Shown: positions 1 through 64,000 of the stretch, one piece after another
Position numbering within the stretch: the stretch's first letter is position 1
Layout of the letters: each line of letters opens with the position of its first letter
Assembly (NCBI RefSeq): GCF_016756395.1
Contig: NZ_AP018365.1
Span: forward strand, 1,302,001 to 1,366,000
Direction: 5' to 3'
DNA from: Streptomyces sp. SN-593
GTDB lineage: Bacteria; Actinomycetota; Actinomycetes; Streptomycetales; Streptomycetaceae
DNA length: 64,000 nucleotides
Program-made: the position numbers and the translations under genes
The notes under the pieces: generated by a model
What the model saw: only the letters and a program-made list of their open reading frames with translations
Database searches by the model: none
Told to the model about the DNA's origin: nothing

Positions 1-295
1 AGACCAGCGACCGGGAGACCGTCAGCGGCGCGGGCGCGTCGATGAACGCGTCGGCGTACACGGCCGACGATCCCGCGTTGCCGAAGCGGAGCTGGAAGCC
101 CTGGACCGCGCAGGGCACCGGGTCCACATCCACGTGGTCCACGTCGGACCCGAGCGTGAGCTGCTGGGCGGCGGCGGCAGGTACGGCGGCGGGTGTCGCG
201 GCCGGTGCGGGGGCCGCCGCGCCGAACACCGCGAGCACCAGGGCGGAGGCGGCGACGGCGACCGCGCGCGCCACCATGTGGGACGTCTTCGGCAT
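1..295 (-). CDS. secreted protein, N-terminal part only (runs off window)
   Basis: The reading frame opens at ATG 295 and runs off the window edge, giving about 98 residues. The start MPKTSHMVARAVAVAASALV followed by Ala-rich sequence is a Sec-type signal peptide. The mature part (QQLTLGSDVDHVDVDPVPC...) is not a family I recognise. It begins 8 nt after the stop of the PhoD gene on the same strand, so the two are probably one transcript and both products act outside the membrane. A phosphate-scavenging partner is possible but only inferred from position. Confidence 0.65.
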   Translation of the reverse strand, partial: MPKTSHMVARAVAVAASALVLAVFGAAAPAPAATPAAVPAAAAQQLTLGSDVDHVDVDPVPCAVQGFQLRFGNAGSSAVYADAFIDAPAPLTVSRSLV

Positions 296-303
296 GGTCT
301 CCC

Positions 304-1902
304 CTACGCCGGGTTGAGGCCGGGGTTCCCGGCCTCCACGGTGAACTTCCTGATGGTGCTGATCGGCGCGCCGGTCCGGTCGATGTACGGCACCGCGCGG
401 TACGCCGCGTGCAGTTCGTGCGGGGTCAGCTCGACGACGATGTAGCCGCGCCGCTCGTTGACGAGTTTCAGGTGCGGGTTGTGGTCGAGGAAGTTCTGGC
501 CGTTGACCGAGACGTCCACGCCGTTGCCGCCGCTGCTGATCGAGGTGCCGACGAGTTCGACGCCGATGGTCGGCGAGTCGGGGTCGTCGAAGTCGCGCTT
601 CATGTCCATCGCGTACGCGGCGTGCACGTCACCGGTGACCACCACGGGGTTGCGGGCGGTCAGCCCCGCCAGGCCGTCGAGGAGGGCCGCCTGCTCGGCC
701 GCGTAGCCGTCCCAGGCGTCCATGTTGTAGGTGGGGGTGCCGCTCGCGTCCAGGTCCATCCTGCTCATCACGACCTGGTTGGCGAGCAGGTTCCAGGTGG
801 CGCGGGAGGCGCGCATGCCGTCGAGCAGCCAGCTCCGCTGCTGGGCGCCGGCGAAGGTGCGGGCCGGGTCGTCGCGGCCCGGGTTGTCCGGCTTCCACAG
901 GTCGCCGTCGGCCTGGTCGGAGCGGTACTGCCGGGTGTCGAGGACGTTGACCTCGGCGAGGCGGCCGAAGGTGAAGCGGCGGTAGAGCAGGTAGTCCGGG
1001 CCCTGCGGCGCGGGCGTGCGCAGCGGCATGTGCTCCCAGTAGGCGCGGTAGGCGCTGGCCCGGCGGACCGTGAAGTCCTCGACCGGGTCGAGGGCCTTGG
1101 AGTACACGCCGGCGTAGTTGTCCTGCACCTCGTGGTCGTCCCAGGTGCCGATCCACGGCGTGTTCTGGTGGGCGGCGCGCAGGTCGGGGTCGGACTTGTA
1201 CAGCGCGTACTGGAGCCGGTAGCGGTCGAGGGTGTCGGCCTCGGTGCGGAACTGGTCGGGCACCGGGTCGGCGGTGTTGCGCAGGCCGCCGGCGGCGGAG
1301 ATCCCGTACTCGTAGATGTAGTCGCCGACGAACAGCACCGCGTCCACCTCCTCGGCGGCGAGGTGGGCGTGCGCGGTGTAGTAGCCGTCCGGCCAGGACT
1401 GGCAGGAGGCCACGGCGAAGGTGAGCCGGTCCGGGCGGTCCCCGGGCGCGGGCGCGGTCCTGGTCCGGCCGACCGGGCTGAGGTGGCCGTCGATCCTGAA
1501 CCGGTACCAGTAGTGGCGGGCGGGCCGCAGCCCCCGCACGTCGACGTGCACGCTGTAGCTGTACTCGGGTTGCGCGGTCGCGGTGCCCGAGCGCACCACC
1601 TGCCGGAACCGCTCGTCGGCGGCGACCTGCCACTCCACCCGCACCGCCTGGTAGGGCATGCCGCCCAGCGGTTCGTACGGCTGCGGGGCGAGCCGGGTCC
1701 AGATCACCACCGCGTCCGGCAGCGGGTCGCCGGAGGCGACGCCGAGGGTGAACGGGTCGCCGGGCAGCGGGGTGGCGGCGCCCGCCGATGCCGCGTGCGC
1801 CACGTTGACGCCGAAGGCGAGCGCGGTCGCCGCGCCCGTCACCGTGAGGAACCGCCGTCTGGTGTGCCGTGCCGCCTGCCGTGGGAACTCGTCGGATGTC
1901 AC
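304..1902 (-). CDS. phoD: PhoD family alkaline phosphatase/phosphodiesterase (Tat substrate)
   Basis: Secreted metal-dependent phosphomono/diesterase that releases phosphate from organic esters and teichoic-type polymers. I chose GTG 1902 (532 aa) because GGAAGGAG lies 8 nt upstream; longer versions add only Arg-rich noise. The N-terminus has a twin-arginine signal (RRRFLTV around residue 16-22) with a hydrophobic stretch ending in Ala-rich sequence. PhoD motifs follow: GDYIYEYG near residue 190, WDDHEVQDNYAG near 253 and TGDVHAAYA near 421, which supply the metal-binding Asp, Asn and His residues. Length and order match the family. The truncated secreted gene follows on the same strand. A PhoP box was not convincingly found. 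Confidence 0.93.
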   Translation of the reverse strand: MTSDEFPRQAARHTRRRFLTVTGAATALAFGVNVAHAASAGAATPLPGDPFTLGVASGDPLPDAVVIWTRLAPQPYEPLGGMPYQAVRVEWQVAADERFRQVVRSGTATAQPEYSYSVHVDVRGLRPARHYWYRFRIDGHLSPVGRTRTAPAPGDRPDRLTFAVASCQSWPDGYYTAHAHLAAEEVDAVLFVGDYIYEYGISAAGGLRNTADPVPDQFRTEADTLDRYRLQYALYKSDPDLRAAHQNTPWIGTWDDHEVQDNYAGVYSKALDPVEDFTVRRASAYRAYWEHMPLRTPAPQGPDYLLYRRFTFGRLAEVNVLDTRQYRSDQADGDLWKPDNPGRDDPARTFAGAQQRSWLLDGMRASRATWNLLANQVVMSRMDLDASGTPTYNMDAWDGYAAEQAALLDGLAGLTARNPVVVTGDVHAAYAMDMKRDFDDPDSPTIGVELVGTSISSGGNGVDVSVNGQNFLDHNPHLKLVNERRGYIVVELTPHELHAAYRAVPYIDRTGAPISTIRKFTVEAGNPGLNPA

Positions 1903-2104
1903 GCGTGGGGCTCCTTCCAACGTCCGGCGGCCGGCCCGGAGCCGGGTCGGCCGCCTGTCCATTAGCAAGGTGCCATATGGCGGCCGTACGACCAGTCGCC
2001 GAGCGGAAGATGTCTGGAATACGTCCGAACGCACCCGTTTCCGGCGCCGTTCGCGCAGCGCCGCCCGTGGAGGTTCACCCGGTCGCCCGCGCGGCGGTCC
2101 GCGA

Positions 2105-2142
2105 CGGTGCCGCCGGGTGCGTGGTCGCACCCGGCGGCACCG
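2105..2142 (-). terminator. 17-bp stem-loop after the GH87-like gene
   Basis: CGGTGCCGCCGGGTGCG (2105-2121), loop TGGT, then its exact complement (2126-2142). It lies 25 nt past the stop of the glucanase gene on the minus strand and before phoD. A perfect GC stem without a T tract is the usual actinomycete terminator form. Confidence 0.75.
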
Positions 2143-2166
2143 GGGAGGGCGTCGCGGAGCAGCCGG

Positions 2167-3939
2167 TCAGGACGCGAGGTCCGGGGTCGGCCACGGGCCA
2201 CAGAAGGGGGTGCCGTCGATGCCGGAGTTGCCGCCGCCGTCAGTGACCGCGAAGTTTCCGCCCTCGCAGTTGTAGACCGGCGAGGGGGCGCCGACGCCGG
2301 TGGCGGTGACGTTCGTGAACTTCGCGGCGCCGCCGGTCTGCTCCTGGAGCGCGAAGGTGCCGGTGCCGTCGATCGTGACGTCGTCGAGGCTGACGCCGCT
2401 GATGGTGCCCTCGACCCACTGCACGGCCTCGTACGGGCTCTGCTGGATGAGCGTGTCGGAGACGTTGATCGGGCCGGTGACGGCGCCCTGGCTGCCGTCG
2501 AACCACAGCGCACCCACGCCGAACTGCCAGTTCGGGTCGAGGCTGCCGTCCCGCACGAGCGTGTTGTCGCTGATCGTGGTGGTGCCGACCGGCGTGGAGG
2601 TGAAGCGCTGGCCGACGTGGATGCCGCCGCCCTGGGCGAGTCCGGTGTCCTGGACCAGGTTGCCGGTGACGGTGTTGTCGTGGCCGCCGTAGATCGCGAT
2701 GCCGTTGGCCAGCGTCTGGAACTGGACGGTGTTGTTCGAGATCGTGTCGTTCGCGTCGGCGCCGAGCGCGGAGTCCGCCCAGGTGGCGATGCCGTCGTCA
2801 CCGGTGTTGCGGATGTCGCTGCCGGTCACGGTCGAGTTGGTCACCCCGCCGTGGAAGTTGATGCCGTCGGCGGTGGTGTCGCGGATGCGCATCCCGCTGA
2901 AGGTCAGCTTGTCCATCGGGCCGTCCATCCAGGCCCCGACCTTCATGTGGTCGATCCACACGTCCGCGACCGACGAGTCGCTCATCGCGCCGCCGATCCC
3001 GTTCACCTGCGCGTTGTCGTCCCGCTCCTGCACGTCGCCGAAGATCGCGAAGTCCTTCAGGTGGACGTTCGTACTGGGTGACGGCGCGGAGTTGCCGTAG
3101 AAGCCGGGGGCGGCGCCGGTGACGGTGGAGTACCACATGCCCGCGCCCGCGACGGTGACGTCGTTGACGGCGATGTGTCCGGGGACCTTGAAGGTGCCCG
3201 GCGGTATCCACACGGTGCCGCCCGAACCGGCCGCGGCGATCGCGGCGTCGAACGCCTCGGTCGAGTCGGCCGCGCCGGTGGGATCGGCACCCTCGTCCAC
3301 CACCGACACGGACCCCGAGGGCTGGGCCTGTGCCGCGGCGACCTGCTCGAAGTCGGCGGAGTCCAGGGTGTAGGAGGAGGCGGTGTCGCCGGCGTCGACC
3401 TGGAACGTGAAGGTGGTGCCGGCCGGGTAGGTCTGGCCGAACAGCCGGTGCGCCTCGTCGTAGAAGTGGTGCTGGTTGGTGCCCGGCGCGTTGGTGAACG
3501 GGTAGCTGCCGTAGTACCAGGAGTAGGCGTTCGTCAGCGTGAAGTCCGGCTGCTTCGTGCCGTCGACGTACAGCGACAGCGGCGCGGTGTACACCGAACC
3601 GCTCGCGGTGTCGGGGATGCTGTAGCGGAAGTCGATCGAGTTCGTCGCCACCGGCGTGGTGAAGGTGACGTACTTCCCGGAGCCCTGGAGCGTCACCGCC
3701 TTGCGCTGCGACGCCTCGTCGGCGAGGTTGCCCGCGGCGTAACTCGGGCCGATCACGGTGCCGTTGGTGGCGGAGTTCTCCGCCTGCACCTCGGTGTAGG
3801 GGAGGTTCGCGCCACTGCCGCCGGTGGCGGCGGCCGCCGCCGGCGGGGCGTTCAGCGCGAGGGCGCCCGCCGAGGCGAGCAGCGCGGCGCAGCCGCCGAG
3901 GGCGGCCGTCCGCCGGAGATGTCGAAGGGGTCGGGACAT
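2167..3939 (-). CDS. secreted CBM35-like plus beta-helix glycosidase, GH87 alpha-1,3-glucanase-like (mycodextranase)
   Basis: ATG 3939 follows AAAGGAG and gives 590 aa. Residues 1-40 are a signal peptide (MSRPLRHLRRT then a hydrophobic core, ending AAAA). Residues about 45-195 resemble a CBM6/35 beta-sandwich (TEVQAENSATNG...GKYVTF). From about 205 (DEGADPTGAADSTEAFDAAI) the protein is a pectate-lyase-type right-handed beta-helix. The Asp in ADGINFHGG and the pair in GDDGIATW are 23 and 24 residues apart, the spacing I recall for the catalytic Asp triad of GH87 alpha-1,3-glucanases. The likely substrate is alpha-1,3-glucan of fungal walls or bacterial polymers. A different polysaccharide hydrolase of the same fold is the alternative. 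A LacI-type operator lies upstream. Confidence 0.75.
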   Translation of the reverse strand: MSRPLRHLRRTAALGGCAALLASAGALALNAPPAAAAATGGSGANLPYTEVQAENSATNGTVIGPSYAAGNLADEASQRKAVTLQGSGKYVTFTTPVATNSIDFRYSIPDTASGSVYTAPLSLYVDGTKQPDFTLTNAYSWYYGSYPFTNAPGTNQHHFYDEAHRLFGQTYPAGTTFTFQVDAGDTASSYTLDSADFEQVAAAQAQPSGSVSVVDEGADPTGAADSTEAFDAAIAAAGSGGTVWIPPGTFKVPGHIAVNDVTVAGAGMWYSTVTGAAPGFYGNSAPSPSTNVHLKDFAIFGDVQERDDNAQVNGIGGAMSDSSVADVWIDHMKVGAWMDGPMDKLTFSGMRIRDTTADGINFHGGVTNSTVTGSDIRNTGDDGIATWADSALGADANDTISNNTVQFQTLANGIAIYGGHDNTVTGNLVQDTGLAQGGGIHVGQRFTSTPVGTTTISDNTLVRDGSLDPNWQFGVGALWFDGSQGAVTGPINVSDTLIQQSPYEAVQWVEGTISGVSLDDVTIDGTGTFALQEQTGGAAKFTNVTATGVGAPSPVYNCEGGNFAVTDGGGNSGIDGTPFCGPWPTPDLAS

Positions 3940-4336
3940 GTGTTGCTCCTTTCCGCACACCGCCCGGGCCTGTTCCCCACCGGCCGCACCACGCGCCCGC
4001 CTCGGGACGGCGGGCAGGGTGGGACGCACGTGGCCAGTGGGGGTGGGGGGACTGGTGTGGTGTGGGTCACGACGCAGAGGACCGTAACCCGTCGGATACG
4101 GAGCCGCAATATACGAATCCATTTTCGTTGATTCCTTGCAGTCTTCTGCAAGAGTCGGTGTGCCGGATTCGGGTGAGGGTGTCGTGAGGCCCGCGTGCGC
4201 GGCCGTGCGGGAAGTGTGTGGGCCGCGTGCCGGCCTCCCCACCAGGCCGCCGCCCGGGTGGAATCGAGCAGGCCCGCGGCAGGCCCGCCGCCCCGCGGGG
4301 GGTCGGCCCCGGGACGGCGGTGTTACGTTGCCGCGC
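3940..4336. other. divergent promoter region, glucanase / pterin dehydratase
   Basis: No gene. Its middle (about 4105-4152) is markedly AT-richer than its surroundings and contains the 7-4-7 palindrome listed separately. The right edge has TACGTT 7 nt before ATG 4337, compatible with a leaderless start. Flanking parts are GC-rich and featureless. Confidence 0.6.
4135..4152. promoter_or_regulatory. perfect 7-4-7 palindrome CTTGCAG-TCTT-CTGCAAG
   Basis: Exact inverted repeat in the AT-rich part of the intergenic region, about 195 nt upstream of the glucanase start. CTTGCAG/CTGCAAG half sites resemble those recognised by the MalR/Reg1 branch of LacI regulators that control amylase and chitinase genes in Streptomyces. 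Assignment to that regulator is inference. Confidence 0.55.
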
Positions 4337-4987
4337 ATGGTCGAAAGCATCACACCGAGGCAGTTCCACGAAGCGGCCGGAGTCGATGACTGGCGGGTGC
4401 TCTTCGCGGGGGCGAGCGCGTATTTCCGCACCGGATCGTTCGCGCGCGGCGTGCGGTTCGTGGAGGCGATCGGCGCACTGGCCGACGCGGCCGACCACCA
4501 CCCGGACGTGGACCTGCGCTACCCGGGGGTGACGGTCCGTCTGACGACGCACGAGGTGGGCGGGTTGAGCCGGCGCGACGTCGAGCTGGCCCGGGCGATC
4601 TCGGCGGCAGCGCGGGAGTTGGACGCGCCGGCCGACCCGACGGCGCTGAAGTCCGTACAGGTCACGGTGGACGCGCTCGTCGGCTCGCGGGTGATGCCGT
4701 TCTGGCGCGCCCTGCTCGGCTACCGGGCGGAGGGCGACGAGGACCTGGTGGATCCGAACGGCGGCGAACCGCCGTTCTGGTTCCAGCCGATGGACGCCCC
4801 GCGCCCGGGGCGCAACCGGCTGCACATCGACGTCTCCGTCCCCCACGACCAGGCCGAGGAACGGATCGCCGCGGCCATCACCGCGGGCGGTCGCCTGCTG
4901 TCGGACACGCACGCCCCGGCGTGGTGGACCCTGGCCGACCCGGAGGGCAACGAGGCGGACGTGGCGACCTGGATGGGTCGCGACTGA
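4337..4987 (+). CDS. pterin-4a-carbinolamine dehydratase-like domain fused to VOC (glyoxalase-like) domain
   Basis: 216 aa from ATG 4337. Residues about 1-100 carry the PCD pattern with DHHPDVDLRYPGVTVRLTTHEVGGLS, containing the HHP and paired-His region of 4a-hydroxytetrahydrobiopterin dehydratase. Residues about 105-216 are a compact VOC-type domain (VTVDALVGSRVMPFW...GNEADVATW). This two-domain form is common in Streptomyces. The dehydratase half would recycle pterin cofactor; what the VOC half binds is unknown. There is no Shine-Dalgarno sequence, and TACGTT 7 nt before ATG suggests a leaderless mRNA. It stands alone, with a small GAGCTTG/CAAGCTC hairpin (4991-5008) just after the stop. 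Confidence 0.8.
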   Translation: MVESITPRQFHEAAGVDDWRVLFAGASAYFRTGSFARGVRFVEAIGALADAADHHPDVDLRYPGVTVRLTTHEVGGLSRRDVELARAISAAARELDAPADPTALKSVQVTVDALVGSRVMPFWRALLGYRAEGDEDLVDPNGGEPPFWFQPMDAPRPGRNRLHIDVSVPHDQAEERIAAAITAGGRLLSDTHAPAWWTLADPEGNEADVATWMGRD

Positions 4988-5741
4988 ACAGAGCTTGACG
5001 ACAAGCTCGGCAGCAGGCTCGGTGCAGGAGCACTGCGGGAGCCTTCCGGACGAGGGGAACGGCGTCCCTCCGGCGCGCCGCGGACCGCACGGCGCCGGGC
5101 CCACCCGCCGGGCGGCCGGCGGGCGAGGCGGGGCACGCGCATTCCATCCCTCCCCCACCGGAATTACCTTCCGCGATCATCCGCGCACGCTTGGCAGTTC
5201 CGTTCGGCTTATCGGCATAGTCATACGACAAATGACCGCACGATTACCCGGGGGCGCGGGTTCGCCCGCGCGGCGTTCCGCGCACAGGGATGAGCCGAAT
5301 TCGTGCAGCGGCGGCCAGATTCACCCCGGGCACCGCCGAATAGGCGTCAAGCATGCCCCATCTGTACGGGCGCGCGGCACCATGGGGCGTCCGGTCGTGC
5401 GCCGGCTCACGGAAGGCGTCCGGGCGCACCTGAGCGGGCGTTCGTCGCCTTCGGACGACGGCAACGGCCGCCCCCGCGCACCGCACATGCCGTTCGGTAT
5501 GCTTCTTGCCACCGGCTGACCCCGTGCTTTAGCGTTCAACGCGGGCCGGGTTGTGTCTCGTCACCGCAAACTGGGTATCCCCCTCATTCGGAGGCGCGGC
5601 ACAGTACGGGCCGCTCGGCTGTGCGGAGACGGGTACCGCGGAATTCCGCCGCCCCGTCCGCTCATCCGGGCGATCCGGGCTGCGCGGCGCGCGGCTGCGT
5701 GACCGGCCCACGACCGGCCGGTTCGGGGGAGGATGATCGTC
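4988..5741. other. intergenic region, no convincing gene
   Basis: Only a weak stem-loop (GAGCTTG-ACGA-CAAGCTC, 4991-5008) and, near the right end, the promoter region of the DUF397 gene. Open frames here lack coding character and start sites. Confidence 0.55.
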
Positions 5742-5939
5742 GTGTCCGACACACCCGCCGGATGGCGCAAGAGCAGCTTCAGTGGAAACGAGTACGAGTG
5801 CGTGGAAGTCGCTCTCCAAACGGACCAGGTGCGGGCTCGCGACTCGAAGGACCGCACCGGGCCCCAACTGGTGTTCGGGGCCCAGGCCTGGCGCGAGTTC
5901 GTCGCGGCCGTGGTGACCGGGCAGTTGGGCGCCCCGTGA
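5742..5939 (+). CDS. DUF397 domain protein
   Basis: 65 aa. I prefer GTG 5742 to ATG 5733, because GGGGGAGG at 5725-5732 is 9 nt from GTG but touches the ATG. The sequence VSDTPAGWRKSSFSGNEYECVEVA...RDSKDRTGPQLVFGAQAWREF is the classic DUF397 pattern (WRKSS(Y/F)S...CVEVA...VRDSK...L.F....W..F). DUF397 proteins usually sit beside an XRE/DUF5753 regulator and modulate it. Here the regulator is at 7083-7940, separated by two small membrane genes. The next gene on this strand starts 31 nt on and may be co-transcribed. Confidence 0.88.
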   Translation: MSDTPAGWRKSSFSGNEYECVEVALQTDQVRARDSKDRTGPQLVFGAQAWREFVAAVVTGQLGAP

Positions 5940-5970
5940 TGCTCCCGGCGAGCGGTGGAGAGGCGGACCC

Positions 5971-6465
5971 GTGGGCAGCACCGACGGCGAGGACGGCGTG
6001 AAGCACTCCCGTGCCCCCTTACCGTCCGCGCCCGGCGCGACCTGGCGGGGTTCGCGGCGCCGGCTGGCGCTGGCCGCACTGGGCACGGGCAGCGCCGCGT
6101 TCGTGCTGGTGGCCGCCGGTTCGGCGTCGCTGCTGGTGAGCGGGCGGGCGGCCCGGACCGCGGTGTGGCTGGCGACCGCGGTCGTGCTCACCGTCGTGCT
6201 CTGCCTCGGGGCGGTCGCGGCCCGGCGGGCCCGGGAGGGCCGTCGCGCCGATTCCCCTCCCCCGCCGGACGTCACCGCGCGGACGGCCCACCCGGCTCCC
6301 GTTCCCGCTCCGGCCCCTGATCCCGACGCGGGCCGCGACCCGGTCGCGGGCGGTCGTACGGACGCCGGACCGGCGCTTCTTCCGCCGGAGCAGCAGTGCG
6401 TCCCTCCGGCTCGACCGGCGTCGCCGCCGAGCCGCCGTCCGTCGACGGGGTGGTCGGCCCGCTGA
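5971..6465 (+). CDS. small two-TM membrane protein with Pro-rich tail
   Basis: GTG 5971, preceded by GGAG at about 5955, gives 164 aa. Residues about 30-55 (LALAALGTGSAAFVLVAAGS) and 62-85 (AVWLATAVVLTVVLCLGAVA) are hydrophobic segments followed by an Arg-rich stretch and a long Pro/Ala-rich tail. No family is recognised. Its last 194 nt overlap the 3' end of the opposing membrane gene, so one of the two tails may be wrong. It follows the DUF397 gene closely. Confidence 0.5.
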   Translation: MGSTDGEDGVKHSRAPLPSAPGATWRGSRRRLALAALGTGSAAFVLVAAGSASLLVSGRAARTAVWLATAVVLTVVLCLGAVAARRAREGRRADSPPPPDVTARTAHPAPVPAPAPDPDAGRDPVAGGRTDAGPALLPPEQQCVPPARPASPPSRRPSTGWSAR

Positions 6466-7030
6466 CCGCCTCCCCCGGACCACCGGCGGAAGCGGGGGCC
6501 GCCGAACCGTCCGTGCCCGAACGGGTGCCGTTCCGGCGGAACAGACCTCCGAGGGCGCGGGGGACCGACGGCCATCCCGCCCCCGCCGCGCACGCGGACA
6601 CCGCGACGGCGATGACCGCCGCCGCCACGGCCCCCGCGATCCGGCCGGGCGGGAGCATCGCGTAGTGGTACAGCGCGCCCACCAACGCCGTCATCGACAG
6701 GCCGCCGAGGACGACGTACTGGAGCAGCGCGACCAGGAGTGCGGTGCGGCGCCGCTGCTCGGCTCGGGACACCTCGACCCGCCGGACGGCCTCGGCGTCC
6801 GCCCGGGTGCGGAGTTCGTAGGCGGCCGTCTCGGCGCTCGTGCGCGTGAGCGACCGTTCGTGCTCGCGGTTCTTGAACTCCATGAACCGCTCGAAGCGCT
6901 CCGGGTCGTCCAGCGCGCTCAGCAGCACGTCGTTGTCCGTGGCGTGTCCGGCACCCGGGCAACCGGCACCGGACTCCTCGCCCGTACCGGCATCGCCCTC
7001 GGTGCCGCCGTTCTGCGCAGTACTCCGCAT
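6272..7030 (-). CDS. two-TM membrane protein with charged N-terminal helix
   Basis: ATG 7030, 252 aa. Residues about 32-95 are a charged, probably coiled-coil region (SALDDPERFERFMEFKNREHERSLTRTSAETAAYELRTRADAEAVRRVEV...). Then come two hydrophobic segments (TALLVALLQYVVLGGLSMTALVGALYHY and GRIAGAVAAAVIAVAVSACAAGAG) and a Pro/Ala/Glu tail. No known family. It lies 52 nt downstream of the XRE regulator gene on the same strand and converges on the other membrane gene. The ribosome site is weak (AGGTC). The soluble helix suggests an interaction partner; the role is unknown. Confidence 0.6.
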   Translation of the reverse strand: MRSTAQNGGTEGDAGTGEESGAGCPGAGHATDNDVLLSALDDPERFERFMEFKNREHERSLTRTSAETAAYELRTRADAEAVRRVEVSRAEQRRRTALLVALLQYVVLGGLSMTALVGALYHYAMLPPGRIAGAVAAAVIAVAVSACAAGAGWPSVPRALGGLFRRNGTRSGTDGSAAPASAGGPGEAVSGPTTPSTDGGSAATPVEPEGRTAAPAEEAPVRRPYDRPRPGRGPRRDQGPEREREPGGPSAR

Positions 7031-7082
7031 AGTCGGGACCTGGATCTTTCTCGATCTGCGGCAGGAAGCCGATCGCAGCCGG

Positions 7083-7940
7083 TCAGCTCCTGCCGATCTC
7101 CCCCTTGGCCCGCTCGATCAGCGCGCAGGCGTCCTGCCCGTGCAGCGCTCCGGCGGTGAGCGCCTCGAAGCACTCCTGGTAACGGGCCAGCAGCGAGAGG
7201 TCGTTGCCCGTGGTGACGCTGCCGGTGGCGTGCTCCAGGTAGAGCAGGTCGGCGTCGTCGCTGAAGCCCAGCAGGACGAAGCCGCCCATCGTGCTGTAGT
7301 GCGCGCCGAAGTCCAGCGGCAGGACCATGAGGTCCACCCGCGGGAACTCGGCCACCTCCAGCAGCCGGTCCAACTGCCCCCGCATCACCTCCGGACCGCC
7401 GATCCGGCGGCGCAGCGCGGCCTCGTCGATCACGAAGGAGAGGCCCGCCGTCCCGCCGGAGTCGAGCATGTGCTCCTGCCGCTCCGCGCGCAGCCGCGCC
7501 AGCCGCGCCGCGCGGGCGGGCTCGACGCGCGGGGCGAGCAGCGCCTCGGCGTAGCCGCAGGTCTGCACGTGCCCGGGCACGACGACCGGGTGGTAGACGG
7601 ACACGCCGTTCGCCGCGCCCTCCAGACCCAGGTACTGGCCGAACGACGCGGACAGCACGTCGTGGTACTTCGCCCACCAACTCGACTTCCTGCTCTCGCG
7701 GGCGGCCTCCACCAGCTCGTCCACCTGCTGCTGTTCGGTCACGCCGTACAGATGCGCCAGGGCCCGCGCGTCGGTGACCGAGACACCGACCTGCCCGGTC
7801 TCGATCCGGATCACCTTCGACGGCGACCAGTCCAGCGTCCTCGCCGCCTCGCGCTGCGTCAGGCCGGCGCGCTCCCGCGCCCTGCGCAGCTCCATCCGGA
7901 GTTTGCGCCGGGTCACGCTCGGGTCCACAGTTCGGGTCAT
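7083..7940 (-). CDS. XRE family regulator with DUF5753 domain (Scr1/BldB-partner type)
   Basis: ATG 7940 after GAAGGAG gives 285 aa. Residues about 10-75 form an XRE helix-turn-helix (LRRARERAGLTQREAARTLDWSPSKVIRIETG). Residues about 100-275 are DUF5753 (SSWWAKYHDVLSASFGQYLGLEG...). These regulators are paired with small DUF397 proteins in actinomycetes, and such pairs control development or antibiotic production in known cases. The DUF397 partner is at 5742-5939. DUF5753 has been suggested to sense a ligand or the partner. Identification is firm; its regulon is unknown. Confidence 0.93.
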   Translation of the reverse strand: MTRTVDPSVTRRKLRMELRRARERAGLTQREAARTLDWSPSKVIRIETGQVGVSVTDARALAHLYGVTEQQQVDELVEAARESRKSSWWAKYHDVLSASFGQYLGLEGAANGVSVYHPVVVPGHVQTCGYAEALLAPRVEPARAARLARLRAERQEHMLDSGGTAGLSFVIDEAALRRRIGGPEVMRGQLDRLLEVAEFPRVDLMVLPLDFGAHYSTMGGFVLLGFSDDADLLYLEHATGSVTTGNDLSLLARYQECFEALTAGALHGQDACALIERAKGEIGRS

Positions 7941-8411
7941 CTCACTCCTTCGGGCAACTCGCCGCGCATACAGTGATGTCAGCACACCTCGTGGCCAACT
8001 CGTCACTCTGCTAGGCGCATTGTGCGACTAGCTATTCGTCGCACTCTAGCCGACACATCCGTCACCGGACGCCCTACTCCCGCCCAGGACGGCATGAATC
8101 GGGGCGGCGGGGGCGTTCCGGTCCGACCCGGCGGCGGTACGGCGGCGGTACGGCGGCGGCGTGTACGGACAGGAGGGCGGCCGGCCCGGGACAGGTGCGG
8201 GCGGGCGACCCGGTGGACGGCACACGCGGGGCGGCCGGCGGGGAGAGGGCACGCGCGTCCGGCGCCCGCACTGCCGTGCGTCGCTCGGGGCAGCCCGTGC
8301 GGAGCAAAGGGGCGCCGCCTGCGCGCGGGCCACACGTGGCCCACCTCGGCGCCGGTGGTGGGGGGCGGGCGCCACCTGCGCGCGGGGGCCCGTGTGAGTT
8401 TCCTGAGTCAA
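7941..8411. other. intergenic region with short tandem repeats
   Basis: Holds the promoter of the XRE gene and, at 8130-8160, about 2.7 copies of an 11-bp unit GGCGGCGGTAC. No gene is supported. It ends where the IS110-family element begins. Confidence 0.5.
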
Positions 8412-8414
8412 CCT

Positions 8415-9635
8415 CTATGCCGCCAGGGGGGCGTCGGCGGTCGTGTTGATCTTGTTGTTGGCTTGGTGGATGTCGGGGTCGTAGCAGGTGCCGGTGCGCC
8501 AGCAGGCCCACATCACCCGGAGCCAGGATCGGGCGAGGATTCGGACGGCGTGGGGGTGCCGCTTTTTGCGGGCCCGGGCGTCGTCGTAGATCTTGGCGGC
8601 CCACTGGCTGCCGTGTCGGCTGTTGTCGGCGAAGGTCGTGAGCGCGACGCGGGCTCTGCGGTTGGTCGCGAAGCGGAAAGCGACTGTGCGGGACTTGCCC
8701 GAGGCGCGGGTCACGGGGACGACGCCGGCTTCGGCGATCAGCTGTTCGCAGGTCTGGGCGCGTTCCAGGAGCGGGCCGATCTCGCCGATGACCTGGCCGA
8801 GGCTGATCGTGCCGATGCGCGGCAGGGTGGCGAACAGCGGCGCGTAAGGGTGCGTGGCGGTGGCCTCGGTGATGGCCTTGTCCAGGGCGCGGATGGTCGC
8901 GCGTATGCCGTGCACGAGCTGGACCTGGACACGGATGAGGTGCTCGACGACCGTCTCGCTGAGGCGGGAGGCGGCTGTGGGGGCCGAGCGCAGGCGTTCG
9001 ATGAGGACGCTGCCGGGCTTCTTGCCGCAGTAGCCACGGCGTTTGCACCAGGTTTCCAGGCGCCCCGCGGTGAGCTTGGCGGCGGAGGCCGGGGTCGGGT
9101 AGCGCTCCAGGAAGGCCTGGGCGATGTCGCTGTCGAGCTTGCCGAAGACTGCCTTGCCGCCGGGCCAGTGTTCGTCCAGGAGCGCGGCGAGTTGGTTGAC
9201 GGCGGCGATGCGGGCCTCGATGTGGTCGGCGCGCTGGCGGGTGAGGGCCTGCAGGTCGAGAGTGGCCGGCTCGGTGGGCTCCAGCCGGGGCAGCAGGTGG
9301 CCGTCGGTGCGCAGGTAGTCGGCGAGTTTCATGCTGTCGCCGGCGTCGGTCTTGGCTTTGGAAGCGCCCCAGCGTGCCCGCATCGCGTGAAAGGCGTTCG
9401 GGTGCACCGGCACCACCGGGTGCCCGGCGGCCAGGAGCCGGTCGACGGCCAGGCCCCTGGTGGTCTCGATGGCGACCGGCAGGTCCGCGGGATCTGCGTG
9501 CTTGCGCAGCCGGGCCAGGGTCTTGGCGAACCCTTCCTCGGTGTGGGTCGGTTCCCACCGGTCGATGCGTTTGCCGGTGTCGTCCATGACCGTCACGTCG
9601 TGCGTTTCGGTCGCCCAGTCCCATCCGATGAACAC
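8415..9635 (-). CDS. IS110 family transposase (DEDD recombinase)
   Basis: GTG 9635 (406 aa) is chosen because AGGAG lies 10 nt upstream and the protein then begins VFIGWDWATETHDV, the usual IS110 start; an upstream GTG at 9668 is less likely. The RuvC-like DEDD half carries D in GWDWA, E in VAIETTRG and the last acidic pair in KTDAGDSMKLADY. The C-terminal half has the IS116/IS110/IS902 pattern (LPRIGTISLGQVIGEIG...AEAGVVPVTRASGKSR) with the conserved Ser. The gene appears intact. Confidence 0.95.
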   Translation of the reverse strand: MFIGWDWATETHDVTVMDDTGKRIDRWEPTHTEEGFAKTLARLRKHADPADLPVAIETTRGLAVDRLLAAGHPVVPVHPNAFHAMRARWGASKAKTDAGDSMKLADYLRTDGHLLPRLEPTEPATLDLQALTRQRADHIEARIAAVNQLAALLDEHWPGGKAVFGKLDSDIAQAFLERYPTPASAAKLTAGRLETWCKRRGYCGKKPGSVLIERLRSAPTAASRLSETVVEHLIRVQVQLVHGIRATIRALDKAITEATATHPYAPLFATLPRIGTISLGQVIGEIGPLLERAQTCEQLIAEAGVVPVTRASGKSRTVAFRFATNRRARVALTTFADNSRHGSQWAAKIYDDARARKKRHPHAVRILARSWLRVMWACWRTGTCYDPDIHQANNKINTTADAPLAA

Positions 9636-9639
9636 GTGC

Positions 9640-9868
9640 GTCGTACTCCTGTACCGCTGGCGGAGCACCTGCCCGGTGGTGAGGTCGTCTGCCGGGAGCT
9701 CATTAATCGGCCCTCTGCGGGGCGTGTCCCTGAAGCCGATCAGACGGCCTCGGCCCGGCAGGGCTGGCAGAACTCACGCTGGCCGTCGAACGGCTCGCGA
9801 CGATGGCCATGCACCCGCCGGGACCGAGAGGTCACAACCCTACCGAAGAGGGCTGCAGAAGGGATGGT
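9640..9868 (-). ncRNA. candidate bridge RNA region of IS110 copy A
   Basis: The non-coding end upstream of the recombinase is where IS110-group elements encode the bridge RNA that pairs with target and donor DNA. This stretch has no coding potential and several self-complementary patches. Position is the main evidence; no structure was computed. Confidence 0.35.
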
Positions 9869-9921
9869 CCTCTAATGAGCGGCGTGGGCCGTCCCGGCCG
9901 GGCTTCGCCCCGGCCCCGGCG

Positions 9922-10818
9922 TCACCGCAGGGCGGCCCGGATGGTGTCGCGCAGCCAGCGCTGGGGCGGGTCCGCGTCGAGGCGGGCGTGCCAGAAGAGG
10001 CGCACGTCGAGTTCCGGCAGGTCCGCGGGGACGGGGAACCAGCGGATGCCCAGGGCCGGGCCGTACTGCTCGGCGAGGCGCTGCGGGACGAGCCCGACGT
10101 AGCCGCTCGACGCGACCAGCAGCGAGGCCACCGCGAAGGTCGGCACCACCGCGGCGACGTGGCGGCGCAGGCCCGCGGCGTCGAGCACCTCGTCGAGGGG
10201 GCCGCGCACGCGGCCGCGGCGGGAGGCCGAGACGTGCGGGTGCCGGCACAACTGTGCGAGTGTCGGGCGGCGGTCGCGGCCCAGCGGGCTGCCGGCGCCG
10301 ACGATGCCGACCAGCCGCTCGCGGTAGAGCACCGCGGCGCGGATGTCGGGGGCCGCGACGTCGCCCACGCCGATGTCCAGGTCCACCGACCCGTCCCGCA
10401 GCGCCTCGACGCTCTCGCTGCCCTCGGCCACGAAGCGCAGGACGACCCCGGGGGCGGCCGCGGCGGTGGCCTCGACCGCCGCGGTGGCGAGGGTGGCGGC
10501 CACCCCGTCGTTGATCCGGATCGTGAAGGTGCGCTCCAACTCGGCGATCGGGACCTCGCGGTCGCCGAGGACCAGCGCCGACGCCTCGTCGAGCAGCGAC
10601 CGCACCCGAGGCGCGGTGCGCAGCGCGAACGGCGTCGGCACCATCCCGCGGCCGGCCCGTACCAGGATCGGGTCGTCCAGCGCCCGCCGCAGCCGCCCCA
10701 GCGCGCGGCTGGTCGCGGGGATGGACAGGTGCAGGCGCTCGGACGCCCCCGTCACGCTGCCCTCCTCCAGGAGCGCGTCGAACACCCGCAGGAGGTTCAG
10801 GTCGAGCTGCTCGGTCAT
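9922..10818 (-). CDS. LysR family transcriptional regulator
   Basis: 298 aa from ATG 10818. Residues 5-65 are a LysR winged helix (LDLNLLRVFDALLEEGSVTGASERLHLSIPATSRALGRLRRALDDPILVR), and the rest is the periplasmic-binding-like effector domain. It is divergent from a DHA2 exporter gene 75 nt away, and the shared spacer is packed with ACGCAA elements. It most likely senses a compound and controls the exporter and itself. A Pro/Gly-rich stem after the gene (about 9885-9915) may terminate it before the IS element. Confidence 0.92.
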   Translation of the reverse strand: MTEQLDLNLLRVFDALLEEGSVTGASERLHLSIPATSRALGRLRRALDDPILVRAGRGMVPTPFALRTAPRVRSLLDEASALVLGDREVPIAELERTFTIRINDGVAATLATAAVEATAAAAPGVVLRFVAEGSESVEALRDGSVDLDIGVGDVAAPDIRAAVLYRERLVGIVGAGSPLGRDRRPTLAQLCRHPHVSASRRGRVRGPLDEVLDAAGLRRHVAAVVPTFAVASLLVASSGYVGLVPQRLAEQYGPALGIRWFPVPADLPELDVRLFWHARLDADPPQRWLRDTIRAALR

Positions 10819-10828
10819 GGTTGCATCC

Positions 10829-10857
10829 TACGCAACGTGTTGTTACGCAAGTTGCGT
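10829..10857. promoter_or_regulatory. LysR operator candidate, repeated ACGCAA elements
   Basis: The spacer contains TACGCAAC, then CAACGTGTTG (palindrome) and ACGCAAGTTGCGT (10845-10857, perfect 6-1-6 palindrome). Another CACGCAAC occurs just inside the exporter gene. TAGCGT at 10881-10886 lies 7 nt before ATG 10894 and is a likely -10 box of a leaderless transcript. Confidence 0.55.
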
Positions 10858-10893
10858 GGCACGGAAGGGGCCCGCCTCCCTAGCGTCGTCGGT

Positions 10894-12411
10894 ATGCCAA
10901 TCCACGCAACGATCAGCGGCCACGCACCGGCGGCGGGCGGCCGGCCGGCACCGGGGTCCGCCGCACCGCGCGGCCTGACGGCGGTCATGTGCGCCTGCGT
11001 CGTCCTCGTCGTCGGCATGGTCGCCGCGATCAACCTCGCCGTCCCGCTGCTCGCGTCGAGCGGGCTGCACCCGTCCGCCTCGGCGCTGATCTGGATCGTC
11101 GACACGTACGTGGTCGTCTTCGCCTGCCTGGTGATCCCCGGCGGGGCCGCGGGCGACCGGTTCGGCCGCAAGGGTGTCCTGCTCGCCGGCCTGGTGCTGT
11201 TCGCCGGGGGCGCGCTGCTCTCGGCGGTCGCGCCGGACATGCCGCTGCTGCTGGCCGGCCGGGCGGTCACGGGCGTCGGCGCCGCCGCGGTGCTGCCCAA
11301 CACGCTCGCCGTCCTGCTGCTCGCCGTGCCAGCGGAGCGCAGGGGCGCGGCGGTCGCCACCTGGGCGTCGATGACCGGGATCGGCGGCGTCGTCGGCAAC
11401 GTCGGCGGCGGCGCCGTCCTGACCGGAGGCTCGTGGCGCTGGCTGTTCGCGGCCGCGGTCCCGGTCGCGCTGCTGCTCGCCGCGCTCACCGGCCGGGTCG
11501 CACCGGTCTCGGCGCGCCATGACCGGCGGCTGGACCCGCTCGGCGCCGCGCTGCTGGTGGCCGCGTCGGTCGCGCTGCTGCTCGGCATCGTGCAGGGACC
11601 GGAGCAGGGTTGGGGCAGCCCGGTCGTCGTGGCCGGATTCGCCTGCTCCGCCGTGCTGTTCGCGGTCTGGACGCTCGTGGAGCTCAGGGCCCGGCAGCCG
11701 CTGCTCGACCCCCGGCTGCTGCGCGTCCCGGCGCTGCGCAGCGCCTGCCTGGGCATGACGGCGGTGTTCTTCGGGATGTTCGCGCTGTTCTACGTCAACG
11801 CGTCGTTCCTCCAGTACGGCAAGGGGTACGGGGTGCTGCGGACCGGGCTGGGGATCGTCCCGCTGACCGTGCCGATCGTCGTGGGCGCGCGCCGGAGCGG
11901 CCACCTGGCGCGGCGGATCGGCCTCGACGCCACGCTCGCGCTCGCCTTCGCCTGCGTCGGCGGCGGGCTGCTCGGGCTGTCCACGAGCGGCGCGGACACG
12001 TCGTACGCCGCCTACGCCGGCTGGCTGCTGGCCACCGGCGCCGGGGTGGCGCTGGCGCTGCCGACCCTCTCGGGCGCCATCGCCGGCTCGCTGCCGACGG
12101 CACAGGCCGGCGTGGGCGCCGGACTCCAGGCGACCACACGGGAGTTCGGCAGCGCGCTGGGCGTCGCCGTGATCGGCACGGTGCTCACCGCGCGGTTCAC
12201 CGCCGCGCTCCCCCCCGACGTCCGGTCCGCCGGCCACCCGCACACCGTGGCGCAGGCGCTGGCCGCCGCTCCGGCCGACCGCGCGCCCGCCGTGGTCACG
12301 GCCTTCACCTCGGCCGCGGACGCGGGGCTGCGGGTGATCGGCGTGGCGGTGCTCGTGGCCGGCGCGCTCGTCCTGCTCCAGTCCCGGTCGGCGGGCCGCG
12401 CCACCCGCTGA
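10894..12411 (+). CDS. MFS drug exporter, DHA2 (14-TM) family
   Basis: 505 aa from ATG 10894, probably leaderless. The hydrophobic profile shows about 14 segments. Motif A is seen as GDRFGRKGVLLAG, followed by the antiporter motif-C region (GIGGVVGNVGGGAV). The C-terminal half has the family pattern AGVGAGLQATTREFGSALGVAVIGTV. It is a proton-driven exporter of hydrophobic compounds in the inner membrane, paired with the divergent LysR gene. Substrate unknown. Followed, after a 10-bp repeat array, by an oxidoreductase gene on the same strand. Confidence 0.92.
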   Translation: MPIHATISGHAPAAGGRPAPGSAAPRGLTAVMCACVVLVVGMVAAINLAVPLLASSGLHPSASALIWIVDTYVVVFACLVIPGGAAGDRFGRKGVLLAGLVLFAGGALLSAVAPDMPLLLAGRAVTGVGAAAVLPNTLAVLLLAVPAERRGAAVATWASMTGIGGVVGNVGGGAVLTGGSWRWLFAAAVPVALLLAALTGRVAPVSARHDRRLDPLGAALLVAASVALLLGIVQGPEQGWGSPVVVAGFACSAVLFAVWTLVELRARQPLLDPRLLRVPALRSACLGMTAVFFGMFALFYVNASFLQYGKGYGVLRTGLGIVPLTVPIVVGARRSGHLARRIGLDATLALAFACVGGGLLGLSTSGADTSYAAYAGWLLATGAGVALALPTLSGAIAGSLPTAQAGVGAGLQATTREFGSALGVAVIGTVLTARFTAALPPDVRSAGHPHTVAQALAAAPADRAPAVVTAFTSAADAGLRVIGVAVLVAGALVLLQSRSAGRATR

Positions 12412-12490
12412 ACACCTGGCGCCTGCCCGCTCACGAGGGCCCCGGGGGCCCGCGGCCGGTGCTTCCGGCCGGTGCCGCCCGCCCTCACGC

Positions 12491-12550
12491 GAACCCGTCC
12501 GGGACCATCCGAACCCATCCGAACCCATCCGTACCCGTCACCACCCATTC
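12491..12550. repeat. 10-bp direct repeat array (about 6 units)
   Basis: Units such as GAACCCGTCC, GGGACCATCC, GAACCCATCC (twice, identical), GTACCCGTCA and CCACCCATTC follow at exact 10-bp steps between the exporter and the oxidoreductase gene. One helical turn per unit could place sites on one face of the DNA. Function unknown. Confidence 0.55.
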
Positions 12551-12597
12551 GCACCGCGACGTGGACACGCCGCGGACCGACACGAAGGAAGAACGAC

Positions 12598-13494
12598 ATG
12601 CGCGTATTCGTCACCGGAGCCACCGGCTGGATCGGCGCGGCCGTCGTGGACGACCTGCTCGACGCCGGACACGAGGTCGCCGGCCTCGCCCGCTCGGACG
12701 CCTCCGCCGCGGCGCTCGCGGCCAAGGGCGCCCGGGCCGTGCGCGGCGACCTCGACGACCTGGACGGCATCCGCGCCGCGGCCGCCGCGGCCGAGGCCGT
12801 CGTCCACCTCGCCAACAAGCACGACTTCGCCGACCAGGCGGGCACCAACAAGGCCGAGCGCGGCGCCGTACAGGCCATCACCGACGCGCTCGCGGGCTCC
12901 GCCCGGCCGCTCGTCCTCGCCTCCGGGCTGGCGTTCCTGACCCCGGGCCGCGCCGCGACCGAGCAGGACCGGTCGCCGTTCCACGGCGTGGACTCCCTGC
13001 GCGGCGGCAGCGAGAACCTGGCCCTGGAGGCCGTGGAGCGAGGCGTCGGCACGGTCGTCACCCGTTTCGCCCCGACCGTGCACGGCGCCGGCGACCACGG
13101 CTTCCTCGCCGGGATCGTGGCGACCGCCCGGGCCAAGGGCGTCTCGGCCTACATCGGCGACGGCACCGACCGCTGGGCGGCGGTCCACCGCGGCGACGCG
13201 GCCCGGGTGGTGCGGCTCGCCCTCGACCGGCGGGTGCCGGCCGGCACCACCCTGCACGCCGCCGCCGAGGAGGGCATCCCGACGCGGCGGATCGCCGAGG
13301 CGGTCGGGCGCGGCCTCGGCCTGCCGGTCGCCTCCGTCCCGGCGGAGGAGGCGGCCGCGCACTTCGGGTGGCTCGCCAAGTTCTACGGCACGGACATGGC
13401 GGCGAGCAGCGACGCCACCCGGGCGCTGCTGGGCTGGACACCGGAGGGCCCCACGCTCGTCGACGACCTCGACAGCGGCTGCTACTTCGCCTGA
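12598..13494 (+). CDS. NAD(P)-dependent extended/atypical SDR oxidoreductase
   Basis: 298 aa from ATG 12598 after GAAGGAAG. The N-terminal Rossmann motif is [11 protein letters not shown] (residues about 6-16), followed by an NAD-epimerase/NmrA-like fold ([32 protein letters not shown]). The canonical YxxxK is not obvious, which is usual for this 'SDR family, atypical' group often annotated as an NAD(P)-dependent or 3-beta-HSD-like reductase. Substrate unknown. It could be co-expressed with the exporter upstream, but a 186-nt gap with repeats suggests its own control. Confidence 0.8.
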
Positions 13495-13531
13495 CCTGCG
13501 TCCGACCCCGACCCCGACCCCGATCCCGACG

Positions 13532-13572
13532 GCGCCGGACGCCCGCGGTCCTCCCCCGCGGGCGTCCGGCGC
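13532..13572 (+). terminator. 16-bp stem-loop after the SDR gene
   Basis: GCGCCGGACGCCCGCG (13532-13547), a 9-nt loop, then the exact complement (13557-13572), 38 nt after the stop. Preceded by four GACCCC-type direct repeats. Confidence 0.75.
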
Positions 13573-13999
13573 GCCGTGGGAAGGCGCCGTGCGGCGCGCC
13601 CGCCGACGCCCCGTCCGCACCCCCGCGCCCACACCGCCCGCGCGGCGCGAAACGCCTGGTCGGCACGGCAGTTCGGCCGTAGCCGGTATCAGCACTCCGC
13701 CGTACCGGGAGGACCGGCGGGCGGCGTACGGGGTTTCGACGGCCGAGCCGCGCCGCGCGGGAACTCCCCCGCCGACCACGTCACTTCGCCGCCCGGGCTG
13801 TCACCACTCCGAGTGGTTGTCATGTTCACGCCATTGCGACATCCGGTAGCAGTCCGCCCCTTCCGACCCACCCGTCACAGCGCGCAGCATCGCTCCAGCG
13901 GCCTGATCGGCCGGCTCCCCCCACCACCTCACGGATCGAGGACGGCCGGCCGACTCCCCCCACCACCCTCGCAACTCCCCCACCATTGGAGTTCACCGG
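13573..13999. other. promoter region of the G1 peptidase gene
   Basis: No gene. It contains a 15-bp perfect palindrome ACCACTC-C-GAGTGGT at 13803-13817, a good operator candidate, and three copies of CTCCCCC(C)ACCA in the last 85 nt before the peptidase start. Confidence 0.55.
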
Positions 14000-14710
14000 A
14001 TGCACAAGTTCCGCACAGCCGCCCCCGCAAGGGCGGCCGCCGCCGCACTGCTCGCGCTGTCCTGCGCCTCCCTCGCCGGACCCGCGAGCGCGGTCGCACC
14101 CAGCGTCGAGTTCGGCACGGCGCACTACGCCCACCCCCTCGCCGGCTTCTCCGGCGACAGCAACTGGGGCGGCTACGTCGCCCGGGGCTCGGACCTCACC
14201 GACATCTCCGGCTCCTGGACGATGCCCCAGGTCACCTGCAACTCCACGAACGACCTGTACGCGCCCTGGATAGGCATCGACGGCTACGGCTCGCAGACCG
14301 TCGAGCAGACCGGCGTCCAGGTCGACTGCTCCAGCGGCAGCCCGGAGTACTCGGCCTGGTACGAGATGTACCCGGCGGCACCGGTGTACTACGACGAGTC
14401 GGTCGACGCCGGCGACGCGTTCACCGCCAGCGTCGTGGACAACGGCGGCGGCGCCTACACCCTGGAGCTGTCCGACACCACCAAGGGCTGGTCGAAGACC
14501 ACCCAGAAGTCGCTGTCCGCGGACGACGCGAGCGCCGAGGCGGTGATCGAGTCGCCGACCGGCAGCTACCCGTCCTTCGACGAGCAGGACTTCAGCGGCA
14601 TCACCGTCAACGGGCAGTCCTTCGACGCCTACGGCCCCGAGGCCATCGACAGCGGGCAGTACACCGAGACCGCCCTCGACGGCGGCTCGTTCTCGATCAT
14701 CCCGGGCTGA
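14000..14710 (+). CDS. secreted G1 family glutamic endopeptidase (eqolisin-like)
   Basis: 236 aa from ATG 14000; GGAG lies 8 nt upstream. Residues 1-32 are a signal peptide ending ASA. The mature protein shows SNWGGYVA, the PWIGIDGYGSQTVEQTG block with catalytic Gln103, and AEAVIESPTG with catalytic Glu184. The Q-E spacing of 81 is close to the 83 of scytalidoglutamic peptidase. This is an acid-active secreted endopeptidase that does not use Ser, Cys or metal. The family is best known in fungi but has bacterial members. It stands alone and is followed by a strong terminator. Confidence 0.88.
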   Translation: MHKFRTAAPARAAAAALLALSCASLAGPASAVAPSVEFGTAHYAHPLAGFSGDSNWGGYVARGSDLTDISGSWTMPQVTCNSTNDLYAPWIGIDGYGSQTVEQTGVQVDCSSGSPEYSAWYEMYPAAPVYYDESVDAGDAFTASVVDNGGGAYTLELSDTTKGWSKTTQKSLSADDASAEAVIESPTGSYPSFDEQDFSGITVNGQSFDAYGPEAIDSGQYTETALDGGSFSIIPG

Positions 14711-14796
14711 TCCTCCGTCAGTTCCGCCTGCGATCCCCCCACCTGGGAACGGACGCGTCCACCCGGACGCCCACGGCCGGTCCGGTCCCGCGCCAC

Positions 14797-14834
14797 GCCG
14801 GTCCCCGGAGCCGCACCCGGCTCCGGGGACCGGC
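14797..14834. terminator. 17-bp perfect stem-loop between convergent genes
   Basis: GCCGGTCCCCGGAGCCG (14797-14813), loop CACC, exact complement (14818-14834). It serves the peptidase gene and possibly the convergent SDR gene. Confidence 0.8.
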
Positions 14835-14866
14835 GTTGCCGTGTCGCGCGGACGTGCCGCGTTGCC

Positions 14867-14901
14867 GTGCCGCGCGGCCGTGCCGCGCGGCCGTGCCGCG
14901 C
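14867..14901. repeat. 13-bp tandem repeat, 2.7 copies
   Basis: GTGCCGCGCGGCC repeated head to tail (14867-14879, 14880-14892, then partial) between the terminator and the SDR stop codon. Confidence 0.6.
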
Positions 14902-14923
14902 CGCCCGCCGGAGTGCGGCTCCC

Positions 14924-15715
14924 TCAGGCGCCGGCGCCGCCGTCGACCGGCAGGATCGCCCCCGTCACCATCGAGGCGCGGTCGCTGAGCAGCCACGCCG
15001 CCGCCTCGGCCACCTCCCGGGGCTCCGCCATGCGGCCGAGCGGGGTCCTGGCGTTGATCGTCTCCACGACGCCCGGGGTGGCCGCCTCCCACTGGTCGAT
15101 CATCTCCGTGGCGGTGCCGCCGGGGGTGATGCCGTTGACGCGGATGCCCTGCGGGCCCCAGGTCACGGCGGCGCTCTCGGTGATGCTGTTGAGCGCGCGC
15201 TTCATCGCCCCGTACGCGGGCAGCGCCGGGTTCGCCCGGCGGCTGCCGATGCTGGAGGTGTTCACGATCGCCCCGCCGCCACCGCGTCGCATCAGCTCGG
15301 CCTCGGCCTTCATGGCGATCCAGTGCGCCCGGAAGTTCACCTGGAACTGGGCGTCGATGTCCTCCTCGCCCGTGGCGTCGAGCGGGCCGGGCTGCTGGAT
15401 GACCGCGCCGTTGTTGAAGGCGCCGTCCAGCCGCCCGTGCAGCCGCGCGACGTGGTCGACCGCCGCGCGGACGCTCGCGTCGTCGGCCAGGTCCAGGGTG
15501 ACCGCGTCGGCGACCCCGCCGGCGCCGCGGATCCCGGCGGCGATCCGCTCCAGGGCGTCGGTACCGCGGGCGGCCAGCACGACCGCGGCGCCCTCGGCGG
15601 CGAAGAGCCGCGCGGCGGCCGCCCCGATGCCGCGGCTGGCCCCGGTGATGAGCACGACCTTGCCGGTGAGCAGGCCGATCGGGGCGATCTCGATGGTGTC
15701 CGGATTGTTCGTCAT
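14924..15715 (-). CDS. short-chain dehydrogenase/reductase (classical SDR)
   Basis: 263 aa from ATG 15715. It has TGASRGIG (cofactor loop, residues about 24-31), NNGA in place of NNAG (about 109), catalytic Ser in NTSSIGS, and Tyr/Lys in YGAMK. It ends MVTGAILPVDGGAGA as in FabG-like reductases. Cytoplasmic NAD(P)-dependent oxidoreductase; substrate not predictable. No partner gene is adjacent in the same direction. Confidence 0.92.
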   Translation of the reverse strand: MTNNPDTIEIAPIGLLTGKVVLITGASRGIGAAAARLFAAEGAAVVLAARGTDALERIAAGIRGAGGVADAVTLDLADDASVRAAVDHVARLHGRLDGAFNNGAVIQQPGPLDATGEEDIDAQFQVNFRAHWIAMKAEAELMRRGGGGAIVNTSSIGSRRANPALPAYGAMKRALNSITESAAVTWGPQGIRVNGITPGGTATEMIDQWEAATPGVVETINARTPLGRMAEPREVAEAAAWLLSDRASMVTGAILPVDGGAGA

Positions 15716-15976
15716 GGCTCCAGCGTCGATCAGGTCGCCGGCCGGATACAGGCACAGCCGGTACCAGGCTCGGACGCCGCGTCCCCCGCGTTCCTGACGT
15801 AGGGGCGGCGGGCCGGCGCCCTACCCCGCGCCCGTGCCCGCCGTATCGCCGGACCCCGTGCCCGCCGTATCGCCCTGCCCCGGGCGCGGCACGCGCCGCG
15901 TCCGGGGCAGGGCCCGTGCGTCGGCGCGGGGCGGCGGCGCGGGCGGCGGTGTCCCGGGGCCGGGCGCCGCCCACCG

Positions 15977-16645
15977 TCAGCCGGCGTGGGCGTCGGCGGC
16001 CGCCAACCCGGCGAACACCGCGAGGAACGCGCGGGCGATCACCGCGTGCCCCGCCAGCACCGGGTGCACGCGGTCGCCGGCCCAGTCGGCCGGCGCCGTG
16101 TGGGCGAGCACCCGGTCGAAGGCCGCCTGCACGTCGACCAGGGGCAGCCCCTTCGCCCGCGCCACCTCGCGGGCGGCGGCCACGTAGCGGTCGGACTCGA
16201 TCCGCCACGGGTCGGACCGGTCGCCCTCGATGAGGTAGGGGGTGGCGACGACCAGCCGGCAGCCGGTGGCCGACGTCGCGCGGTCCAGCAGCGCGGCCAG
16301 CGTCTCCTGGTACTCGGCGACGGGAACGGCCTCGTCGGCGTTGCCCTCCATGCCCCGCCAGCAGTCGTTGATGCCGATCTTCACGCACAGCCAGTCCGGC
16401 CGCTCGTCCAGGACGTCGGCCTGCCAGCGCGAGGCGAGGTCGCGCACGGTGTTCCCGGAGATCCCGCGGTTGGTCCAGCGCAGGGCGAGTTCGGGGGCCT
16501 GCGCGGTCACGAGGGCCTGGATCAGGCCCACGTAGCCGCCGCCGTACGGCGCCCTGTCCGCGGTGCGTCCGGCATCGGTGATGCTGTCGCCGGTGAACAG
16601 CACATGGCTGCCCTTCTCGAAGGGAAGCGGGAGGTCAGCGGACAT
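15977..16645 (-). CDS. SGNH/GDSL hydrolase
   Basis: 222 aa from ATG 16645 with AGGAG 10 nt upstream. Block I GDSITDAG (Ser nucleophile, residues about 19-26), block II with GNT, block III GIND, and block V DRVHP supply the Ser, Gly, Asn and His/Asp of the fold. No signal peptide, so it is probably a cytoplasmic esterase or deacetylase acting on a small acylated compound or sugar. It is divergent from the alcohol dehydrogenase gene. Confidence 0.9.
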   Translation of the reverse strand: MSADLPLPFEKGSHVLFTGDSITDAGRTADRAPYGGGYVGLIQALVTAQAPELALRWTNRGISGNTVRDLASRWQADVLDERPDWLCVKIGINDCWRGMEGNADEAVPVAEYQETLAALLDRATSATGCRLVVATPYLIEGDRSDPWRIESDRYVAAAREVARAKGLPLVDVQAAFDRVLAHTAPADWAGDRVHPVLAGHAVIARAFLAVFAGLAAADAHAG

Positions 16646-16954
16646 CGTTCGTCGGCTCCTGTCGGTGCGCTCGGTCGGTGCTGCGGTCGGTGCTGCGGTC
16701 GCGCGGCGCGAGGTGGGGCCCGCCGCCCGTGCTGTGACCGTAGCGCGCGGCGCCGCCGCGCCGTACGGGGGCGGAGCCGGTACCCGCGGCGCCCGCGCGT
16801 GACCGGCCCGGACGCGTACGCGCCCCCGCCGGCGGCGCCGTACGGCCGGTGGACGGTTCCGCGCGGGCGGTGAGCGCGCCCGCGGCGGCTGGGGCGCCTC
16901 CGGTCCCGGGCCGTCCGGATTGCCGGGGGCCTCGGGCGGGCGCAGGCTGGAGGC
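16646..16954. other. divergent promoter region, SGNH hydrolase / alcohol dehydrogenase
   Basis: No gene. A direct repeat TCGGTGCTGCGG (twice and partial, about 16671-16699) lies next to the SGNH start. CAGGCT at 16943-16948, 6 nt before ATG 16955, looks like the -10 of a leaderless dehydrogenase transcript. Confidence 0.5.
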
Positions 16955-18010
16955 ATGGCGTTCGAGTCCGCGGACGCGGGGGACCTGGGCGGTTGGGCGG
17001 TGGACGAGCCGGGGCCGATCGCCACGGGACCGCTGCGCCGCACACGGCGGAAAGCACCGCGGCCGGGTCCGGGCGAGGTGCTGGTGCGGGTCGAGGCGTG
17101 CGGGGTGTGCCGGACCGATCTCCACCTCGCGGAGGGGGATCTGCGCCCGCACCGCCCGATGACCGTTCCGGGCCACGAGATCGTCGGCAGGGTCCTCGGC
17201 TCGGGGCCGGGGACGGGCCGTTTCGCGCGCGGCGACCGGGTGGGCGGCGCCTGGCTGCGCGGCACCTGCGGGGTGTGCCGCTACTGCCGGTCCGGCCGGG
17301 AGAACCTGTGCCCGTCGTCGGTCTACACGGGCTGGGACGCGGACGGCGGCTTCGCCGAAGTGACGGTCCTGCCCGAGGAGTTCGCGTATCCGCTGCCCGG
17401 TGGGGCCGACCCGGCCGAGCTGGCGCCGCTGCTGTGCGCGGGCATCATCGGCTACCGCGCGCTGCGGCGCAGCGCGCTCCCGCCGGGCGGCCGGCTCGGC
17501 CTGTACGGCTTCGGGGGGTCCGCGCACCTGGCCGCGCAGGTCGCCCTCGCCGAGGGCGCGACCGTCCACGTGCTGACCCGGTCCGCGGCGGCCCGCCGGC
17601 TCGCCCTGGACCTCGGGGCGTCGTCCGCCCGCGGCGGCTACGACGCGCCGCCCGAACCCCTGGACTCGGCGATCCTCTTCGCGCCGGTCGGCGACCTGGT
17701 GCCGGTCGCGCTGGCGGCCCTCGACCGCGGCGGCACCCTCGCCGTCGCCGGCATCCACCTGTCGGACATCCCGGTGCTGGACTACCAGCGGCACCTGTTC
17801 CAGGAGCGCGAGCTGCGCAGCGTCACCTCCAACACCCGCGCCGACGGCCGGGACTTCCTGGAGACCGCCCGGCGGGTCGGCATCCGTCCCACCATCACCC
17901 GCTACCCGCTGGACCGGGCCGACCGCGCGCTGGCCGACCTCGCCGCGGACCGCGTCAACGGCGCGGCGGTGCTCGTCCCGCCCACCGCCCCTTCCCCCAC
18001 GGCCGGTTGA
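16955..18010 (+). CDS. zinc-dependent alcohol dehydrogenase family protein (MDR)
   Basis: 351 aa from ATG 16955. The catalytic zinc site is visible as [13 protein letters not shown] and GHEIVG. The structural zinc site is a cluster of cysteines in [18 protein letters not shown]. The Rossmann part has [16 protein letters not shown] (residues about 175-190). It belongs to the subgroup annotated as zinc-binding alcohol dehydrogenase family protein. It oxidises an alcohol or reduces an aldehyde with NAD(P). The N-terminus may be shorter than drawn. Confidence 0.9.
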
Positions 18011-18138
18011 TCCGGGCTTCCGCCGGCGCGGGAGCCCGAGCCGGCGGCCCGGCCTGACCCGGCGCCCGGCCCGACGGCGCCCGGATCACGGGCCGGCCGC
18101 CGGGCCGGTCCCGCGAGCCGGGTGCCGAATCAGGCCGG

Positions 18139-18903
18139 TCAGGCGTCCGGCGCGGCCTTGGCGCCGAGGTGGCGGGCGAAGAACCGCACGGCGCTGTCCG
18201 CCTCGAACCTCGGCAGCTCCTTGTGGCGGCCCGCGTTGGCGTGCAGCGACTTCTCCCGCGACGCGAAGGCGTCGAAGAGCGCGAGCCCGGCGGCGCGCGG
18301 GATGTGCTCGTCGTCCCACTGCAGGTCGAACTCGACCGGGACGGTGATCCGCCGCGCCGCCTCGGCGAGCGCGTCGGGCCAGTGCAGTCCGAAGACCGCG
18401 GCGTCGATCCTGGGGTCGTCCGCCACCAGCGGCACCCCGATCGCGGTGCCCATGTTCAGGCCGAGGTAGCCGACCGGCCCCCGGTCCCCGATCTCGGGCA
18501 GGGTCCGGAGCGCGTCGAGGGTCGCCCGCCACTCCGGCACGGCCCGCTCGGCGAGGTGGGCGTTGTAGCGGACCACGATCGGGCCCTCGGGCTCGCCCGC
18601 CGCCCTGGCCCGGTACAGTTCCGCGATCTCCCGCTCGTCGTGGGCGGTGCGCGGCCGGCCGCCGTGGCCGGGCGCGTCGATGGCGGCGACGTGGAAGCCG
18701 CAGCCGGCCACGATCCGCTGCGCGCGGCCGGACACCGCCGGCGCCTTCTTGTGCATGCCGCCGCCGTGGCCCACCAGCACCAGCGGGGCGCGCCCGGCGC
18801 CGGCCGCCGGCGACCAGAGCACGCCGGGGACCCCGCCCACGGCGAAGTCGCGCTCGATCATGCCGTCCGACGACGACTCGGCGGTGAACTCGATTGTCTT
18901 CAA
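18139..18903 (-). CDS. alpha/beta hydrolase fold protein with Asn at the nucleophile position
   Basis: TTG 18903 is the most likely start (254 aa, MKTIEFTAESSSDGMIERDF). GAGAGG lies 9 nt upstream and no ATG or GTG fits better. Oxyanion region LVLVGHGGGMHKK, then PGHGGR. The nucleophile elbow should read GxSxG but reads GYLGLNMGTAIG, with Asn150 (codon AAC) where Ser or Cys is expected. The acid (QWDDEH) and the His (GRHKELPRF) are in place. Related Streptomyces proteins, as I recall them, have GLSMGT. The protein may be catalytically dead or changed in role; a sequencing error is also possible. Confidence 0.82.
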   Translation of the reverse strand: MKTIEFTAESSSDGMIERDFAVGGVPGVLWSPAAGAGRAPLVLVGHGGGMHKKAPAVSGRAQRIVAGCGFHVAAIDAPGHGGRPRTAHDEREIAELYRARAAGEPEGPIVVRYNAHLAERAVPEWRATLDALRTLPEIGDRGPVGYLGLNMGTAIGVPLVADDPRIDAAVFGLHWPDALAEAARRITVPVEFDLQWDDEHIPRAAGLALFDAFASREKSLHANAGRHKELPRFEADSAVRFFARHLGAKAAPDA

Positions 18904-19362
18904 GGGATGTTGCCTCTCGGGAGTGCCTCTTGATGTCCAGGCGCTCCCGGTGGCGGCTGTGTCAGCCGCCGAACCGTGGCAGGAAGGGGAGCACCCGCGT
19001 GGATCGAACGTGCACGGGTCCCACCTCCTTCGTCCGGTGTCACGGTCGCCGCAAGCTACCAGCCGCACTGCTCCCCCGCCCAGCGGTTTTTCGTCGGCGG
19101 CGGCCAACTCGGCTCTACGGAGGCATGGTTGCCCTCCCCGCTGCGCGATCGGGTGACCTGCTCCCGCGCCGCCCGGGCCTCGGGAGTGTCACGGCCCCGC
19201 CGCGCACGACGATCGTTATGTTGGACGTGTCGGTCCTTCGCGGGCGCACCCCTGACAGCCGCGCCCGCGAAGGCCCGCCCACCCGTGGACCGTTGGCCCG
19301 GTGGGCCGACCGGCCGGATGGTCGGACCATCGGACACGCCGGACGGTCGTACGGGTCGGCGC
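18904..19362. other. intergenic region, no gene
   Basis: Upstream region of the hydrolase gene. Near its right end GATGGTC-G-GACCATC (19317-19331), 32 nt past the flavodoxin-like stop, may be that gene's terminator. ACGATCGT near 19208 is a short palindrome. Open frames here look non-coding. Confidence 0.5.
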
Positions 19363-20103
19363 TCAGACGGTCAGCGCGGGCGGGGCGGAGTGGCCGGCCC
19401 GGAGGTCGGCGGAGAGGGCGCGGGCCTCGTGCTCGGTCATCCGCGGGGTGTCGTAGGGCACCGCGTTCACCCAGCGCTGGGTGAGGCGGGCGATCCGCTC
19501 CCCGTAGCGTTCCGCGGTGACCAGGTCGCCCGGCGATCCGGCGTTCTCGGGCCCGAGGTCGGAGTGGCTCTGGCCCATCAGCCCCAGCCACGAGCCGAGC
19601 CGGTTGAGGTCGTCGCGGGAGCCGCCGCTCCAGTTGTTGCCCGGCATGTCACCGACACCGATCCACTGCATGCCCAACTGCGTTGCGAACACCGCCAGTT
19701 GCTGGAGCACCGCCAACTTGTCGCCGCTCTGGGACGCGGACATGGTGAAGCCGCCGGCCAGCTTGTCCTTCCACCGCTGCGTGGTGAAGGCGGTGAACGC
19801 CGCCTCCATGAAAGCCTTGAAGACCGCCGACGCGCTGCCCATCAGCGTCGGGCTGCCGAAGACGATCGCGTCGCAGCCGTCCAGCAGCGCCAGCGCCTCG
19901 GGGTCGCGCCAGCGCCCGGCGTTCACGTCCTCCGCCCGGACCTCGACGAGGTGCACCCGGGTGCCCGGGACCCGCCGCGCGCCGTCGGCGAGGTGCTCGG
20001 CCAGCACCCGGGTGTGGCCGTGCACGGAGTGGTGGACCACCGCCACCGTAACCTCCGGTACGTCGTCCTGTGCACGGTCGATGCCGTCGACTGCCATGGC
20101 CAT
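19363..20103 (-). CDS. flavodoxin-fold NAD(P)H:quinone oxidoreductase (WrbA-like)
   Basis: 246 aa from ATG 20103, 7 nt after GGGAG. An FMN-binding flavodoxin fold is indicated by VAVVHHSVHGHTRVLAEHLADGA (phosphate loop), DAIVFGSPTLMGSASAVFKAFME and FTMSASQSGDK. The C-terminal extension beyond residue 190 is longer than in minimal WrbA. It probably reduces quinones or nitro compounds by two electrons. It is divergent from a LysR gene, with a 19-bp palindrome between them, so LysR control in response to a redox-active compound is likely. Confidence 0.88.
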   Translation of the reverse strand: MAMAVDGIDRAQDDVPEVTVAVVHHSVHGHTRVLAEHLADGARRVPGTRVHLVEVRAEDVNAGRWRDPEALALLDGCDAIVFGSPTLMGSASAVFKAFMEAAFTAFTTQRWKDKLAGGFTMSASQSGDKLAVLQQLAVFATQLGMQWIGVGDMPGNNWSGGSRDDLNRLGSWLGLMGQSHSDLGPENAGSPGDLVTAERYGERIARLTQRWVNAVPYDTPRMTEHEARALSADLRAGHSAPPALTV

Positions 20104-20192
20104 CTCACTGCTCCCAATCGTGGGGTTCTCCGCCTGCCCTGCCATCCCACCGCGCGGGCGGTACGCCATCAACGCCGAACTTCACCACCCAG

Positions 20193-20211
20193 CGATCGGT
20201 GCGACCGATCG
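20193..20211. promoter_or_regulatory. 8-3-8 perfect palindrome, operator candidate
   Basis: CGATCGGTGCGACCGATCG in the 127-nt spacer between the divergent flavodoxin and LysR genes, 20 nt before the LysR GTG. Position and symmetry suggest the LysR site controlling both genes. Confidence 0.6.
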
Positions 20212-20230
20212 AAGGCGTTAACGTGAGGAG

Positions 20231-21118
20231 GTGGACAGGATCGAGCTGGAGGCGTTCGTCGCCGTGGCGGAGGAACTCCACTTCGGGCGCGCCGCCGAGC
20301 GCCTGCACCGGGGGCAGCCCACCGTCAGCGACGCCGTACGGCGGCTGGAGACCGCCCTCGGCGGACGGCTGTTCCACCGCACCAGCCGCCGGGTGGCGTT
20401 GACCGGACTGGGCGAGGAACTGCTGCCCGACGCCCGCGCCGCCCTCGCCCAGCTCCACCGCTTCCAGCAGCGCGGGCGCGCGCTGGCCGCCGGAGACCGG
20501 ACCCGCACGAGCCTCGTCGTCGCACACGCCGAGTACACCGACCACCAGCTCCTGCTGCGCTGCCTGCCGCGCCTGCGCGAGCGGTGCCCCGACGTGATGA
20601 TCGTGCCGGAGGCGATGCCGACCACCGCCCAGGTCACCGCCCTGCGCGCCGAGACGATCGGGCTCGGCATCGGCTGGGCGACCGACGGCGTCTCCGGCGT
20701 ACGCGCCAGGGTGCTGTCCACCGAGCGGTTCGTGGCGCTGGTGCCGGCCACCCATCCGCTCGCCGCGCACGCCGAGCTCAGCACGGCCGAGCTGTCCACC
20801 ACCGGGCTGCTCACCTGGCCGCACCAGATCAACAGCGGGCTCTGCGACCGGCTGCTGGCCGCCTTCCACAGCGGCGGAGCCGACCTGCGCATCATCAGGA
20901 CCGCCGGCAGCGTGCACGACATCGCCGCCCACGTCGCGGCCGGCACCGGCATCGGGATCACCGTCGGGTCGGCGCTCGACCACCAGCCGCCCGGCCTGCG
21001 CGTCATCCCCCTCACCGGCCCCTCGACCACCGCCGACCAGGTCGTCCTGACGCCCGACGCGCCCTCACGCACCGCCGCCGCGCTGCGCGACCTGCTGCTG
21101 GACGCCTCGGCCGGCTGA
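20231..21118 (+). CDS. LysR family transcriptional regulator
   Basis: 295 aa from GTG 20231. LysR winged helix at residues 1-60 (IELEAFVAVAEELHFGRAAERLHRGQPTVSDAVRRLETALGGRLFHRTSRRVALT), then the effector-binding domain. The start is marked by AGGAGG overlapping it, so a slightly different start is possible. It is divergent from the flavodoxin-like oxidoreductase and is its probable regulator. Confidence 0.92.
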   Translation: MDRIELEAFVAVAEELHFGRAAERLHRGQPTVSDAVRRLETALGGRLFHRTSRRVALTGLGEELLPDARAALAQLHRFQQRGRALAAGDRTRTSLVVAHAEYTDHQLLLRCLPRLRERCPDVMIVPEAMPTTAQVTALRAETIGLGIGWATDGVSGVRARVLSTERFVALVPATHPLAAHAELSTAELSTTGLLTWPHQINSGLCDRLLAAFHSGGADLRIIRTAGSVHDIAAHVAAGTGIGITVGSALDHQPPGLRVIPLTGPSTTADQVVLTPDAPSRTAAALRDLLLDASAG

Positions 21119-21135
21119 CGGCCGCGGCCTGCCGG

Positions 21136-21200
21136 GCGCCTCGGTCCGACGCCTCGGCCCGACGCCTCGGCTGGACGCCTCAGCCGGACACCTCGGCCCG
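21136..21200. repeat. five 13-bp tandem repeats, consensus ACGCCTCGGCCCG
   Basis: Units at 21136, 21149, 21162, 21175 and 21188 differ by one to three bases. They start 18 nt after the LysR stop. The period is not a multiple of three, so this is not coding. Confidence 0.75.
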
Positions 21201-21281
21201 ACGCCGGCCCCGACCGCACGCGCGGTGGCGCCCGCGGGCCGTACGGCCGCCGTCCGCGCGGTGCGACTTCGACCGTTCCCG

Positions 21282-21301
21282 CCTTTAGCCGGAGCTAAAG
21301 G
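21282..21301. promoter_or_regulatory. 8-4-8 perfect inverted repeat upstream of the XRE gene
   Basis: CCTTTAGC-CGGA-GCTAAAGG, 57 nt before ATG 21359. AT-rich half sites in a GC-rich context point to an operator, probably for the XRE protein itself. Confidence 0.65.
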
Positions 21302-21358
21302 TGTCATGCTGCGTGCAGGGCAACGGCTGGCAGCCGGCGACACAGTGGGGGGCACACC

Positions 21359-21691
21359 ATGGGCTTCATGGCGCGGGGCGGGAGCAGCGCCGCCGACGTG
21401 GCGGGGGCGCGGCTGGCACGGGAGGCGACGGCGTCGCTCGCGGGCGTGCTGGCCGGGCTCGGCGTGTCGCAGTCGGAGCTGGCGAGGGCGATGTCCGTCA
21501 GCCCGGGGCGGGTCAGCCAGATCATGTCGGGGGACGCCAACCTCACGGTGCGCAGCCTCGCCGCGGCCGCCGAGGCGATCGGCGCCCGGGTGGAGATCAC
21601 GTTCCACGCGCCGCCGCGGGACGCCGCCGTGCAGCCCCGGGACGGCGCCGCGCCGGTGTACGGCAGCGGGCAGGCCCCCGCGTGCCGGTAG
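21359..21691 (+). CDS. small XRE-family DNA-binding protein
   Basis: 110 aa from ATG 21359, the first ATG after the inverted repeat. Residues about 25-75 form a helix-turn-helix (LAGVLAGLGVSQSELARAMSVSPGRVSQIMSGDANLTVRSLAAAAEAIGARVEI). The SQSELAR...SPGRVSQIM pattern and the final beta strand resemble HigA/Xre antitoxin-type repressors. No toxin-like gene is beside it. It is probably autoregulated through the repeat just upstream. Confidence 0.85.
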   Translation: MGFMARGGSSAADVAGARLAREATASLAGVLAGLGVSQSELARAMSVSPGRVSQIMSGDANLTVRSLAAAAEAIGARVEITFHAPPRDAAVQPRDGAAPVYGSGQAPACR

Positions 21692-21866
21692 CGGTGGCGG
21701 CGTCCGCGGGAGCGGCGAGCGGTCCCGGCGGGTCCCGCGGGGCCGTCCCGGGGATGCCGCCGTGCGGGCTCGGGGCCGAAGGCAAGGGGTGGGGGCGGGG
21801 ACGGTCCGTCGGCGCCCGGTGCGCACGCCGTGCTTCCCGCGCGCGGGTGCCCGCGGCCCGGGGCGG

Positions 21867-22658
21867 TCATCTCCCCTGCCGCAGGGCGCCCGTGGACCGG
21901 TAGGCGTCGGGCGGGACCACCGCGTCCCGGAGCCGCTCGATCTCCGGCCGCTCCGAGCGGCGGCCCTGGCAGTAGGCGAACCGCAGCAGGTGCGCGCACA
22001 TCGCCCGCGCCTCGTTGAAGGCGATCACGCACCTGGCCTCCTCGTCCGCGCTGCGGGCCCGCCGGAACTCGGCCACGCCCGGCGGCGCCGGGGTCCGGCA
22101 CGCCTCCTCCACGCGGGTCTGGACGTCGAGCGCGGCGTCGAGCCTCCGTTCCGCGTCCTCGTGGCAGGCGCAGACCGCCTTGTTCGTCACGGTGCTGTGC
22201 GGGCGGTCCAGCAGGAAGCGCTTGAGGCCGTGGATGAAGATCCGCAACTGCCGCACCTCCTTGAACCGCTCCATGAAGCTGTCGCACCAGGTCTGGGCGT
22301 CGGTCGCCAGCCGGTACTCAAGGCGTTCCAGCAGCCAGCCGATGCCCAGGGTCATGAAGCGCAGCAGGGGTTGGGCGCCCTCGTCCTGCCGCCTGCCGCG
22401 CGGCGCGACGGCGAAGCCGGTGGCGACGCCCGCGGCGGCCGGCGGCACCTGGCCCAGGTGCGGCAGGAGCAGGCCGGCGCCGACGGACGTCGCGCCCATC
22501 GCGAGCAGCACGAGCGCCGACAGGCAGGCGGACCGCCACGTCCCCAGCAGGCGGCCCCTGCCCGCGAAGCGGCGCAGGAGGCACAGCCAGGCGATGGCGG
22601 TGCAGGCGGCGGCCGGCGCGGCGTACGCGGCGCACCAGGTGTGGCTGTACCAGGTCAT
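21867..22658 (-). CDS. two-TM membrane protein of unknown function
   Basis: ATG 22658 gives 263 aa (MTWYSHTWCAAYAAPAAACTA...). A longer frame to 22988 exists, but its extra 110 residues come from low-complexity repeats. Hydrophobic segments lie at about 6-30 and 48-75. The remaining 180 residues are soluble, with an Arg/Glu-rich helical pattern (WLLERLEYRLATDAQTWCDSFMERFKEVRQLRIF) and several Cys. No family is recognised. It lies downstream of the ECF sigma operon on the same strand, but 370 nt of repeat-rich DNA separates them. Confidence 0.6.
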   Translation of the reverse strand: MTWYSHTWCAAYAAPAAACTAIAWLCLLRRFAGRGRLLGTWRSACLSALVLLAMGATSVGAGLLLPHLGQVPPAAAGVATGFAVAPRGRRQDEGAQPLLRFMTLGIGWLLERLEYRLATDAQTWCDSFMERFKEVRQLRIFIHGLKRFLLDRPHSTVTNKAVCACHEDAERRLDAALDVQTRVEEACRTPAPPGVAEFRRARSADEEARCVIAFNEARAMCAHLLRFAYCQGRRSERPEIERLRDAVVPPDAYRSTGALRQGR

Positions 22659-23026
22659 GAACGGCCCCAGGGTGTCGTGCCACTGCTGCTGGACAGGAAC
22701 GGCCGCCGAACGGGCCGCACGGCCCGCCCCGTTCCGCCCGCGGACCCGGTGCCCCGGGCCGGCGAGCCGGGCAGGCCCCGGCCACCGGGCCGGGCGGACC
22801 GGCGGACACGGCCGCATCGGAACGACGGACCGGACCGGCACGAGCCGACGGAACGGCCCGGCCGACGGGGCCGGGCATGGCCACCCCGCCCGGCCGACCG
22901 GCGCGAGCCGACGGAACGGCCCGGCCCGGCCCGGGGTGCCGGGCGGGGCCGGCCCCGCGGGCGGCGCCCGGGGGCGCCACCGGGCCACCGTCAGGTCGTC
23001 GCCGTCAGACCGCCGTCAGGCCGCCG
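22659..23026. repeat. repeat-rich low-complexity region
   Basis: Near-identical blocks containing GAGCCGACGGAACGGCCCGG occur at about 22843 and 22908, amid other CCGG-rich short repeats, and GTCAGGCCGCC-type repeats precede the next stop codon. Apparent open reading through it is a composition effect; I see no gene. Confidence 0.55.
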
Positions 23027-23809
23027 TCAGGTCGTCGCCGTCATCTCCTCGATCTTCTCCGCGAACCCGTCCGCGGGCAGCGGCAGGTCCACGGCCTCGT
23101 CGACGAACCGCACGGCGGACCTGACGTAGCCGACGACGGCGGTGGCCTCGTCCGGCACCGTCTTGCGGCGCGCCACCGCGTGCAGGCAGGTCGCGGCGGC
23201 CGCGGTCTCCCGGTCGCGGCCCTCCCGCACCGCGCGCGCCCACAACTCCCGTCCCCGGCGCGGGATCTGGTCGTGCCACCAGTTGGCCTCCTGCACCTCG
23301 CCGAGCGCCAGATGGTGCAGGAACAGGCAGAACTTGGCCTCGCCGTCGTCGGCGCCGGAGGCGAACTGCCACCAGAAGCGGGCGCTGTCCTCCCGGCCGG
23401 CCAGGTGCAGGACGCAGGCCAGCACCCGGGCGCCCTCGGGTTCGAGGATCCGGCTGGGGTCGTCGGCGGACTCCACCGACCCGCTGACGAAGGCGGACAT
23501 CGTCTGGAGGGCCTTGGCCTGGGTGATGACGATCTTGCACAGGTGCCGCAGGTCGTCCGCCGCGTCCAGGCGTTCGCGGTCCGCGGTCTCGCCGTGGTGG
23601 TGGGGCTCCCAGCGGCTGGGCCGGACCGGCTCGCACCACAGGTCGCGGCTGGTGGCGTCGTCGAAGGTGAGCGCGCCGGTCATGATCTGCTGCATCGTGG
23701 CGGCCGCGGCGAGCCGGGCCTGCGCGGCGACCAGCTCCTCACGGGTGTACTCCGGCGAGCGCAGCCGCGCCTTGGCCAGGATCTCCTCAAAAGGCATCGA
23801 CACGGGCAT
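23027..23809 (-). CDS. unknown protein encoded with the ECF sigma factor
   Basis: 260 aa from ATG 23809, overlapping the sigma gene by 23 nt, which implies translational coupling. Mostly helical and soluble (MPFEEILAKARLRSPEYTREELVAAQARLAAAATMQQIMTG...). The middle region (EGARVLACVLHLAGREDSARFWWQFASGADDGEAKFCLFLHHLALGEVQEANWWHDQI) looks like helical-repeat (TPR-like) packing. No transmembrane helix and no zinc anti-sigma (HxxxCxxC) motif is visible. A partner or regulator of the sigma factor is the best guess from position. Confidence 0.7.
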   Translation of the reverse strand: MPVSMPFEEILAKARLRSPEYTREELVAAQARLAAAATMQQIMTGALTFDDATSRDLWCEPVRPSRWEPHHHGETADRERLDAADDLRHLCKIVITQAKALQTMSAFVSGSVESADDPSRILEPEGARVLACVLHLAGREDSARFWWQFASGADDGEAKFCLFLHHLALGEVQEANWWHDQIPRRGRELWARAVREGRDRETAAAATCLHAVARRKTVPDEATAVVGYVRSAVRFVDEAVDLPLPADGFAEKIEEMTATT

Positions 23810-24383
23810 CTTCGCGTCCCTTCAGCTCGGGGTCCAGCGCAGCGGCGAGGCGGCGGCGCGCGTCGCGGGCGGTGGAGCGGACGGTGGCCTCGGTGATCCC
23901 CAGCAGGTCCGCGGTCTGGCGGGTGGTGTAGTCGAGGCTGTAGCGCATCAGGAACACGTCGTGCTGGCGCTCGGGGAGGGCGTCGATGGCCTCCCACAGC
24001 GCGATGCTGACCTCCAGCGCGCCGATCGGGTCCACGGTGTCGTGCGCCAGCTCGGTGGCGAAGATGGCGTCGGCCATCTTCTGCCGGCGGGTGCGGGCAC
24101 GGGCCGCGTCGCGGACCCGGTTCTTCACCAGCCACCAGGCGTAGGCGGCCGGTTCGGGCTGTTCCAGGGCCTTACGCCAGTGCCGTAGCAGTTCCACCAT
24201 GGCCTCGTGGACCGCGTCCTCGGCGTCGGCCCGCGAGCCGAGGTACATCTGGGCCCAGCGCACGTACGCGCCGCGGTACAGCGCGTGGAACGCCTGGAAG
24301 TCCAGCGGCTGGGCCGCCGGGTCCGGGTCCTCGTCGGCCTTCGCGCGGGGCAGGCGGTCGCCGTGTGCCTCGTCGTGGTTCAC
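23787..24383 (-). CDS. ECF-type RNA polymerase sigma factor
   Basis: 198 aa from GTG 24383 after GGAGA. Region 2 at about 28-95 (FHALYRGAYVRWAQMYLGSRADAEDAVHEAMVELLRHW...AYAWWLVKNRVRD), region 4 at about 130-185 (ALPERQHDVFLMRYSLDYTTRQTADLLGITEATVRSTARDARRRLAAAL). It lacks the C-terminal SnoaL-like extension of ECF41 factors. It heads a two-gene operon with the overlapping unknown gene. Its upstream region contains an 18-bp palindrome. Confidence 0.93.
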   Translation of the reverse strand: MNHDEAHGDRLPRAKADEDPDPAAQPLDFQAFHALYRGAYVRWAQMYLGSRADAEDAVHEAMVELLRHWRKALEQPEPAAYAWWLVKNRVRDAARARTRRQKMADAIFATELAHDTVDPIGALEVSIALWEAIDALPERQHDVFLMRYSLDYTTRQTADLLGITEATVRSTARDARRRLAAALDPELKGREDARVDAF

Positions 24384-25073
24384 CGGGTCTCTCCCCGTCC
24401 GTCGCTGGAGTCGCGGGTACGGCGTACGGTCCCGGCCGCCGCCGTGGGCACGGCTTCGATCTGATGGGTCGTCACGGGCCTTGCCGGTCCTCTCGCTTCG
24501 AGCTCGAAGCGCCCACCCCCGTGTGCACTCCGGGACCGCACCGTCGCGGTCCTGCCTACATAGCGTTCGGAGCCGCCCAAACGTGCACCCGAAACACGGC
24601 CGATAAACGCACTAACAGGTACCGACCGGTCGGTTGCGCAACGGCGGGCCCCCTCGCCGACCGGGCGCCGCGCCGACACCGTGTCGGCTACCAGGGCGAA
24701 CGCCGCACCCCCGGCGCGGACGCCCGTCCTCCGGTACCGCACCCCGCCGATCCGGCCGCCCTACAGCGTGACGAACGCCACATTCCCGTACTCGGCGCCG
24801 CGCCGCCCGGCACCGGCCGCCACCCCCGCGGAAGCCCACCGCCCGCCCGCCGACCGCCCGGCAGCGGAACCGGCGGCTCCGGCGGGAGCACTGCCCCCAG
24901 AACCGTTCAGCTTATGTTGCGCGCCTGGGGTCATCTCAGGCGCGCGACCTCGGTATACGGTCCCCCGAAACCTCCTCTTCACATATGGCTCACACACCGC
25001 GCAGCACCCCCGGGCCGGCCCTCGCCGTCCGCCCTCCGCTCGTCACATCCCGCAACCATCGTTAGAGGTGCCC
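24384..25073. promoter_or_regulatory. long divergent control region, ECF sigma / MFS exporter, with several palindromes
   Basis: 690 nt without a supported gene. Perfect inverted repeats: CGCTTCGAGCTCGAAGCG (24494-24511), GGACCGC-N6-GCGGTCC (24533-24552), ACCGACCGGTCGGT (24621-24634, TetR-operator-like), GCCGACACCGTGTCGGC (24672-24688) and GCGCGCCTG-N9-CAGGCGCGC (24919-24945). The first two are nearer the sigma gene, the rest nearer the exporter. Confidence 0.6.
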
Positions 25074-26702
25074 ATGTCGGCAACGGCTTCTCCTGCCTCG
25101 TCGCAGCCTTCTGCAGCGCTGAGCAGTGCTCGGAACACCAGGGTGACGATCCTGCTGGCCTGTATCGGCGTGTTCGCCTCCTACCTGCCCGTCGTCGGCG
25201 TCTCGGTGGCGCTGCCGGTGATCCAGCAGGCGCTCGACGCCTCCACCGCCGAACTCCAGTGGGTCACCGACGCGTTCATCCTGCCGACCGCGGCGCTCCT
25301 GCTGACCTGCGGCGTCCTCGGCGAGCGGTACGGGCGCAAGAAGGTCTACCTGGCCGGCCTGGCCGTCTTCTGCGCCGGCTCCCTGCTGTGTCTGAGCGCG
25401 CAGGACGTCGTCCTGGTCTGCGCCGGGCAGGCGCTCGCCGGGGTGGGCACCGCGGCCCTGCTGCCGTCCACACTGGCGCTGATCGGCCACGTCTGCCCCG
25501 ACCACCGCGTGCGGGCCCGGGCCATCGCGCTGTGGACCGCCTCCCTGGGCCTGGGGCTGACCCTCGGGCCGATCATCAACGGCGTGATCGTGGAGCACCT
25601 GAGCTGGCGCTGGATCTTCCTGCCCGCCCTGGTCATCGGCGCCGTCGTCGTGGTCGTGGGCGCCTTCCTCCTCGACGAGACGAAGGCCAAGCGGGCGCCG
25701 CACCTGGACGTGCCGGGGCAGGTCCTGGCCGTCGTCACCATCACCGCGCTGGTGTACGCCGTGATCGAGGGCGGCAGCGGCGACTGGTCGGCCGCCAAGG
25801 TCGTCGCCGCCTTCGCCGTGGCCGCCGCCGCGCTCGTCGCGTTCGTCACGATGGAGCTGCACTCGTCCGGCCCGATGCTGGACATGCGCCTGTTCGGCTC
25901 CCGCGTCTTCTCCGGCGCCGCGTTCGTCATGGGGATCACCCTCTTCGCGCAGGTCGGCCTGGTCTTCGCGCTGAGCGAGTACTTCGGGCTGGTCCACCAC
26001 GCCTCGACCCTCGACATCGGGATACGGCTGCTGGCCCTCAACGGCATCACCGTGGTCCTCGGCCCGTTCGTCGGACGCCTGATGAACCGGACCGGTCCCG
26101 GGCCGGTCCTGGTCGCCGGGCTCGTCTTCGGCGGCGTCGGCGCGCTGTGCGTGTGCTCCTTCCACGCCTCGACCGGCACCGCGAACGCCGCCCTGCTGAT
26201 CGCGGTCCTGGGCATCGGCATCGCCCTGGCGCTGGCGCCGATCACCACGATCGCCATGAACAGCGTCCCCCGCGACCTCGCCGGCACCGCGGGCGCCGCG
26301 AACAGCGCGCTACGGCAGATCGGCAGCGCGCTCGGCCCGGCGGTCTTCGGCGCGATCCTCACCGACCGCACCGTCGCGGCACTGCCGGGGCACCTCGCCT
26401 CCTCCGGGCTCGGCCCGGCCGACCAGGGCAAGGTCGGCGGGCTGGTCTCGAACGTCGGCATCCAGGCGGGAGCGTTCCTGCGGCTGGACACCCCGGCGGC
26501 GACCGGGCGGGCGATGTCTGCCTACGGCGCGAGCTTCACCGACGCGCTGCACGTGTGCGCGCTGGTCAGCGGGATCGGGATGCTGGTCGCCGCGGGCGTC
26601 GCCGCCGTGGTGATCGGCTTCCGCAACCACGCGCCGCAGGACGCGGCGCGCCCCGCCCCGGCGCAGCCGACGGTGCCGGTCGCCGCGGCCGACCACGGCT
26701 GA
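25074..26702 (+). CDS. MFS drug exporter, DHA2 (14-TM) family
   Basis: 542 aa from ATG 25074 (GAGGTG upstream). About 14 hydrophobic segments. It carries the QWVTDAFILPTAAL entry, motif A GERYGRKKVYLAG, motif C region ASLGLGLTLGPIINGVI, SWRWIFLPAL, and the late MNSVPRDLAGTAGAANSALRQIGSALGPAVFGAIL block typical of DHA2 proteins. It exports hydrophobic or antibiotic-like compounds using the proton gradient. The TetR-like operator upstream has no TetR gene nearby. A strong terminator follows. Confidence 0.93.
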   Translation: MSATASPASSQPSAALSSARNTRVTILLACIGVFASYLPVVGVSVALPVIQQALDASTAELQWVTDAFILPTAALLLTCGVLGERYGRKKVYLAGLAVFCAGSLLCLSAQDVVLVCAGQALAGVGTAALLPSTLALIGHVCPDHRVRARAIALWTASLGLGLTLGPIINGVIVEHLSWRWIFLPALVIGAVVVVVGAFLLDETKAKRAPHLDVPGQVLAVVTITALVYAVIEGGSGDWSAAKVVAAFAVAAAALVAFVTMELHSSGPMLDMRLFGSRVFSGAAFVMGITLFAQVGLVFALSEYFGLVHHASTLDIGIRLLALNGITVVLGPFVGRLMNRTGPGPVLVAGLVFGGVGALCVCSFHASTGTANAALLIAVLGIGIALALAPITTIAMNSVPRDLAGTAGAANSALRQIGSALGPAVFGAILTDRTVAALPGHLASSGLGPADQGKVGGLVSNVGIQAGAFLRLDTPAATGRAMSAYGASFTDALHVCALVSGIGMLVAAGVAAVVIGFRNHAPQDAARPAPAQPTVPVAAADHG

Positions 26703-26731
26703 CCTTCCCCCGACGGCCACGCCCCCTCCAG

Positions 26732-26765
26732 GCCGCCCCACGTCCCACCGGACGTGGGGCGGCCT
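26732..26765. terminator. 15-bp perfect stem-loop after the MFS gene
   Basis: GGCCGCCCCACGTCC (26732-26746), loop CACC, exact complement (26751-26765), 30 nt past the stop. Confidence 0.82.
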
Positions 26766-26989
26766 CGGCGCGGGCCGGCGGATGTGGCCGGACGCCCCGG
26801 CCACGGTCCGCTCGACCGACGGCCCCGGCACCACCCGCCCGAGCTGCCTCGGCGTGGATCGGCGGGAGCGGCCGTACGGTCGGCAGGACCGGCGTACGCC
26901 CCGCCCATGGCCGCCGCGCCGGTCCCGGACCCGTCACGCGGCCGCGCGGGGCCGTGCGCGCCGCCCGCGCGACGGAGGACGGCAGCCGC

Positions 26990-27922
26990 TCAGACCGAGG
27001 CGCGGACCACGACCCGCGCGGGCGGCGGGAGCAGCCCGCTCGTGTCGAGCCGCAGGGCGAGGCGGGCGCTGAGCCGGCCGTGCGCCTCGGCGTCGATCGC
27101 GATGGTGGTCAGCCCGGGAGTGGTGAACGCGCCGTAGCCGTTGTCGTCGAAGCCGATGACCGCGACGTCCTCGGGGACCCGTCGGCCGAGGTCGCGCAGG
27201 GCCGCCAGCACGCGCAGCGCCACGTCGTCGTTGAACGCGGCGATCGCGGTGACCTCCGGCCGGCGGTCGAGGTGGGCCGCGACCGCCTCGGCGCAGGCGG
27301 CCGGCTCCTGCGGGGCGGCGAAGGAGTCGGGGACCGGGATGCCCAGGTCCCGGGCGGCCTGCCCGGTGAACTTCAGGCGGGTCGCGGCGAGCGGCGAGCC
27401 GCCCTCCGGGACGGCGAGGGCGATCCGGGTGTGGCCGTGCTCCACCAGGTGCCGCACCTGGAGCGCGGAGTGGGCGGCGAGGCCGTCCCGCCAGCCGCCG
27501 CCGGCGTCCTCCAGCTCGTGGCCGGTCAGGTAGGTCTCGCCGAACGCGATGACCGCCCGGGGCGCGATGACGTCCAGTAGCTGCTGGGTGGTCTGCGGGG
27601 TGTGGTGCCCGTAGCGGACGAGCAGGACGTAGGCGTGGGCGCGCAGTTCCGCGTCGAGGCCGTGGACGTAGCTGTGCGAGTAGTGGCCCTCCAGCCCCTC
27701 GTCGATGGTGAGGACGACCGTGCGCGAGGTGCCCTCGCGCAGCGCCCGGGCGACGCCGTGCGGCACGTAGCCCAGCTCGCGGGCGGCCTGCTTGACCCGC
27801 TCGCGGGTGGCCGCCGAGATCCGCTGCTCGTGGTCGTCGTTGAGGACGAAGCTGACGGTGGCGCGGGACACCCCGGTGGCCGCCGCCACGTCGTTCAGCG
27901 TCACTCTTCGGGAAGTGCCCAT
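26990..27922 (-). CDS. LacI family transcriptional regulator
   Basis: 310 aa from ATG 27922 (AGGGG upstream). The HTH and hinge at residues about 5-60 read VTLNDVAAATGVSRATVSFVLN...ATRERVKQAARELGYVPHGVARALREG. The rest is a periplasmic-binding-like sensor (GFDDNGYGAFTTPGLTTIAIDAEAHGRL). It is divergent from the methyl-transfer operon at 29692, and three CG-centred LacI-type operators lie between. It therefore probably represses that operon and itself until a pathway compound binds. The later IS110 insertion now separates the operators from the operon. Confidence 0.93.
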   Translation of the reverse strand: MGTSRRVTLNDVAAATGVSRATVSFVLNDDHEQRISAATRERVKQAARELGYVPHGVARALREGTSRTVVLTIDEGLEGHYSHSYVHGLDAELRAHAYVLLVRYGHHTPQTTQQLLDVIAPRAVIAFGETYLTGHELEDAGGGWRDGLAAHSALQVRHLVEHGHTRIALAVPEGGSPLAATRLKFTGQAARDLGIPVPDSFAAPQEPAACAEAVAAHLDRRPEVTAIAAFNDDVALRVLAALRDLGRRVPEDVAVIGFDDNGYGAFTTPGLTTIAIDAEAHGRLSARLALRLDTSGLLPPPARVVVRASV

Positions 27923-28075
27923 CGCCCCTGCTCTGCCGCGGCCGGCGTCCGCTCCCGGCGGGACGGCGCCCGCCCATTCTAGTGCGGCGACCGGGAACGC
28001 CCGCCGGGAAGCGGCGCCCCCGGCGGGGGTACCGCACCTGCCCCGCGGGGGTCGGACAGAAAGTGGAGCCGAAGG

Positions 28076-28091
28076 GCTAGAACGATTTAGC
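28076..28091. promoter_or_regulatory. LacI-type operator O1
   Basis: GCTAGAACGATTTAGC, 6 of 8 symmetric positions, with central CG. Confidence 0.6.
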
Positions 28092-28110
28092 AAGCGGCGG
28101 TAACCTGCCT

Positions 28111-28126
28111 GGCATATCGATTTAGC
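28111..28126. promoter_or_regulatory. LacI-type operator O2
   Basis: GGCATATCGATTTAGC; its right half is identical to O1. Its centre is 35 nt from that of O1. Confidence 0.55.
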
Positions 28127-28199
28127 ACGCCGCCGTCGGGACCGGCGGCCCGTCCTCGGCGCGGGCTCCCCCACGTCCGCGACCAGGTTCTCCGTCTCC

Positions 28200-28215
28200 G
28201 CTAGATCGATCTAGC
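28200..28215. promoter_or_regulatory. LacI-type operator O3 (perfect)
   Basis: GCTAGATCGATCTAGC, a perfect 16-bp palindrome with central CG, 89 nt from the O2 centre and about 35 nt before the AGGAAGGAA ribosome site. Confidence 0.7.
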
Positions 28216-28274
28216 ACTCCGGGCCCGGCGCCGCCGAGGCGCCCCGCCCCCAGGAAGGAATCTCAATGACGAAG

Positions 28275-29480
28275 TCAAGCCGCTTGTGTGACCGGTGGGG
28301 CGGAGGTGAACGGCTTTCCGTCACGCAGCATCGCCCACAGCACGTCGACTCGGCGGCGGGCGAGCGAGAGCAGGGCCTGAGTGTGCAGCAGCCCCTCGCC
28401 TCGCTTCCTGAGGTAGTAGTCCCGGGACGGGCCCGGCCGCATCATCGCGGACTGGGCAGCCATGTAGAACACCCGGCGCAGGCGCCGGCTGTAGCGTTTG
28501 GGCCGGTGGTAGTTGCCGGTGCGGCGGCCGGAGTCCCGTGCGACCGGGGCGAGGCCGGCGTGCGAGGCGAGGCTGCCGGCGTCGCGGTAGCCGGACAGGT
28601 CGCCGACGATGGCGATGAACTCGGCGCCCAGGATGGGCCCCATGCCGGGCATGGACTCTATGATCTCGGCGCGGTCGTCGGTGTGGAAGGTCTCACGGAT
28701 CTCCCGGTCGTTGTCCTTGATCCGCTCGTCCAGGGCCAGGAGCTGGTGGGCGAGGTCGCAGACCAGCTTCGCCGACCGTTTCTCGCCGGGCAGTGCGATC
28801 TGCTGGGACTGGGCGGCCTCGACCGCCTTGGCGGCGACGTCGGCGGCGCTGCGGATCTTGCGGCGTTCGAGCCAGGTCGTCAGACGCTTGACGCCGATGC
28901 GGCGCAGGGCAGCCGGGGTCTGGTACTCGGTCAGCATGACGACCGGGCCTTTGGCCGCGGAGTAGTCGAAGGCCCGCTCCAGGGCCGGGCAGATGCCCAC
29001 CAGCAGATCGCGAAGCCGGTTGATCAGCCGAACGCGGTCGGCGATCAGGTCGGTCCGGTAGTTCGTCAGCACCCTCAGGCTGGTGACCAGCTCAGGAGGC
29101 GTGTCCAAAACGGCGAAGCCCTTCGGGCGCATGCGTGCCTGATCGGCGATGACCCGCGCGTCCTTGGCGTCGGTCTTCCCCTCGCCCTTGTACGCGCCGG
29201 TCATCCGGTTGACCGTGCGGCCCGGCACGTAGACCACGCTCTGTCCGTGGGCGACCAGCAAGGCCAGCAGGAGCGTGGAAGCTCGGCCGGAGATGTCCAC
29301 CGCCCAGCGGATCTCGTCGGCCCGCTCTCGGGCGGTCTCGATGAGAGCGAGGATCTGGGCCTCGTCGTTGATCACCTTCGTCGAGAACAGCGTCTCGCCG
29401 TCTGCGTCCAGGGCCACCGCCCAGTGGTGCCCCTTGCCCGCGTCGATGCCGACCCATATCCGGCCCTGTCGAGTGCTCAA
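28275..29480 (-). CDS. IS110/IS116/IS902-type transposase
   Basis: TTG 29480 (401 aa) is chosen because GGAAG lies 7 nt upstream and the protein then starts MSTRQGRIWVGIDAGKGHHW. DEDD half: D in GIDAGKGHHW, an acidic residue in RWAVDISG, and GKTDAKDARVIADQ. C-terminal half: ESMPGMGPILGAEFIAIVGDLSGY...ASHAGLAPVARDSG, the IS116/IS110/IS902 signature. The gene appears intact. It differs strongly in sequence from the copy A transposase, so the two insertions are independent. Confidence 0.95.
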   Translation of the reverse strand: MSTRQGRIWVGIDAGKGHHWAVALDADGETLFSTKVINDEAQILALIETARERADEIRWAVDISGRASTLLLALLVAHGQSVVYVPGRTVNRMTGAYKGEGKTDAKDARVIADQARMRPKGFAVLDTPPELVTSLRVLTNYRTDLIADRVRLINRLRDLLVGICPALERAFDYSAAKGPVVMLTEYQTPAALRRIGVKRLTTWLERRKIRSAADVAAKAVEAAQSQQIALPGEKRSAKLVCDLAHQLLALDERIKDNDREIRETFHTDDRAEIIESMPGMGPILGAEFIAIVGDLSGYRDAGSLASHAGLAPVARDSGRRTGNYHRPKRYSRRLRRVFYMAAQSAMMRPGPSRDYYLRKRGEGLLHTQALLSLARRRVDVLWAMLRDGKPFTSAPPVTQAA

Positions 29481-29691
29481 CCCGTCGCTTCCATTCCACC
29501 GTGACCAGCACTTCCGTGGCCCGAAGAACACTCCGCCGACAGGTCCCTAACCAGCGATGGCCGCAGTTCTCAATCAGTGGTCGGAGCGTCCCGGAGGACC
29601 GGGCGGCCATTCCTTCGGAGCCATCAACGGCAGAACCCCATCAGCCATACCCGGTCCTCCCGGACCGCCAACCATTCTTAGGGAAGACCCC
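29481..29691 (-). ncRNA. candidate bridge RNA region of IS110 copy B
   Basis: Non-coding end upstream of the recombinase. Two 14-nt arms, 29590-29603 and 29650-29663, are complementary with one mismatch and would form a long-range stem enclosing about 46 nt, as expected of a structured RNA with internal loops. Function is inferred from the known IS110 bridge-RNA arrangement. Confidence 0.4.
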
Positions 29692-31038
29692 ATGACCACT
29701 CCCAGCCTCCAGGACGGCATCGACAAGGCCGGCTCGCCCGTCGGTCTGCTGTGGCAGCCCGGCGCGGACCCGTGGACCCCCGAGGTGGTCGCCCGCGAGT
29801 ACGCCGGCTGGCGCGTGGAGCAGCGCGCCTGGCACGAGGGCGTGGCGCTGCTGAACCTGTCGCACCACATGTACGACATGTGGATCGAGGGCCCTGACGC
29901 CACCCGGGTCCTGGCCGAGTACGGCGCCAACAACTTCGAGAAGTTCGCGGTCGGCCAGGCGAAGCAGTACGTCCCGGTCACCCGGCACGGCCACATCGTC
30001 ACCGACGGCATCCTCGCCCGGGAGGCCGAGAACGCCTACCTCCTCAGCGGCGTCCCCGCCGCCCAGCACTGGGTGCAGTACCACGCGGAGAAGGGCGGCT
30101 ACGACGTCTCCTTCACCACCGACCCCTCCTCGGCCTTCCGCCCCGGCGGCGGGGACCCGAAGCTCTTCCGCTACCAGATCCAGGGACCGCTGGCCCTCGA
30201 CCTGATCGGGAAGGTCTTCGGCGGCCCGATCCCGGAGACGAAGTTCTTCCACTCCACCCCGGTCACGCTGGACGGCCGGTCCTTCAAGGCGCTCCGGCAC
30301 GGCATGGCCGGGCAGGCCGGGTACGAGTTCATCGGCCCCTGGGAGCACGCCGCGTACGTGCACGAGGCGTTCCTGCGGGCCGGCGAACCGCTCGGCCTGG
30401 TCCAGGTCGGCGCCCTGGCCTACACCACCCCGAGCGTGGAGAGCGGCTGGATCCCCTCGCCGGTCCCGGGCGTCTACTCCGACCCGGAGCTGGCGGAGTA
30501 CCGGGCGTGGCTCCCGCTGTTCGGGATCGAGGGCAAGCGGCCGCTGAACGGCAGCTACTTCTCGCCGGACATCGAGGACTACTACGTCTCGCCGTACGAA
30601 CTCGGCTACGGGAAGATGATCCACTTCGGCCACGACTTCCACGGCCGGGACGCGCTGCTGGCGGCCAAGCAGGACGAGAGCCTCCGTACCAAGGTGACGC
30701 TGGTCCTCGACCCCGAGGACGTGCGCCGCGTCCTGGGCGCCGGGGACGACCCCGGGTTCGTGCTCAGCTACGCCCGCAACCGGGTGGAGGGCGCGGACGG
30801 CCTGGTCGGCGTCACCATGCAGACCGCCTCGATCGACCCGGTCGGCACCGTGCTCGCCCAGACGCTGGTCGACCCCGCCCACGCCGCGCCCGGCACCGAG
30901 GTCGCCGTGGTGTGGGGCGAGCACCCGGGCCCGGGCACCGACCCCGGGGCCGACCTGGGGTTCCCGCGCATCCGCGCCACCGTCCAGCCCAGCCCGTACG
31001 ACCGGCACGCGCGCACCGCGTACCGGCACGACGCCTGA
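29692..31038 (+). CDS. tetrahydrofolate-dependent aryl O-demethylase (LigM/DesA-like, GcvT fold)
   Basis: 448 aa from ATG 29692. A GcvT/YgfZ-type aminomethyltransferase fold running the full length, with AREYAGWRVEQRAWHEGVALLNLSHHMYDMWIEGPDA at the start and the folate-domain pattern GQAGYEFIGPWEHAAYVHEAF. It resembles LigM-type vanillate or 3-O-methylgallate demethylases rather than GcvT, and is followed by metF, purU and folD, which fits methyl transfer to tetrahydrofolate. Substrate: a methoxylated aromatic acid, exact one unknown. Its present ribosome site (AGGGAAG, 29680-29686) lies in IS DNA, because the insertion replaced the native leader. Confidence 0.8.
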   Translation: MTTPSLQDGIDKAGSPVGLLWQPGADPWTPEVVAREYAGWRVEQRAWHEGVALLNLSHHMYDMWIEGPDATRVLAEYGANNFEKFAVGQAKQYVPVTRHGHIVTDGILAREAENAYLLSGVPAAQHWVQYHAEKGGYDVSFTTDPSSAFRPGGGDPKLFRYQIQGPLALDLIGKVFGGPIPETKFFHSTPVTLDGRSFKALRHGMAGQAGYEFIGPWEHAAYVHEAFLRAGEPLGLVQVGALAYTTPSVESGWIPSPVPGVYSDPELAEYRAWLPLFGIEGKRPLNGSYFSPDIEDYYVSPYELGYGKMIHFGHDFHGRDALLAAKQDESLRTKVTLVLDPEDVRRVLGAGDDPGFVLSYARNRVEGADGLVGVTMQTASIDPVGTVLAQTLVDPAHAAPGTEVAVVWGEHPGPGTDPGADLGFPRIRATVQPSPYDRHARTAYRHDA

Positions 31039-31062
31039 TCCGCACGGCCCGACAGGAGCACG

Positions 31063-31935
31063 ATGAACCCCCTCAGCACAGCCCCCACGGCGGCCGGCAC
31101 CTCGCTGCTGGAGGACTTCTCCCTGGAGATGACCGGCAAGGACGTGTCCAAGCTGGAGGACGCCGCCGAGCTGATCCCGCCCGGCACCCGGATCAACGTC
31201 ACCTTCCTCGGGAACGAAGACCTGCGGATGCGGCTGGAGGCGGCCCGGGCCGTCAAGCGCCTCGGTTTCCGGCCCGTGCCGCACATCTCCGCGCGGCGGC
31301 TGGGCTCGCGGGCCGACTTCGAGCGGTTCCTCACCGGCCTGCGGGACGACGCCACCGGCGCCGAGGTCTTCGCCGTCGGCGGCGACCCCGCCCGTCCCGA
31401 GGGCCCCTACGCCGACTCGCTGGCGCTGATCGAGTCCGGGCTGCTGCCCGGCCACGGCGTCCGGCACGTCGGCATCAGCGGCTACCCGGAAGGCCATCCG
31501 GCCATCCCCGACGACGTCCTGCGGGCGGCGCTGCGGGACAAGAGCGCGGCGCTGGCCGCCCAGGGGCTCGACGGCGGCGTCATCACCCAGTTCGGCTTCG
31601 ACGTCGACCCGGTGCTGGCCTGGGTCGAGCGGGTGCGGGACGAGGGGATCACGCTGCCGGTGCGCATCGGCGTCCCCGGCCCGGCGGGCGTGCGCCGGCT
31701 GATGGGCTACGCGGCCCGGTTCGGCGTGGGCACCAGCGCCTCCATCGCGAAGAAGTACGGCCTGTCCCTCACCAACCTGATGGGCACCGCCGGCCCGGAC
31801 AGGTTCCTGCACGCCCTCGCCGACGGGTACGACCCGGCCCGGCACGGCGACGTGAAGATCCACTTCTACACGTTCGGCGGCCTGCGGGCCACGTCGGAGT
31901 GGGTCGCCCGATTCAGGAAGGAAGCCCTCGCATGA
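31063..31935 (+). CDS. metF: methylenetetrahydrofolate reductase (MetF family)
   Basis: 290 aa from ATG 31063 (AGGAG upstream). TIM-barrel FAD enzyme of the MetF family: FSLEMTGKDVSKLEDAAELIPPGTRINVTFLGNEDLRMR, the GGDPARPEGPYADSL loop, GISGYPEGHP, and QFGFD. In biosynthesis MetF makes 5-methyl-THF, but beside a LigM-like demethylase it would run in reverse and oxidise 5-methyl-THF to methylene-THF. The stop overlaps the next start (ATGA), so the two are translationally coupled. It is slightly shorter than some homologues; Cys are absent. Confidence 0.88.
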   Translation: MNPLSTAPTAAGTSLLEDFSLEMTGKDVSKLEDAAELIPPGTRINVTFLGNEDLRMRLEAARAVKRLGFRPVPHISARRLGSRADFERFLTGLRDDATGAEVFAVGGDPARPEGPYADSLALIESGLLPGHGVRHVGISGYPEGHPAIPDDVLRAALRDKSAALAAQGLDGGVITQFGFDVDPVLAWVERVRDEGITLPVRIGVPGPAGVRRLMGYAARFGVGTSASIAKKYGLSLTNLMGTAGPDRFLHALADGYDPARHGDVKIHFYTFGGLRATSEWVARFRKEALA

Positions 31936-32840
31936 CCGCCACCCAGACCGCGCCGGCACGCGCCACCCGCGGGAGCGGGACGACCGGGCACCAGGCGTCG
32001 CTGATCGTCCAGGGCGCCGACGCCACCGGCATCGTGGCCGCCGTCGCCTCCGTGCTCAGTCGGCGCGGCGCCAACATCGTCGCGCTGGAGCAGTACTCCG
32101 ACGATCCGGAGGGCGGCGCCTTCTTCCAGCGCACCGTCTTCTCCCTGGAGGGGCTGCGGGCGGCCCTGCCCGCGCTGCGCGCCGACCTCGACGCGGAACT
32201 GGTCGGGAAGCACGGCCTGGCCTACACGCTGCGGGACATGTCGGTGCCCAAACGGGTCGCGGTCTTCGCCTCCAAGTCCGACCACTGCCTGCTCGACCTG
32301 CTCTGGCGCCACCGCCAGGGACAACTCCCCGTCACCCTCGCCATGGTCGTCTCCAACCACCCCGACGTCGCCGACGAGGTCCGCTCCTTCGGCATCCCCT
32401 TCTTCCACGTCCCCTCCGCCGGACCCGACAAGACCGCCGCCGAAACCGAACACCTCCGCCTCCTCAAGGACAACGTCGACTTCGTCGTCCTCGCCCGCTA
32501 CATGCAGATCCTCTCCGCCGACCTCATCACCCGCCTCGACGTCCCCATCATCAACATCCACCACTCCTTCCTCCCCGCCTTCATCGGCGCCGGCCCCTAC
32601 GCCAAAGCCAAGGAACGCGGCGTCAAACTCATCGGCGCCACCGCCCACTACGTCACCGAAGACCTCGACGAAGGCCCCATCATCGAACAGGACGTCGTCC
32701 GCGTCACCCACGCCGACACCACCGCCGACCTCGCCCGCCGCGGCGCCGACGTCGAACGCGCCGTCCTCTCCCGCGCCGTCCTCTGGCACGCCGAGGACCG
32801 CGTCATCCGCAACGGCAACCACACCATCGTCTTCACCTGA
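31932..32840 (+). CDS. purU: formyltetrahydrofolate deformylase
   Basis: 302 aa from ATG 31932. N-terminal ACT domain (ASLIVQGADATGIVAAVASVLSRRGANIVALEQYSD), C-terminal formyltransferase-fold hydrolase with VAVFASKSDHCLLDLLWRHRQGQL, the active-site HHSFLPAFIGAGPYAKA and GATAHYVTEDLDEGPIIEQD. It hydrolyses 10-formyl-THF to formate and free THF, regenerating the methyl acceptor of the demethylase. Codon use changes sharply within the gene: from about 32300 almost every third base is C, unlike the first third. Confidence 0.95.
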   Translation: MTATQTAPARATRGSGTTGHQASLIVQGADATGIVAAVASVLSRRGANIVALEQYSDDPEGGAFFQRTVFSLEGLRAALPALRADLDAELVGKHGLAYTLRDMSVPKRVAVFASKSDHCLLDLLWRHRQGQLPVTLAMVVSNHPDVADEVRSFGIPFFHVPSAGPDKTAAETEHLRLLKDNVDFVVLARYMQILSADLITRLDVPIINIHHSFLPAFIGAGPYAKAKERGVKLIGATAHYVTEDLDEGPIIEQDVVRVTHADTTADLARRGADVERAVLSRAVLWHAEDRVIRNGNHTIVFT

Positions 32841-33107
32841 CACCCCCACCACCAACCACCACCCCTACCCCCGACCACCCCTACCCCCGGCCACCACACC
32901 CGCCCGGAACGGGCGCGGGGCGCCGTCGCACGCGTGCCGCGCGAGCCCCGGGGCGGCGCGGGCGGCGGGCACCCGGTGCGCCCCGGTGCCCACCGCCGCC
33001 CCGGTCCGCGGTGCCGTGCACGAAGCACGTATTCTTGGGCCCGGTACCCCCGCACGCAGTCCTTGCCACCGGGTGAATCGTCCGCCGACAGAAAGCGGTT
33101 CGCCACC

Positions 33108-33971
33108 ATGACACGCAGAATCAAGGGCGCCGAGATCGCCCGCGCCATCACCACCCGGGTCGCCGCGCGCGTGGCCGAGACCGCGCCCGGCGGCCGGGTG
33201 CCCGGTCTCGCGACCATCCTGGTGGGCGACGACCCGGCCAGCGACGTCTACGTCGCCGCCAAGCGCCGCGCCATCCGCGAGGCCGGCATGCGCGACGTCC
33301 ACCACCACCTGCCGGCGACCGCCACCCAGGACCAGGTCGCCGCCGTCATCGACGCCCTGGCCGCCGACGAGGACGTGCACGGCATCCTGCTCCAGCTCCC
33401 CCTGCCGGCCGGGCTGCACCCCGCGCCGCTGATCGACCGCATCCCCGTCACGAAGGACGTGGACGGCCTGACCACCGCCAGCGCCGGCCGGCTGGCCCGG
33501 GGCGAGCGCGGCCTGCGGCCCTGCACCCCCAGCGGCGTGGTCGAACTGCTGGACGCCGAGGGCATCGAGCTGAGGGGCGCCTGCGTGGCGGTCGTCGGCT
33601 GGAGCGAACTGGTCGGCCGCCCGCTGGCCCAGCTTCTGCTGCACCGCGGCGCCACCGTCACCGTCGCCCACCAGTACACCGCCGACCTCGCGGCCGTCAC
33701 CCGGCCCGCCGACGTCGTCGTGGTCGCCACCGGGGTACGCGGCCTCATCGGCCCCGAGCACATCAAGCCCGGCGCCACCGTCATCGACGTCGGCATCCAC
33801 CGCACCCCCGAGGGCCTGCGGGGCGACGCCCGCACCGACGAACTCGACGGCATCGCGGGCCGGATCACCCCCGTGCCCGGCGGAGTCGGCCCGATGACCA
33901 TCGCCATGCTGCTGGCCAACACCCTCCAGGCCGCCGAGTGGGACGCCGAGCACGAGGCGGTCCCCGCGTAG
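33108..33971 (+). CDS. folD: methylene-THF dehydrogenase/cyclohydrolase
   Basis: 287 aa from ATG 33108. FolD motifs: VGDDPASDVYVAAKRRAIREAGM (with the Tyr/Lys active-site pair), HGILLQLPLPAGLHP, PCTPSGVVELLD, and the Rossmann VVGWSELVGRPLAQLLLHRGATVTVAH, ending PVPGGVGPMTIAMLLANT. It converts methylene-THF to 10-formyl-THF and so links MetF to PurU in this cluster. It is separated from purU by 267 nt that include a C-rich direct repeat; the ribosome site is weak (GAAAG). Confidence 0.95.
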   Translation: MTRRIKGAEIARAITTRVAARVAETAPGGRVPGLATILVGDDPASDVYVAAKRRAIREAGMRDVHHHLPATATQDQVAAVIDALAADEDVHGILLQLPLPAGLHPAPLIDRIPVTKDVDGLTTASAGRLARGERGLRPCTPSGVVELLDAEGIELRGACVAVVGWSELVGRPLAQLLLHRGATVTVAHQYTADLAAVTRPADVVVVATGVRGLIGPEHIKPGATVIDVGIHRTPEGLRGDARTDELDGIAGRITPVPGGVGPMTIAMLLANTLQAAEWDAEHEAVPA

Positions 33972-34028
33972 GCGCGCGCCCGCCCGCCGCGCCCCGTTCC
34001 GGCCGGGCGCGACGGGCGGCGGCGCGGG

Positions 34029-34994
34029 TCAGCTCGCGTCGCGCTCCCGTACGCCGTCCGGCCGCGGGTCGGCGGGGGCGGCGAGCAGGTGCAGCGTGGT
34101 GGGCCGGTGGTCCTTGAACCAGGCGGCCAGGAACTCCAGGAAGACGCTGACCTTGCGGGGCACCGCCTCGCCCGGTCCGTAGATCGCGTACAGCGGCCGC
34201 TCGGGCACGCCGATCTGCGGGAGCACCTCGCGCAGCCCGCCCGACCGCAGGTCGTCGTCGGCGACCGTCTGCGGCAGCAGCGCGACGCCGCGGCCGTGCA
34301 CGGCGGCCTTGCGCAGCGCGAGGTGGGAGTTGGAGGAGTACACCACGTTGCGGACCCGGAGCTGGACGGCGGCGCGGCCCTGGCCGAGCCGCCAGGTGGG
34401 TTCCTCGGTGTGGACGACGCAGTCGTGGTCGGCGAGGTCGTCCGGGCGGGCCGGCGCCCCGTGCCGGGCGAGGTACTCCGGCGAGGCGCACAGCACGAAG
34501 GGCAGGGCGGCGACCTTCCGCAGCCGGACGCTGGAGTCGCGCAGGTCCCGCGCGTGCAGGGCGACGTCGAAGCCGCTGTCGAGGAAGTCGTACATCCGGT
34601 CGGACAGCCCGCCGAGTTCGAACCGCACCGAGATCCTGGGGTAGGCGGTGGAGAAGGCGGCCATCGCGTCGCCGAGGTCCAGGCTGCCGATCCACTGCGG
34701 GGCGATGACGCTCAGGTGCCCCTCGGCCCGGTCGTGGATGTGCGAGATGCTGGCGTCCTCGGTCTCGATCTCCTTGAGGATGCGGGCGGCGAACTCGGCG
34801 TAGCGCACGCCGTGTTCGGTCAGGCTGATCGAGCGCGCGGTGCGGTTGACCAGCCGCACGCCGAGTTGGCGCTCCAGTTCCGCGACGTGGCGCGAGACGA
34901 GGGAGCCGGAGAAGTTGAGCGTCTTCGCGGCGCCGCTGAAGCTCCCGATCCTCGCGACGGTGACGAAGCTGTGCATGAGCGACATGCGGTCCAA
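34029..34994 (-). CDS. LysR family transcriptional regulator
   Basis: 321 aa if TTG 34994 is the start (close behind GGAGGAGGA); ATG 34985 is nearly as good. LysR helix-turn-helix at about 5-60 (MSLMHSFVTVARIGSFSGAAKTLNFSGSLVSRHVAELERQLGVRLVNRTARSISLT) and the effector domain in the CrgA-like subgroup. It lies 115 nt downstream of the hpaI-like gene on the same strand. The spacer has an array of GTGCGGGTCCTGCG-type repeats, so it may have its own promoter. Likely regulator within the catabolic island. Confidence 0.9.
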   Translation of the reverse strand: MDRMSLMHSFVTVARIGSFSGAAKTLNFSGSLVSRHVAELERQLGVRLVNRTARSISLTEHGVRYAEFAARILKEIETEDASISHIHDRAEGHLSVIAPQWIGSLDLGDAMAAFSTAYPRISVRFELGGLSDRMYDFLDSGFDVALHARDLRDSSVRLRKVAALPFVLCASPEYLARHGAPARPDDLADHDCVVHTEEPTWRLGQGRAAVQLRVRNVVYSSNSHLALRKAAVHGRGVALLPQTVADDDLRSGGLREVLPQIGVPERPLYAIYGPGEAVPRKVSVFLEFLAAWFKDHRPTTLHLLAAPADPRPDGVRERDAS

Positions 34995-35021
34995 CGGTCC
35001 TCCTCCTCCCGTCCTGCAACG

Positions 35022-35109
35022 GCGGCTCGGCTGCGGCTTGTGCGGGTCCTGCGGTTTGTACGGGTCCTGCGGGCTCCGGCATGCGTGCGGGTCCTGCGAT
35101 GCGTGCGGG
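35022..35109. repeat. imperfect direct repeats upstream of the LysR gene
   Basis: Four copies of (G)TGCGGGTC(C)TGCG-like units at roughly 18-27 bp steps. They could be an operator array or a replication-slippage repeat. Confidence 0.5.
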
Positions 35110-35940
35110 TCACGTCCCGGCGGCGGGCGCGGCCCCGGCCGGGGCGCCGTCGGGGCCGGTGAAGCGCCGGCCGAAGGACTCGGACGCGCGGGCGAGCACC
35201 GTGACGTCGGCACCGACCAGGACGAACGACGCGCCCGCCGCGACGTAGGCGTCGGCGACCGCCGGGTCGAAGGCGTTCACGCCGGCCGGGACGCCCGCGG
35301 CGACCACGTCGGCGATCGCGCGCCGTGCCGCGGCCGTCACGTCCGGATGGGTCTGCTGCCCGAGCAGGCCCATCGAGGCGGCCAGGTCGGAGGGCCCGAC
35401 GAACACCCCGTCGATGCCGTCGACCGCGGCGATCTCGGCGGCCGCCGCCACCGCCTCGACCGTCTCGACCTGCACCAGGACGCAGACGTGCTCGGCCGCC
35501 CGGGCCAGGTAGTCCTCGACCCGGTTCCAGCGGCCGGACCGCGACAGCGCGGAGCCCACGCCGCGCCGGCCCCGGGGCGGGTAGTGCGCGGCGGCGGCGA
35601 CCTCCCGCGCCTGGGCCGCCGACGACACCATCGGCACCAGGACGGTGCGCGCGCCGAGGTCCAGGACCTGCTTGATGACCACCGGGTCGTCACTGGGCAC
35701 GCGCACCACGGCCTCGACCGGGTGGCCGGCGACCGCCTGGAGCTGGCTCAGCACCGACTCCAGTCCGTTGGGGGCGTGTTCCATGTCGATGAGCAGCCAG
35801 TCGAGGCCGCCGCCCGCGCAGATCTCGGCGACCAGCGGGCTGCCGCTGCACACCCACATGCCGGCGAGCGGTCCGGAGGCGGCGGCCAGGCGGTCGCGGA
35901 GCGTGGAGGGCGCCGGGGTCGGCGTCACCGGAATCGGCAT
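35110..35940 (-). CDS. hpaI: HpcH/HpaI family 2-oxo acid aldolase
   Basis: 276 aa from ATG 35940, overlapping the hydratase gene by 16 nt. Class II HpaI aldolase motifs: GGLDWLLIDMEHAPN, VRVPSDDPVVIKQVLDLGARTVLVPMVSSAAQA, VQVETVEAVAAAAEIAAVDGIDGVFVGPSDLAASMG. It splits 4-hydroxy-2-oxo-dicarboxylates, for example 4-hydroxy-2-oxoheptane-1,7-dioate, into pyruvate and a semialdehyde; a metal ion is bound by the Glu and Asp of these motifs. It acts directly after the hydratase encoded upstream. Confidence 0.9.
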   Translation of the reverse strand: MPIPVTPTPAPSTLRDRLAAASGPLAGMWVCSGSPLVAEICAGGGLDWLLIDMEHAPNGLESVLSQLQAVAGHPVEAVVRVPSDDPVVIKQVLDLGARTVLVPMVSSAAQAREVAAAAHYPPRGRRGVGSALSRSGRWNRVEDYLARAAEHVCVLVQVETVEAVAAAAEIAAVDGIDGVFVGPSDLAASMGLLGQQTHPDVTAAARRAIADVVAAGVPAGVNAFDPAVADAYVAAGASFVLVGADVTVLARASESFGRRFTGPDGAPAGAAPAAGT

Positions 35941-36710
35941 GAGATCGTTCCCATCGGTCCGTAGTCGCACAGGACGGTGTCGCCCTGCGACACCCACATC
36001 GGTCGGGTGAAGGAGCCGGCGAGCACCAGTTCGCCGGCTTCGAGCCGCCCGCCGTGCTGGTGCAGCTTGTTCGCCAGCCACGCGATGCCGCGCGCCGGAT
36101 GGCCGAGCACCGCGGCCGCGACGCCGCTCTCCTCGACCGTCTCGTTGCGCTGGAGGAGAGCGCAGACCCAGCGCAGGTCCACCGCGTCGGGCCGGACCGG
36201 GTTGCCGCCGACCACGATGCCGCCGTAGGCCGCGTTGTCGGCGATGGTGTCCACGATGGTGCGGCCGTCGAGTTCGTAGTGCGAGTTGAGGATCTCCAGC
36301 GCCGGCACGACGTACCGGGTCGCGTCGAGCACGTGGAAGAGCGTGCAGTGCGGGCCGGCCAGCGGCCGGTCGAGCAGGAACGCCAGCTCGACCTCGATCC
36401 GCACGTTGGAGTAGGCGTCGAAGTCGATGACGGCGCCGGTGTCCCACACGGTGTCGTCGAAGATGACGCCGTAGTCGGGCTCGGTGATCCCGGTGGCCGC
36501 CTGCATGGCCTTCGAGGTCAGTCCGATCTTGCGGCCGACCAGGCGGTGTCCCGCGGCGATCCGGGCGTCGCGCCAGGCGCTCTGGACGGCGTAGGAGTCC
36601 TCCACGGTCGCCTCGGGGTGGCGGGCGGTGATGCGGGGCACCACCGAGCGCAGCCGGTGCGCCTCGGACAGCTCGGCGGCCAGCGCGCTGATGGTCTGGG
36701 GCGGCAGCAT
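35925..36710 (-). CDS. hpaH: 2-oxo-hept-3-ene-1,7-dioate / 2-oxopent-4-enoate hydratase
   Basis: 261 aa from ATG 36710, which directly follows the GntR stop codon. Hydratase family of the FAH superfamily: VEDSYAVQSAWRDARIAAGHRLVGRKIGLTSKAMQ, EPDYGVIFDD, the metal-site IEVELAFLLDRPLAG, and ALEILNSHYELDGRTIVDTIADNAAYGG. It adds water to a 2-oxo-3-enoic diacid made by ring cleavage, giving the substrate of the aldolase. HpaH-like identity is the best fit; a 4-oxalocrotonate-pathway hydratase is possible. Confidence 0.88.
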   Translation of the reverse strand: MLPPQTISALAAELSEAHRLRSVVPRITARHPEATVEDSYAVQSAWRDARIAAGHRLVGRKIGLTSKAMQAATGITEPDYGVIFDDTVWDTGAVIDFDAYSNVRIEVELAFLLDRPLAGPHCTLFHVLDATRYVVPALEILNSHYELDGRTIVDTIADNAAYGGIVVGGNPVRPDAVDLRWVCALLQRNETVEESGVAAAVLGHPARGIAWLANKLHQHGGRLEAGELVLAGSFTRPMWVSQGDTVLCDYGPMGTISCRFR

Positions 36711-37406
36711 TCACGCTCCTTCGGGGAGGGACAGGTCGCAGGGGTTCAACTCGGGGTGCCGCACGGCCAGGTCGGCGGTGAGCGAGGCCGACCGGTGGCG
36801 GCGGGCGGCCCGTTCGACCTCGTCGGGGGCGGCGCCGCCCGCGATGAGGTCGATCAGCGCCTCGTGCTCCTCCACCGCCTCGGCGGCGCGGCCGGGCGCG
36901 ATGCCGGAGGCCGAGCCGCGCAGGTGGCCGAGCCGGACCCACTCGCCGCGGATGATGTCGAGCAGCCGCGGGTTGGGGCACTTCGCGTACAGGGTGCCGT
37001 GCAGGGCCTGGTTGACCTCCCGGAAGACCCGGGGGTCCAGGTCGGGCAGGCCGCGGCGCACCACGTCGTTGAGCCGGCGCGCCCGGGCGATGTCGTCCGC
37101 GGTCAGGAAGGGCGCGGCCAGCGCGGTCGCGGCGCTCTCCAGCATGCAGATCGCCTGCATGGTGAAGCGGTACTGGCTGCCGTCCACGTGGGCCACCCGC
37201 GCGCCGACGTTCCGCTCGAAGGTCACCAGCCCTTCGGCGGTCAGGGCGCGCACCGCCTCGCGGACCGGGACGACGCTCATCGACAGGTCGCTCGCCAGCG
37301 AGCTGAGCACCAGGCGGTAGCCGGGGCCGTAGACCCCGGCGGCGATGCGTTCGCGGATCCACCGGTAGGCCGCCTGCGACTTGCTCTCCCCCGCGGGCGT
37401 GCTCAA
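36711..37406 (-). CDS. GntR family regulator (FCD type)
   Basis: 231 aa from TTG 37406, with GAGGAGGG 8 nt upstream; it overlaps the FAH-RraA stop by 4 nt (TTGA). Winged helix at about 8-75 (SKSQAAYRWIRERIAAGVYGPGYRLVLSSLASDLSMSVVPVREAVRALTAEGLVTFERNVGARV), then an all-helical FCD domain with LHGTLYAKCPNPRLLDIIRGEW and EHEALIDLIAGG as metal/ligand site. It is embedded in the operon it probably controls. A second FCD GntR lies at 38851. Confidence 0.92.
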   Translation of the reverse strand: MSTPAGESKSQAAYRWIRERIAAGVYGPGYRLVLSSLASDLSMSVVPVREAVRALTAEGLVTFERNVGARVAHVDGSQYRFTMQAICMLESAATALAAPFLTADDIARARRLNDVVRRGLPDLDPRVFREVNQALHGTLYAKCPNPRLLDIIRGEWVRLGHLRGSASGIAPGRAAEAVEEHEALIDLIAGGAAPDEVERAARRHRSASLTADLAVRHPELNPCDLSLPEGA

Positions 37407-38821
37407 CGGCCGCCCTCCTCTCGCCGCTCGTAGCGGGCCCGCCACGCGGCGTTCATCGGGAACAGGCCGCCGACCGGGTGGCCGGCCCTGACCTGCTCGG
37501 CGATCCAGGCGTCCTCGTCCTCCTGGGCGAGGGCGGCGTCGACGACCTCCTCGACCAGCGCGGGCGGGATGACGACCGCGCCGTCGGAGTCGGCGACGAC
37601 CACGTCGCCGGGCCGGACGGTGGCACCGCCGCAGGCGATGGCCAGGTCGTGGTCCCAGGGCAGGTGCCGGCGGCCGAGCACGGCGGGGTGCCGGCCGGCG
37701 GCGAAGACCGGGAGGCCGACCTCCGCGACCGCGTCGGCGTCGCGCACCGCGCCGTCGGTGACGATGCCCGCGGCGCCGCGCACGTGCGCCCGCAGCGCCA
37801 GCACGTCGCCGAGGGTCGCCGCTCCCTGTTCGCCGCGCGCCTCGATCACCAGGATCTCGCCGGGGGCGACCGCGTCGAAGGTGCGCTTCTGGGCGTTGTA
37901 GCCGCCCGCGTGCGCGGCGAAGAGGTCCTCCCGGTTGGGCAGGAAGCGCAGGGTGCGGGCGGTGCCGACGGCCTTGTCGCCGGCGACGAGCGGCTGCGGG
38001 CCCTGGATGCAGACGTTGTCGAGTCCGCGCTTGCGCAGTTGGGCCGACAGGCCGGCCACCGGGGCGCGCATCAGCTTGTCGCGCAGTTCGGGGGTCAGGC
38101 CGGCGGGCGGCGCCGGCACGGCGCCGAGGTCCGCGTCCAGGGGCACGTCGCCCTGGACCACGGTGGTGCGCAGCCGCCCGGAGCTCGGCGCCGCGGCCGC
38201 CTGCGGGGCGTCCACCTCGACCTCCACGACGTCGCCGGGGGCGAGCACCCGCGAGCCGGCCGGGGTGCCGGTGAGGATGACGTCGCCGGGTTCGAGGGTG
38301 AGGTGCTGGGAGAGGTCGGCGACGATCTGCTCCAGCGGGAAGAGCAGGTCCGCGGTCGTGGCGTCCTGCACCACCTCGCCGTTGACCCAGGTGCGCACCC
38401 GCAGCCCGGCCGGGTCCACGCTGCCGGCGTCGATCAGCTCCGGGCCCAGCGGTGTGAAGCCGTCCCGGCCCTTCGCGCGCAGCAGGGAGCCGTGGTCGTG
38501 GTCGCGCAGTTCGCCGACGCCGAGGTCGTTGGCCGCGGACACCCAGCTCACGTGCAGCCATGCCTCCTCGCGGCGGACGCGCCGGGCCGGCGAGCCGATG
38601 ACCAGGGCGATCTCGCCCTCGCAGGTGAGCTGCTCGGTGCCGGCCGGGCGTTCGACCTCGCCGCCGGACGGCGCCACCGAGCTGGCCGGCTTGAGGAAGT
38701 ACGACGGGTGTTCGGGCCGCTCACCGCGCTCCGCGGCGCGCGAGGCGTAGCCGGCGTGGACCGCGATGATCTTGCCCGGGCGCCACGTCTGCGGGTCCTC
38801 CGCCCTCCCGAGTCCGATCAC
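37403..38821 (-). CDS. fusion of fumarylacetoacetate hydrolase-type domain and RraA-like aldolase domain
   Basis: 472 aa from GTG 38821 after GAGAGGAG. Residues about 1-225: FAH fold with LTCEGEIALVIG (E-x-E metal site), WVSAANDLGVGELRDHD, GDVILTGTPAGSRVLAPGD. Residues about 250-455: RraA/HMG-CHA aldolase-like, with the family's GIVTDGAVRDADAVAEVGLPVFA and a Gly/Asp tract GDVVVADSDGAVVIPP. One polypeptide could therefore isomerise or decarboxylate and then cleave a ring-fission product. Upstream gene of a four-gene operon (FAH-RraA, gntR, hpaH, hpaI). Confidence 0.88.
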   Translation of the reverse strand: MIGLGRAEDPQTWRPGKIIAVHAGYASRAAERGERPEHPSYFLKPASSVAPSGGEVERPAGTEQLTCEGEIALVIGSPARRVRREEAWLHVSWVSAANDLGVGELRDHDHGSLLRAKGRDGFTPLGPELIDAGSVDPAGLRVRTWVNGEVVQDATTADLLFPLEQIVADLSQHLTLEPGDVILTGTPAGSRVLAPGDVVEVEVDAPQAAAAPSSGRLRTTVVQGDVPLDADLGAVPAPPAGLTPELRDKLMRAPVAGLSAQLRKRGLDNVCIQGPQPLVAGDKAVGTARTLRFLPNREDLFAAHAGGYNAQKRTFDAVAPGEILVIEARGEQGAATLGDVLALRAHVRGAAGIVTDGAVRDADAVAEVGLPVFAAGRHPAVLGRRHLPWDHDLAIACGGATVRPGDVVVADSDGAVVIPPALVEEVVDAALAQEDEDAWIAEQVRAGHPVGGLFPMNAAWRARYERREEGGR

Positions 38822-38850
38822 CGTGGGCTCCTCTCAGTAGGATTTGTTGT
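38822..38850. promoter_or_regulatory. tight divergent promoter, FAH-RraA operon / GntR gene
   Basis: Only 29 nt separate the start codons. TAGGAT at 38838-38843 is 7 nt before ATG 38851 and looks like the -10 of a leaderless gntR transcript, so its -35 lies inside the opposing ribosome-site region or gene. Confidence 0.5.
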
Positions 38851-39510
38851 ATGCAGACCAAAGCCGATCAGGCCTTCCGGATCCTCAAAGAGCGGATCAT
38901 GGACGGCACGTACGGGCCTGGCCACCGCTTGGTCATCGACCAGCTCGTGCGCGAGTACGGCATCAGCTCCGTGCCGTGGCGGGAGTCCCTGCGCCGGCTG
39001 GAGGCCGAGGGCTGGGTGCGGATCGTCCCCAACGTCGGCGCGCTGGTGCGCACCTTCGACACGGACGCCTGGCAGCAGGGGCTGAGCCTGCTCGCCCGCA
39101 TCGGGGGCTACGCGACCGCGCTGTCGGCCCCGCACCTGACCGCGGAGGACCTGAAGACCGCGCGGGTGCTGAACCGGCGGATGGGCGAGGCGCTCGACGC
39201 CTTCGACCCGACCCGGTTCGGCCGGCTCAACCGCGAGTTCCACGAGCTGCTCGCGTCGCGCGCGGGCGACGACCGCCTGGTCACCATGGTCCGCAACGAG
39301 TGGGCGCGGCTGGAGGTGATCCGCAAGTCGGCCTTCTGGTACGCGCCGGGCCGCGCGGAGGCGTCGCTGGCCGAGCACGACGACATCCTGCGGCTGATCG
39401 AGTCCGCGGCCGATCCCGAGGCCATCGAGACCGCCGCCCGGCAGCACGAACTGCGGACGGTCGACGCCGTGACCCGCTACGAGGCGGAGCTGCCGCGCGA
39501 CGCGGTCTGA
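38851..39510 (+). CDS. GntR family regulator (FCD type)
   Basis: 219 aa from ATG 38851, probably leaderless. Winged helix at about 5-68 (ADQAFRILKERIMDGTYGPGHRLVIDQLVREYGISSVPWRESLRRLEAEGWVRIVPNVGALV), FCD domain after about 75, with LNREFHELLASRAGDDRLVTMVRNEW and AEHDDILRLIESAADPEA. It is a paralogue of the 36711 regulator, recognisable from the shared layout. Candidate for the inverted sites at 42120-42212. Confidence 0.92.
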   Translation: MQTKADQAFRILKERIMDGTYGPGHRLVIDQLVREYGISSVPWRESLRRLEAEGWVRIVPNVGALVRTFDTDAWQQGLSLLARIGGYATALSAPHLTAEDLKTARVLNRRMGEALDAFDPTRFGRLNREFHELLASRAGDDRLVTMVRNEWARLEVIRKSAFWYAPGRAEASLAEHDDILRLIESAADPEAIETAARQHELRTVDAVTRYEAELPRDAV

Positions 39511-39518
39511 CCCGCCGG

Positions 39519-41027
39519 TCACCTCGCCCGCCCCCGCGCGGGCCCGCCTGCGCGCCCGCCCTCGGCCTCGCGGCCGCCGTCGCTCCCACGGCCGCCCTCG
39601 CGCTCGCGCCAGCGGGCCACGAGCGCGCGGCCGTAGTCGTTGCCGTTCGGGTACCGCAGCGTGGTGTGCACGTGGAAGCGGGCCGGCAGCCGGTTGCTCA
39701 GCCACACGCCCGCGTGGTGGTCGAGTTCCGCGATGACCACCGGGCTGTGGACCCGCAGGTAGAAGGGCTGGGAGCCGTCGGTGGCGCCGTACCAGGCGAA
39801 CCAGGTGTCGTCGAGGTGGGCGTCGTACCCGGCGAGTGTCGCCTCGCGCTGGGGTTCCTTGGGCAGCAGGAGGAAGTCGGCGACCACCGCGCGCAGCAAC
39901 GCGCTCTGCTCCGCGGTGAGTTCGCCGGCAGGTATCCCCTCGTAGGGGATCACCCGGTTGTCCTGGAAGGCGCCGGCGACATGGCGCTCGTCGGCCGGGT
40001 GCAGGCGGCCGGCGGGCATGGCGGGGTCGAGCACGGAGGCGTAGACCACCGCGCGCTCCCGCTGGCGGGCGGTGAGCGAGCCGGCGAGGGCGAGCGCGGT
40101 CGCCTCGCGCCCGGCGAACAGCGGCGGGTGCTCGTCGGTCAGCGCGGGCTCGCCGCCCAGGAAGACCGGGGCGATGACGTGCCGGCCGCCGACGGAGACG
40201 AAGTTGACCGCCACGTGGTGCCCGAAAAGCTGCCATCCCCACGGCTCCAGCGGGTCGGGGGTGCCGAACAGCGAGAACCAGTAGCTGCGTGCGTTCATCA
40301 CCGCCGGCAGGTCCACCAGCTCGCCGAGGGCCGCGTTGAGCTCCATCGCCCCGGTGACCCGGGCGTAGCCCTCGGGGCTGAGCGAGGCGCGCACCACCCC
40401 GAGGACCGCCGCCACCGTCGCCTCCGCCAGGTTCTCCAGGCGCAGGCCGACGCGGTGGACGACGAACTCCGGGTTGCTCCACGCCCGCCACTCGCGGGCG
40501 GTGACCGGGTGGGTCAGGGAGCGGCGCTCCTCGTCGGTGACGACGGCCAGCAGGCGCTGCGCCGCCTGCTGGGGCGCCGGGTCGGTGACCGGGTGCTCCG
40601 GCAGGTCGTAGAGCCCGGGGCGGACCACGCCGTCGGACGTGACGCCGGTGAAGGGCTCGTCGTACAGCGCCCGCCAGGAGGCCAGCAGCTCCTGGAGGAA
40701 GGGCGCCTTGTAGCGGTCCCGGGTGAACTCCTCGTAGTCCATGCCGCGGACCGAGGTGAGTTTCGGGTCGTCCAGGTCGAAGAGGAAGCGGGTGTGGCCG
40801 TCGGTCGGCAGCTCGACCGCCTCCGGCCGCGCGGCGACGCGCGCGGTGGAGAAGAAGCCGTCGATGTCCTGGTCGCCGGTGTCCCGCCCGCCGGTACGGC
40901 CCGCGCCGGAGTCCGGGCCGCCGGAGTCCGGGCCGCCGGAGTTCAGGCTGCCGGAGTTCAGGCCGCCGGAGTCAGGGCCGCCGGCGGCCCGGCCGCGCCC
41001 GCCGTCCGGGGCCGCGTCGTGGCTCAT
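39519..41027 (-). CDS. DUF3500 domain protein (paralogue A)
   Basis: 502 aa from ATG 41027 (GGGGAG upstream). The first 50 residues are a Gly/Ser/Asn/Asp-rich repeat tract (GGPDSGGLNSGSLNSGG...) encoded by a 15-bp DNA repeat. The rest is a DUF3500 protein. Compared with the paralogue at 46262, it shares YWFS-FG-P, PWGW--FGHH-AVNF (His270, His271) and FHVHTTLRYPNGNDYG (His452, His454). These conserved His pairs suggest a metal site, but the family has no function known to me. No signal peptide. It follows the amidohydrolase gene by 26 nt in one operon. Confidence 0.8.
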   Translation of the reverse strand: MSHDAAPDGGRGRAAGGPDSGGLNSGSLNSGGPDSGGPDSGAGRTGGRDTGDQDIDGFFSTARVAARPEAVELPTDGHTRFLFDLDDPKLTSVRGMDYEEFTRDRYKAPFLQELLASWRALYDEPFTGVTSDGVVRPGLYDLPEHPVTDPAPQQAAQRLLAVVTDEERRSLTHPVTAREWRAWSNPEFVVHRVGLRLENLAEATVAAVLGVVRASLSPEGYARVTGAMELNAALGELVDLPAVMNARSYWFSLFGTPDPLEPWGWQLFGHHVAVNFVSVGGRHVIAPVFLGGEPALTDEHPPLFAGREATALALAGSLTARQRERAVVYASVLDPAMPAGRLHPADERHVAGAFQDNRVIPYEGIPAGELTAEQSALLRAVVADFLLLPKEPQREATLAGYDAHLDDTWFAWYGATDGSQPFYLRVHSPVVIAELDHHAGVWLSNRLPARFHVHTTLRYPNGNDYGRALVARWREREGGRGSDGGREAEGGRAGGPARGRAR

Positions 41028-41053
41028 TGGGTGTCTCCCCTCGCCGGCCGTCG

Positions 41054-42103
41054 TCAGATCGGCAGCCGGAACAGGCGCTTGGCGTTGCCCGACAGGACCT
41101 GCTCGCGCTCCTCGTCGGTGATCTCGACGGTCTTCTGCATGAACTCCACGCCCTGGCTCATCCAGCCGTAGAAGACCGGGAACGACGAGCCGAACATGTA
41201 GTGGTCGGCGCCGTTGACCTTCAGCGCGCACTCGACCTGGTCCTTGCCCCAGGAGTGCGGGTGGGTCAGGTCGAAGAAGATGTTGTTCTCCAGGTAGCTG
41301 TGGATCTTGTCGCCGCCGGTCGGGTCGAGGCGGGTGATGGCCTCCTTCTTGTTCGACCGGTGCGGGGTGGTCAGCGCGGTGTTGGCGAACCAGTTGCCGC
41401 CGAGCATCGTGTGCACGAAGCGCAGGCCGGGCATGCGGTCGAACATCCCGCTGAACAGCTCGCGGCCGACGGCCGTGGCCTGGTCCACGATCCGGCCGAA
41501 CTCCCGGCGCAGGTTGGTGTAGTCCACGACCGTGCGCCACTCGACCGGCAGCGGGGTGTGGTGCGCGATGACCGGGATGTCGAGCTTCTCGATGACCTTC
41601 AGGTACGGCTCGAAGACCGGGTCGTCCAGGTAGAGCTGGCCGTAGTGGCAGGCGAGCTGCACGCCCACCACGCCGAGTTCCTTGACGCAGCGCTCCAGCT
41701 CGTAGATGTTCTCCTTGCCGCCCCACGGCGGCACGCAGGCGGTGGCGAAGAGCCGGCCGCCGGAGCGCTTGACGATCTCGTGGGCGTTGTCGTTGACCTC
41801 ACGACAGGTCTCCAGCGGCAGCCACTCCTGCCAGACCGGGACGCGCATGATGCCGTAGTCGACGCCGGCCTCGTCCATGGCCGCGAGCTTGGCCTCAGCG
41901 CTGTAGTCGCCGTCGACGTAGTTGAGGTTCTGGAAGCCCGCGGGCTTCTCCAGGATGAGCTGCTTGCGGCCGTCCTCCAGCTCGGCGACCCGGGCGATCT
42001 CGCCGAAGCCGCGCGGGGCGCTGTCGAGGAAGCCGTTGAGGATCCTCGGGTTGGAGAACAGGTCCTCCGGCAGGTGGTGGATGTTGATGTCGACAACGGT
42101 CAT
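41054..42103 (-). CDS. amidohydrolase-superfamily (ACMSD/LigJ-type) protein with altered metal ligands
   Basis: 349 aa from ATG 42103 after GAGAGGG. TIM-barrel amidohydrolase-2 protein: CVPPWGGKENIYELERCVKELGVVGVQLACHYG, PVIAHHTPLPVEW, FANTALTTPHRSNKKEAI, FFDLTHPHSWG, ending ILSGNAKRLFRL-like. The N-terminal metal motif, normally H-x-H or E-x-H, is N-I-H (VDINIHHLP, Asn7). The C-terminal FGSDFP Asp is Ser307 (MFGSSFPVFYG). Members include decarboxylases, 4-oxalomesaconate hydratase and the metal-independent PDC lactonase. The reaction here is unknown; no-metal chemistry is possible. Confidence 0.85.
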   Translation of the reverse strand: MTVVDINIHHLPEDLFSNPRILNGFLDSAPRGFGEIARVAELEDGRKQLILEKPAGFQNLNYVDGDYSAEAKLAAMDEAGVDYGIMRVPVWQEWLPLETCREVNDNAHEIVKRSGGRLFATACVPPWGGKENIYELERCVKELGVVGVQLACHYGQLYLDDPVFEPYLKVIEKLDIPVIAHHTPLPVEWRTVVDYTNLRREFGRIVDQATAVGRELFSGMFDRMPGLRFVHTMLGGNWFANTALTTPHRSNKKEAITRLDPTGGDKIHSYLENNIFFDLTHPHSWGKDQVECALKVNGADHYMFGSSFPVFYGWMSQGVEFMQKTVEITDEEREQVLSGNAKRLFRLPI

Positions 42104-42119
42104 GGAGTGACCCTCTCGA

Positions 42120-42212
42120 ATCGTGTACGAAATCTGATACGGACGCTAGCCGAGCCGCGTCCCTTAACGCAAGAGACTTCGTAATTGAAATCGTACACGA
42201 TCTCGTTTACGG
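42120..42212. promoter_or_regulatory. GntR/FCD-type operator pair between divergent catabolic operons
   Basis: TCGTGTACGA (42121-42130) and its exact reverse TCGTACACGA (42191-42200) are 70 nt apart, each flanked by AAAT/GAAAT. A weaker TCGTTTACGG is at 42203-42212. The T-CGT-AC-A pattern resembles FCD GntR operators. The 155-nt spacer is AT-richer than its surroundings. Confidence 0.6.
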
Positions 42213-42258
42213 TCTCGTGTGTGGCGAGCCGCCCAGGGAGCCGTCGAGAGGGACACCC

Positions 42259-43059
42259 GTGACATCCGCACCAACCGCGACATCCACGCCGTCAGACCGG
42301 TCCGCCCCGTCCGCCCCGGCGCCCGCCGTCACCGCGCGCGACGTCGAGTACCGGCACGGCGCGACCCGCCTGATCGGCCACCTGTGCGTACCGGCCGGGG
42401 GCGCCGCCGGGCCGGCGGTCCTGCTGCTGCCCGACGCCTACGGCGTGAGCGGGCACATGACCGGCCTCGCCCGCCGGCTGGCCGGCCTCGGCCACGCCAC
42501 CCTCGTCGCGGACCTGTGGGGCGACGGGCTCCTGCCCGCCGACCAGGCCGAGTTCGGGCCGCTGATCGGCGCGATGGCCGCCGACCGCGCGCACTGGACC
42601 GGTCGGGTGCGCGCCGCCCACGAGGCGCTGCTGGCGCAGGAGGACGCCGACACGGCGGCGGTGGTGGCGCTCGGCTACTGCTTCGGCGGCTCCTCCGCGC
42701 TGGAGTACGCCCGCACCGGCGGCGAGGTGGCCGGCGTCGTCAGCGTCCACGGCGGGCTGGACATCCTCGCGTTCGACTGGTCCGCCGCCCACCCCGCGCC
42801 GGTGCTGGTGTGCACCGGCGCACAGGACCCGATGGCCACCCCCGGGATGCGCGCCGACCTCACCGCGGCGATGACGGCGGCGGGCCTCGACTGGCAGGAG
42901 CACGTCTACAGCCGCACCGTCCACGCCTTCACCTCGCCGACCTCGAAGTCCTCGGCCCGGCCCGACGTCGTCGCGTACAGCGCGCGCAGCACCGCCCGGG
43001 CGTGGGACGCGACCCTGCGGTTCCTGCGCGAGGTCGGCGACCCGCGGTCCGCGGCCTGA
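42259..43059 (+). CDS. dienelactone hydrolase family protein
   Basis: 266 aa from GTG 42259, preceded by GAGAGGG. Alpha/beta hydrolase with the cysteine nucleophile of dienelactone hydrolases in VALGYCFGGSSALEYA, the Asp in CTGAQDPMATP and the His in RTVHAFTSP. The N-terminal 30 residues are Pro/Ser/Thr/Ala-rich and may be untranslated or flexible. It opens ester or lactone bonds such as those formed after ring cleavage. First gene of a plus-strand operon with the flavin hydroxylase, FAH, RidA and DUF3500 genes. Confidence 0.9.
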   Translation: MTSAPTATSTPSDRSAPSAPAPAVTARDVEYRHGATRLIGHLCVPAGGAAGPAVLLLPDAYGVSGHMTGLARRLAGLGHATLVADLWGDGLLPADQAEFGPLIGAMAADRAHWTGRVRAAHEALLAQEDADTAAVVALGYCFGGSSALEYARTGGEVAGVVSVHGGLDILAFDWSAAHPAPVLVCTGAQDPMATPGMRADLTAAMTAAGLDWQEHVYSRTVHAFTSPTSKSSARPDVVAYSARSTARAWDATLRFLREVGDPRSAA

Positions 43060-43101
43060 GCCCCGACCACCGCCCGGCCCTCCCCTACCCCAAGGACCCC
43101 C

Positions 43102-44862
43102 ATGACCAGCAACCCGCTCGACATCGCGATCATCGGCGCCGGCCCGGCGGGACTCGCCGCCGCGCTGCGCCTGCACCAGCGCGGCTTCCGCCCCCGGATC
43201 TACGAGAGCGTCGCCGAGCTGAGGCCCCTGGGCGTCGGCATCGACGTCAAGGTGTACGGCAGCAAGGAACTCGACGAGCTGGGCCTGCTGGAGGAGTTCA
43301 GGGCCATATCCGTCGACGCGCGGGACTCGATCTTCTACAACAAGTACGGCCAGGAGATCTACGCCGAGCTGTGCGGCGTGCACATGGGCTACCTCTACGA
43401 GCAGCGCTTCGTCCACCGCGGCCGGCTCCAGATGCTGCTGTACCGCACGGTGCTGGAGCGGCTCGGCGCGGACGCGGTCGTCCAGGGCACGCGCTGCACC
43501 GGCTACACCAACCACGACGAGCGGGTGACGCTCGACCTGGTGGACCAGGACGGCACCGCCTCGCAGGTGACGGCCGACCTCGCGATCGCCGCGGACGGCA
43601 TCAACTCCGCGCTCCGCCGCCAGATGCACCCCGACCACTCCGAGCCGGTGTACTCCGGCATCACCATGTGGCGCGGCACCACCTTGATGGAACCCTTCGG
43701 CAGCGGCGGCACCATCCTGCACATCGGCGCGCCGCAGAGCTCCAGCATGATCGTGTACCCGATCGCCGACGACTTCGAGGGCACCGGGAAGGTGCTGGTG
43801 AACTGGGTCGTCGAGGCCACCCGCGAGGAGTCGGTCGAGGACTGGAACCAGCTCGGCAGCGTCGACGAGATCATGCACTACTACGACCAGTGCGACATCG
43901 TGCACCTGGACGTCCAGGAGATGCTGCGCAACGCCCGCGAGGTCTACCTCTTCCCGCTCATCCGCCACGAGCCGCTGGACACCTGGACGGACGGCCGCGT
44001 GGTCCTGATCGGCGACGCCGCGCACGCCATGTACCCGCGCGGCGGCAACGGCGCCTGCCAGGCCGTCGTCGACGGCGGCGCGCTGGCCGAGAAGCTCGCC
44101 ACCGTCGAGGACGTGCCCGCGGCCCTGAAGGCGTTCGAGGAGCAGCGGTTGAAGGCCGTCAACGGCATCGTCATGGCCCACCGCGGCGAGGGCTACGAGG
44201 TGATCCGCCGGATGGTCGAGGAGCGGACCGGCGGTGAGCGGTTCACCGACATCGAGGAGGTGCTGCCGCTCGCCGAGGCCGACGCCATCTTCAGCAAGTA
44301 CCACGCCCTCGTGGGCCAGCCCCGCCCCGGCCACGAGGCCGGGGACACCACCGGCTTCCGCACCAAGGACGCCTACCGCAACACCCGCCCGCGCGGCGTG
44401 GTGGACGCCGACGACGCGACCCGGGCGCAGATCCTGGCGGTGGAGGAACGGCGGCGCGCCGCCCTGCTCGCCGTGGACCTCCCCGCGCTGGACGACCTGT
44501 TCGACGCCTCGCTCGTGCACACCCACGCGCCCGGGCTCACCCACGACAAGGCGCAGCTGCTGGAGCACGTGGCGACGCGGAAGGCGTACCTGGACATCTC
44601 CCGCGGTCCGCTGACGATCCGCCTGATCGGCGACGTGGCGGTGGTGACCGGCCGGATCGAGAACCGGCTCGACAGCCCCGACGGCGCCGAGCGGCTGGTG
44701 CGCGGCCAGGTCATCCAGGTGCTGCGGCGCTGCGAGGACGGAGCCTGGCGCTTCGTCAGCTTCCAGATGACCCCGGACGGGGAGCACGTCTGGCCCGCCA
44801 CGGACGCGGAGAAGGCCGCGCTGGCGCAGACGTCGATCGGACAGAAGGGCGCACAGGCATGA
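43102..44862 (+). CDS. PhzS-like FAD-dependent hydroxylase fused to an NTF2-like (DUF4440) domain
   Basis: 586 aa from ATG 43102. Class A flavin monooxygenase: IIGAGPAGLAAALRLHQRGF (FAD), RPLGVGIDVK, SGITMWRGTT, LVNWVVEATRE, and GDAAHAMYPRGGNGACQAVVDGG. The pattern is close to PhzS, which hydroxylates and decarboxylates an aromatic carboxylic acid. From about residue 438 (ATRAQILAVEERRRAALLAVDLPALDDLFDASLVHTH...WRFVSFQMTPDG) there is an extra NTF2/DUF4440-type cone domain. Likely the ring-activating hydroxylase of the pathway. Its stop overlaps the FAH start (ATGA). Confidence 0.9.
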   Translation: MTSNPLDIAIIGAGPAGLAAALRLHQRGFRPRIYESVAELRPLGVGIDVKVYGSKELDELGLLEEFRAISVDARDSIFYNKYGQEIYAELCGVHMGYLYEQRFVHRGRLQMLLYRTVLERLGADAVVQGTRCTGYTNHDERVTLDLVDQDGTASQVTADLAIAADGINSALRRQMHPDHSEPVYSGITMWRGTTLMEPFGSGGTILHIGAPQSSSMIVYPIADDFEGTGKVLVNWVVEATREESVEDWNQLGSVDEIMHYYDQCDIVHLDVQEMLRNAREVYLFPLIRHEPLDTWTDGRVVLIGDAAHAMYPRGGNGACQAVVDGGALAEKLATVEDVPAALKAFEEQRLKAVNGIVMAHRGEGYEVIRRMVEERTGGERFTDIEEVLPLAEADAIFSKYHALVGQPRPGHEAGDTTGFRTKDAYRNTRPRGVVDADDATRAQILAVEERRRAALLAVDLPALDDLFDASLVHTHAPGLTHDKAQLLEHVATRKAYLDISRGPLTIRLIGDVAVVTGRIENRLDSPDGAERLVRGQVIQVLRRCEDGAWRFVSFQMTPDGEHVWPATDAEKAALAQTSIGQKGAQA

Positions 44863-45707
44863 AGCTCGCACGGTTCCGCGTCGGGGACGGCCCCGTCCGC
44901 CTCGGCCGGGTGGACGGCGACCGCGTCACCGACGTGTCCGGGCAGGTCGGCACCTCGCTGCGGGCGATCCTGCCCGACCTGCCCGACCTGCGGGGGCGGA
45001 TCGAGGCCGCGCGCGGTCCGATCCACCTCCTGGCGGACGTCACGCTGGACGCCCCGGTCGACGCCCCGCAGAAGTACCTGGGCATCGGCATGAACTACCG
45101 CGAGCACGCCGAGGAGGCCCGCCAGGCGGGCATCCCCGTGCCCGAGCACCAGATGTGGTTCAACAAGCAGGTCTCCTGCATCGTCGGCCCGACCGCCGAC
45201 GTGGTGAAGCCGGACCTGTCGGACCAACTGGACTACGAGATCGAGTTGGGGGTCGTGATCGGCCGGCGCTGCAAGCACGTCGCGGCCGAGGACGCCGGTT
45301 CGGTGATCGCCGGCTACCTCGTGGCCAACGACTTCTCGGTCCGCGACTGGCTCCAGAAGCGCTCGCCCACGTTCACCCTCGGCAAGTCCTTCGACACCCA
45401 CGGCCCGATCGGGCCCTGGCTGACCACGGCCGACGAGGTGCCCGACCCGCACGCGCTGCGGATGCGGCTGACGGTGAACGGCGAGGTGCGCCAGGACTGG
45501 CCGACGGACGACATGATCCACGACGTCCACCAGCAGATCGCCTACCTGTCGCAGGTCTTCACCCTCATGCCCGGTGACGTCCTCGCCACCGGGACGCCCT
45601 CGGGCATCGGGGCACCGACCGGCTCCTTCCTGCGGGTCGGCGACGTGGTGCGCGCGGAGATCGAGGGCCTCGGCGCCCTGGAGAACCACATCGTCGCGGA
45701 GGGCTGA
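44859..45707 (+). CDS. fumarylacetoacetate hydrolase family protein
   Basis: 282 aa from ATG 44859. Complete FAH-type fold: APQKYLGIGMNYREHAEEAR, FNKQVSCIVGPTADVVKPDLSDQLDYEIELGVVIG (metal-binding E-x-E), VANDFSVRDWLQKRSPTFTLGKSFDTHGPIGPW, and GDVLATGTPSGIGA. It hydrolyses, isomerises or decarboxylates a ring-fission product with Mg or Mn. It is related to, but separate from, the FAH half of the fusion at 37403. Translationally coupled to the hydroxylase gene; the RidA gene starts 3 nt after its stop. Confidence 0.93.
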   Translation: MKLARFRVGDGPVRLGRVDGDRVTDVSGQVGTSLRAILPDLPDLRGRIEAARGPIHLLADVTLDAPVDAPQKYLGIGMNYREHAEEARQAGIPVPEHQMWFNKQVSCIVGPTADVVKPDLSDQLDYEIELGVVIGRRCKHVAAEDAGSVIAGYLVANDFSVRDWLQKRSPTFTLGKSFDTHGPIGPWLTTADEVPDPHALRMRLTVNGEVRQDWPTDDMIHDVHQQIAYLSQVFTLMPGDVLATGTPSGIGAPTGSFLRVGDVVRAEIEGLGALENHIVAEG

Positions 45708-45710
45708 GCC

Positions 45711-46223
45711 GTGTCCGAGGCAGTGGGCGCCGAGCGGCCCGGCACGCAAAGCGGCGGCACGGCGGCGGACGGCGCCGGGCCCGGCGGTGCGACCGGCGGT
45801 GGGCCCGGCGGTGGGGAGCCGGGTCCGGCGCGGCGGGTCAGCGTCGAACTGCCGGGGTTCGCGCACGCCAACCCGATCCCGGCGGCCAGCCGGATCGGCC
45901 CCTTCCTGGCGTCCGGCGCGATCACCGGCCGCGACCCGGTCACCCGCGCGATGCCGCCTGAGCTGGCACGGCAGTGCGCCAACGTGTTCACCCACGTGCG
46001 GGCGCTGATGGCGGCGGTCGGCGGCAGCACCGACGACATCCTGAAGATGACCTTCCGCCTGGCCGACCCGCGGGACCGCGACGCGCTCAACCGCGAGTGG
46101 CTGGCCATGTTCCCCGACCCCGCGCGCCGGCCCGCCCGGCAGTCCCTGGCGGCCGAACTCGACGGAGCGGCGCTGGTGCACTGCGACCTGCTCGCCGTGC
46201 TCGCCGCCGCGCCGCGCGGATGA
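45711..46223 (+). CDS. RidA (YjgF/YER057c/UK114) family protein
   Basis: 170 aa from GTG 45711. After a Gly-rich leader of about 45 residues comes a RidA chain: HANPIPAASRIGPFLASGAITGRD, QCANVFTHVRALMAAVGGSTDDILKMTFRL and RPARQSLAAELDGAALVHCDLLAVL with the conserved Arg that binds 2-imino acids. Such proteins hydrolyse enamines or imines and include the 2-aminomuconate deaminases of aminoaromatic pathways. In this operon it may deaminate or tautomerise a pathway intermediate. Confidence 0.88.
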   Translation: MSEAVGAERPGTQSGGTAADGAGPGGATGGGPGGGEPGPARRVSVELPGFAHANPIPAASRIGPFLASGAITGRDPVTRAMPPELARQCANVFTHVRALMAAVGGSTDDILKMTFRLADPRDRDALNREWLAMFPDPARRPARQSLAAELDGAALVHCDLLAVLAAAPRG

Positions 46224-46261
46224 ACGCCCCTCCCCCCGGCGGCCCCGACGCAGGAGGTCCC

Positions 46262-47446
46262 ATGCCGCAGCACCCTTCCATGCAGTACGAAGCACCGGTC
46301 GCCATCAAGCGGATGCTCTTCTCGACCTGGGCACTGCTGGACTCGCTCACCCCCGACCTGCGGGCCCGGATGCACCTCCCGGACATGGACGACCCCCGCC
46401 GCGTCGACTGGGACTTCATCCCCAAGCCCGACCGCACCGGCGTCCCGCTCGGCGACCTCGACGGCCACCAGCGCACCCTGGCCCACACCCTGCTGAAGTC
46501 CGGGCTCAGCATGCGCGGCTACAGCCAGGTGCTGGCGGTGATGGCCACCGAGAACATCCTGCGCGAACTCGACGTCATCGAGCGCGGGTTCGGCGTGTTC
46601 GCCGGAGCGTTCCGCAACCCGGACGCCTACTGGTTCACCGTCTTCGGGCGGCCCGGCTTCGAGGACACGTGGGGGTGGCGCGTCATCGGGCACCACCTGT
46701 CGGTCAACTTCACCGTCGTCGCCCAGCGGTACCTGACCGTCACCCCGCTGGCGATGGGCGCGATGCCCGTGCCGGCCGGCGCCCTCGACCCGCTGGGCGG
46801 GCACGCGCGCCGGGCGTTCGCCGTCCTGGAGTCCCTGTCCCCCGACCTGCGGGCCGAGGCGGTCGTCCACGACGTCGCGCCCGCCGACTTCGTGACCCGC
46901 CAGGTGCCCCGCGTCGGCGCCGAGGAGTGGCCCGACCCCGTCGACCTCGGCATCGTCGGCTACTCCATCACCGACGAGGACCGGCGCAAGCTGCGCTTCA
47001 GCCGCCACGCGCCCTCGGGCGTCAGCGGCGCCGACCTCGACGGCGCCCAACTGACCGCGCTGCGCGAGCTGCTGCTGCGCTACGTCGAGACCGGCCCGGA
47101 GGAGGTCACCGCCCGCTACCGCGACCAGGTGTTCCGGGAGCACCCCTCCACCCTGCGCTTCGCGTGGGCCGGCGGCACCACGCCCGACACCGCGCACTAC
47201 TACCGGGTCTCGACCGACCACCTCCTGGTCGAGGCGGACAACGCCGTGGCCGCGGGCCAGCACATGCACACCGTCTGGCGCGACCTGGACAACGACCTGG
47301 GCCACGACCTCCTGCTCGACCACTACGCCCGGCACGGCCCCGGCGGCGAGCACCTCGACCGACGCCTCACCTCCAACCGCCCCGAGTCCTCCAGCCCGTT
47401 GCGGACGGCGGCCTGGTACCCGCCGGAGGTGTACGAGAAGCACTGA
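46262..47446 (+). CDS. DUF3500 domain protein (paralogue B)
   Basis: 394 aa from ATG 46262, 6 nt after GGAGG; an ATG at 46220 overlapping the RidA stop would add 14 residues. No signal peptide. Shared with paralogue A: DAYWFTVFGRP, WGWRVIGHHLSVNF (His144, His145), LRFAWAGGT, and QHMHTVWRDLDNDLG (His334, His336). The four invariant His and the downstream Asn-Asp suggest metal binding or acid-base chemistry. Last gene of the operon that starts with the dienelactone hydrolase. The family is uncharacterised as far as I know. Confidence 0.82.
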   Translation: MPQHPSMQYEAPVAIKRMLFSTWALLDSLTPDLRARMHLPDMDDPRRVDWDFIPKPDRTGVPLGDLDGHQRTLAHTLLKSGLSMRGYSQVLAVMATENILRELDVIERGFGVFAGAFRNPDAYWFTVFGRPGFEDTWGWRVIGHHLSVNFTVVAQRYLTVTPLAMGAMPVPAGALDPLGGHARRAFAVLESLSPDLRAEAVVHDVAPADFVTRQVPRVGAEEWPDPVDLGIVGYSITDEDRRKLRFSRHAPSGVSGADLDGAQLTALRELLLRYVETGPEEVTARYRDQVFREHPSTLRFAWAGGTTPDTAHYYRVSTDHLLVEADNAVAAGQHMHTVWRDLDNDLGHDLLLDHYARHGPGGEHLDRRLTSNRPESSSPLRTAAWYPPEVYEKH

Positions 47447-47593
47447 CCGGTACCGCGGCGGCGACGCCGGCCCGGTCCGCCGCCGGTCCCGTGCGCACCG
47501 ACGCCGACGTCATCCGCCCTGGCCCGCCCGGCTCCTGACCGCGCCTCAGGGGCGGCGGGCCGCTCTCGCAGGTGCCCTGCGGCAAGCGGCGGC

Positions 47594-48394
47594 TCAGGCG
47601 CCGGCCGACGGCGGGCCGGCCTCCGCACCTGCGCCCGTACCCGTACCCGCGACCCCGTCCGCGCGCGCGGGGATGCGGCGGTGGACGTCCTCCAGCAGAC
47701 GCAGCATCGACACGCGGAAGACCTCGGCCTGGTGGTCGCCGATGAAGGAGGTGTGCCCGAACACCTCCAGCACGACGAGACCGTGCAGCCGCCCCCATGC
47801 GTCGAGGAAGAGCGCGACCGCGGCGGGCGGCAGCTCCCCCGGCCCCTCGGGCGGCAGGCCGTCCAGGTGCGCCAGCAGTCCGGGCGGGAGCGCGGAGGGG
47901 TCGGCCGCGGCCAGTTGCTCCGCGCCGAACCCGTCGAAGAGTTCGCGGTGGAAGATGGTGCCCATCCGGCGCACCGCCTGCGTGGTGGCGCCCTCGGCGG
48001 GGGCGGCGTAACCGCGCAGCGGCGTGCCGAACAGGAGCTGGAACCGCTCGGGGTGGGTGACCGCCCAGCGGCGGTAGCCCTCGGCCGCCACCACCAGGCG
48101 CGGCAGGTCCGGTCGGTCCGGCGCGCCGTCGAGCGCGGCCTGCACCGCATCGGCCAGGTCCTCGTACTCCTTGGCGATGAGCGAGGTGACCAGGGCGTCC
48201 CGGTTCGGGAAGTAGTGGTAGAGCGCCTGCACGGTCATGCCGAGGCTGCGGGCGACCGCCCGCAGGGACAGCGCCGCGGGGCCGTGCCCGGCGATCCGCC
48301 GCTCGGCGGCCTCCAGGATCTCCCGGACCGCGGTGGCCCGCCGCCGCTCGCGCAACGAGCCTGCGGCCTGGGGGAGTTGATCGTCCTCAAGCAT
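47594..48394 (-). CDS. TetR family transcriptional regulator
   Basis: 266 aa from ATG 48394. TetR HTH at about 20-70 (ATAVREILEAAERRIAGHGPAALSLRAVARSLGMTVQALYHYFPNRDALVTSLIAKEYEDL) followed by a WHG-type ligand domain (EGYRRWAVTHPERFQLLFGTPLRGY). It is divergent from an MmpL transporter gene and probably its repressor. The last 15 residues are a Gly/Thr/Ala tail. Confidence 0.92.
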   Translation of the reverse strand: MLEDDQLPQAAGSLRERRRATAVREILEAAERRIAGHGPAALSLRAVARSLGMTVQALYHYFPNRDALVTSLIAKEYEDLADAVQAALDGAPDRPDLPRLVVAAEGYRRWAVTHPERFQLLFGTPLRGYAAPAEGATTQAVRRMGTIFHRELFDGFGAEQLAAADPSALPPGLLAHLDGLPPEGPGELPPAAVALFLDAWGRLHGLVVLEVFGHTSFIGDHQAEVFRVSMLRLLEDVHRRIPARADGVAGTGTGAGAEAGPPSAGA

Positions 48395-48440
48395 GCGGTG
48401 ACCCTACCGCTGTCGGCCTGGCGGCTGTCGGGGAGGCGAA

Positions 48441-48468
48441 CACTGTCAGGTAAATCTCACACTGCCAG
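48441..48468. promoter_or_regulatory. direct repeat CACTG(T/C)CAG, TetR operator candidate
   Basis: CACTGTCAG (48441-48449) and CACTGCCAG (48460-48468), 19 nt apart, in an AT-richer patch of the TetR-MmpL spacer. Weak but well placed. Confidence 0.4.
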
Positions 48469-48686
48469 CGCCCGGGTCCGGTCCCCTACGGTCGTGGCGG
48501 CGACGGAGCGTGCCGTCCCGGCACCGCACCCGGTCGCGTCGGGATGTCGAGCCCGTGCCGGGCGCCACCGGTCCCCGCGTGCCCGGTCGTCCGATCCCGC
48601 GGCGCCGGCCCCGGTGTCCGATCCTTCCTGCTGCCCGGCCGCTCCCCCGCCGTTTCACCGCACGTACGCAATCAAGGAGATCTCGC

Positions 48687-50915
48687 GTGTTCGAACGCAT
48701 AGCCGAACTGGCGATCCGCCGGTCCCGGCTGGTACTCGTCGTCGCCGTCGTGGTGACGGCCCTCATGGGTGCCGCGGGCAGCGGCGCATTCGCCAAGCTG
48801 CTGGGCGGCGGGTTCGACGACCCCTCCTCCCAGTCCACCCGGGCACGCGAGGTGATCGACCAGAAGTTCGGCGGCGAGACGAACCTGGTCCTGCTGGTCG
48901 CCGCCGACGGCGGCGGACGGATCGACACCCCTGCCGCCGAGCGCGGCGGCCGGGCGCTGGAGGCGCGGCTGAAGCACGAGAGCTCGCTCGCGAACGTCGT
49001 CTCGTACTGGGACACGGGCGACCCCCGACTCCGGTCGCAGGACGGGCGGGAGGCCATGGTGGTGGCGCACGTGGGCGGTGACGAGACGCAGCAGAAGAAG
49101 AGCGCCGAACACCTCGTCGACACCTACAGCGGCACCTTCGACCACACGCTCACCGTCCGGGCCGGCGGCGCGGCGGCGGTGAACGCCGGGATGTCGAAGC
49201 AGGTGGAGAGCGACCTGTTCCTCGCCGAGAGCATCGCCATCCCGCTGACCCTGCTGCTGCTCCTGGTCGTGTTCGGCAGCGTGGTCGCGGCCCTGCTGCC
49301 GCTGGCCATCGCCGTCGTCGCGGTGCTGGGCTCGTTCGCCCTGCTCTTCCTGCTCGGCAGCCTCACCAGCGTCGCCGACACCGCGACCAACCTCACCACG
49401 GCCCTCGGCCTCGGGCTGGGCATCGACTACTCCCTGCTGATGGTCAGCCGCTTCCGGGAGCAACTGGGCACCGGGGCGGGCGTGGAGGACGCGGTCCGGC
49501 GCACGGTGCACACCGCCGGCCGTACCGTCGCGTTCTCCGCGGCGACCGTGGCGGCCGCGCTCGCGGCGCTCCTGGTGTTCCCGCAGTACTTCCTGCGTTC
49601 GTTCGGGTACGCCGGGGTCGGAGTGGTCGCCATCGCGGCGCTCAGCGCGCTGTTCGTCATGCCGCCGCTGCTCGCCGTGCTGGGCCACCGGGTCAACAGC
49701 GGGCGGCTGCCGTGGGCGAGGTCCGCGCCCGCCGGCGCCCGCGTCTCGGTGTGGGCACGGCTGGCGCGCTTTGTCATGCGGCGGCCCGCGCTCACCGCGC
49801 TGCCCGTGCTGGCGGTCCTGCTGGTCGCGGCGAGCCCGCTGCTCGGGATCTCCTTCGGCACGCCCGACGAGCGCGTGCTGCCCACGGACGCCCAGAGCCG
49901 CCAGGTGTCCACGGCGCTCCAGCAGGACTTCGACGGGGACGACGCCACGGCCATGCAGATCATGGTCGACCGGCAGGTGGCCCCGGCGGCCCTGGAGTCG
50001 TACGCGACGCGGCTGTCCCGGCTCGCGGGCGTGGCGCGGGTGGAGACCAGCGCCGCGACCTACGCCGGCGGGCGCCGTTCGGCGGCCGCCGCCGGCAGCG
50101 CGGGCCTCGGCCGGGCCGACGCCCAGCGGATCACCGTGGTCACCTCCGCGGCACCGCGCTCGGACGCCGCGCAGGACCTGGTCCGGCAGGCGCGGGCGCT
50201 GGCCCCGCCCGCCGGGACGCACCCGCTGGTGGGCGGGCAGGACGCCGAACTCGTCGACGCCAAGCACGCCGTCAGCAGCCACCTGCCGCTGGCCATCGGC
50301 CTGGTCGCCCTGACCACCTTCGTGCTGCTCTTCCTGTTCACCGGCAGCGTGGTACAGCCGCTGCGTGCCCTGGTCCTCAACCTGGTCACCCTGGTGACGA
50401 CCCTCGGCGCCATGACGTGGATCTTCCAGGGCGGCCACCTGTCCTCCGTGCTGGGCTTCACCGCCCAGCCGATGGAGGTCTCGATGACGGTGCTGATGTT
50501 CTGCATCGTCTTCGGCCTGTCGATGGACTACGAGGTGTTCGTCACCAGCCGGATCAAGGAACTCCACGACCAGGGCGCGGACACCGGGTCGGCCGTGGCC
50601 GACGGCCTGGGGCACACCGGCCGGATCGTCACCGCCGCGGCCTGCCTGCTCGCGGTGAGCTTCTTCGCGTTCGGCACCGCGAAGGTCAGCTTCATGCAGA
50701 TGTTCGGCCTCGGCAGCGGGCTGGCCATCCTCATCGACGCCGTCGCCATCCGCGGCGTCCTGGTCCCCGCCGCGATGCGCCTGCTCGGCGGTGCGGCCTG
50801 GTACGCGCCCGGGTTCCTGCGCCGGCTGCACGACCGGATCGGGCTGAGCGAGGGCGGGAGCGCGCCCGCGCCGGCCGTGCCCGCGCCGTTGGCGAAGGAC
50901 GCGACGAGCGTCTGA
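48687..50915 (+). CDS. MmpL/RND family membrane transporter
   Basis: 742 aa from GTG 48687, with AAGGAG 7 nt upstream. Two MMPL repeats: TM1 at 10-35, a soluble loop to about 180, TM2-6 (IPLTLLLLLVVFGSVVAALLPLAIAVVAVLGSFALLFLL, LGIDYSLLMVSRFREQL), then a second loop with GTPDERVLPTDAQSRQV and TM8-12 with GLSMDYEVFVTSRIKEL. The Asp-Tyr pairs in GIDYS and SMDYE are the proton-relay residues. It transports lipids or hydrophobic metabolites across the membrane by proton exchange. Paired with the divergent TetR gene. Confidence 0.93.
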   Translation: MFERIAELAIRRSRLVLVVAVVVTALMGAAGSGAFAKLLGGGFDDPSSQSTRAREVIDQKFGGETNLVLLVAADGGGRIDTPAAERGGRALEARLKHESSLANVVSYWDTGDPRLRSQDGREAMVVAHVGGDETQQKKSAEHLVDTYSGTFDHTLTVRAGGAAAVNAGMSKQVESDLFLAESIAIPLTLLLLLVVFGSVVAALLPLAIAVVAVLGSFALLFLLGSLTSVADTATNLTTALGLGLGIDYSLLMVSRFREQLGTGAGVEDAVRRTVHTAGRTVAFSAATVAAALAALLVFPQYFLRSFGYAGVGVVAIAALSALFVMPPLLAVLGHRVNSGRLPWARSAPAGARVSVWARLARFVMRRPALTALPVLAVLLVAASPLLGISFGTPDERVLPTDAQSRQVSTALQQDFDGDDATAMQIMVDRQVAPAALESYATRLSRLAGVARVETSAATYAGGRRSAAAAGSAGLGRADAQRITVVTSAAPRSDAAQDLVRQARALAPPAGTHPLVGGQDAELVDAKHAVSSHLPLAIGLVALTTFVLLFLFTGSVVQPLRALVLNLVTLVTTLGAMTWIFQGGHLSSVLGFTAQPMEVSMTVLMFCIVFGLSMDYEVFVTSRIKELHDQGADTGSAVADGLGHTGRIVTAAACLLAVSFFAFGTAKVSFMQMFGLGSGLAILIDAVAIRGVLVPAAMRLLGGAAWYAPGFLRRLHDRIGLSEGGSAPAPAVPAPLAKDATSV

Positions 50916-50938
50916 CCCCCCGCGCCGACGGCGCCCGT

Positions 50939-50981
50939 CGCCCCGCTCGCACCGGGTCGGCGGGCACCGTCGAGCGGGGCG
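50939..50981. terminator. 11-bp stem between convergent MmpL and Rrf2 genes
   Basis: CGCCCCGCTCG (50939-50949) and CGAGCGGGGCG (50971-50981) with a 21-nt loop, in the 69-nt gap. Probable bidirectional terminator. Confidence 0.65.
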
Positions 50982-50984
50982 GGC

Positions 50985-51446
50985 CTACGGCCTGTCGTCG
51001 TGGGTGTCGGCGAGGTAGGCGTCGGCTCGGGCGCGGACGACGTCGGGCAGGTCGCCGGAGGCCAGGTCGGAGAGCCTGGTCGTCTCCAGCACCTCCCGCA
51101 GGCTGGTGCGCACCGCGCGCCAGACGTCGGGCAGGGGCGCGGCGGGGCCCGGGTAGCTCAGGCCGGTGAGGCTGAGGTCGCGCACGTTGGCGAGCGGGCC
51201 GTCCACCACCCGGATCACGTCGGCGAGGGAGATCTCGGCGGCGGGCAGGGCCAGGGCGTACCCGCCCTCGGGGCCGCGCATGCTGTGGACGAGGCGGTTC
51301 ACGCGCAGTTCGCGCAGGATGCCGAAGAGGAAGCGGACCGGGATGTCCTGGCGGGCCGCCAGTTTCTCCGCGGTGAGCGGCACGTCGGAGGCCGCGAGTT
51401 CGGCCATCGCCCGCACCGCGTAGTCGGTCTTGGCTGTGATCCGCAC
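50985..51446 (-). CDS. Rrf2 family regulator without cysteines
   Basis: 153 aa from GTG 51446. Rrf2 winged helix: ITAKTDYAVRAMAELAASDVPLTAEKLAARQDIPVRFLFGILRELRVNRLVHSMRGPEGGYALALPAAEISLADVIRVVDGP. IscR, NsrR and RsrR members use Cys to hold an Fe-S cluster; this protein has no Cys at all, so any sensing must be different. It is divergent from the large FAD/TTC38 fusion gene, 254 nt apart, and may control it. Confidence 0.9.
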   Translation of the reverse strand: MRITAKTDYAVRAMAELAASDVPLTAEKLAARQDIPVRFLFGILRELRVNRLVHSMRGPEGGYALALPAAEISLADVIRVVDGPLANVRDLSLTGLSYPGPAAPLPDVWRAVRTSLREVLETTRLSDLASGDLPDVVRARADAYLADTHDDRP

Positions 51447-51700
51447 CGCACAACTGTCTCACACCGGCGCCGGCCCGGCGCCGGCGAGCGGCCTCCGCCT
51501 CCCCGGCGCCGGGCGCGGAACGCAACGGGAGGAAGCGGGACTCAACCAACGATATCCACCGCAGCTCCACTTGAGTCCGAGTGGAGTACGAGTGGATGTG
51601 CCGCAATGGCCTTGCTTAGTGCAGGTAGTTCACTGAAATAGTGGATTGGCGGGTCCCGGCCCGCCCCGAGTCGTCCTCGCAGCGCAGCAGGAGGCATCGC

Positions 51701-54427
51701 ATGACGTCAGGACATTCCCCCCGGACGGTCGCGGTCGTGGGGGCCGGCGCGGCGGGCACCATGGTCGCGATCCAGTTGTGCGAGGCGGGCGCCCGCCGCC
51801 GGTTCCGCTTCGACCTGGTGCTCGTCGACCCGGCCCCGGAGGCCGGCCGCGGCACCGCGTACGCCACGCGCGACCCGCGCCACCGGCTCAACGTGCCGGC
51901 CGGGAAGATGAGCTGCCACCCCGACGACCCCGGGCACTTCGTCCGCTGGCTGTGTCGCCACGGCGAGGGCGACGTCGGTCCGGAGGACTTCGCCACGCGG
52001 TACCGCTTCGGGGCCTACCTGGCCGACACGCTCGGCCAGGCCGTGATCGCGGCGCGCGGCACCGTCGGGGTGCGGCGCCTGCGCTCCCGGGTGACCAGGT
52101 GCTCCGCGGCCGGCGCCCGCGCCCGGCTCGAACTGGCCGACGGCACCACCCTGGACGCCGACTGCGTGGTGCTCGCCACCGGCCCCGCCGCCTCCGACGC
52201 CGCCTGGGCGCCCGACGCGCTCGCCGCGGACGGGCGGTTCGTCGCCGACCCCTGGGCGCCCGACGCGCTCGCCGCGCTGCTGGCCGAGGGGAACACCGAC
52301 GACGTCCTGCTGGTCGGCACCGGCCTGACCGCCATGGACCTGGCCATGACGCTGGACCGGCCCGGCCGCACCGTGCACGCCGTGTCCCGCGGCGGCCTGC
52401 TGCCCCGGGCCCACGCGCTGGCGCCGCTGCCGCCCGCCCCGCTGCCCCCGGCCCTGCGCGGCGACCGCCCCGCGGACCTGCCGCTGGCCGAGGTCCGTTC
52501 GGCCGTGCGCCGGTACGTCGGCGGCGCCGTCCGCGCGTACGGGGACTGGCGGCCGGCGCTGGACGGGCTGCGCCCGGTGACGGCCTCGCTGTGGTCGTCG
52601 TTCACGGTGGACGAGCGGGTCGAGTTCCTGGCGCACGACAGCGCGCTGTGGAACGTCCACCGGCACCGGATGTCGCCGGCCACCGCGGAGCGCGTGGCCC
52701 GGATCACCCGGGCCCGCCGGCTGCGCACGCACCAGGGCCGGGTCGCGGCCGTGGACACCGCCGACGGCCGCCCCGGCGGGCTGGGCGTCACCCTCGTCGA
52801 CGGCCGCTCCCGGCGGGAGCTGACGGTGGGGTGGGTGGTGGACTGCACGGGCCCGGGCCGGCTCCGGGACCCGCTGTGGCTGGGCATGCTCGCCGACGGC
52901 ACCGCGGTGCCCGATCCGACGCGGCTCGGCGTCGCCACCGAGGACGGCAGGCTGCGCGACGCGCTCGGCCGGGCGGACCGGCCGGTGTGGACGCTCGGGT
53001 CGCCACGCCGGGGCGAGTTGTGGGAGACCACCGCGGTCCCGGAGATCCGCGCGCAGGCCGCGGCCGTGGCCGAGGCGGTGTTCGGCGAACTGGCCGGCGG
53101 CCGGGCGGACGTCCGACCCGCGCGCCGGGTGCGGCGGCCGGGTGACGGCGCGGGGTTCGCGCTGTCCACCGGCGCGGCTGCGGCCGCGGCCTACCGCTCC
53201 GGGGTCTCCCGGCTGCTGAAGGTGTGCTCCGGCGCGGAGGACGCCTTCACCCGCGCCACCGCGCTCGACCCCGGCTTCGCGCTCGGCCACGCCGCCCTCG
53301 CCCTGATGGGCCACGAGACCGGCGCCGACGTGGACGTCCCGCGCGCGCTCGCCGCCGCCGAGCGCTCGGCCCGCGACCGGGCCGACGACCACGAGCGGTC
53401 CTTCGTGCACGTCGTCTCCCGCCGGGTGCGGGGCACCGCCGCCGACGGCGACGCCGCCCTCGTGCGGCACCTGGCCGCCTATCCCGGCGACGCGCTCGCC
53501 CTGGCCGTCGCCGTGCCGACCATCGCCTTCTCCGGGCTGCACGACCTGGAGGAGACCAGCGCCCTGCGCCTGGTCGAACAGACCGCCGGGGCACAAGGGG
53601 GGCACTGGTTCCACACCTCGCTGCTCGCCTTCATGCGCCAGGAGCAGGGTCGTTACGACGAGGCGGGCGCGCTGGCCGAGCAGGCCCTCGGCGCCGAGCC
53701 CGCGTCCGGCCACGCCATGCACGCCCTGGCCCACGTCCACTACGAGTGCGGCGACCACGAGGCGGGCCGGATCCGGCTGGACGAGTGGCTGGCCTCCCGC
53801 GGCCGCGGCAGCGCCCACCGCGCCCACTTCTCCTGGCACGCGGCCCTGCACGAACTGGCGTTGGAGGACACCGGCGCCGTACGCCGCCGCTGGGCGGTGC
53901 AGTTGGCGCCGGCCAAGGTGCGCGGGGTACGGGCGCTGGTGGACTCCGGCTCGCTGCTGTGGCGGGCGCGGGTGACCGACAGTTGGACGGGCCGGGTGCC
54001 GATCGACGGCGTCATCGGCGCCGTCGGCGCCGAGATCCTGGAGCGCCCGGCCACCGCCTTCACCGCGCTGCACGCCGCCATCGCGCTGGCGGCCGCCGAC
54101 GACCTGGCGGGCCTGCGCCGGCTGCACGTCCACGCGTCGGGCGCGGACACCGCGCAGCGCGAGGTCGTCGCCCCGCTGTGCGAGGCGCTGGTGTGCGTCG
54201 TGGAGGAGCACTGGGCGGAGGCGGCCCGGCGCCTGGAGCGCATCCTGCCGGCGCTGCGCAGCGTCGGCGGCAGCGCCGCGCAGCGCGAGGTGGTGGAGGA
54301 GACCATGCTGTACGCACTGGTGTCGGCCGGTCAGCACCACGCCGCCCGGCTGCGGTTGGAGGAGCGGCTGGCGCGCCGTTCCTCGCCGCAGGACGATCGG
54401 CGGCTGGCCGCGCTGCCGGTGGGGTGA
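51701..54427 (+). CDS. large fusion: FAD/NAD(P)-binding oxidoreductase plus TTC38-like helical-repeat domain
   Basis: 908 aa from ATG 51701 after GCAGGAGG. Residues about 8-480 are a FAD/NAD(P)-binding protein of the HydN/ornithine-monooxygenase-like group: VAVVGAGAAGTMVAIQL, GRGTAYATRDPRHRLNVPAGKMSCHPDDPGHFVRWL, a second nucleotide site LLVGTGLTAMDLAMTL, and VVDCTGPGRL. From about 500 the chain is helical repeats resembling TTC38: EDAFTRATALDPGFALGHAALALMG, DHERSFVHVVSRRVRG, GRYDEAGALAEQALGAEPASGHAMHALAHVHYECGDHEAG and HFSWHAALHELALEDTG. I know of no described protein with this pairing. It lies between an Rrf2 regulator and a StrR-like regulator. Confidence 0.85.
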   Translation: MTSGHSPRTVAVVGAGAAGTMVAIQLCEAGARRRFRFDLVLVDPAPEAGRGTAYATRDPRHRLNVPAGKMSCHPDDPGHFVRWLCRHGEGDVGPEDFATRYRFGAYLADTLGQAVIAARGTVGVRRLRSRVTRCSAAGARARLELADGTTLDADCVVLATGPAASDAAWAPDALAADGRFVADPWAPDALAALLAEGNTDDVLLVGTGLTAMDLAMTLDRPGRTVHAVSRGGLLPRAHALAPLPPAPLPPALRGDRPADLPLAEVRSAVRRYVGGAVRAYGDWRPALDGLRPVTASLWSSFTVDERVEFLAHDSALWNVHRHRMSPATAERVARITRARRLRTHQGRVAAVDTADGRPGGLGVTLVDGRSRRELTVGWVVDCTGPGRLRDPLWLGMLADGTAVPDPTRLGVATEDGRLRDALGRADRPVWTLGSPRRGELWETTAVPEIRAQAAAVAEAVFGELAGGRADVRPARRVRRPGDGAGFALSTGAAAAAAYRSGVSRLLKVCSGAEDAFTRATALDPGFALGHAALALMGHETGADVDVPRALAAAERSARDRADDHERSFVHVVSRRVRGTAADGDAALVRHLAAYPGDALALAVAVPTIAFSGLHDLEETSALRLVEQTAGAQGGHWFHTSLLAFMRQEQGRYDEAGALAEQALGAEPASGHAMHALAHVHYECGDHEAGRIRLDEWLASRGRGSAHRAHFSWHAALHELALEDTGAVRRRWAVQLAPAKVRGVRALVDSGSLLWRARVTDSWTGRVPIDGVIGAVGAEILERPATAFTALHAAIALAAADDLAGLRRLHVHASGADTAQREVVAPLCEALVCVVEEHWAEAARRLERILPALRSVGGSAAQREVVEETMLYALVSAGQHHAARLRLEERLARRSSPQDDRRLAALPVG

Positions 54428-54587
54428 AGCCGGTCCGCACCCGGTCACCGGCGTGAAATCGATCTTCACGAAATGGCTCCGCCGAACACGACTGTGACCG
54501 AAGAGAGCCACGCACCGCCCGGTTCAGGACCGAAGCCCGTGGGTATTTGCTGTCCATGGCGTTATTGCTTCGGGAAAGGACAGTGTG

Positions 54588-55640
54588 GTGATCAGTGCGT
54601 CGGGGGATGCCTCCGCCGGGTCCGAACCTCCTGAAGGCCGGACCCTTCGGCCTGCGGACCGTGACCGGCCCGCGCGGCTTTCCGAGTCGATCTTCCGCAT
54701 TCCCGTCACCATGCTGCGGGACGCGGACTCGCCCCGGTTGGAAGGCATAGACCGCAATCACGTACGCTCCCTGGTGGCAACGGACGGAAAACTCCCTCCG
54801 ATCATCGTGCATCGTCCGACAATGCGGGTTGTCGACGGTATGCACCGGCTGCACGTCGCGCGATTGAACGAGCAGCAGGAGGTGGAGGTCCGCTATTTCG
54901 ACGGAACCGAGTGGGAGGCTTTCCTGCTGGCCGTCGAGTTGAACATGCGGCACGGTCTGCCGCTGACCTTGTCGGATCGCAAGAAGTCGGCCATGAAGAT
55001 CCTTGAGGGCTGCCCCGAGTGGTCCGACCGGGGCATCGCGGCCAGGACCGGATTGTCCGGCAAGACGGTGGGCGCGCTGCGCCGCAAAGCCGCGGGCCGC
55101 ATCGCCCAGGCCCCGGTCCGGGTCGGACGGGACGGCAGGGCGCGGCCGTTGCACCGCGAGGAATCCCGCCGCCCGGCGCTCGGGCTTCCCTCCGGTCGGG
55201 CGGAAGGCGCACCGCTCGACCGGTTCTCCGGGCAGAACGACAAGTCCCGGCCGGAAGAGGTCGGGACGGGGTTGTTTCCTGCACCACGGACCCGTTTCAC
55301 CCCGCAACTCGTCGGCGGCGAAGGGGCGGACGACGTCGGGGGTCCCGGACCGGGTATTCCGCCGGCCGTCCGCGCCCTGGGTGAATACGCCGACCCGGCC
55401 GCGCAGTTGGCGTCACTGAAGCGCGATCCGGCCGTGAAGTACAGCAAGGACGGCCGGGCGATGATCCGCTGGCTGGAGACGCACATCGTGCGAGACGCGG
55501 ATCTCGGCCAGGTGCTCCAGGCGCCCGCCCACCAGGCGCGGAAGATCGCCACCCTGGCGCGGACCTGCGCGGCGAGCTGGAACGGGATCGCCATGCGGAT
55601 GGATCTCGCCGCCGACGACATCTCCTCGACGTCGGGCTGA
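54588..55640 (+). CDS. StrR family (ParB-like) pathway-specific transcriptional regulator
   Basis: 350 aa from GTG 54588; GTG 54585 is an equal alternative (AAAGGA upstream). Residues about 35-115 form the ParB/Srx-like domain (FRIPVTMLRDADSPRLEGIDRNHVRSLVATDGKLPPIIVHRPTMRVVDGMHRLHVARL) and about 125-165 the HTH (RKKSAMKILEGCPEWSDRGIAARTGLSGKTVGALRR). Both match StrR, NovG and glycopeptide-cluster regulators that activate antibiotic genes by binding GTTCGActG-N11-CagTcGAAc. Such a site lies just after this gene. The C-terminal 180 residues are less conserved, as usual. Confidence 0.9.
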   Translation: MISASGDASAGSEPPEGRTLRPADRDRPARLSESIFRIPVTMLRDADSPRLEGIDRNHVRSLVATDGKLPPIIVHRPTMRVVDGMHRLHVARLNEQQEVEVRYFDGTEWEAFLLAVELNMRHGLPLTLSDRKKSAMKILEGCPEWSDRGIAARTGLSGKTVGALRRKAAGRIAQAPVRVGRDGRARPLHREESRRPALGLPSGRAEGAPLDRFSGQNDKSRPEEVGTGLFPAPRTRFTPQLVGGEGADDVGGPGPGIPPAVRALGEYADPAAQLASLKRDPAVKYSKDGRAMIRWLETHIVRDADLGQVLQAPAHQARKIATLARTCAASWNGIAMRMDLAADDISSTSG

Positions 55641-55671
55641 ACCTCCTGCCCGGTGCGCCCCGCCCGCGGAC

Positions 55672-55738
55672 CACAGCGGCCCGGTGTTCGTGTCGACTGA
55701 GGAATCTCCTCAGTCGACACGCACACCGGGCCGCTGTG
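55672..55738. terminator. 67-nt hairpin, 32-bp arms, between convergent StrR-like and SARP genes
   Basis: Left arm 55672-55703 and right arm 55707-55738 are complementary with a single mismatch (T versus C opposite) around a 3-nt loop ATC. It is twice as long as the other stem-loops in this window. It would stop transcription from both sides and also contains a StrR-type operator. Confidence 0.85.
55693..55717. promoter_or_regulatory. StrR-type operator TCGACTG-N11-CAGTCGA inside the hairpin
   Basis: Both half sites and the 11-nt spacer agree with the known StrR/NovG consensus; the outermost bases differ (GTG-TCGACTG instead of GTTCGACTG). It is 53 nt downstream of the StrR-like stop and 108 nt from the SARP stop, not in an obvious promoter. 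Confidence 0.65.
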
Positions 55739-55824
55739 CGCGGGTGTCGGGCCTCGCGCTCCGCGCCCCGAGCGCGGAGCGCCGCGGCGGGGCCGGCGCG
55801 GAAGCCGGGCCGCCCCGCCGCGGG

Positions 55825-56646
55825 TCAGTTCGCGTACCAGCCGAAGGTGGAGGAGGGGCGGGGGCCGGCGGCCACGTCCAGGCGCGGATCGACGCTGAGG
55901 ATCGCGTGGTGGAGCCGCTGCAACTGCGGCGAGGGGTCGACCCCGAGGTCCTCCACGAGGCGCGCGCGCAGGCGCTGGTAGACGTCGAGGGCGGTCGCCT
56001 GCCGGCCCGAGCGGTACAGCGCCACCATCGCCTGGGCGTGCAGCCCCTCGTGCTCGGGGTGGCGGGCGATGAGGTCGGTGAGTTCCGCGATGAACTCCCG
56101 GTGGCGGCCCAGGCGGAGTTCGGCGTCGATGCGCCGCTCGACGGCCACCAGCCGGCTCTCCTCCAGCCGGGCGGCCTCGATCTCCAGCACGGGCCCCATC
56201 CGGACGTCGACGAGCGCGCCGCCGTCCCACAGGTCGAGTGCGCGGCGCAGCAGGTCGGCGGCCGTGACGTCGTCGCCGACGTCGAAGGCGCGCTGGCCGG
56301 TGGCCACGAGGCGCTCGAACTCGTGGACGTCCACGTGCTCGGGCCGGATCTGGAGCAGGTAGCCGCCGTAGCGGGTCACCAGGACGTCCTTGGCGGTGCC
56401 CGGCTCGTCGGGGCCCATCGCTCTGCCGAGCCGCCGGCGCAGTTGGAGTATGTACGTCTGGAGGGTGGTCAGCGCGCTCGCCGGCAGGTCGCTCCCCCAG
56501 ATCTCCTCCATGAGCGTCGAGATCGGGACGACCCGCCCCGGGTAGAGCGCCAGCAGCGCCAGGATCTGGCGGGGCTTACTCGCGGTGGGAACGACCGTCA
56601 GGCCGTTGACATCGACCTGTAACGGGCCCAGGACCTTCACTCTCAC
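55825..56646 (-). CDS. SARP family transcriptional activator
   Basis: 273 aa from GTG 56646 with GAGGAGG upstream. OmpR-type DNA-binding domain at about 1-95 (VRVKVLGPLQVDVNGLTVVPTASKPRQILALLALYPGRVVPISTLMEEIWGSDLPASALTTLQTYILQLRRRL), then the bacterial activation domain of AfsR/ActII-ORF4 proteins (VDVHEFERLVATGQRAF...QAMVALYRSGRQATALDVYQRLRARLVEDLGVDPSPQLQRLHHAIL). The length matches stand-alone SARPs such as ActII-ORF4. SARPs switch on antibiotic clusters through heptamer repeats. It is convergent with the StrR-like gene and divergent from the second MmpL gene. Confidence 0.94.
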   Translation of the reverse strand: MRVKVLGPLQVDVNGLTVVPTASKPRQILALLALYPGRVVPISTLMEEIWGSDLPASALTTLQTYILQLRRRLGRAMGPDEPGTAKDVLVTRYGGYLLQIRPEHVDVHEFERLVATGQRAFDVGDDVTAADLLRRALDLWDGGALVDVRMGPVLEIEAARLEESRLVAVERRIDAELRLGRHREFIAELTDLIARHPEHEGLHAQAMVALYRSGRQATALDVYQRLRARLVEDLGVDPSPQLQRLHHAILSVDPRLDVAAGPRPSSTFGWYAN

Positions 56647-57348
56647 AGGTTCCTCCTCGAGACCGCCGGCCGTACCAGGACGAGCCGGCACCGAATCCGA
56701 TCCGTAGTGCATGTCGCACGGGCAAACTCCACAGCCTCCCTCTGCGAAACGAGCCGTTGAGTACGTAACCACCGGCACGACCCGGCTCCACAGGTTGTCC
56801 GCCACTGCTCAGACGGTTCTCAGGCGCCGCATGAGGCGTTGTCGAACCGCGGCGGTCGGACCAGCGGGATTCTTGCGACCGCCCGCCGGAGGGGCAAGTG
56901 CGTCTCTGACGTACTGTCAGAGCGCACCCACTGTCCGTCACGGGCCGGTCGAGCGGCTCTTGAGTCGGGTGGGGGGCAGGGAAAAGGGTGGGGCGGGTGG
57001 GATGCCCCCGCGGGAGTCCGGCACACCGCCGCGTCGTCCGAGGCGGCCGGGGAGTCGCCGTCCGTGACAACCCCCGGGGGGCGATTTCCCGCCGCCCACC
57101 CTTTCGGGGGTGCGCCCAAAGGGCCCGATCCCCTGCCCGATCCCCTGCCCGACCAGCGCCCGCGCGGCCGCCTGTCACATGTTCCCACCGGCAGCCGTCA
57201 TAGCAGTGACCAACAGGACCGCCGGCCGCTCGGCGGCGGTGCTGCGACCGTACGCGGCGGGCGATCACGCGCCGCCGCCCTATGCGTTCGCCCCAGAATG
57301 CCGACCGGAGCCGTGGAGAGCGGGCTCCCCGACCCCTTGCGAGCAGGC
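56647..57348. promoter_or_regulatory. SARP / MmpL divergent control region
   Basis: 702 nt. CTCTGAC-GTACT-GTCAGAG (56904-56922) is a perfect 7-5-7 palindrome. CCTGCCCGATC repeats lie at about 57127-57155. The ECF41-type promoter is at 57173-57199. A 48-codon frame (GTG 57206 to TGA 57352) ends in ATGA overlap with the MmpL start, but I cannot show it is translated. Confidence 0.6.
57173..57199 (+). promoter_or_regulatory. ECF41-type promoter P1 upstream of MmpL
   Basis: TGTCACA (57173-57179), 16 nt, CGTC (57196-57199), followed by ATAG-N-AGTGAC. This equals the ECF41 sigma consensus TGTCACA-N16-CGTC. The mmpL start is 149 nt further on. Confidence 0.65.
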
Positions 57349-59529
57349 ATGACTACGATGAAGGAACAACCGGTCACTCCACGTGGCGACAGGGGGTCCG
57401 ACGCCGGATTCACCGCGGGCTACGCCCGGCTGGTCAGCGGGCGCCGCTCGAAGTGGGCGGTGCTGGTGATCTGGCTGGTGCTGATCGCGGCCGGCGGATC
57501 GCTCGGCTCCAAGATCGGTCACGTCCAGAACAACGACCAGGAGACCTGGCTGCCCTCCAGCGCCCAGTCGACCCGGGCGGTCAAACTCGCGGAGCAGCAC
57601 TTCGCGGACCGGCACACCAGCGGCGCCGTGATCGTCTACACCCGCGACAGCGGCCTCACCGCCGCGGACCGGGCCAAGATCACCGCGGACGCGGGCGCCC
57701 TCAAGGCCGTCGCCGTCGGCACCGTGTCCGCGCCGGAGGTCTCCGGCGACGGCAAGGCCGCCTTCGTCAGCCTTCCGCTGCGCACCAGCCCCAGTGACAA
57801 CAACGTGCTCACCCACGCCGTGGACCGGTCGGAGAAGATCGTCCGGGACGGCGCGCCGGCCGGGCTGGAGACCAGGGTCTCCGGCGAGGCCGGCAGCATC
57901 CGGGACTTCGCCGACGTCTACAGCGGGATGGACGGCGCCCTGCTGGGCGCGGCCCTCGCCGTGGTCGCCATCCTGCTGCTGCTGACCTACCGCAGCCCGG
58001 TGCTGTGGCTGGTGCCGCTGATCTCGGTCTTCCTGGCCGCCGAGGTCGCCAGCGGGGTGGTGTACCTCCTCGCCGCCCACGCCGGCCTGCTCGTCAACGG
58101 CCTGAGCACGTACATCCTGATGATCCTCTGCGTGGGTGTCGGCACCGACTACGCGCTGCTGCTGATCGCGCGCTACCGCGAGGAGCTGCACCGGCACGAG
58201 GACCGGCACGAGGCGATGCGGATCGCGGTGGGCCGGTCGGTCTCGGCGCTGTCCGCCTCCGCGGCCACGGTCGTGCTGGCCTCGTTGTGCCTGGTCTTCG
58301 GCAAGATGAACTCCACCCAGGGCCTCGGCCCGGTGGTGGCCATCGGGGTCGCGGTGGTCTTCCTGGCCATGACCTCGCTGCTGCCGGCGCTGCTGGTCGT
58401 CCTGGGCCGGTGGACGTTCTGGCCGTTCGTTCCGCGCCACACCCCCGGCCACGAGGCGGGCACGGAGCAGGAGCACGGCGTGTGGGCCAGGGTGGCCGGC
58501 ACCGTCGCCCGCCGGCCGCGCGTGGTCTGGGCCTGCTGCATCGTCGTCCTGGCCGCGCTGGCGGTCGGCACCGCCACGGTGGAGACCGGCCAGACCCAGG
58601 CGCAGCAGTTCACCAAGTCCGTCGGCTCCATCGAGGGCCAGAAGATCCTTGCCGCGCACTTCCCCGCCGGCGCCTCGGAGCCCGCCGACGTCTACGTGCC
58701 CGCCGCGGGCGCCGACAGCGCGCTCCAGGTCGTCCGAACGGTGCCCGGCGTGCAGTCGGCGGCCGTCGACCGGTCCGCCGGCGGCTGGACCCACATCACC
58801 GCCGTGTTCAAGGACGCCCCGGACACCCAGGCCGCCCGGGACACCGTCCACCGCATGCGCACCGCCCTCGACCAGGGGCCGGCCGGGGCGTCCGACGCGG
58901 TCGTCGGCGGCCAGAGCGCCGTCGCGCTGGACACCGCCAACGCGACCAAGGACGAGGAGATGCTGCTCATCCCGCTGGTCCTGCTGGTCGTCCTGGTCAT
59001 GCTGATCCTGGTGCTGCGCTCGGTGGTCGCCCCGATCGTGCTGCTGCTGTCGGTGATCCTGTCCTACGCCGCCGCCATCGGGGCCGCCTCGCTGCTCTTC
59101 CACGCCATCGGCCACCCGCACATGGACCGCAGCCTGCTGCTGATCGGGTTCCTGTTCCTGGTCGCCCTCGGCGTGGACTACACGATCTTCCTGATGGCCC
59201 GGGTGCGCGAGGAGGTCCGGCACCGCGGGCACCGCGACGGCGTGCTCACCGGCCTGACCGTCACCGGCGGCGTCATCACCTCCGCCGGGATCGTCCTGGC
59301 GGCCACCTTCTGCGTCCTGGCCACCATCCCGACCGTGTCCTCGCTCCAGGAGGGCCTGCTCATCGCGGTCGGCATCCTGCTGGACACCTTCCTGGTCCGC
59401 AGCCTGCTGGTGCCCGCCCTGTCCCTGTCCCTCGGCCCCGCCATCTGGCGCCCGGGGCACCCCGAGACGGAGGCGCCGCCCGAGGGCGAGCGTCCCCTGG
59501 AGACCACCCGCGCGGACGTCGGCGCCTGA
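57349..59529 (+). CDS. MmpL/RND family membrane transporter
   Basis: 726 aa from ATG 57349; ATG 57358 is an alternative, and both have weak ribosome sites. TM1 at about 32-52 (SKWAVLVIWLVLIAAGGSLGSKI), a loop, TM2-6 with GVGTDYALLLIARYREELHRHEDRHEAM, a second loop, and TM8-12 with ALGVDYTIFLMARVREEVRHRGHRDGVLTGL. The Asp-Tyr pairs mark the proton path. It is only distantly related to the other MmpL here (48687). It is divergent from a SARP and carries an ECF41-type promoter, so it is probably induced under that sigma factor. Substrate unknown. Confidence 0.92.
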   Translation: MTTMKEQPVTPRGDRGSDAGFTAGYARLVSGRRSKWAVLVIWLVLIAAGGSLGSKIGHVQNNDQETWLPSSAQSTRAVKLAEQHFADRHTSGAVIVYTRDSGLTAADRAKITADAGALKAVAVGTVSAPEVSGDGKAAFVSLPLRTSPSDNNVLTHAVDRSEKIVRDGAPAGLETRVSGEAGSIRDFADVYSGMDGALLGAALAVVAILLLLTYRSPVLWLVPLISVFLAAEVASGVVYLLAAHAGLLVNGLSTYILMILCVGVGTDYALLLIARYREELHRHEDRHEAMRIAVGRSVSALSASAATVVLASLCLVFGKMNSTQGLGPVVAIGVAVVFLAMTSLLPALLVVLGRWTFWPFVPRHTPGHEAGTEQEHGVWARVAGTVARRPRVVWACCIVVLAALAVGTATVETGQTQAQQFTKSVGSIEGQKILAAHFPAGASEPADVYVPAAGADSALQVVRTVPGVQSAAVDRSAGGWTHITAVFKDAPDTQAARDTVHRMRTALDQGPAGASDAVVGGQSAVALDTANATKDEEMLLIPLVLLVVLVMLILVLRSVVAPIVLLLSVILSYAAAIGAASLLFHAIGHPHMDRSLLLIGFLFLVALGVDYTIFLMARVREEVRHRGHRDGVLTGLTVTGGVITSAGIVLAATFCVLATIPTVSSLQEGLLIAVGILLDTFLVRSLLVPALSLSLGPAIWRPGHPETEAPPEGERPLETTRADVGA

Positions 59530-59630
59530 CGACCGCGTGGGGGGAGAAGGGGCGTCGCGCCGACCCCCGCGGTGCGGCGCCCCACTCGTGGCGGACGACG
59601 CCGGCGGCGGGCGGCCCTGAGGGCCGCGCC

Positions 59631-59676
59631 GTCACTCCTGTCACACTCGCGGGCCGCCGGACGTCATAGGAGTGAC
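59631..59676. promoter_or_regulatory. ECF41-type promoter P2 upstream of the carboxymuconolactone decarboxylase gene
   Basis: TGTCACA (59639-59645), 16 nt, CGTC (59662-59665), then ATAG-N-AGTGAC as at P1. The promoter is framed by a 9-bp inverted repeat GTCACTCCT (59631-59639) / AGGAGTGAC (59668-59676). The ATG is 57 nt downstream of CGTC. Confidence 0.75.
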
Positions 59677-59722
59677 GCCCGCCCCGCGGCGGCGTCATGC
59701 GTTCCCCACGAAAGGAAAGACC

Positions 59723-60175
59723 ATGGAAGCGCGCATGAAGAACCCGGCGATGATCCTCAACGCCACCCAGTCCGTCCAGGACATGTACAAGGCCATCTAC
59801 GCCGGCGGCGTCCCGAAGACGACGCTCGACCTGGTCCACCTGCGCGCAAGCCAGATCAACGGGTGCAGCTCGTGCGTGGACTCCGGTTCGCGCGGTGCCC
59901 TCAAGAGCGGCGAGAGCGCGGAGCGGCTGTTCGCGGTCGCCGCCTGGCGCGAGACCACCCTGTTCACCGACGAGGAGCGGGCCGCGCTGGCGCTGGCGGA
60001 GGCCGCGACCCGGCTGTCCGACCGCAGCGACGCGGTGCCGGACGACGTCTGGGACGCGGCCGCCGACCACTTCGACGAGAAGGGCCTGGCCGCCCTGGTG
60101 CTGATGGTCGCCCTGACCAACTTCTTCAACCGGCTCAACGTCACCACCAAGCAGATGGCCGGCGACTGGGGCTGA
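59723..60175 (+). CDS. AhpD-like carboxymuconolactone decarboxylase family protein
   Basis: 150 aa from ATG 59723 after AAAGGAA. CMD/AhpD fold with the redox motif CSSCVD (Cys48, Cys51) and a downstream acidic/Leu-rich helix pair (LFTDEERAALALAEAATRLSDRSDAVPDDVWDAAADHFDEKGLAALVLMVALTNFFNRLNV). The CxxC pair makes it a peroxidase- or reductase-type member rather than a true decarboxylase. CMD genes are the classic 'COE' targets of ECF41 sigma factors, and this one has the matching promoter; the sigma gene is not in this window. Confidence 0.93.
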   Translation: MEARMKNPAMILNATQSVQDMYKAIYAGGVPKTTLDLVHLRASQINGCSSCVDSGSRGALKSGESAERLFAVAAWRETTLFTDEERAALALAEAATRLSDRSDAVPDDVWDAAADHFDEKGLAALVLMVALTNFFNRLNVTTKQMAGDWG

Positions 60176-60194
60176 TCCGCCCCCGACCGTCCCG

Positions 60195-60225
60195 CCCCGG
60201 TTCCCCGCTCGGCGGGGGGCCGGGG
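60195..60225 (+). terminator. stem-loop after the CMD gene
   Basis: CCCCGG-TT-CCCCGC / GCGGGG-GG-CCGGGG with loop TCG, 19 nt past the stop. Confidence 0.6.
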
Positions 60226-60243
60226 CCGCACGCGTCGGCCCGG

Positions 60244-60537
60244 TCAGTCGATCCCGCGGACGATGTGCGGCTCCGCCGGCTCGTCCTCGTCGTCCACCCC
60301 CGCCAGTCTCAGCAGCGGCGTCGGCCAGCCGCCGTCGGACTCCCACCACTCGCCTGCGGCATCGCCCACCGGACTCTCCTCCCACGTCCACGCGCCGTCG
60401 CGTCGACCGCGGGGCCCGCGCCCCACCCCGCCACCTTGGCAGGTCCCGCTGAGTTCCCTCTGGAGGCCGGACGGAGCCGTGCGTACTCGAGCGCGCTTCC
60501 AGCCCGCCTCCAACCGCGGCAGGGACAGTAGCGTCAC
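60244..60537 (-). CDS. small hypothetical protein
   Basis: About 97 aa if GTG 60537 is used; the start is uncertain because no ribosome site stands out. The C-terminal half (GAWTWEESPVGDAAGEWWESDGGWPTPLLRLAGVDDEDEPAEPHIVRG) has protein-like composition rich in Trp and acidic residues. It would be divergent from the DUF6059 gene and share its promoter region. No family is recognised; it could be spurious. Confidence 0.3.
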   Translation of the reverse strand: MTLLSLPRLEAGWKRARVRTAPSGLQRELSGTCQGGGVGRGPRGRRDGAWTWEESPVGDAAGEWWESDGGWPTPLLRLAGVDDEDEPAEPHIVRGID

Positions 60538-60580
60538 ACGCCCGCGCTCCGGCGAGGCACGACGCGAAGGGAACCCGTCC

Positions 60581-60826
60581 ATGGCCGCCCTCGCCCTCCT
60601 CAGGCGCTTCGTCGGCGAGATGTGCAGGTCCCTGGGCGCCTACGGGGCCATGCACGCCCTGGGGCTGTGGGTGCCCGGCTGGCCGCCGGACGAGGAGCCC
60701 GAACCCCTCGACGGGCCGCCGCCCGCGCACCCCGAGCGGCTGCGCCCGGATACCGCCCTCACCCCGCTGGAGCGGGCGCTGCTGCGGCAGTGGCGGCGGG
60801 AGGAACGGCGGCGCCAGAAGCGCTGA
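60581..60826 (+). CDS. DUF6059 family small protein
   Basis: 81 aa from ATG 60581 (AAGGGA upstream). MAALALLRRFVGEMCRSLGAYGAMHALGLWVPGWPPDEE...LTPLERALLRQWRREERRRQ is the typical actinomycete DUF6059 layout: a Leu-rich start, a WVPG turn, an acidic/Pro linker and a basic C-terminal helix. Function unknown; such genes are often near natural-product or regulatory loci. TAGCGT at about 60529 may be its -10. Confidence 0.75.
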   Translation: MAALALLRRFVGEMCRSLGAYGAMHALGLWVPGWPPDEEPEPLDGPPPAHPERLRPDTALTPLERALLRQWRREERRRQKR

Positions 60827-60881
60827 GCACCGCCCTCCCGCCGCCGCACGGGGCTTCAGGACGGGGCCTCGGAACCGGGCT

Positions 60882-61328
60882 TCAGGACAGGTCCTGCTCC
60901 CGCAGCGTCACCAGCGCCTTCGCGATGCGGCGGGCCCGCGTCTCGGGCTTCTTCGCGCTCTCGATGGCCCGGATGTGCTCGCGTTTGCGGCTCTGGGTCA
61001 GGCTCTTGTAGGCGGTGGCGGCGACCGGGTCGGCCTTGAGGGCCGCCGCGAAGTCCTCGGGCTCGACCACCGTGCGGGGCGCGGTGTCGAGTTCGAGCTC
61101 GACCTCGACCTCCTCCCCGGTGTCGACGCCCGCCGCGGCGCGGTTGGCCTTGCTGAAGCCGATCAGGTGCCGGCCGCGCATGATCGCCAGCCGGCTGCGC
61201 CAGGAGTGCCCGTTGACGGTGATGGTCACGGCGGGGCGCGCGCCGCCGTCGAGCTCCTCCACGACCTCGGGCGGCACCTCCAGGCCCCGCATGGGCTCCG
61301 GGGGCTCGACCTGGGTCCGAAACTTCAT
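60882..61328 (-). CDS. YdeI/OmpD-associated family protein (DUF1905 plus YdeI)
   Basis: 148 aa from ATG 61328 (AGGAG, 6 nt). DUF1905 part at about 1-85 (VPPEVVEELDGGARPAVTITVNGHSWRSRLAIMRGRHLIGFSKANRAAAG, then GEEVEVELELDTAPR) and the YdeI tail (PEDFAAALKADPVAATAYKSLTQSRKREHIRAIESAKKPETRARRIAKALVTLRE). Widespread small cytoplasmic protein, linked in E. coli to antimicrobial-peptide tolerance. Monocistronic here. Confidence 0.92.
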   Translation of the reverse strand: MKFRTQVEPPEPMRGLEVPPEVVEELDGGARPAVTITVNGHSWRSRLAIMRGRHLIGFSKANRAAAGVDTGEEVEVELELDTAPRTVVEPEDFAAALKADPVAATAYKSLTQSRKREHIRAIESAKKPETRARRIAKALVTLREQDLS

Positions 61329-61544
61329 CGTCTGCTCCTGTAGGCGTGGGTGGCGTCCGGGGCTGGACCGGGGCGAGGCGACGGGCGGTGCGCACGGACC
61401 CGCGACCGTCGTCCCCAGTGTCGCGGTCCGACCGCCGGGGCGCCGCCCCGTCTGCCGTGTCCGAGCATTATGGCCAGGACGCGTGCCCCGCCCGCAACGG
61501 CGGACGGGGCACGGCGTGTACACGGCGCCGGGCGCCGCCGGAGG

Positions 61545-62153
61545 TCAGTCGAAGCTCGGCTTGCGGTCGCGGGTGCGCTTCAGCTCGAAGAACCCGTCCG
61601 TGGCGGTGACCAGCAGGACGCCGTCCCACAGGCGGGCCGCCGCCTCGCCGCGCGGCACCGGTGTCACCACCGGTCCGAAGAACGCGTTCCCGGCCACCGA
61701 GATCACCGGGGTGCCGACGTCGTAGCCGACCCGGTCCATGCCGTCGCGGTGCGACGCGCGCAGCGCCGGGTCGTACTCCGTGGCGTCCATCGCGTCGGCC
61801 AGGCCGCCGTCCAGGCCCGCGGCCCGCAGCGCCGCCGCCACGGTCCCGCGGTCCCGCGGCGCCTTCTCGTGGTGGAACCGGGTGCCCATCTCGGTGTAGA
61901 GCCGGCCGAGCACCTCGGGACCGTACTTCTGCTCGGCCGCGACGCACACCCGCACCGGGCCGAAGCCGCTCGCGTCCCGCCAGCGCGGCGGCAGCTCCCG
62001 CCCCTCGTTGAGGACGGCAAGGCTCATCACCCGCCAGCGCAGCTCCACGGGCCGCAGGAGCGCCACTTCGTGCATCCAGCGCGACGCGATCCACGCCCAG
62101 GGGCACTGCGGATCGAACCAGAAGTCGACAGGGGTCGGGGTGCCTTGCGCCAC
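61545..62153 (-). CDS. DsbA-family, mycothiol-dependent nitroreductase-like protein with CPWA site
   Basis: 202 aa from GTG 62153, with GGAGG 7 nt upstream. Thioredoxin-like fold of the Rv2466c group: VDFWFDPQCPWAWIASRW, VMSLAVLNEGRELP, GPVRVCVAAEQKYG, and DVGTPVISVAGNAFFGPVVTPVPRGEAAARLWDG. The active site reads CPWA (Cys17), so the second Cys of the CPWC seen in Rv2466c is absent. It would act as a monothiol enzyme with mycothiol. It follows the protoporphyrinogen oxidase gene by 47 nt on the same strand. Confidence 0.9.
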   Translation of the reverse strand: MAQGTPTPVDFWFDPQCPWAWIASRWMHEVALLRPVELRWRVMSLAVLNEGRELPPRWRDASGFGPVRVCVAAEQKYGPEVLGRLYTEMGTRFHHEKAPRDRGTVAAALRAAGLDGGLADAMDATEYDPALRASHRDGMDRVGYDVGTPVISVAGNAFFGPVVTPVPRGEAAARLWDGVLLVTATDGFFELKRTRDRKPSFD

Positions 62154-62200
62154 GTCGGGCCTCCAAACGGACGGAACGGGGATGCGGTCGGGGACGGCGC

Positions 62201-63673
62201 TCAGTCCTGGGCGGGCACGGCGGCCGGCACGGCCTCGCGCAGCGAGTCCAGCACCTGGTCGACGGCCTTGAGCGCGCTGACCACGCACTGGCCGATGCCC
62301 ACGCCGTCGTACAGGGCGCCGCACACCGCGAGGGAGGGCTGCGCCGCCACCGACGCGCGGATGCGCTCCACCCGGTCGAGGTGGCCGACCGTGTACTGGG
62401 GCACCGCGTCGGCCCAGCGGGTCACGCGCGACGCCACCGGGGCGCCCGCCACCCCGGCCGCGCCGGCGACCTCGGCCGCCGCGAGCGCGACGAGATCGGC
62501 GTCGTCGCGCCCCAGCACGTCGCCGTCGCCGCTCCCCCCGGCCTGGCAGCGCACGATCTCCACCTCCCCGGCCATGTGCGGCCACTTGACGGTGGAGAAA
62601 GTGACCACCTTCATCGGCCGCCCGTCCACCGCGGGCACCCGGTAGCCGCTGTGGCCCCGGGCGCGCATCGCGGCGAGCGCGTCCCGCGGGTAGGCGAGGG
62701 TGATGATCACCGAGCCGGCGTGCGGGACGGCGGCGAGCGCCGCGGTGGCGTCCGCGGTCCCGGGGAGCCCGGCGAGCAGCCGGCCGGTCGCTCCGGCCGG
62801 CGCGGCCAGGACGACGGCGTCCGCGTCGACGGTCCCGGGGCCGGCGGCGCCGTCCACGCCCAGCCGCCAGCCCTGCGCGCCGCGGGCGAGGGTGCGCACC
62901 GCGGCGCCGGTCCGCACCACCGATCCCGGCGACTGCGCCAGCAGGGCGTCGGCGAGCACCCGCGGCAGCCTGCCGAGCCCGCCGACCAGGGTGGAGATGC
63001 CCGTCGGCGGCCGCACCCCGTCCTCAGGCAGCGGCGGGATCAGCGCGCCGGCCGCCTGCGCCAGGGAGGGGTGCCGGCGGGCGGCGCCGACCAGCGGGGA
63101 CAACGTCGCCGCCAGCGACAGCTCTTCGGCGCGGCCGAAGTAGGCGTCGGCCAGGAACGGGTCGACCAGCCGGTCCACGACCTCGCGGCCGAAGCGTCCC
63201 CCCACGAACTCCGCCACGGAGACGTCGCCCTGCGGCGCGGCCATGGGCAGCACGGCGTCCTCGCGCGCCCGCTCCACCGCGGCCTCGGACAGGATGCCGG
63301 ACGCGGCCAGCTCGTCCATGTCGCAGGGCACGCCCATGAACTGGCGGTCCGGCAGCGGGCGGACGGCGTCCCCGGTCCGGATCCCCATCGCCTTGGTGCC
63401 CGCCGAGACGACCCGGTCGTCGAGCCCGGCCTCCCTGAGCAGACGGGCGGTCTTGGGGCGCCGGGCGTACGTCGACTCCGCGCCCTCGTCGATGACGGTG
63501 CCCGCCAGTTCCGAGACGGCGAGCTGCCCGCCGATCCGCGACGATCCCTCCAGGACCGTCACCCTTACCGGTTCGTTCCGCAGGAAGAACGCCGCCGCCA
63601 ACCCCGCGACTCCGCCCCCGACGACGACCACGTGCGGAACTCCGCGCGTCTGAGCCATTCCGTTGTCCGCCAT
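62201..63673 (-). CDS. hemY: protoporphyrinogen/coproporphyrinogen III oxidase
   Basis: 490 aa from ATG 63673, with GGGAG 8 nt upstream. FAD site VVVVGGGVAGLAAAFFLR (about 15-32), TVLEGSSRIGGQL, then the family pattern VIDEGAESTYARRPKTARLLREAGL, MAAPQGDVSVAEFVGGRFG and the C-terminal LAVCGALYDGVGIGQCVVSALKAVDQVL. It oxidises coproporphyrinogen III (actinobacterial route) or protoporphyrinogen IX in haem synthesis. No other hem genes are nearby, which suggests a relocated or extra copy. Confidence 0.92.
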   Translation of the reverse strand: MADNGMAQTRGVPHVVVVGGGVAGLAAAFFLRNEPVRVTVLEGSSRIGGQLAVSELAGTVIDEGAESTYARRPKTARLLREAGLDDRVVSAGTKAMGIRTGDAVRPLPDRQFMGVPCDMDELAASGILSEAAVERAREDAVLPMAAPQGDVSVAEFVGGRFGREVVDRLVDPFLADAYFGRAEELSLAATLSPLVGAARRHPSLAQAAGALIPPLPEDGVRPPTGISTLVGGLGRLPRVLADALLAQSPGSVVRTGAAVRTLARGAQGWRLGVDGAAGPGTVDADAVVLAAPAGATGRLLAGLPGTADATAALAAVPHAGSVIITLAYPRDALAAMRARGHSGYRVPAVDGRPMKVVTFSTVKWPHMAGEVEIVRCQAGGSGDGDVLGRDDADLVALAAAEVAGAAGVAGAPVASRVTRWADAVPQYTVGHLDRVERIRASVAAQPSLAVCGALYDGVGIGQCVVSALKAVDQVLDSLREAVPAAVPAQD

Positions 63674-63877
63674 TCCGCCGGCTCCCTCATGGATGGGTGT
63701 GGCCCCAGTGTGGGAAGGGGGGCCGGCAGTTCCGGTCGAGTCCGGGTGGACCCGCGCGCCGGCCCCGCCGGGGTGCTGCGGACCCGCGGGGGTGCGATCC
63801 GCACTCGACCGGCCGTCCACCGGGGTGCCGGACATTGGCGGTACCGACCACCACCAGCCCAGCGTGAGGAGAGCGCC

Positions 63878-64000
63878 ATGCGGAAGGTCGTATCGCGGGA
63901 CGGCACGACGATCGCCTACCGGAGCGCGGGCGAGGGCCCGCCGATCATCCTGATGAACGGCGCGTTCCGCGACCACACGATCTTCGACTCCCTCGTTCCC
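63878..64000 (+). CDS. alpha/beta hydrolase, N-terminal part (runs off window)
   Basis: ATG 63878 follows GTGAGGAG. The visible 41 residues (MRKVVSRDGTTIAYRSAGEG, then IILMNGAFRDHTIFDSLVP) are the first two strands and oxyanion region of an alpha/beta hydrolase. Nothing more can be said from the truncated sequence. It is divergent from hemY, 204 nt apart. Confidence 0.8.
   Translation, partial: MRKVVSRDGTTIAYRSAGEGPPIILMNGAFRDHTIFDSLVP

What the first reader, a model, noticed from the sequence alone, without database searches (positions are those of the whole stretch)
57173..59676. Two near-identical ECF41-type promoters drive an MmpL transporter gene and a CMD gene
57173-57199 and 59639-59665 both read CCTGTCACA-N16-CGTCATAG-N-AGTGAC once the flanks are included. 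TGTCACA-N16-CGTC is the consensus known for ECF41 sigma factors, which normally serve one neighbouring carboxymuconolactone decarboxylase, oxidoreductase or epimerase gene. Here one promoter fits the rule (CMD gene 59723), but the other precedes an RND/MmpL transporter. No ECF41 sigma gene is in the window, so a distant factor would control a small regulon coupling export to a CxxC peroxidase-like protein.
Basis: partly seen in the sequence, partly recalled or inferred. Interest (0 to 1): 0.82.

Follow-up and report, generated by a model that had tools for sequence, protein, structure and literature searches.

The report
Sigma-factor regulon in polyketide gene cluster
Two near-identical DNA sites stand before a transporter gene and a redox-protein gene in an actinomycete, and both are likely read by one specialised sigma factor encoded about 35,000 bases away at the far end of the same predicted antibiotic gene cluster, which would let the cell switch on export and protection together.

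Summary
Confirmed and extended. TGTCACA-N16-CGTCATAG-N-AGTGAC stands at 57173 and 59639. The extended motif has three places in the 8.97-Mb genome (up to 3 mismatches; reversed control 0). The third, 31 kb past the window, precedes a paralogous CMD gene divergent from an ECF41-like sigma gene. Between them lies a type II PKS cluster with a kinamycin-type hydrazino cassette. The sigma gene is thus cluster-linked, not distant.

In Streptomyces sp. CNH099 and S. atriruber the orthologous sigma gene lies divergent from MmpL, CMD follows, and each target has the motif. Upstream of MmpL the core has at most 1 mismatch in 10 of 82 loci, at least 2 in the other 72. In the window genome and congener G031 the module is split: the MmpL promoter is intact beside MmpL and decayed beside the sigma gene; the sigma promoter is the reverse.

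Best reading: a cluster-specific export/redox regulon. The sigma clade lacks the WLPEP hallmark, so I call it ECF41-like. Transcription and sensing are untested.

The parts
57173..57210 (+). Promoter-like site of MmpL (P_MmpL): -35 TGTCACA 57173-57179, -10 CGTC 57196-57199, conserved TAGCAGTGAC to 57210; predicted start of transcription near G57206 (inferred by analogy with the G start in PMC3426412)
   Evidence: matrix score 35.1; core 0 mismatches
57197..57234 (-). Decayed relic of the sigma gene's own promoter, face to face with P_MmpL (intact in S. atriruber L106, 28.0; here -12.7)
   Evidence: alignment; scores; 7 of 11 core bases differ
57349..59529 (+). MMPL/RND-family transporter, 726 aa from ATG 57349 (ATG 57361 also possible); likely exporter of the cluster's product
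   Evidence: PF03176 376.7 bits; TIGR00833 434 bits, below its cutoff 874.7
59639..59676 (+). Promoter-like site of the CMD gene (P_CMD1)
   Evidence: matrix score 35.2
59723..60175 (+). CMD1: carboxymuconolactone decarboxylase/AhpD-like protein, 150 aa, CSSC motif; 87% identical to CMD2 at C1:1397120-1397578
   Evidence: PF02627, TIGR00778 ahpD_dom above cutoff; paralogue
55825..56805 (-). SARP/AfsR-type regulator (BTAD) upstream of the MmpL gene; context, likely cluster regulator; start not fixed
   Evidence: PF03704, PF00486

Best explanation
The two sites are near-identical promoter-like elements that likely are both read by one SnoaL-fused, ECF41-like sigma factor whose gene lies about 35 kb downstream at the far end of a predicted diazobenzofluorene-type polyketide cluster, so that this sigma factor would switch on an MmpL exporter together with two CxxC CMD proteins. 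Shown by sequence: three copies of one extended motif in the genome, upstream of MmpL, CMD1 and CMD2; a sigma gene with sigma2, sigma4 and an NTF2/SnoaL-like C-terminal domain divergent from CMD2; type II PKS genes, an angucycline-type oxygenase and a hydrazino cassette in between or next to it; the compact sigma|MmpL-CMD arrangement in two related Streptomyces; and reciprocal decay of the two halves of an ancestral face-to-face promoter pair after the module was split in the window genome and in G031. Inferred: that the sigma factor initiates at these sites, that MmpL exports the cluster's product, that the CMD proteins act in thiol redox protection, and that the SnoaL-like domain senses a cluster metabolite or a stress it causes. 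The likely circuit is feed-forward self-protection: product or redox signal, release of the sigma factor by its C-terminal domain, export plus detoxification, with weak autoregulation from a site upstream of the sigma gene.
For: Motif. Sigma gene and CMD2; SigJ 5xe7 is the best solved relative by sequence (E 2.6e-37) and by fold, with many NTF2-like folds (ketosteroid isomerase, TerC) for the C-terminal part (model mean pLDDT 80.1, pTM 0.46). Cluster; cassette definition from passages of PMC6133997 and PMC12154649. Conserved wiring: sigma divergent from MmpL with the motif 169 and 171 bp before the MmpL start in L093 and L106, CMD after it with its own motif; same triple in congener G031. Core within 1 mismatch upstream of MmpL in 10 of 82 loci, at least 2 mismatches in the other 72; random 480-base windows 4 of 1928. 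In the 80 named MmpL loci (1,289,120 bases) 25 places score 20 or more, reversed-sequence control 0; by position they precede MmpL (11), CMD (6), an epimerase-type gene (4) or a sigma gene (4) (the epimerase of L094 and L096 is by analogy with L095). Split module: L106 against the MmpL upstream region 71% over 185 bases and against the sigma|CMD2 region 75% over 110 bases. Core mismatches of 11: P_MmpL 0/0 at the MmpL locus but 6/4 at the sigma locus; P_sigma 1/1 at the sigma locus but 7/6 at the MmpL locus (G000/G031). Gene order around sigma-CMD-VOC-ferredoxin-KinJ-like-amidase-GS is the same in L093 with MmpL present.
Against: No transcript data. The matrix partly rests on sites fetched with the window's own extended motif, so its extended half is not independent; among 11 training sites from loci fetched by the core alone only 3 have TGAC there. 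8 of 18 members of the MmpL clade lack a site upstream of MmpL, though 5 of these 8 (L098, L099, L100, L103, L104) have a CMD gene next to MmpL and 4 of those 5 a site scoring 15 or more before it (L099 none at 9 or more). In 388 family genomes 9 have an MmpL match at E 1e-200; of the 10 loci, 3 have a site of 20 or more before MmpL (own, G031, L185). L102 and L105 have the site but no cassette and no sigma relative within 8 kb. In L093 the aligned sigma promoter is decayed although the sigma gene is still there (-15.5), and the site before the sigma gene in the window genome is weak (9.3), so autoregulation is doubtful. The genome has two other sigma genes of the same clade (L010, L011) that could read the sites. 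The sigma factor lacks WLPEP.
Confidence: 0.8

Rival explanations
1. The sites are sigma promoters, but a paralogous ECF41-like factor encoded elsewhere (C1:4447808 or C1:4548455) reads them, alone or with the cluster's own factor.
For: Two further sigma genes of the WLPEP-less clade at about 50% identity, and four WLPEP-type ones, are in the genome.
Against: The three motif copies are all in the module of the C1:1396007 gene, which keeps company with MmpL and CMD in L093 and L106. The regex scan of the L010 and L011 loci found no such site near those paralogues.
Confidence: 0.1
2. The conserved sequence is a binding site of a classical repressor or activator, not a sigma promoter; the arms GTCAC and GTGAC look like an inverted repeat.
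For: In L106 the core CGTCATAGCAGTGACG is palindrome-like, and AGTGAC downstream of the -10 is conserved in this subgroup.
Against: Bipartite conservation with a fixed 16-base spacer equal to the published ECF41 promoter; the palindrome in L106, L044, L064, L075 and L076 is explained by two overlapping face-to-face promoters, each leading to a gene. Three of 11 core-fetched sites only have the downstream TGAC.
Confidence: 0.06
3. The MmpL site is a passive passenger, copied with neighbouring DNA and without function.
For: MmpL and CMD1 look like a relocated copy; eight clade members do without the site.
Against: Where MmpL was lost the same site decayed (6 and 4 of 11 core bases changed), where MmpL stayed it is unchanged at 0 of 11 in both species; it is kept in MmpL genes down to 63% identity.
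Confidence: 0.04

Closest known systems
ECF41 sigma factors (Ecf41Bli, Ecf41Rsp, M. tuberculosis SigJ)
   Same: sigma2-sigma4 core with a fused SnoaL/NTF2-like C-terminal domain, CMD neighbour, promoter TGTCACA-n16-CGTC (PMC3426412 passages)
   Different: No WLPEP linker motif; at least three target sites instead of the single target reported there; targets include an MmpL transporter; embedded in a polyketide cluster
ECF56 SigG1 of Streptomyces tsukubaensis
   Same: SnoaL_2-fused ECF factor without the ECF41 motifs; second-best fold match 7qh5 (PMC7730460 passages)
   Different: SigG1 has a cognate anti-sigma protein RsfG and other targets; sequence match of our factor to 7qh5 is weak (E 1.1e-5 against 2.6e-37 for SigJ)
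Kinamycin/lomaiviticin/fluostatin (diazobenzofluorene) gene clusters
   Same: Type II PKS, PgaE/FlsO1-type oxygenase, ferredoxin plus the cassette order KinJ-like, amidase, glutamine synthetase, adenylosuccinate lyase, N-acetyltransferase
   Different: Known kinamycin regulation in S. ambofaciens is described through SARP and gamma-butyrolactone-type receptors (PMC7343708 passages); the passages I saw name no cluster sigma factor
Cluster-situated ECF factors such as those of lantibiotic and antimycin clusters (recalled, no call)
   Same: A sigma gene inside a biosynthetic cluster
   Different: Those are other ECF groups and drive biosynthetic genes; here the found sites precede export and redox genes only

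Membership tests
ECF41 sigma factors | sigma2 and sigma4 domains | tested here: met
   PF04542 1.1e-14, PF08281 1.4e-10, both above cutoff
ECF41 sigma factors | C-terminal extension with SnoaL_2/NTF2-like fold | tested here: met
   PF12680 E 5e-4 but 21 bits, below its cutoff 27; fold matches SigJ and NTF2-like proteins. P0001, 95% identical, carries PF12680 in the precomputed list
ECF41 sigma factors | WLPEP motif in the linker | tested here: not met
   Absent in 25 of 25 relatives at 46% identity or more, the factor included; W[LIV]PEP in 7 of 9 at 38% or less. The two others (L050, L062) show PEPLL and were counted with the WLPEP group in the tree, where the group is one side of a 100/100 branch
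ECF41 sigma factors | C-terminal NPDKL motif | tested here: inconclusive
   Aligned stretch reads GDPERL; P278 and L281 are at least 90% conserved (motif from PMC7730460)
ECF41 sigma factors | Neighbouring COE gene (CMD, oxidoreductase or epimerase) | tested here: met
   CMD2 divergent, 238 bases apart
ECF41 sigma factors | Target promoter TGTCACA-n16-CGTC | tested here: met
   Sequence match at CMD2, CMD1, MmpL; use by the factor not tested
ECF41 sigma factors | Single target gene or operon | tested here: not met
   Three sites plus a weak one before the sigma gene
Diazobenzofluorene gene cluster | Minimal type II PKS and angucycline oxygenase | tested here: met
   KS pair and ACP; PgaE, CabE, FlsO1 best solved relatives
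Diazobenzofluorene gene cluster | Hydrazino cassette (KinI-KinN type) | tested here: met
   Ferredoxin, 662-aa protein without Pfam match, amidase, adenylosuccinate lyase, acetyltransferase; the glutamine synthetase domain was tested on the L093 orthologue, the own gene seen as an ORF. KinJ itself was not compared
Diazobenzofluorene gene cluster | Product and nitrite-forming genes | not tested
   No chemistry; FzmL/M homologues not sought
MMPL family | PF03176 | tested here: met
   376.7 bits against cutoff 20.5
ActII-type transporters (TIGR00833) | Curated cutoff | tested here: not met
   434.4 bits against 874.7
CMD/AhpD-like | PF02627 and CxxC | tested here: met
   CSSC in CMD1, CGPC in CMD2

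The most novel reading that the evidence does not exclude
A one-component, metabolite-sensing sigma switch for self-protection: a WLPEP-less sister clade of ECF41 whose SnoaL-like domain, a fold shared with polyketide cyclases, binds the cluster's own aromatic polyketide and turns on its MmpL exporter and CxxC redox partners; the module is common to several diazobenzofluorene-type clusters, and in this species it was torn apart to the two ends of the cluster, leaving fossil halves of its bidirectional promoter.
Probability: 0.35. Interest if true: 0.78.

Novelty: new variant of a known kind. Interest (0 to 1): 0.62.

Why it matters
ECF41 factors were reported to serve one neighbouring COE gene, and their signal is unknown (PMC3426412, passages). 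Here a related factor has a small regulon with a transporter in it, inside clusters whose type II PKS genes and cassette point to reactive diazo or hydrazine chemistry. That offers a concrete ligand candidate, the cluster's own product, and a testable self-resistance circuit. The split module with reciprocal promoter decay is a natural experiment that ties each half-promoter to its gene.

Tried and rejected
Rejected: chance (extended motif 3 places, control 0); distant regulon (the sigma gene is in the same cluster); MmpL site as passenger (reciprocal decay); classical operator (spacing, overlapping promoters). Weak points found on re-check: the bare core is not enriched by number in the own genome (4 against 3); the matrix is partly circular in its extended half, so I repeated the test with core mismatches only, with the same 10 of 82. 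Seven of 1932 random windows also scored 15 or more; their scores equal those of listed sites before CMD or epimerase genes in the same loci. In one search four of 1928 random windows had 1 mismatch or fewer; I did not look up where they lie. First regex was too strict and saw the MmpL motif only in L093 and L106; relaxed.

Led nowhere: five other BGTCACA-N16-SGTCA matches in the genome score 3.2 or less. CMD1/CMD2 relation to the CMD genes of L093 and L106 is unresolved in the tree. A family-wide search for the KinJ-like protein, meant to give a denominator of clusters, did not complete. Literature: ten searches used; ECF41 with biosynthetic gene cluster 2 papers, ECF sigma factor with MmpL and biosynthetic gene cluster 0, ECF41 with secondary metabolite 3, ECF sigma factor with carboxymuconolactone decarboxylase and Streptomyces 2, kinamycin with sigma factor 16. 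Of these I read passages of PMC3426412, PMC7730460 and PMC7343708 and otherwise saw listings; none of the titles or abstract starts describes such a circuit. Also read in passages: PMC6133997, PMC12154649, PMC8103513.
Full report
OBSERVATION. The window pattern has 2 matches, 0.17 expected. Genome-wide the loose core has 4 matches against 3 reversed-control matches, so the bare core is not enriched by number; the extended motif is specific: 3 places with up to 3 mismatches, control 0. The third place is C1:1397040, 31 kb past the window's end. Across 35 genus genomes the N16 core gives 95 against 16 control matches (my sum).

THE MISSING SIGMA GENE. At the third place the motif precedes CMD2 (C1:1397120-1397578, 87% identical to CMD1). 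Divergent from it is a sigma gene, C1:1396007-1396882, with sigma2 and sigma4 above Pfam cutoffs and a SnoaL_2 match below cutoff. The best solved relative is SigJ (E 2.6e-37). An AlphaFold2 model (27 sequences, mean pLDDT 80.1, pTM 0.46) matches SigJ first and SigG1 second by Foldseek, and NTF2-like folds for the C-terminal part; global TM-scores are low (0.29 for SigJ), so domain placement is not supported. The genome has 16 matches to this protein at E 0.001, 7 of them spanning most of it.

THE CLUSTER. ORF calling and domain searches show a KS pair, ACP, cyclase, an oxygenase closest to PgaE, CabE and FlsO1, and directly after CMD2 a VOC protein, a ferredoxin, a 662-aa protein without Pfam or NCBIfam match, an amidase, a glutamine synthetase homologue, an adenylosuccinate lyase and an acetyltransferase. 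This is the order of genes described for the hydrazino cassette of kinamycin and its kin (PMC6133997; PMC12154649; passages). The window's MmpL and CMD1 stand at the other end, next to a SARP regulator. The product is not known.

CONSERVED WIRING. Of 80 named loci with MmpL relatives (the best 80 of 582), L093 (Streptomyces sp. CNH099) and L106 (S. atriruber) have the sigma gene (74% and 79%) divergent from MmpL, the motif 169 and 171 bases before MmpL, and CMD behind it with its own motif. L094-L096 have a sigma relative (46-47%) divergent from MmpL, sites in both directions, and behind MmpL another site and, in L095, an epimerase-type gene followed by a second sigma relative (59-60% in the three). 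L101 has sites before MmpL, an epimerase-type gene and a CMD gene. These six loci and G031 carry the cassette. L102 (Dactylosporangium) and L105 (Embleya) have the MmpL site without cassette or sigma relative within the 8 kb held on each side.

STATISTICS. A 38-base matrix from 31 sites before CMD or sigma genes in other genomes, none before MmpL, gives 35.1 and 35.2 for the window sites and 35.6 for CMD2; the next best in 125 kb is 9.3, which lies 101 bases before the sigma gene. Over 82 MmpL loci (80 named, G031, window) 10 score 20.7 or more within 450 bases upstream and 72 score 2.6 or less. Because 20 of the sites were fetched with the extended motif, I repeated it with the 11 core bases: 10 loci have 0 or 1 mismatch, 72 have 2 or more; random windows 4 of 1928. 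In the named loci 25 places score 20 or more, reversed control 0. The 10 lie in one MmpL clade of 18 (100/99), where the label needs 2 changes; 8 members lack it. In 388 family genomes only 9 have such an MmpL at E 1e-200; besides own and G031 one locus (L185) has the site, with the same motif sequence as L105.

A SPLIT MODULE WITH FOSSIL PROMOTERS. In L106 the MmpL promoter and a promoter facing the sigma gene overlap at their -10 ends. In the window genome and G031 this region exists twice. Upstream of MmpL it aligns to L106 at 71% over 185 bases; between sigma and CMD2 at 75% over 110 bases. Core mismatches (G000/G031): P_MmpL 0/0 beside MmpL, 6/4 beside sigma; P_sigma 1/1 beside sigma, 7/6 beside MmpL. 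Gene order around sigma and CMD2 equals that of L093 without MmpL. The simplest history is duplication of the module, or of MmpL-CMD, to the other end of the cluster, then loss of one partner on each side. Against a clean picture: in L093 the sigma promoter is decayed though the gene remains (6 mismatches), and the CMD tree does not resolve the duplication.

MECHANISM. Likely the cluster's sigma factor transcribes mmpL, cmd1 and cmd2, and perhaps itself. In ECF41 the fused domain regulates activity without a separate anti-sigma factor (PMC3426412, passages). I infer a signal tied to the cluster's product or its redox effect, export by MmpL and thiol-based protection by CMD. None of these steps was tested here.

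KNOWN OR NEW. It works like ECF41 and shares promoter, COE partner and domain plan, but two features tested fail: WLPEP (0 of 25 in its clade; 7 of 9 in the sister group by regex) and single target. So it is an ECF41-like sister clade with a transporter in its regulon: a new variant of a known kind.

Noticed in passing
window 48510-50915 (+): A second MMPL transporter gene (PF03176, 272.5 bits), with a regulator-like ORF divergent at 47594-48394; no ECF41-type site in the window near it.
   Followed up: partly
window 54585-55640 (+): ORF that looks to me like a ParB/StrR-type regulator, but without any Pfam or NCBIfam match.
   Followed up: no
G000 C1:1372422-1372856 (L005, beyond the window): Third CMD relative in the cluster (49% to CMD1) whose CxxC place reads GRLYTL, so it has lost the thiol pair.
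   Followed up: no
L094, L095, L096: MmpL flanked by two different sigma relatives (46-47% and 59-60% to ours), with an extra site (score 23.5) directly at the start of the divergent one.
   Followed up: partly
L044, L064, L075, L076: Overlapping face-to-face sites between sigma and CMD genes: one bidirectional promoter with shared -10 region.
   Followed up: partly
window 23787-24383 (-): Short ECF sigma gene with an unrelated ORF overlapping its end; only 31% to the cluster sigma and no SnoaL-like part seen.
   Followed up: no
window 59672: The predicted CMD1 start of transcription falls on an in-frame GTG (59672), which would allow a leaderless, 17-residue longer reading; ATG 59723 has a ribosome-site-like GAAAGGAAAG before it.
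   Followed up: no
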